Source of the DNA: Spartobacteria bacterium UBA6821
GTDB taxonomy: Bacteria; Verrucomicrobiota; Verrucomicrobiia; Chthoniobacterales; UBA6821
Length of the DNA: 10,983 nt
Assembly (NCBI GenBank): GCA_002452515.1
Contig: DKEN01000001.1
Coordinates: forward strand, 22,706 to 33,688
Direction: 5' to 3'
Position 1 is the first letter of the stretch. Each line of letters opens with the position of its first letter. Shown in pieces: positions 1 through 10,983 of the stretch. The translations under genes and the position numbers were made by a program. Under the pieces are notes generated by a model. That model ran no database searches, had not been told where the DNA came from, and saw only the letters and a list, made by a program, of their open reading frames with translations.

Positions 1-687
1 TTGCACGAACTGCTGATCAAGACTCTTCAGGAACTCGATCATTTTCCTCTGCCGTTGGCACAAATCATCGGCAAGGAACTCACCGGCAGCGGACTTCAGA
101 TTTTCAAGGCGCAGAAGAAGATCATCCATGTCTCCGTGGCGCGTCCACGCTATCTGGATCGCGCCTCAACGCCGACCTCCGAAGGCTCCCGATCCATCCT
201 TGAGTATCTTGAGGCTCATCCGAAGCAACACCGCGACAAGCAATGGGCCGGCCTGCTCGCCCTGCGCACTGAACCGGCTGGTGACGATGCCGAATCGGTT
301 AAACAGCGGGAACAGTCACTCGGCACCGATCTTATCTGGTTGCTCCACCAAGGGCATGTGCTCGACTTTGCAATGGGCAATCTTCAAGCCGCCATCCCTC
401 CCGTCCAGCAACACAAGCCTACACAGATCGTGAAGGAAACGCCCGCGCCAGCAGCTACGGAAGTGGCAAAAAGAGTGGAACCTGAGCCGGCAGCCGAAGT
501 GGTTGAAGAAGAACAACTGACGGTCGAAGAGGCTGTCGTTGAAGAACCTCCTGCCGCAATCGCCATAGAAAGCATTGCGCCGATTGCCCCTATTCCCGTT
601 GCCGTTGTTGAAGAGCCAGTTGTTGCTACGGAGCCTGCGGAAGTTTCAGAAGTGTCCGCTGAGCCAAAGGCCCCGCTGAACTCCTGA
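1..687 (+). CDS. Hypothetical protein, 3' part, with acidic Ala/Pro/Glu/Val-rich tail
   Basis: The frame is open from the first base of the window to a TGA at 685-687, and the first codon is a TTG at the very edge, so the true start is probably upstream and this is treated as 5'-partial. I do not recognise the family. The first ~135 visible residues look globular. They include a basic stretch around residues 35-55 (KAQKKIIHVSVARPRYLD) and a hydrophobic segment near 110-130 (LIWLLHQGHVLDFAMGNLQ) that could be a winged-helix-like C-terminal fold; that fold is a guess. From about residue 135 to the end the protein becomes low-complexity, rich in Ala, Pro, Glu and Val, with VVEEP occurring twice. 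It is probably an extended disordered tail. No membrane segment or catalytic motif is visible. A 33-bp gap separates it from the next gene on the same strand, so co-transcription is possible. Confidence 0.7.
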   Translation: MHELLIKTLQELDHFPLPLAQIIGKELTGSGLQIFKAQKKIIHVSVARPRYLDRASTPTSEGSRSILEYLEAHPKQHRDKQWAGLLALRTEPAGDDAESVKQREQSLGTDLIWLLHQGHVLDFAMGNLQAAIPPVQQHKPTQIVKETPAPAATEVAKRVEPEPAAEVVEEEQLTVEEAVVEEPPAAIAIESIAPIAPIPVAVVEEPVVATEPAEVSEVSAEPKAPLNS

Positions 688-720
688 GCAGCGCTTCCCT
701 AACACCATTTCAACATCGAA

Positions 721-1485
721 ATGGCCGAGGCCAACATTTACGAATCGCCGAAGCTCCTCGGTGAGTATTTGCTCCTGCACTTCGGAGGGGCGACGGATCT
801 GTGTCACGAGTCACTCCCGGTCGATCCCTCGATAACAGCTATGCCGTTTCCGGTGCGCTGTGTCCGGGAGTTGCTCGATACAGCATTGCTCCCTGAGAAT
901 GCCACTGCCTTGGAAGTTGGCTGTGCTGTCGGAGGATCGGCGTTTGAACTCGCACGGCATTGCAGCAAGGTTGATGCCAGCGACTATTCCTCCTCCTTCA
1001 TCGCTGCAGCCAAGACCCTCTTGCTTGAAGGGGAAATTGCCGCACCGCGCGCCGTGGAAGGAGCGATCACGACTTCTTTTACAGCTCATGTTCCAAGTGA
1101 GATCGAGAAAAGCTGCATCACTTTTTCGGTGGCTGACGCCACAAAGCTCCCGCCAGATCTCGGCCCATACGATGTCGTTCTTGCTGCCAATCTGCTCTGC
1201 CGCCTCCCCGATCCAGAAGCCTTCCTTTCCCGGGCTTCCGAACTCGTCAAACCGGGCGGCCAACTTCTGCTCACCACCCCCTTCACCTGGCTGGAGGAAT
1301 ATACGCCCCGCGACCGTTGGATTGGTGGCATTGATCCGAATAACCGTAGTGAAAAGGAACTCCTGCGCCATCTTTCCCGTGACTTCCGATTGCATCGTCG
1401 GCGCGATCTGCCATTCCTGATTCGGGAACATGAACGAAAATATCAACTCGGCATCGCGCTTGGGACCTGCTGGATCAGAAACTGA
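721..1485 (+). CDS. Stand-alone OvoA C-terminal-type methyltransferase (putative 4-mercaptohistidine N1-methyltransferase)
   Basis: This 254-residue protein matches the domain that in bifunctional OvoA is fused behind the 5-histidylcysteine sulfoxide synthase. There it transfers a methyl group from SAM to the imidazole N of 4-mercaptohistidine, the last step to ovothiol A. Visible features are an N-terminal YESPKLLGEYLLLHFG segment (residues 7-22), SAM motif I LEVGCAVGGS (64-73), an acidic residue after the second strand near D85/D88, AANLLCRLPDP (145-155), LVKPGG (165-170), TPFTWLEEYTPRDRWIGG (176-193) and a C-terminal PFLIREHERKYQ (221-232). The last three blocks are typical of this family and not of generic methyltransferases. 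No sulfoxide-synthase gene lies in the window, so the partner must be elsewhere or the substrate differs. The ATG at 721 has no clear Shine-Dalgarno. The 3' end overlaps the next methyltransferase. Family assignment is firm; the substrate is inferred. Confidence 0.85.
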   Translation: MAEANIYESPKLLGEYLLLHFGGATDLCHESLPVDPSITAMPFPVRCVRELLDTALLPENATALEVGCAVGGSAFELARHCSKVDASDYSSSFIAAAKTLLLEGEIAAPRAVEGAITTSFTAHVPSEIEKSCITFSVADATKLPPDLGPYDVVLAANLLCRLPDPEAFLSRASELVKPGGQLLLTTPFTWLEEYTPRDRWIGGIDPNNRSEKELLRHLSRDFRLHRRRDLPFLIREHERKYQLGIALGTCWIRN

Positions 1486-2095
1486 TGAGGCAGAGGCGGT
1501 GAATTGGGAGTCCCGCTACCGACTTGGCGATACTCCTTGGGAGAAGGGATGTTCCTCTCCTCCCCTTATTGACTTTCTCGCACGCCATCCGATCCAGGGG
1601 GAGATCCTGGTTCCCGGATGTGGAATAGGCCACGAAGTACGCACTCTTGCAGCACAGGACGTTCATCAAACCACGGTGATCGGACTCGATCTCGCCGAAA
1701 CAGCCATCACTCTGGCTCAAGGCATTCCCCTCGTAGGCCAGGAAACGTATGTGCAGGGTGATCTCTTCGCCTTCCCATCCTCCTGGAACGGACGCTTCAA
1801 CTGGGTGGTGGAGCACACCTGTTTCTGTGCCATCGATCCTACCCTGAGAGCCGACTATGTACGGGCCATTGCTCAGGTCTTGAAACCTGGCGGCCAGTAT
1901 TTCGCCATCTTCTTCATGACTCCCGATTCCGAGCAAGGGCCTCCCTTTGGAACGACCAAGGAAGAAATCGCCCAACTCTTTGAGCCAAGCTTTGAGCTCT
2001 TGGAGGAGTGGATTCCAACTCGCACTTTCGAAGGCCGTGAGGGGCGGGAACTCTGCCAACTCCGCCGTAAAGCGGAGGAGGCTATTAGGCTGTAG
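1430..2095 (+). CDS. TPMT-family class I SAM-dependent methyltransferase
   Basis: This 221-residue protein carries the thiopurine S-methyltransferase family pattern: WESRYRLGDTPWEKG (residues 26-40), motif I ILVPGCGIGHEV (59-70), acidic D87 at the end of strand 2, GDLFAFP (110-116), the family-specific EHTCFCAIDP (128-137) and VLKPGGQYFAIFF (150-162). Bacterial members methylate thiols, halides or metalloid ions; the substrate here cannot be read from sequence. The ATG at 1430 gives a 56-bp overlap with the preceding methyltransferase. A GTG at 1499, just after that gene's stop, would still leave the whole domain intact, so the start is uncertain. The last residues (EAIRL) and the TAG stop lie inside the left arm of the inverted repeat that bounds the downstream cassette, so the C-terminus appears to have been rewritten by that element. 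Its pairing with an ovothiol-type methyltransferase suggests thiol chemistry, but this is inference. Confidence 0.85.
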   Translation: MNENINSASRLGPAGSETDEAEAVNWESRYRLGDTPWEKGCSSPPLIDFLARHPIQGEILVPGCGIGHEVRTLAAQDVHQTTVIGLDLAETAITLAQGIPLVGQETYVQGDLFAFPSSWNGRFNWVVEHTCFCAIDPTLRADYVRAIAQVLKPGGQYFAIFFMTPDSEQGPPFGTTKEEIAQLFEPSFELLEEWIPTRTFEGREGRELCQLRRKAEEAIRL

Positions 2096-2110
2096 TCTGT
2101 TAGACTGTTA
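2078..2110 (+). repeat. Left inverted-repeat arm of the cassette
   Basis: This arm pairs with 2476-2508, with mismatches only at arm positions 7, 19 and 30; one further matched base (2111/2475) extends it. Within the arm, TAG triplets recur at 2086, 2093, 2101 and 2109 (spacing 7, 8, 8), built from units of the form TAGnCTGT. The arm also holds a small perfect hairpin, AGTCT-GTT-AGACT, at 2094-2106. It encodes the last five residues and the stop codon of the methyltransferase ending at 2095. Confidence 0.85.
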
Positions 2111-2116
2111 GGGGGA
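2111..2116 (+). promoter_or_regulatory. Strong Shine-Dalgarno for the four-helix-bundle gene
   Basis: GGGGGA at 2111-2116 lies about 5 bases before the ATG at 2122 and decides that start. It stands out because the neighbouring genes starting at 721, 2540, 8687 (minus) and 9792 (minus) have no comparable purine-rich site. This fits the cassette carrying its own translation signal. Confidence 0.6.
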
Positions 2117-2121
2117 GAATC

Positions 2122-2478
2122 ATGCGCGACCACAGAAAACTCCGGGCATTCGTGCTGGCTGATGAACTCGTCATCCAGATCTATCAACTGACGCAAAATT
2201 TCCCGAAGGATGAGATTTACGGCCTCACATCCCAGATGCGGAAGGCAGCCGTTTCTGTGCCCTCGAACATTGTGGAAGGGTGTGCACGAGAAGGCGAGGT
2301 GGAGTATCTCCGATTCCTTGAAATCGCATTCGGTTCGTTACGAGAGCTTCACTATCAGCTTAGTCTGGCAAAGAGGATGGGATATTGCGAATACGCCCTG
2401 TTTCTCACTGCTGACGAAAAATGTGAGGAAACAGGAAAGGTGCTGGCTGCCCTGATTCGATCCATCCGCCAAGGCTAA
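2122..2478 (+). CDS. Four-helix-bundle protein, 23S rRNA IVS (S23) family
   Basis: This 118-residue protein has the full family signature: HRKLRAFVLADELV at the start, NFPKDEIYGL (residues 26-35), SQMRKAAVSVPSNIVEG (37-53) and RFLEIAFGSLRELHYQL (64-80), with predicted long amphipathic helices throughout. Proteins of this family are encoded inside intervening sequences of some bacterial 23S rRNA genes. They are also related to Avd, the accessory protein of diversity-generating retroelements, which forms a basic barrel-shaped pentamer that binds nucleic acid. No reverse transcriptase, variable repeat or rRNA gene is visible here, so this copy is solitary. It is placed exactly between the two arms of an inverted repeat, and its TAA stop (2476-2478) is the first triplet of the right arm. 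Biochemical function is unknown. Confidence 0.9.
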   Translation: MRDHRKLRAFVLADELVIQIYQLTQNFPKDEIYGLTSQMRKAAVSVPSNIVEGCAREGEVEYLRFLEIAFGSLRELHYQLSLAKRMGYCEYALFLTADEKCEETGKVLAALIRSIRQG

Positions 2479-2508
2479 TAGTCTAACAGTCTACAGCCTA
2501 AAAGCCTC
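2476..2508 (-). repeat. Right inverted-repeat arm of the cassette
   Basis: The reverse complement of 2478-2110 geometry is not needed to see it: reading this arm on the minus strand reproduces the left arm at 30 of 33 positions. It has the same TAG spacing of 7, 8 and 8 bases (the last TAG using the extra base at 2475). The internal AGTCT/AGACT hairpin of the left arm is lost here by a T-to-A change, leaving a direct repeat of TAGACT. The arm begins with the TAA stop of the enclosed gene. Confidence 0.85.
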
Positions 2509-2539
2509 TGTTCCCCCGCCCCTCCGACTCCCCTTTCCC

Positions 2540-4669
2540 ATGAGCGACTGCTGCCACCATCACCCGAAAAAGGCGTCACCGCCGCCGAAATCGAAGGGTT
2601 CACTTTACACCTGTCCGATGCATCCTGAGATTCTGCGGGAAGGGCCGGGAGATTGTCCGAAATGCGGCATGGCTCTTGAGCCGCTGATTCCAACAGGTAC
2701 CGAGGATCAGGAGTCCAAACTCTTGGGCCAAAAATTCTGGCTCTCCGTGATTCTTGGTGTGCCGGTCCTCCTGCTCGCCATGGCCCCCATGCTAGGGATC
2801 ACTCTCCTCTCTCCATTCTGGTCCGACTGGCTCGAATGCCTGCTCTCGCTTCCGGTGCTCTTCTGGTGCGGAGCGCCTATCTGGATCAAAGGCTTCCGTT
2901 CCTTTGCCGATCGGAATCTCAACATGTTTTCCCTGATCACCCTGGGAACGGCTGCCGCGTTTCTGGACAGCATGGTCGTCTTGATCCAAAACGGAGGTGG
3001 CAATCAGACCATGCATTCCCAAGGTCTCTATTTTGAGGCCGCCACGGCCATCATGGTGCTCGTGTTGTTGGGGCAATGGCTGGAAGCCCGTGGGCGGGCG
3101 CGCACGGGATCGGCCCTGCGCGAATTGCTCGATCTTACTCCTGCCACGGCCCGACTGGTGCAGGAAGGTAAAGACGACCGGGAGATTCCAGTCTCTGAAC
3201 TTCATCCTGGAAACCACGTTCGCATCCTTCCCGGTGATAAAATTCCCGCCGACGGAACGATCGTCGAGGGCTGGAGCTCCGTGGACGAATCGATGCTCAC
3301 CGGGGAATCCCTCCCTGCGGAGAAAACTGCTGGATCGTCCCTATCCGCCGGAACACTCAACAGGGAGGGGAGTTTCATCATGCAGCTCACCCGGGTGGGG
3401 TCCGAAACGGCCCTTGCCCAGATCATCCATCTTGTCGCTCAGGCACAACGCAGCCAGGCTCCGATTCAGCAACTCGCCGACCGGGTCGCGGCGGTTTTTG
3501 TCCCGATTGTACTCGGCATCAGTGCGCTGACCTTCGCTGGCTGGATGCTGTTTGCCCACAGTTGGACTCATGCGCTGGGCTCCTCCGTCTCGGTGCTCAT
3601 GATCGCCTGCCCATGCGCCCTGGGACTCGCCACACCAATGGCTCTCGCCGTTGGAATCGGACGTGCGGCGCGTCACGGCATTCTGATTCGCTCCGCCGTA
3701 GCCTTGCAAAATCTCGCCTCCACGACACTGCTGGCTCTCGATAAAACGGGAACGCTCACCGAAGGTACCCCCCGCATCCTCTCCCTACACCCTCTGGGAG
3801 ATATCACTGAGGAACACCTCCTGACGCTGGCCGCTGCCGCAGAGATCGGGAGCGAGCATCCTCTTGCCCAAGCGGTGATCCAGTGTGCCAAAAGCCGCAA
3901 TCTAATCCTGCCAAAAGCCACCGACTTCACCGCTCATCCCGGCGGGGGTATTTCCGCAACCGTGGAGGGGGTTTCACTGCTCGTCGGCAGCATCCGGTTT
4001 CTTCGGGAACAAGGCGTCCCTGTTCAGCCTTTGGAACAGCTTGTCGTTTCTGATGGAGCCGGGTTGGTTGCGGTTGCCAAGAACGGTGTGTCAGCAGGTG
4101 CCTTCTTTGTGAGCGATACGATCCGGCCCTCCGCTAAGAATCTCCTTCGTGATTTCAAAGCCCTTGGCGTGCAGATCGCGATGCTCACCGGCGATCGCGA
4201 AAGCGTGGCGCGCAGCATAGCGGAAGAACTCGGCATCACACTCTGGAAAGCCGAACTCACCCCGGCACAAAAAGGGGAGCAGTTGGCGCAGTGGAAGAAA
4301 GAAGGTTACCAAACCGCGATGGCAGGAGATGGGATCAACGATGCCCCGGCTTTGGCTATGGCGGATGCCTCCATCGCGATGGGAGCAGGCTCCGATATCG
4401 CCAAGGAAACGGCGGGGATCATTTTGCTCAAGCCTTCGCTAGAGGGAATCGCCGAATCCCTTCTGCTAAGCCGTGCAGTCCTCCGCACGATCCGTCAAAA
4501 TCTCTTCTTCGCCTTCGCTTATAATATCATTGGCATCCCTATCGCAGCGGGACTTCTCTACCCTTGCTTCGGCATCCTGCTCAGCCCCATGCTGGCAGCG
4601 GCAGCGATGAGCCTCAGTTCGGTCTCTGTCATCGCCAATTCCCTACGGCTCAGGAAGATGCGGATTTAA
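2540..4669 (+). CDS. copA: Copper-exporting P1B-type ATPase with N-terminal HMBD metal-binding domain
   Basis: This 709-residue ATPase pumps Cu+ (possibly Ag+) out of the cytoplasm at the expense of ATP. In order it shows a Cys/His-rich start CCHHH (4-8), a heavy-metal-binding domain YTCPMHPE with CPKCGM (Cys25, His28, Cys39, Cys42), actuator TGES (254-257), the CPC metal site in helix 6 (Cys357-Pro358-Cys359), the phosphorylation site DKTGT with Asp401, the nucleotide-domain His440-Pro441, the hinge GDGIND (596-601), and the Cu+-group residues Tyr661-Asn662 and MSLSS (690-694) in the last two membrane helices. There is no classical ferredoxin-like CxxC HMA domain; the HMBD replaces it. Length is normal for this architecture. 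No copper regulator or chaperone gene is adjacent. The ATG at 2540 has no clear Shine-Dalgarno and follows a C-rich stretch 31 bp after the inverted-repeat arm. Confidence 0.95.
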   Translation: MSDCCHHHPKKASPPPKSKGSLYTCPMHPEILREGPGDCPKCGMALEPLIPTGTEDQESKLLGQKFWLSVILGVPVLLLAMAPMLGITLLSPFWSDWLECLLSLPVLFWCGAPIWIKGFRSFADRNLNMFSLITLGTAAAFLDSMVVLIQNGGGNQTMHSQGLYFEAATAIMVLVLLGQWLEARGRARTGSALRELLDLTPATARLVQEGKDDREIPVSELHPGNHVRILPGDKIPADGTIVEGWSSVDESMLTGESLPAEKTAGSSLSAGTLNREGSFIMQLTRVGSETALAQIIHLVAQAQRSQAPIQQLADRVAAVFVPIVLGISALTFAGWMLFAHSWTHALGSSVSVLMIACPCALGLATPMALAVGIGRAARHGILIRSAVALQNLASTTLLALDKTGTLTEGTPRILSLHPLGDITEEHLLTLAAAAEIGSEHPLAQAVIQCAKSRNLILPKATDFTAHPGGGISATVEGVSLLVGSIRFLREQGVPVQPLEQLVVSDGAGLVAVAKNGVSAGAFFVSDTIRPSAKNLLRDFKALGVQIAMLTGDRESVARSIAEELGITLWKAELTPAQKGEQLAQWKKEGYQTAMAGDGINDAPALAMADASIAMGAGSDIAKETAGIILLKPSLEGIAESLLLSRAVLRTIRQNLFFAFAYNIIGIPIAAGLLYPCFGILLSPMLAAAAMSLSSVSVIANSLRLRKMRI

Positions 4670-4766
4670 TGCAATAACCCGCCAGGCGGAAATTCCAGGC
4701 AATCCACTGCCCACATCACAAATACCTTTACCCGATAGTAAAAGAAGCAGAGAAGTGGCCATAGTT

Positions 4767-5858
4767 ATGATACCCTCTCCGCGCGTTCTCTTCACCCTGC
4801 TGGCCTCCGGTCTTATTTTCTCTTCCTCGGCCCTCGCCGATACTTATTACGACACCAGCGGCGTTACCAACAACAGTGGCGTGCCGATTGATATCACTTA
4901 CTGGCAGGGATTGCGGAACTATGGCAACTCCACGAATCTTTTTTTTACCGGCACGGCCAGTAATAACACAGATGGCCTAGTTTATATCGGCCCCATCACG
5001 GGTGTTGGCGGTACGGCATATATTATCAATGCACCGGGAGCTGCGACGACAAGCTTGTACGGCCCGGATAATCTCACCAATGGCGATGTCGCCGTTGTCG
5101 GCGTTTATAAGACAGGCACTAACGCAACCAACATCGTCCATGGCACGATTGGCCAGGGATCGCTTTCCGACCTCTCAACGGGAGGTGGAATCTGGACAAC
5201 AGTTGATTATACAAATGCAACCCACACCTATGTGCACAGCATGATGGGTGGTTATGCCGTCGGCAATGCGGATACAAACCTGTTGGAGGATCCCACCAAC
5301 AACGAGCACGCCTTTATCTACAATGTCGCCACGCCGGGCTTCGAAGATGTCTCCTTCAGATTTGCCACGAACATCATCTCCACGACGCTCTATGGAATCT
5401 GGTACAACGGCGGAACGAGTTACACGCTGGCGGGCGGTTACGCGACCTTGCTGGGTGGCCCCAATGCCTTCCTGGTGAATTGGGACTCTTCCGGTAGCGG
5501 AACCAATGCCTTCAGCGATTGGGCTTCGTACACCAATGTGACCCATTTCGAGGGGATCAGCAGTGTGACTCCGGGTGTCTACACTCTCAGCGGCGACGGC
5601 CCCTCTTCTCTGCTGACCGTATCTACCAACAACGACGGGACCTTTGATTCAGGAACCCTGCAGGTTTTGACCGGGCCTGGTGGCACCAATATCAGTGCGA
5701 ATTCTGTCTACGGCACCAATGTGGTGGGGATCACAACTCCCGGATCGGCCTTTCAGGCAACCGTGTCACCCATTCCGGAACCCTCTGCTGTTGCCCTGCT
5801 GACTCTCAGCCTAGGTAGCTTGGTTTTACTGCGCCTTCGCTCGCGGGTTCACGGCTAA
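4767..5858 (+). CDS. Secreted PEP-CTERM sorting-domain protein
   Basis: The N-terminus has a signal peptide: Arg in a short basic region, a hydrophobic core LLASGLIFSSS and an ALA cleavage site before DTYYD. The C-terminus has the tripartite PEP-CTERM signal: PIPEPS, a hydrophobic helix of about 16 residues and an Arg-rich tail (RLRSRVHG). Proteins with this signal are exported and processed by an exosortase, which is not encoded in this window. The body of about 310 residues is rich in Asn, Thr, Gly and Ser and lacks visible Cys, consistent with an extracellular beta-rich fold. Repeating motifs around aromatic-Gly-Gly-Thr and NAFLVNW suggest beta-strand repeats, but I do not recognise a named domain. 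I prefer the ATG at 4767. An in-frame GTG at 4755, with AAGAAG seven bases before it, is an equally workable start that adds four residues. Function is unknown. Confidence 0.85.
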   Translation: MIPSPRVLFTLLASGLIFSSSALADTYYDTSGVTNNSGVPIDITYWQGLRNYGNSTNLFFTGTASNNTDGLVYIGPITGVGGTAYIINAPGAATTSLYGPDNLTNGDVAVVGVYKTGTNATNIVHGTIGQGSLSDLSTGGGIWTTVDYTNATHTYVHSMMGGYAVGNADTNLLEDPTNNEHAFIYNVATPGFEDVSFRFATNIISTTLYGIWYNGGTSYTLAGGYATLLGGPNAFLVNWDSSGSGTNAFSDWASYTNVTHFEGISSVTPGVYTLSGDGPSSLLTVSTNNDGTFDSGTLQVLTGPGGTNISANSVYGTNVVGITTPGSAFQATVSPIPEPSAVALLTLSLGSLVLLRLRSRVHG

Positions 5859-5933
5859 AATTTCTGTATTATTAGGTTGGCCGTTTTTCTTGGGCATACC
5901 GTCCATGGTATCGCTCACTTTGAGACATTATGC

Positions 5934-6230
5934 CTAAAGGCTTCGAAGAAGCTTGTAGGAGTAGATCCCCGAAGCATGCCCATCTGCCCATTTGAACAGC
6001 AGCGCATACCCCCCGACAAAATCATACGACTTCAGTTCGAAGCTGTTCTCCTTGTAGCTCCTTGCGGGTGCCTCCCCTCGTCCGATGACATCCGGTTCAC
6101 CACAGCACACGGCACACGGGCAGGCTCGCCGCAGTAATTCCAGAGGCAGGTATTGCTCGACTCCATCATTCCAGGAAAGGGCAAGTTCGCCCGTGGGAAG
6201 CGGAGCGACGGCAATGAGATTCAAAATCAT
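5934..6230 (-). CDS. DUF971 family protein (gamma-butyrobetaine hydroxylase-like N-terminal domain)
   Basis: This complete 98-residue protein has the DUF971 pattern: LSWNDG (residues 18-23), LRRACPCAVC (33-42), VGGYAL (72-77) and WADGHASGIYSYKLLR (81-96). In the eukaryotic hydroxylases the same fold forms a small zinc-binding domain; the likely ligands here are Cys37, Cys39, Cys42 and His85. Bacterial stand-alone members are sometimes found with iron-sulfur cluster carrier or Mrp/ApbC-type genes, but no such neighbour exists here. The gene converges with the PEP-CTERM gene across a 75-bp gap. The start ATG at 6230 lacks a Shine-Dalgarno, and a TATAAT sits only three bases before it. Role unknown. 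Confidence 0.85.
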   Translation of the reverse strand: MILNLIAVAPLPTGELALSWNDGVEQYLPLELLRRACPCAVCCGEPDVIGRGEAPARSYKENSFELKSYDFVGGYALLFKWADGHASGIYSYKLLRSL

Positions 6231-6233
6231 CGA

Positions 6234-6239
6234 ATTATA
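6234..6239 (-). promoter_or_regulatory. Possible -10 element of the DUF971 gene
   Basis: On the minus strand a perfect TATAAT lies three bases upstream of the ATG at 6230. There is no Shine-Dalgarno and no good -35 hexamer at 16-18 bp. If used, transcription would begin at or beside the start codon and the mRNA would be leaderless. The match may be chance in an AT-rich stretch. Confidence 0.25.
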
Positions 6240-6385
6240 TTACCACAAAGGACTGAAAAGGAGATTCAAAGTGGGAAAGGTAAAATATTGTTAAAACCTT
6301 TTCCTGATGCTCACCTTTTCTCCCTTTGGATCGCCCTTGGCTATTTCCTCTGTGGTAAAATTTTTCGGCTGCTTTTTCTGCTCTC

Positions 6386-6428
6386 AAAGAAGAACGCGCG
6401 GGAACCAAGTTCTCCGCGCGTTCGCTTT
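6386..6428 (-). terminator. Rho-independent terminator behind the pyrophosphatase gene
   Basis: A perfect 10-bp GC-rich stem (GAACGCGCGG at 6392-6401 with CCGCGCGTTC at 6414-6423) is extended inward by GAAC/GTTC (6402-6405/6409-6412), leaving one bulged base and a 3-base loop. AAAG (6386-6389) and CTTT (6425-6428) flank it on the outside. On the minus strand it starts about 30 bases after the stop at 6459 and is followed by TTCTTT, as expected for the terminator of the pyrophosphatase gene. The symmetric flanks would allow some activity on the other strand. Confidence 0.8.
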
Positions 6429-6458
6429 AAGTTCTAGAATTGGTTTCTCTCGAGCGGA

Positions 6459-8687
6459 TCAGGCGAAGAAGTGCTGGATCCAGCGAACGATGGCCGTGCT
6501 CTCGTTGTTCCCCACGGCAATGAGGGGAGCGATAGCCAGACCGACAAGCGAGGAGAGCTTGATGAGGATATTCATCGAAGGCCCAGAGGTGTCCTTGAAG
6601 GGATCACCGACCGTATCGCCGACGACAGCGGCCTTATGTGGTTCGGATTTTTTGTAGAAGGTTTCCTTCTTGCCGTTGACCTCGATCTCTACGCCCTGTT
6701 CGAACGACTTCTTGGCGTTATCCCAGGCACCGCCGGCATTGTTCTGGAAGATGGCCCAGAGGACACCGCTCACGGTGACACCGGCCATGTAGGCACCGAG
6801 GGCTTCGGCACCCATCACAACACCGATCAGAACAGGCGTCAGGATCGTGATCACTCCGGGAGCTAACATTTCACGAAGGGCTGCCTTGGTGGAAATCTCA
6901 ACGCACTTTCCGTATTCTGGCTTGCCGACACCTTCCAAGATCCCGGGGATTTCACGGAACTGTCTGCGCACTTCGTTCACCATGTCCATGGCCGCCTTGC
7001 CGACGCTATTCATGGCGAGAGCGGAGAACACCACGGGGATCATGCCGCCGATGAAGAGGGCGGCGAGGACCTTGGCGTCGAAAATATTGATGCCGTGAAT
7101 GCCCGTGAGGGTCACATAAGCGGCGAAGAGCGCCAGGGCCGTGAGAGCGGCGGAGGCGATGGCAAATCCTTTTCCAACAGCCGCAGTGGTGTTGCCAACA
7201 CAGTCCAGAATATCGGTCTTCTCACGGACTTCTTTCGGCAGTTCGCTCATCTCGGCAATGCCACCGGCGTTGTCGGCAATCGGGCCAAAGGCATCAATGG
7301 CCAACTGCATCGCCGTGGTCGCCATCATCGCAGAGGCGGCAATACCAACGCCGTAGAATCCGGCAAGGGAATAGGCACCCCAGATGGCTCCCGCAAAGAT
7401 GATCACAGGGAAGGCCGTCGAGAGCATTCCCGTTCCCAAACCGGCAATGATGTTGGTCGCGGCACCCGTGGCTGATTTCTGGACAATGCCGGCTACCGGT
7501 TTGCCGTCGAGTCCAGTGAAGTATTCGGTGATGTAGGAGATCAGATAACCGACCACCATGCCGATGCATACCGCCCAGAAGACATTCAGCGACGTGGTGT
7601 TCAGCACGATGAATGATCCAGCCTTGAAGATAGTCATCCGAATTGTTTCGGGAAGCATCACCTTGATCAGCCCGAACGAACAGGCAAGGGCGATCAGCAT
7701 GGCGAGGTTGTTTCCCCTGTTCAGTGAGCTCTGGACGGAATTGGTGTTGGCCGGTGCATTTTCGGAAATCCCGACGAAAAATGTGCCGACGATGGAGGCT
7801 AGAATGCCAAAACCAGCAATGGCCATCGGAAGCAGAATCGGGCCAATACCACCGAAGCTGTCAGCAATGGCTCCGCCGTTATCGCGGATGATGTAATTGC
7901 CCAGCACCATGGAGGCAAGAACGGTGGCCACGTAGGAACCGAAGAGATCGGCCCCCATCCCGGCAACATCACCGACGTTATCACCGACATTATCGGCGAT
8001 CGTGGCGGGATTGCGCGGATCATCTTCCGGAATGCCAGCTTCCACCTTGCCAACCAGATCAGCCCCCACGTCCGCTGCCTTGGTATAAATACCACCGCCG
8101 ACACGGGCAAAGAGCGCGATGGATTCAGCACCGAGGGAAAAACCGGCGAGCACTTCCAGCACTCTTGTCATCGCATCATATCCACCGTTGGCAAAACTGC
8201 CCCCCATGAATTTCTGGAAGAAAAGAATGAAGAGCGTGCTGAGTCCTAAAACGGCGAGGCCTGCCACGCCGAGTCCCATGACGGCCCCTCCGCGGAAGGA
8301 AACCTGCAGGGCTTTTCTCAAGGAAGTCTTGGCCGCCTGCGTGGTACGCACATTCGCCTTGGTGGCGATACGCATCCCCAAGAATCCAGCTAGAGCCGAG
8401 AAGACACATCCCACGACAAACGCGCCGACGATCAGGACGCTCGAGTGAACCGCCACCTTGGGCACTTGGGAGAGAAAACCGAGGCCGGCACCAGCCAGCA
8501 CGACATAGATCGCGAGGATTCTGTATTCGGCTTTCAGGAAAGCCATGGCTCCCTCGGCGATGTGAGCAGCAATGGCCGTCATTTTCGCATCGCCGGCATC
8601 CTGTTTGGTGACCCAGCTTGCAAGAAAGGTTCTGTAGGCCAATCCCACGAGTCCTAACACGGGAAGAAGATAAATGAGATGCTGCAT
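6459..8687 (-). CDS. hppA: Membrane-bound K+-dependent ion-translocating pyrophosphatase
   Basis: This 742-residue, highly hydrophobic protein hydrolyses PPi and uses the energy to pump ions across the membrane. The substrate/Mg site is intact: [15 protein letters not shown] (residues 202-216, with Lys203, Asp206, Asp210), [20 protein letters not shown] (221-240, with Asp232, Asp236, Asp240), [10 protein letters not shown] (472-481), and the C-terminal [11 protein letters not shown] and NILIK blocks. GNTTAAVG (498-505) has Ala502 and Gly505 where K+-independent enzymes have Lys and Thr, so it should be K+-dependent. At the ion gate, Asp247 (6.50) is present, but the usual Glu at 6.53 (here Gly250) or 6.57 (here Ala254) is missing. 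Glu188 at 5.43 is present instead, as I recall for the Flavobacterium-type H+-pumping clade. H+ is therefore the likeliest ion (inference). Length is typical. The ATG at 8687 has no Shine-Dalgarno. Confidence 0.95.
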
Positions 8688-8895
8688 GAGTATGTTCTAA
8701 GGGGGGCACTCTTGGACGTCGCGGACATTCGCCCGACAAGTTCATCCAGAAGCGACACCTTGCGGCGCAAGCTCGTTTAAGGTGAAAGCGACAAAAATGT
8801 CCAGCCTTCCGATTGAAAAGAAAGTAGCAGGGCGTAAAGCACCGCAACCATTGCGGACTGACAGCGCCTTGTTCAGGACTGAACTACTAACTACT
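8688..8895. other. Intergenic region between argF and the pyrophosphatase gene
   Basis: These 208 bp lie between two minus-strand genes and must hold any separate promoter of the pyrophosphatase gene. I see no convincing -35/-10 pair. Small inverted repeats are present: CTTGC-GGC-GCAAG at 8759-8771, CCGCAA-CCA-TTGCGG at 8842-8856, and GTTCAG-GA-CTGAAC at 8871-8884. None is a known riboswitch or operator that I can name. Confidence 0.5.
8842..8856 (-). terminator. Weak terminator-like hairpin after argF
   Basis: A perfect 6-bp stem with a 3-base loop begins about 40 bases after the argF stop on the minus strand. It is followed only by TGCTTTACG, so the U-tract is poor. It could be a weak terminator or a chance repeat. 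Confidence 0.25.
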
Positions 8896-9792
8896 TCAGC
8901 GCTTCAGCAGCGTCATGACGGCCTTCTGCACATGGAGGCGGTTCTCGGCCTGCTGGAAGATTGCATTGGCATGGGCTTCAAACACCTCGGCCGTGATCTC
9001 CTTGCCCCGGTAGGCGGGCAGGCAGTGCAGGACGTGCGCCTTGGGTGACGCGGCGGCAAGCACACGGTCATTGATCTGGTAGGGGGCGAATTGAGCGGTA
9101 CGATACTCGGCTTCATCCTCCTTGCCCATGCTGACCCAGACATCGGTGTAAAGGATGTCGGCTCCGCGAGCGGCCTCCTCGGGATCGCCAGTAATGGTCA
9201 CAGGGGCGTTGGCGCGAGCCAAAAGTTCCGCAGGAGGGGTGAAGAGTTCGGGGCAGGCCAGCCGCAGCCCAAAACCGAGCCGTGCCGATGCCCAGATCCA
9301 GGAGCGACCCATATTGCAGTCGGCGTCACCGATGAAGGCGACCTCGACACCATCGAGTGATCCGCGCAGTTCCTCGATCGTGAGCAAATCAGCAAGGATC
9401 TGGCAGGGATGCTCCTCGTCGGTCAGCGCATTGATTGTCGGGATGCCCGAAAGCTTGGCAAAAATCTCAATGTCGGACTGCTTGAAGGTTCTGATTACCG
9501 CTCCGTGAATCATCCGACCCAGTACGCGGGCCGTGTCCTCGATCGGCTCACCCCGTCCAAGCTGGATCTCGCTAGAGGAGAGGAAAAGTGAATCCCCCCC
9601 AAGCTCCCGGATGCCGACCTCAAAACTGACGCGGGTACGGGTGGAGGACTTTGCGAAAAGCAACCCCCAGCATTCACCGGCCAACGGCTTGGCTGTGTCG
9701 TGACCGCGCTTGGCTTTCAGCTCCTTGGCCAGGGCAAGGATCTCATGGATCTCGGAGGCCGAGAGGGACTCGATGGAGAGAAGATGCTTCAT
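8896..9792 (-). CDS. argF: Ornithine carbamoyltransferase
   Basis: The enzyme transfers the carbamoyl group of carbamoyl phosphate to ornithine, giving citrulline in arginine biosynthesis. The 298-residue protein is near the usual length. It has the carbamoyl-phosphate site STRTR (residues 50-54), HPCQ (128-131), the ornithine loop D217-x-W219-x-SMG (221-223) and HCLPAYRG (256-263) with the catalytic Cys257. These separate it from aspartate carbamoyltransferase. The loop after strand 150-155 reads GDADCNMGRSW rather than the common GDGNNVANSL; Asn160 is kept in a usable position. The ATG at 9792 has no clear Shine-Dalgarno. No other arginine gene is in the window, and the 163-bp gap to lnt suggests its own promoter. 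Confidence 0.95.
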   Translation of the reverse strand: MKHLLSIESLSASEIHEILALAKELKAKRGHDTAKPLAGECWGLLFAKSSTRTRVSFEVGIRELGGDSLFLSSSEIQLGRGEPIEDTARVLGRMIHGAVIRTFKQSDIEIFAKLSGIPTINALTDEEHPCQILADLLTIEELRGSLDGVEVAFIGDADCNMGRSWIWASARLGFGLRLACPELFTPPAELLARANAPVTITGDPEEAARGADILYTDVWVSMGKEDEAEYRTAQFAPYQINDRVLAAASPKAHVLHCLPAYRGKEITAEVFEAHANAIFQQAENRLHVQKAVMTLLKR

Positions 9793-9864
9793 GGGACGAA
9801 TCGGGGAAACGTTAATTAGATCGTATCAGGAGGGACGCGGCAAGCATTGGGAGAGGAGGAACAT

Positions 9865-9899
9865 TTCTCGCGCAGAGGCGCAGAGATCGCTGAGGAAAA
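9865..9899. repeat. Possible dispersed-repeat fragment rich in CGCAGAG units
   Basis: The stretch contains CGCAGAG and GCGCAGAGA in tandem, followed by a degenerate GCTGAGGAAAA. From memory, similar CGCAGAGGCGCAGAGA strings recur in non-coding parts of many environmental bacterial genomes and are often mistranslated as SRRGAE- or SREAEAQ-type peptides. It sits alone in the argF-lnt gap. Copy number cannot be assessed from one window. Confidence 0.35.
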
Positions 9900-9955
9900 C
9901 GATAACAATCATCAGCATATCCCCTTTATCCCTATGAATAATCCGTTTGGGAGGA

Positions 9956-10983
9956 TTATCTCCTTCGCCAAAAGCGAAGGAGCGCCAGGGCTGCGAAGGC
10001 AGCGGTCAGGGCTAGGCAGCTGTGAGCGAAGAGATCGCCGTGCAGGGTATAGAAGGTCGGTTTGGGATTGATCGGCACGGGAATGGTCGCAGTCAGAACT
10101 CCCCCAATGAAAGTATTCCCATGTTGATCACTCAGGACCTGCTTCACTCGGCCTAGGCTGTCGATCCAGCAGGAAACACCGGTATCTGCCACACGAAACA
10201 GGGGCAGACCTGTCTCGACAGTGCGCAGTTGGGCATTTGCCAGATGCTGGCGGGTGGCGACAGAATGCTCGAACCATCCGTCATTGGTGATCGTGATTAG
10301 CAACTGGGCACCAAGGTCGGCGAAGCGACGGGTGAGATCACCTAGCGTATCTTCGAAGCAGATGAGCGACCCGATCTTGACCGGCTTGGCGGAAAGTTGC
10401 AGGACGGCCGCGCCCTTCCCTGAATCAAAATCATAGGGAACCTGTTTCCCAACGATCCAACTGAACAGCGGGAAGCTGTGTCGGAAGGGAACATATTCCC
10501 CGAAGGGGACGAGATGCACCTTGTTGTAGATCTGGGCTTTCATCGCATGGTCGGTCAGCAGGATAGCCGAATTGTAATCCCCCCGCGGTGCGGCCTCGTA
10601 ATGGACACTGCCGATCAAGAAATCCGCTGGTGTGTGTCCCGCAAGCTCCTTGACCTGATCATAGATGATTTCATCCAGCAGCAGGGGTCGGGGTGTTGAT
10701 GCCTCCGGCCAGACAACGAGATCGGGTTGGGTGACTAGGGCAGCACGACTCTGCTGGAGATATCCCTCCATGATCTCAGCGTCATACTTCGAGTCCCAAT
10801 AATGATACACGGGGACATTCCCCTGAACGCCCGCCACATTCAGCGCCACTGTCTCAGCTGCCGGGGCGGTGATTTTGCCAAGACCATAGCTGAAGCAGAG
10901 CACCACGATCAGCACAGCGAGCATGAAGTCGAAATGGGGCTTGGTTCGTCCCAGCACGATCTCCCGCCGCAGGCGCTCGACCG
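9956..10983 (-). CDS. lnt: Apolipoprotein N-acyltransferase, C-terminal part (5' end beyond window)
   Basis: The enzyme adds the third acyl chain to the N-terminal Cys of lipoproteins in the inner membrane. The frame stays open from the right edge, so the N-terminal membrane helices are outside the window. A GTG at 10957 is internal and not the start. About 341 residues are visible: one membrane helix (FMLAVLIVVLCFSYGLG), then the periplasmic nitrilase-type domain with the catalytic triad Glu93 (VVWPEAS), Lys154 (YNKVHLVPFGEYVPF) and Cys208 (GSLICFED), numbered from the first whole visible codon. ITNDGWF and the RTVETGLPLFRVADTG block follow, then the C-terminal membrane helix ALTAAFAALALLRF and an Arg-rich end. 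All key residues are intact. It stops 163 bp before argF on the same strand, and no link to that gene is apparent. Confidence 0.95.
   Translation of the reverse strand, partial: VERLRREIVLGRTKPHFDFMLAVLIVVLCFSYGLGKITAPAAETVALNVAGVQGNVPVYHYWDSKYDAEIMEGYLQQSRAALVTQPDLVVWPEASTPRPLLLDEIIYDQVKELAGHTPADFLIGSVHYEAAPRGDYNSAILLTDHAMKAQIYNKVHLVPFGEYVPFRHSFPLFSWIVGKQVPYDFDSGKGAAVLQLSAKPVKIGSLICFEDTLGDLTRRFADLGAQLLITITNDGWFEHSVATRQHLANAQLRTVETGLPLFRVADTGVSCWIDSLGRVKQVLSDQHGNTFIGGVLTATIPVPINPKPTFYTLHGDLFAHSCLALTAAFAALALLRFWRRR

Follow-up and report, generated by a model that had tools for sequence, protein, structure and literature searches.

In 23S rRNA IVSs, an open reading frame (ORF) for a protein of the S23 family (PF05635) lies inside complementary ends that form a stem, and a protein of a related four-helix-bundle family, Avd of the diversity-generating retroelements (DGRs), works with a reverse transcriptase. 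The homology between Avd and PF05635 has been noted (PMC10053308), known S23 structures are described as pentamers of four-helix bundles (PMC4990558, PMC10053308), and the IVS of Coxiella measures 428 nt (PMC4990558). Insertion sequences and MITEs are delimited by terminal inverted repeats. STRRs, the subject of a 1990 paper by Mazel et al., include tandem, degenerate 7-nt units that are intergenic and genome-specific. Examples of such heptamers come from cyanobacteria, Xanthomonas (GGGAATC) and Beggiatoaceae (TAACTGA) (PMC4679880, PMC6344855, PMC4692102), with 186 GGGAATC patterns in X. campestris (Xcc) (PMC4692102). As far as their available text goes, these descriptions do not name S23 or any partner protein, and published surveys, to the same extent, call the heptamer repeats unexplained. 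REPs and REPINs are short extragenic repeats, found solo and as inverted doublets able to form hairpins, which are tied to a specific protein, RAYT (PMC3116915).

The window, i.e., the whole stretch of 10,983 nt that we analyzed, contains a unit of ~431 bp whose likeness to a 23S rRNA IVS, proposed in a preliminary description of this DNA, holds for the protein family and for the plan of an ORF inside a hairpin, but not for the location. The unit is similar in size to the Coxiella IVS. It is not in rRNA and, unlike in an IVS, its arms consist of short repeats arrayed in tandem, to which relatives are found dispersed. It shares terminal inverted repeats with insertion sequences and MITEs, and no transposase gene was found within it in the ORF list or with Pfam, the PF05635 gene being its sole gene. 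In contrast to the REPIN/RAYT system, the partner protein is S23, with no REP-associated tyrosine (HUH, Y1) transposase in the unit, the repeat is a tandem array of 7-9-mers instead of a REP palindrome, and the S23 gene itself lies between the arms. The arrays resemble STRR heptamers, those of the window being a mixed 7/8-mer that is dispersed in the genus. As for DGRs, the bAvd profile matches the S23 protein of the window at 1.6e-7 (32.2 bits, below its cut-off of 40) and NF033474 scores 35.5 (below its cut-off of 80), and no reverse transcriptase, template repeat or variable repeat was recognized adjoining the unit. These parts are known. Their link, that of S23 with heptamer arrays, was not found in the open-licence literature and is new within that scope, where an earlier description may still exist elsewhere.

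An S23 gene between mirrored arrays

The unit is located between two protein genes, with these features:

1430..2095, + strand: TPMT-type methyltransferase, the upstream host gene (PF05724, 5.1e-29), syntenic in the genus
2078..2111, + strand: left arm, a tandem 7/8-mer array, TTAGGCTG-TAGTCTG-TTAGACTG-TTAG
2110..2117, + strand: Shine-Dalgarno-like AGGGGGAG, immediately 3' of the array, read from the sequence
2122..2478, + strand: S23 / 23S_rRNA_IVP four-helix-bundle gene, 118 aa (PF05635, 7.5e-33)
2475..2508, - strand: right arm, the same array inverted, mirror of the left arm
2540..4669, + strand: copper-type P-type ATPase (copA), the downstream host gene (TIGR01511, 8.6e-167), syntenic in the genus

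The S23 protein also matches TIGR02436, 'four helix bundle protein' (3.4e-33), and XCC0516 of PDB entry 2gsc (1.9e-23). The arms, of 34 nt each and 363 nt apart, pair at 31 of 34 positions (91% complementary) and are the longest inverted repeat listed in the window. Each consists of a degenerate 7/8-mer, TTAGRCTG, repeated in a short array, and the two arrays mirror each other, with the G-rich strand of the left arm directed towards the gene. Both arms are built into coding sequences: the 3' end of the methyltransferase ORF falls within the left one, from which it takes its stop codon (TAG, 2093-2095), and the S23 gene takes its own (TAA, 2476-2478) from the right one. The ATG of S23 is 10 nt past the end of the left arm, with AGGGGGAG in between. 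The predicted RNA fold of a 446-nt unit beats 100 of 100 shuffles (z -4.4). No Rfam family reached its gathering score in the window, hence there is no rRNA there. The complete S23 gene between inverted arms, placed outside rRNA and flanked by methyltransferase and copper ATPase genes, is therefore as the preliminary description had it. Elsewhere in the window, a 367-aa ORF (4755-5855) has no Pfam match and, by eye, a C-terminus resembling a PEP-CTERM sorting signal.

Arrays, repeat units and S23 clades in other genomes

S23 genes (PF05635, E <= 0.001) are present in 220 of the 288 genomes from the window's phylum and in none of 14 named control genomes. Two further candidates in the window's own genome (L002 and L003, E 0.005 and 0.09) were too weak to be taken as S23 genes. 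In an initial set of 31 loci, the window and 30 others, many had mirrored flanks with a visible 7-nt period and unlike sequences. The tandem make-up of the arms and the occurrence of the same plan at many S23 genes both go beyond the preliminary description. For a cross-phylum analysis we took the best 80 of 589 confirmed S23 loci of named genomes, selected by protein similarity and not by flanks; 27 viral S23 loci and 17 of 24 plasmid records lie outside the flank analysis. Arrays were called at a period-7 score of at least 10 within 200 nt of the gene, and control windows were more than 1200 nt away. Period-7 arrays were found in 75 of 157 S23 flanks versus 72 of 2336 distant windows, and in 12 of 114 distant intergenic windows. 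Period 8 follows with 19/157 versus 28/2336, and periods 4-6 and 9-12 show no rise in S23 flanks. With the remaining ORFs of each locus as controls, S23 genes have period 7 on both sides in 21/73 versus 4/267 cases, and on at least one side in 50/73 versus 41/267. Mirrored flanks (score of at least 14) accompany 33/73 S23 genes versus 7/267 control ORFs, the values for direct flank similarity at the same threshold being 8/73 and 6/267. Inverted similarity exceeds direct similarity by more than 3 in 37 of 77 loci, the opposite being true in 8, and the array strand read from the outside in is richer in G than in C for 54 of the 66 non-tied arrays (69 arrays).

Neither an array nor mirrored flanks were seen at 12 of 77 S23 loci. 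No rRNA was found at any of these 12, which speaks against their being rRNA IVSs. Both neighbors are co-oriented with S23 in 41 of 63 loci and antisense in 4, mixed arrangements accounting for 11 and 7. Hence, at most loci S23 is read together with the operon of its host. This is compatible with an RNA stage or with the absence of a promoter of its own and proves neither.

Named organisms illustrate the range of these loci. By eye, GGGAATC/GGGATTC units adjoin S23 at six Xanthomonadales loci, in Xanthomonas arboricola, X. dyei, Dyella, Luteimonas, Rhodanobacter and Dokdonella (at one side only in the last, L066), and GGGAATC is the very heptamer described in Xcc (PMC4692102, in its available text). 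The S23 gene of X. arboricola is placed between a biotin-lipoyl (accB-like) gene and accC. In Nostoc edaphicum, S23 has AGTAGGG arms and lies between two ribonucleotide reductase (nrd) genes, antisense to both. On a plasmid of Pseudanabaena galeata (L331), the gene is found between cas6 and cas4, with long direct heptamer arrays on both sides. No array was seen by eye at the S23 gene of Calothrix sp. PCC 7716 (L328). At another locus (L042, 490-2612), an S23 gene 63% identical to that of the window lies amid six tRNA matches on the opposite strand.

Within the genus of the window, proteins of one clade (clade A, 64-85% identical to the window's S23) have TTAGACTG/GAAGGCTG arms at several different sites, the arm unit being GTCGARR in clade B and GTTAAA in clade C. 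Among S23 pairs of the same genome, arm similarity is 15-20.5 for those at least 60% identical (one clade, n=3) versus 8-11.5 for those below 60% (different clades, n=7). Same-site arm similarities of 42-55 come from the homologous neighbor genes and were not counted. Across phyla (98 loci and 3753 pairs, with phyla assigned by hand and a shared unit defined by a score of at least 12), the unit is shared by 8 of 17 pairs at 60% protein identity or more, 7 of 58 at 55-60%, 12 of 360 at 50-55% and 65 of 3318 below 50%. The reverse-complement control gave 0/17 and 0/58 for the two upper classes, and none of 2000 within-phylum permutations matched the mean of the pairs at 55% or more. The effect is seen only in pairs above ~55%: ranked over all cross-phylum pairs, protein identity and arm similarity correlate at only 0.03, and another Mantel-type correlation, of 0.06, was reached by 23 of 500 permutations. 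For example, Thiohalocapsa has AGTGG units in common with four genomes from the phylum of the window, and a 9-nt GGCACAAAG-type unit of loci in KSB1, Desulfobacteraceae and the window's phylum is likewise shared. At the level of sequence comparison, S23 clade and repeat unit are thus shown to be linked. Since a gene and its arms traveling as one unit would give the same pattern as recognition of the arms by the protein, what this shows is linkage and not binding.

The prospect of further arm copies in the genome was borne out. A 27-nt piece of the left arm, searched with up to 3 mismatches, has 8 matches in the 2.35-Mb draft genome of the window, two of which are the arms themselves, versus 0 for the reversed-pattern control. 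Of the six beyond the locus, one (L005, 1449-1527, contig C138 of G000) is an exact 27-mer with an inverted partner ~33 nt off, giving an ~80-nt hairpin with no S23 gene, and a second (L007) has its inverted partner ~114 nt distant; a good partner is absent at the other four (L008-L011). Among 16 genomes of the genus, clade-A arrays number 1, 17, 8, 6, 7, 8, 4, 5 and 6 in the nine with a clade-A S23 gene versus 1, 0, 1, 1, 0, 0 and 2 in the seven others (p=0.001), these being separate arrays counted by hand from a list of pattern matches in which the reversed control pattern has 13 matches in G301. Leaving out two genomes in which the clade-A gene is just partial changes the p value to 0.003, and moving them instead gives 0.008. 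Counts of clade-B arrays were set aside, as the reversed-pattern controls are high as well.

Most dispersed arrays are solo: among 46, a convergent partner within 500 nt was found for 9 and a divergent one for 1, in a set that leaves out three contig-end places (L277, L298, L323), one place adjoining S23 (L292) and repeats of one array, and that includes an array ~400 nt from an S23 gene (L301). In random 20-kb samples, we counted 29 arrays in 1.11 Mb from 20 S23-bearing genomes versus 9 in 1.13 Mb from 20 S23-less ones. Arrays were present in 8 of 20 versus 4 of 20 of these genomes (p=0.06), and one S23-less genome (G005) has 6. This sampling across genomes is no more than suggestive of a tie between arrays and S23 presence. 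In one place (L312, contig C17 of G299), a clade-B array pair encloses an array of another unit, TCCTATC, i.e., the arrays are nested.

Presence and absence of S23 units at orthologous junctions

The methyltransferase and copA genes are adjacent in all 15 other genomes of the genus, so that the junction can be compared in 16 genomes. S23 is present in 4 (G000, which is that of the window, G298, G299 and G291). In 5 (G302, G297, G300, G292 and G290), the junction is 5-40 nt long with no recognizable arms, G290 being judged by coordinates only and the 28-40 nt tails being long enough to hide scraps. In G302, the nearest relative of G000 by copA, the last aligned methyltransferase residue is 5 nt from the copA start. 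The remaining 7 have remnants or other inserts: one arm is left in G295 and G289, the arms of G294 enclose ~100 nt of other sequence, and G301, G288, G293 and G296 have different inserts, 181-683 nt long, in which scraps of arrays are seen. Hence, gain, loss and decay all occur at this junction, in numbers that the data do not fix, and old presence followed by repeated loss explains part of the pattern, G296 having what reads as the 3' tail of S23. No target-site duplication could be made out between the compared junctions, which are diverged.

The preliminary description had regarded the unit as a possible minimal non-autonomous mobile element, a guess supported by this presence and absence among 16 genomes, including the short junctions of the five, and backed by S23 copies with the same arms elsewhere and by solo or paired arms with no gene. 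It had also considered, as a result that would count against this guess, that the arms might be kept in the spacer of strains that lack the gene; what we find of this are only single-arm remnants or arms around other inserts, e.g., in G295, G289 and G294, and no recognizable arms in the five genomes with a junction of 5-40 nt.

Some junctions have features of their own. The insert of G296 (L195, 826-1510) is 683 nt long, with what looks by eye like the C-terminus of a multicopper oxidase, then the S23-like 3' tail and a right-arm scrap. G288, G301 and G293 (L198, L199 and L200) have a small geneless insert in which GCACAAAAA-like repeats face CTTTTGTGCATCTTGTGGC, making an array hairpin with 9-10-nt units; 9-nt units of a similar kind are also found on either side of an S23 clade in L028, L063 and L079. 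In G291 (L193, ~1384-1541), two left arrays in direct order, with ~100 nt between them, precede S23, as if the S23 unit had entered a pre-existing array.

Comparisons of sequence identity point to movement independent of the neighbors. Between G299 and G291, the S23 genes are 99.4% identical as DNA, compared with 70.4% in the methyltransferase and 89.1% in copA. In 100-nt steps, the identity is 99-100% within S23, 81-82% just to the right and 61-64% to the left, and the third-position differences are 0.008 in S23 versus 0.213 in copA. Between G000 and G298, these are 0.43 in S23 versus 0.60 in copA. Judged from these sequences, the S23 unit behaves like a mobile cassette that moves on its own. 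Changes are far fewer at codon positions 1 and 2 than at position 3, hence the S23 protein is under purifying selection. In another pair (L191 and L193, of G298 and G291), the methyltransferase is 83.6% identical versus 71.0% for copA, which indicates recombination to the left of the S23 unit.

A second junction, between a PAPS-reductase gene (cysH-like) and cysD, has one S23 type, whose arms are AATAGGG-like, in three genomes (G297, G291 and G299), and another, whose arms are GTTAAA, in four (G289, G288, G294 and G301). The two types are 25-28% identical. The gap is only 29-69 nt in G295, G298, G290, G296, G000, G300 and G292; these seven and the S23 genes of G291 and G299 were judged by coordinates only. 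The junction had no match in G302 and G293.

Explanations of the S23-array association

The architecture, its generality, the linkage of clade and unit and the presence or absence at orthologous junctions are the established facts, and the most likely account of the system, by analogy, is that protein and repeat form a pair comparable to RAYT and REPINs, without a transposase. More precisely, the ~431-bp succession of an array, the S23 gene and an inverted array is probably one heritable mobile cassette with a unit proper to its clade. The dispersed solo arrays and hairpins would stand to it as REPs and REPINs stand to RAYT, as relatives or relics. Several observations go against this account: the 12 of 77 loci with neither array nor mirrored flanks, the direct arrays at some genes, as on both sides of S23 in Pseudanabaena, the heptamer arrays of control intergenic windows (12/114), the predominance of solo arrays among the dispersed ones, the p=0.06 of the sampling across genomes with its array-bearing S23-less genome G005, and the correlation of only 0.03 over all cross-phylum pairs. 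The interpretation given in the preliminary description is partly supported overall.

In such a cassette, the S23 protein would bind the array as RNA or single-stranded DNA, perhaps with one protomer per unit, as a pentamer covering 5 x 7 nt would span ~35 nt, about one arm. Through its action, sequences with hairpin arms would be copied or inserted into gene junctions, and it may achieve this by marking or carrying array-bearing RNA or single-stranded DNA for copying by host enzymes. Since the unit has no other gene and PF05635 is not known as a family of nucleases or transposases, the host would have to provide the chemistry, by replication, repair or a reverse transcriptase in trans.

It is unlikely that the unit is instead an RNA element of the IVS type, with arms that are only an RNA stem in the operon transcript, where RNase III excises or insulates the intrusive ORF, and with incidental heptamers. 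Such an element would account for the stable predicted stem and for the excess of co-oriented over antisense S23 genes (41 versus 4 in 63 loci), and the IVSs of 23S rRNA have the same protein family and plan (PMC4990558). However, the 7-nt periodicity, the clade-specific units and the solo arrays distant from S23 would be left unexplained, and the S23 gene of Nostoc edaphicum is antisense to both nrd neighbors.

We consider it improbable that S23 is a host regulator that binds heptamer arrays in mRNA or DNA, the dispersed arrays being its regulon, the arms its autoregulatory sites, and presence or absence a matter of gene gain and loss. A regulon does not need mirrored arms, and a regulator would hardly be expected as very different S23 types with different arms at the same junction in one genus, nor as near-identical S23 genes between otherwise diverged junctions, even if the purifying selection on the protein, the location of arrays between operon genes and the greater frequency of clade-A arrays where clade-A S23 is present are in line with it. 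Finally, mere coincidence, with slippage making heptamer arrays in many spacers where S23 genes happen to sit, is already disfavored and very hard to credit: heptamer arrays are frequent in bacterial spacers (PMC6344855) and 12 of 114 distant intergenic windows score, but it is opposed by the enrichment over both intergenic and gene-flank controls, the mirrored orientation, the constant polarity and the linkage of unit and clade.

Returning to the mobile cassette with its protein-repeat pair, a wider and more tentative reading, possible although we would not yet favor it, is that a large part of the intergenic heptamer repeats (STRRs) of Bacteria is due to S23 proteins. As a ring of protomers, the protein of each clade would read a 7-9-nt unit of its own, and would spread arrays, array hairpins and S23 cassettes without a transposase of its own, perhaps via cDNA or by copying at replication forks, in the way that its relative Avd acts together with a reverse transcriptase. 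If this is true, the IVSs of rRNA would be cassettes that came to lie at sites where RNase III keeps them from doing harm. The pairing of protein and repeat makes of the S23 family and the heptamer repeats one testable system, a protein plus its cognate repeat, and the S23 unit offers a type of mobile cassette that has no transposase gene.
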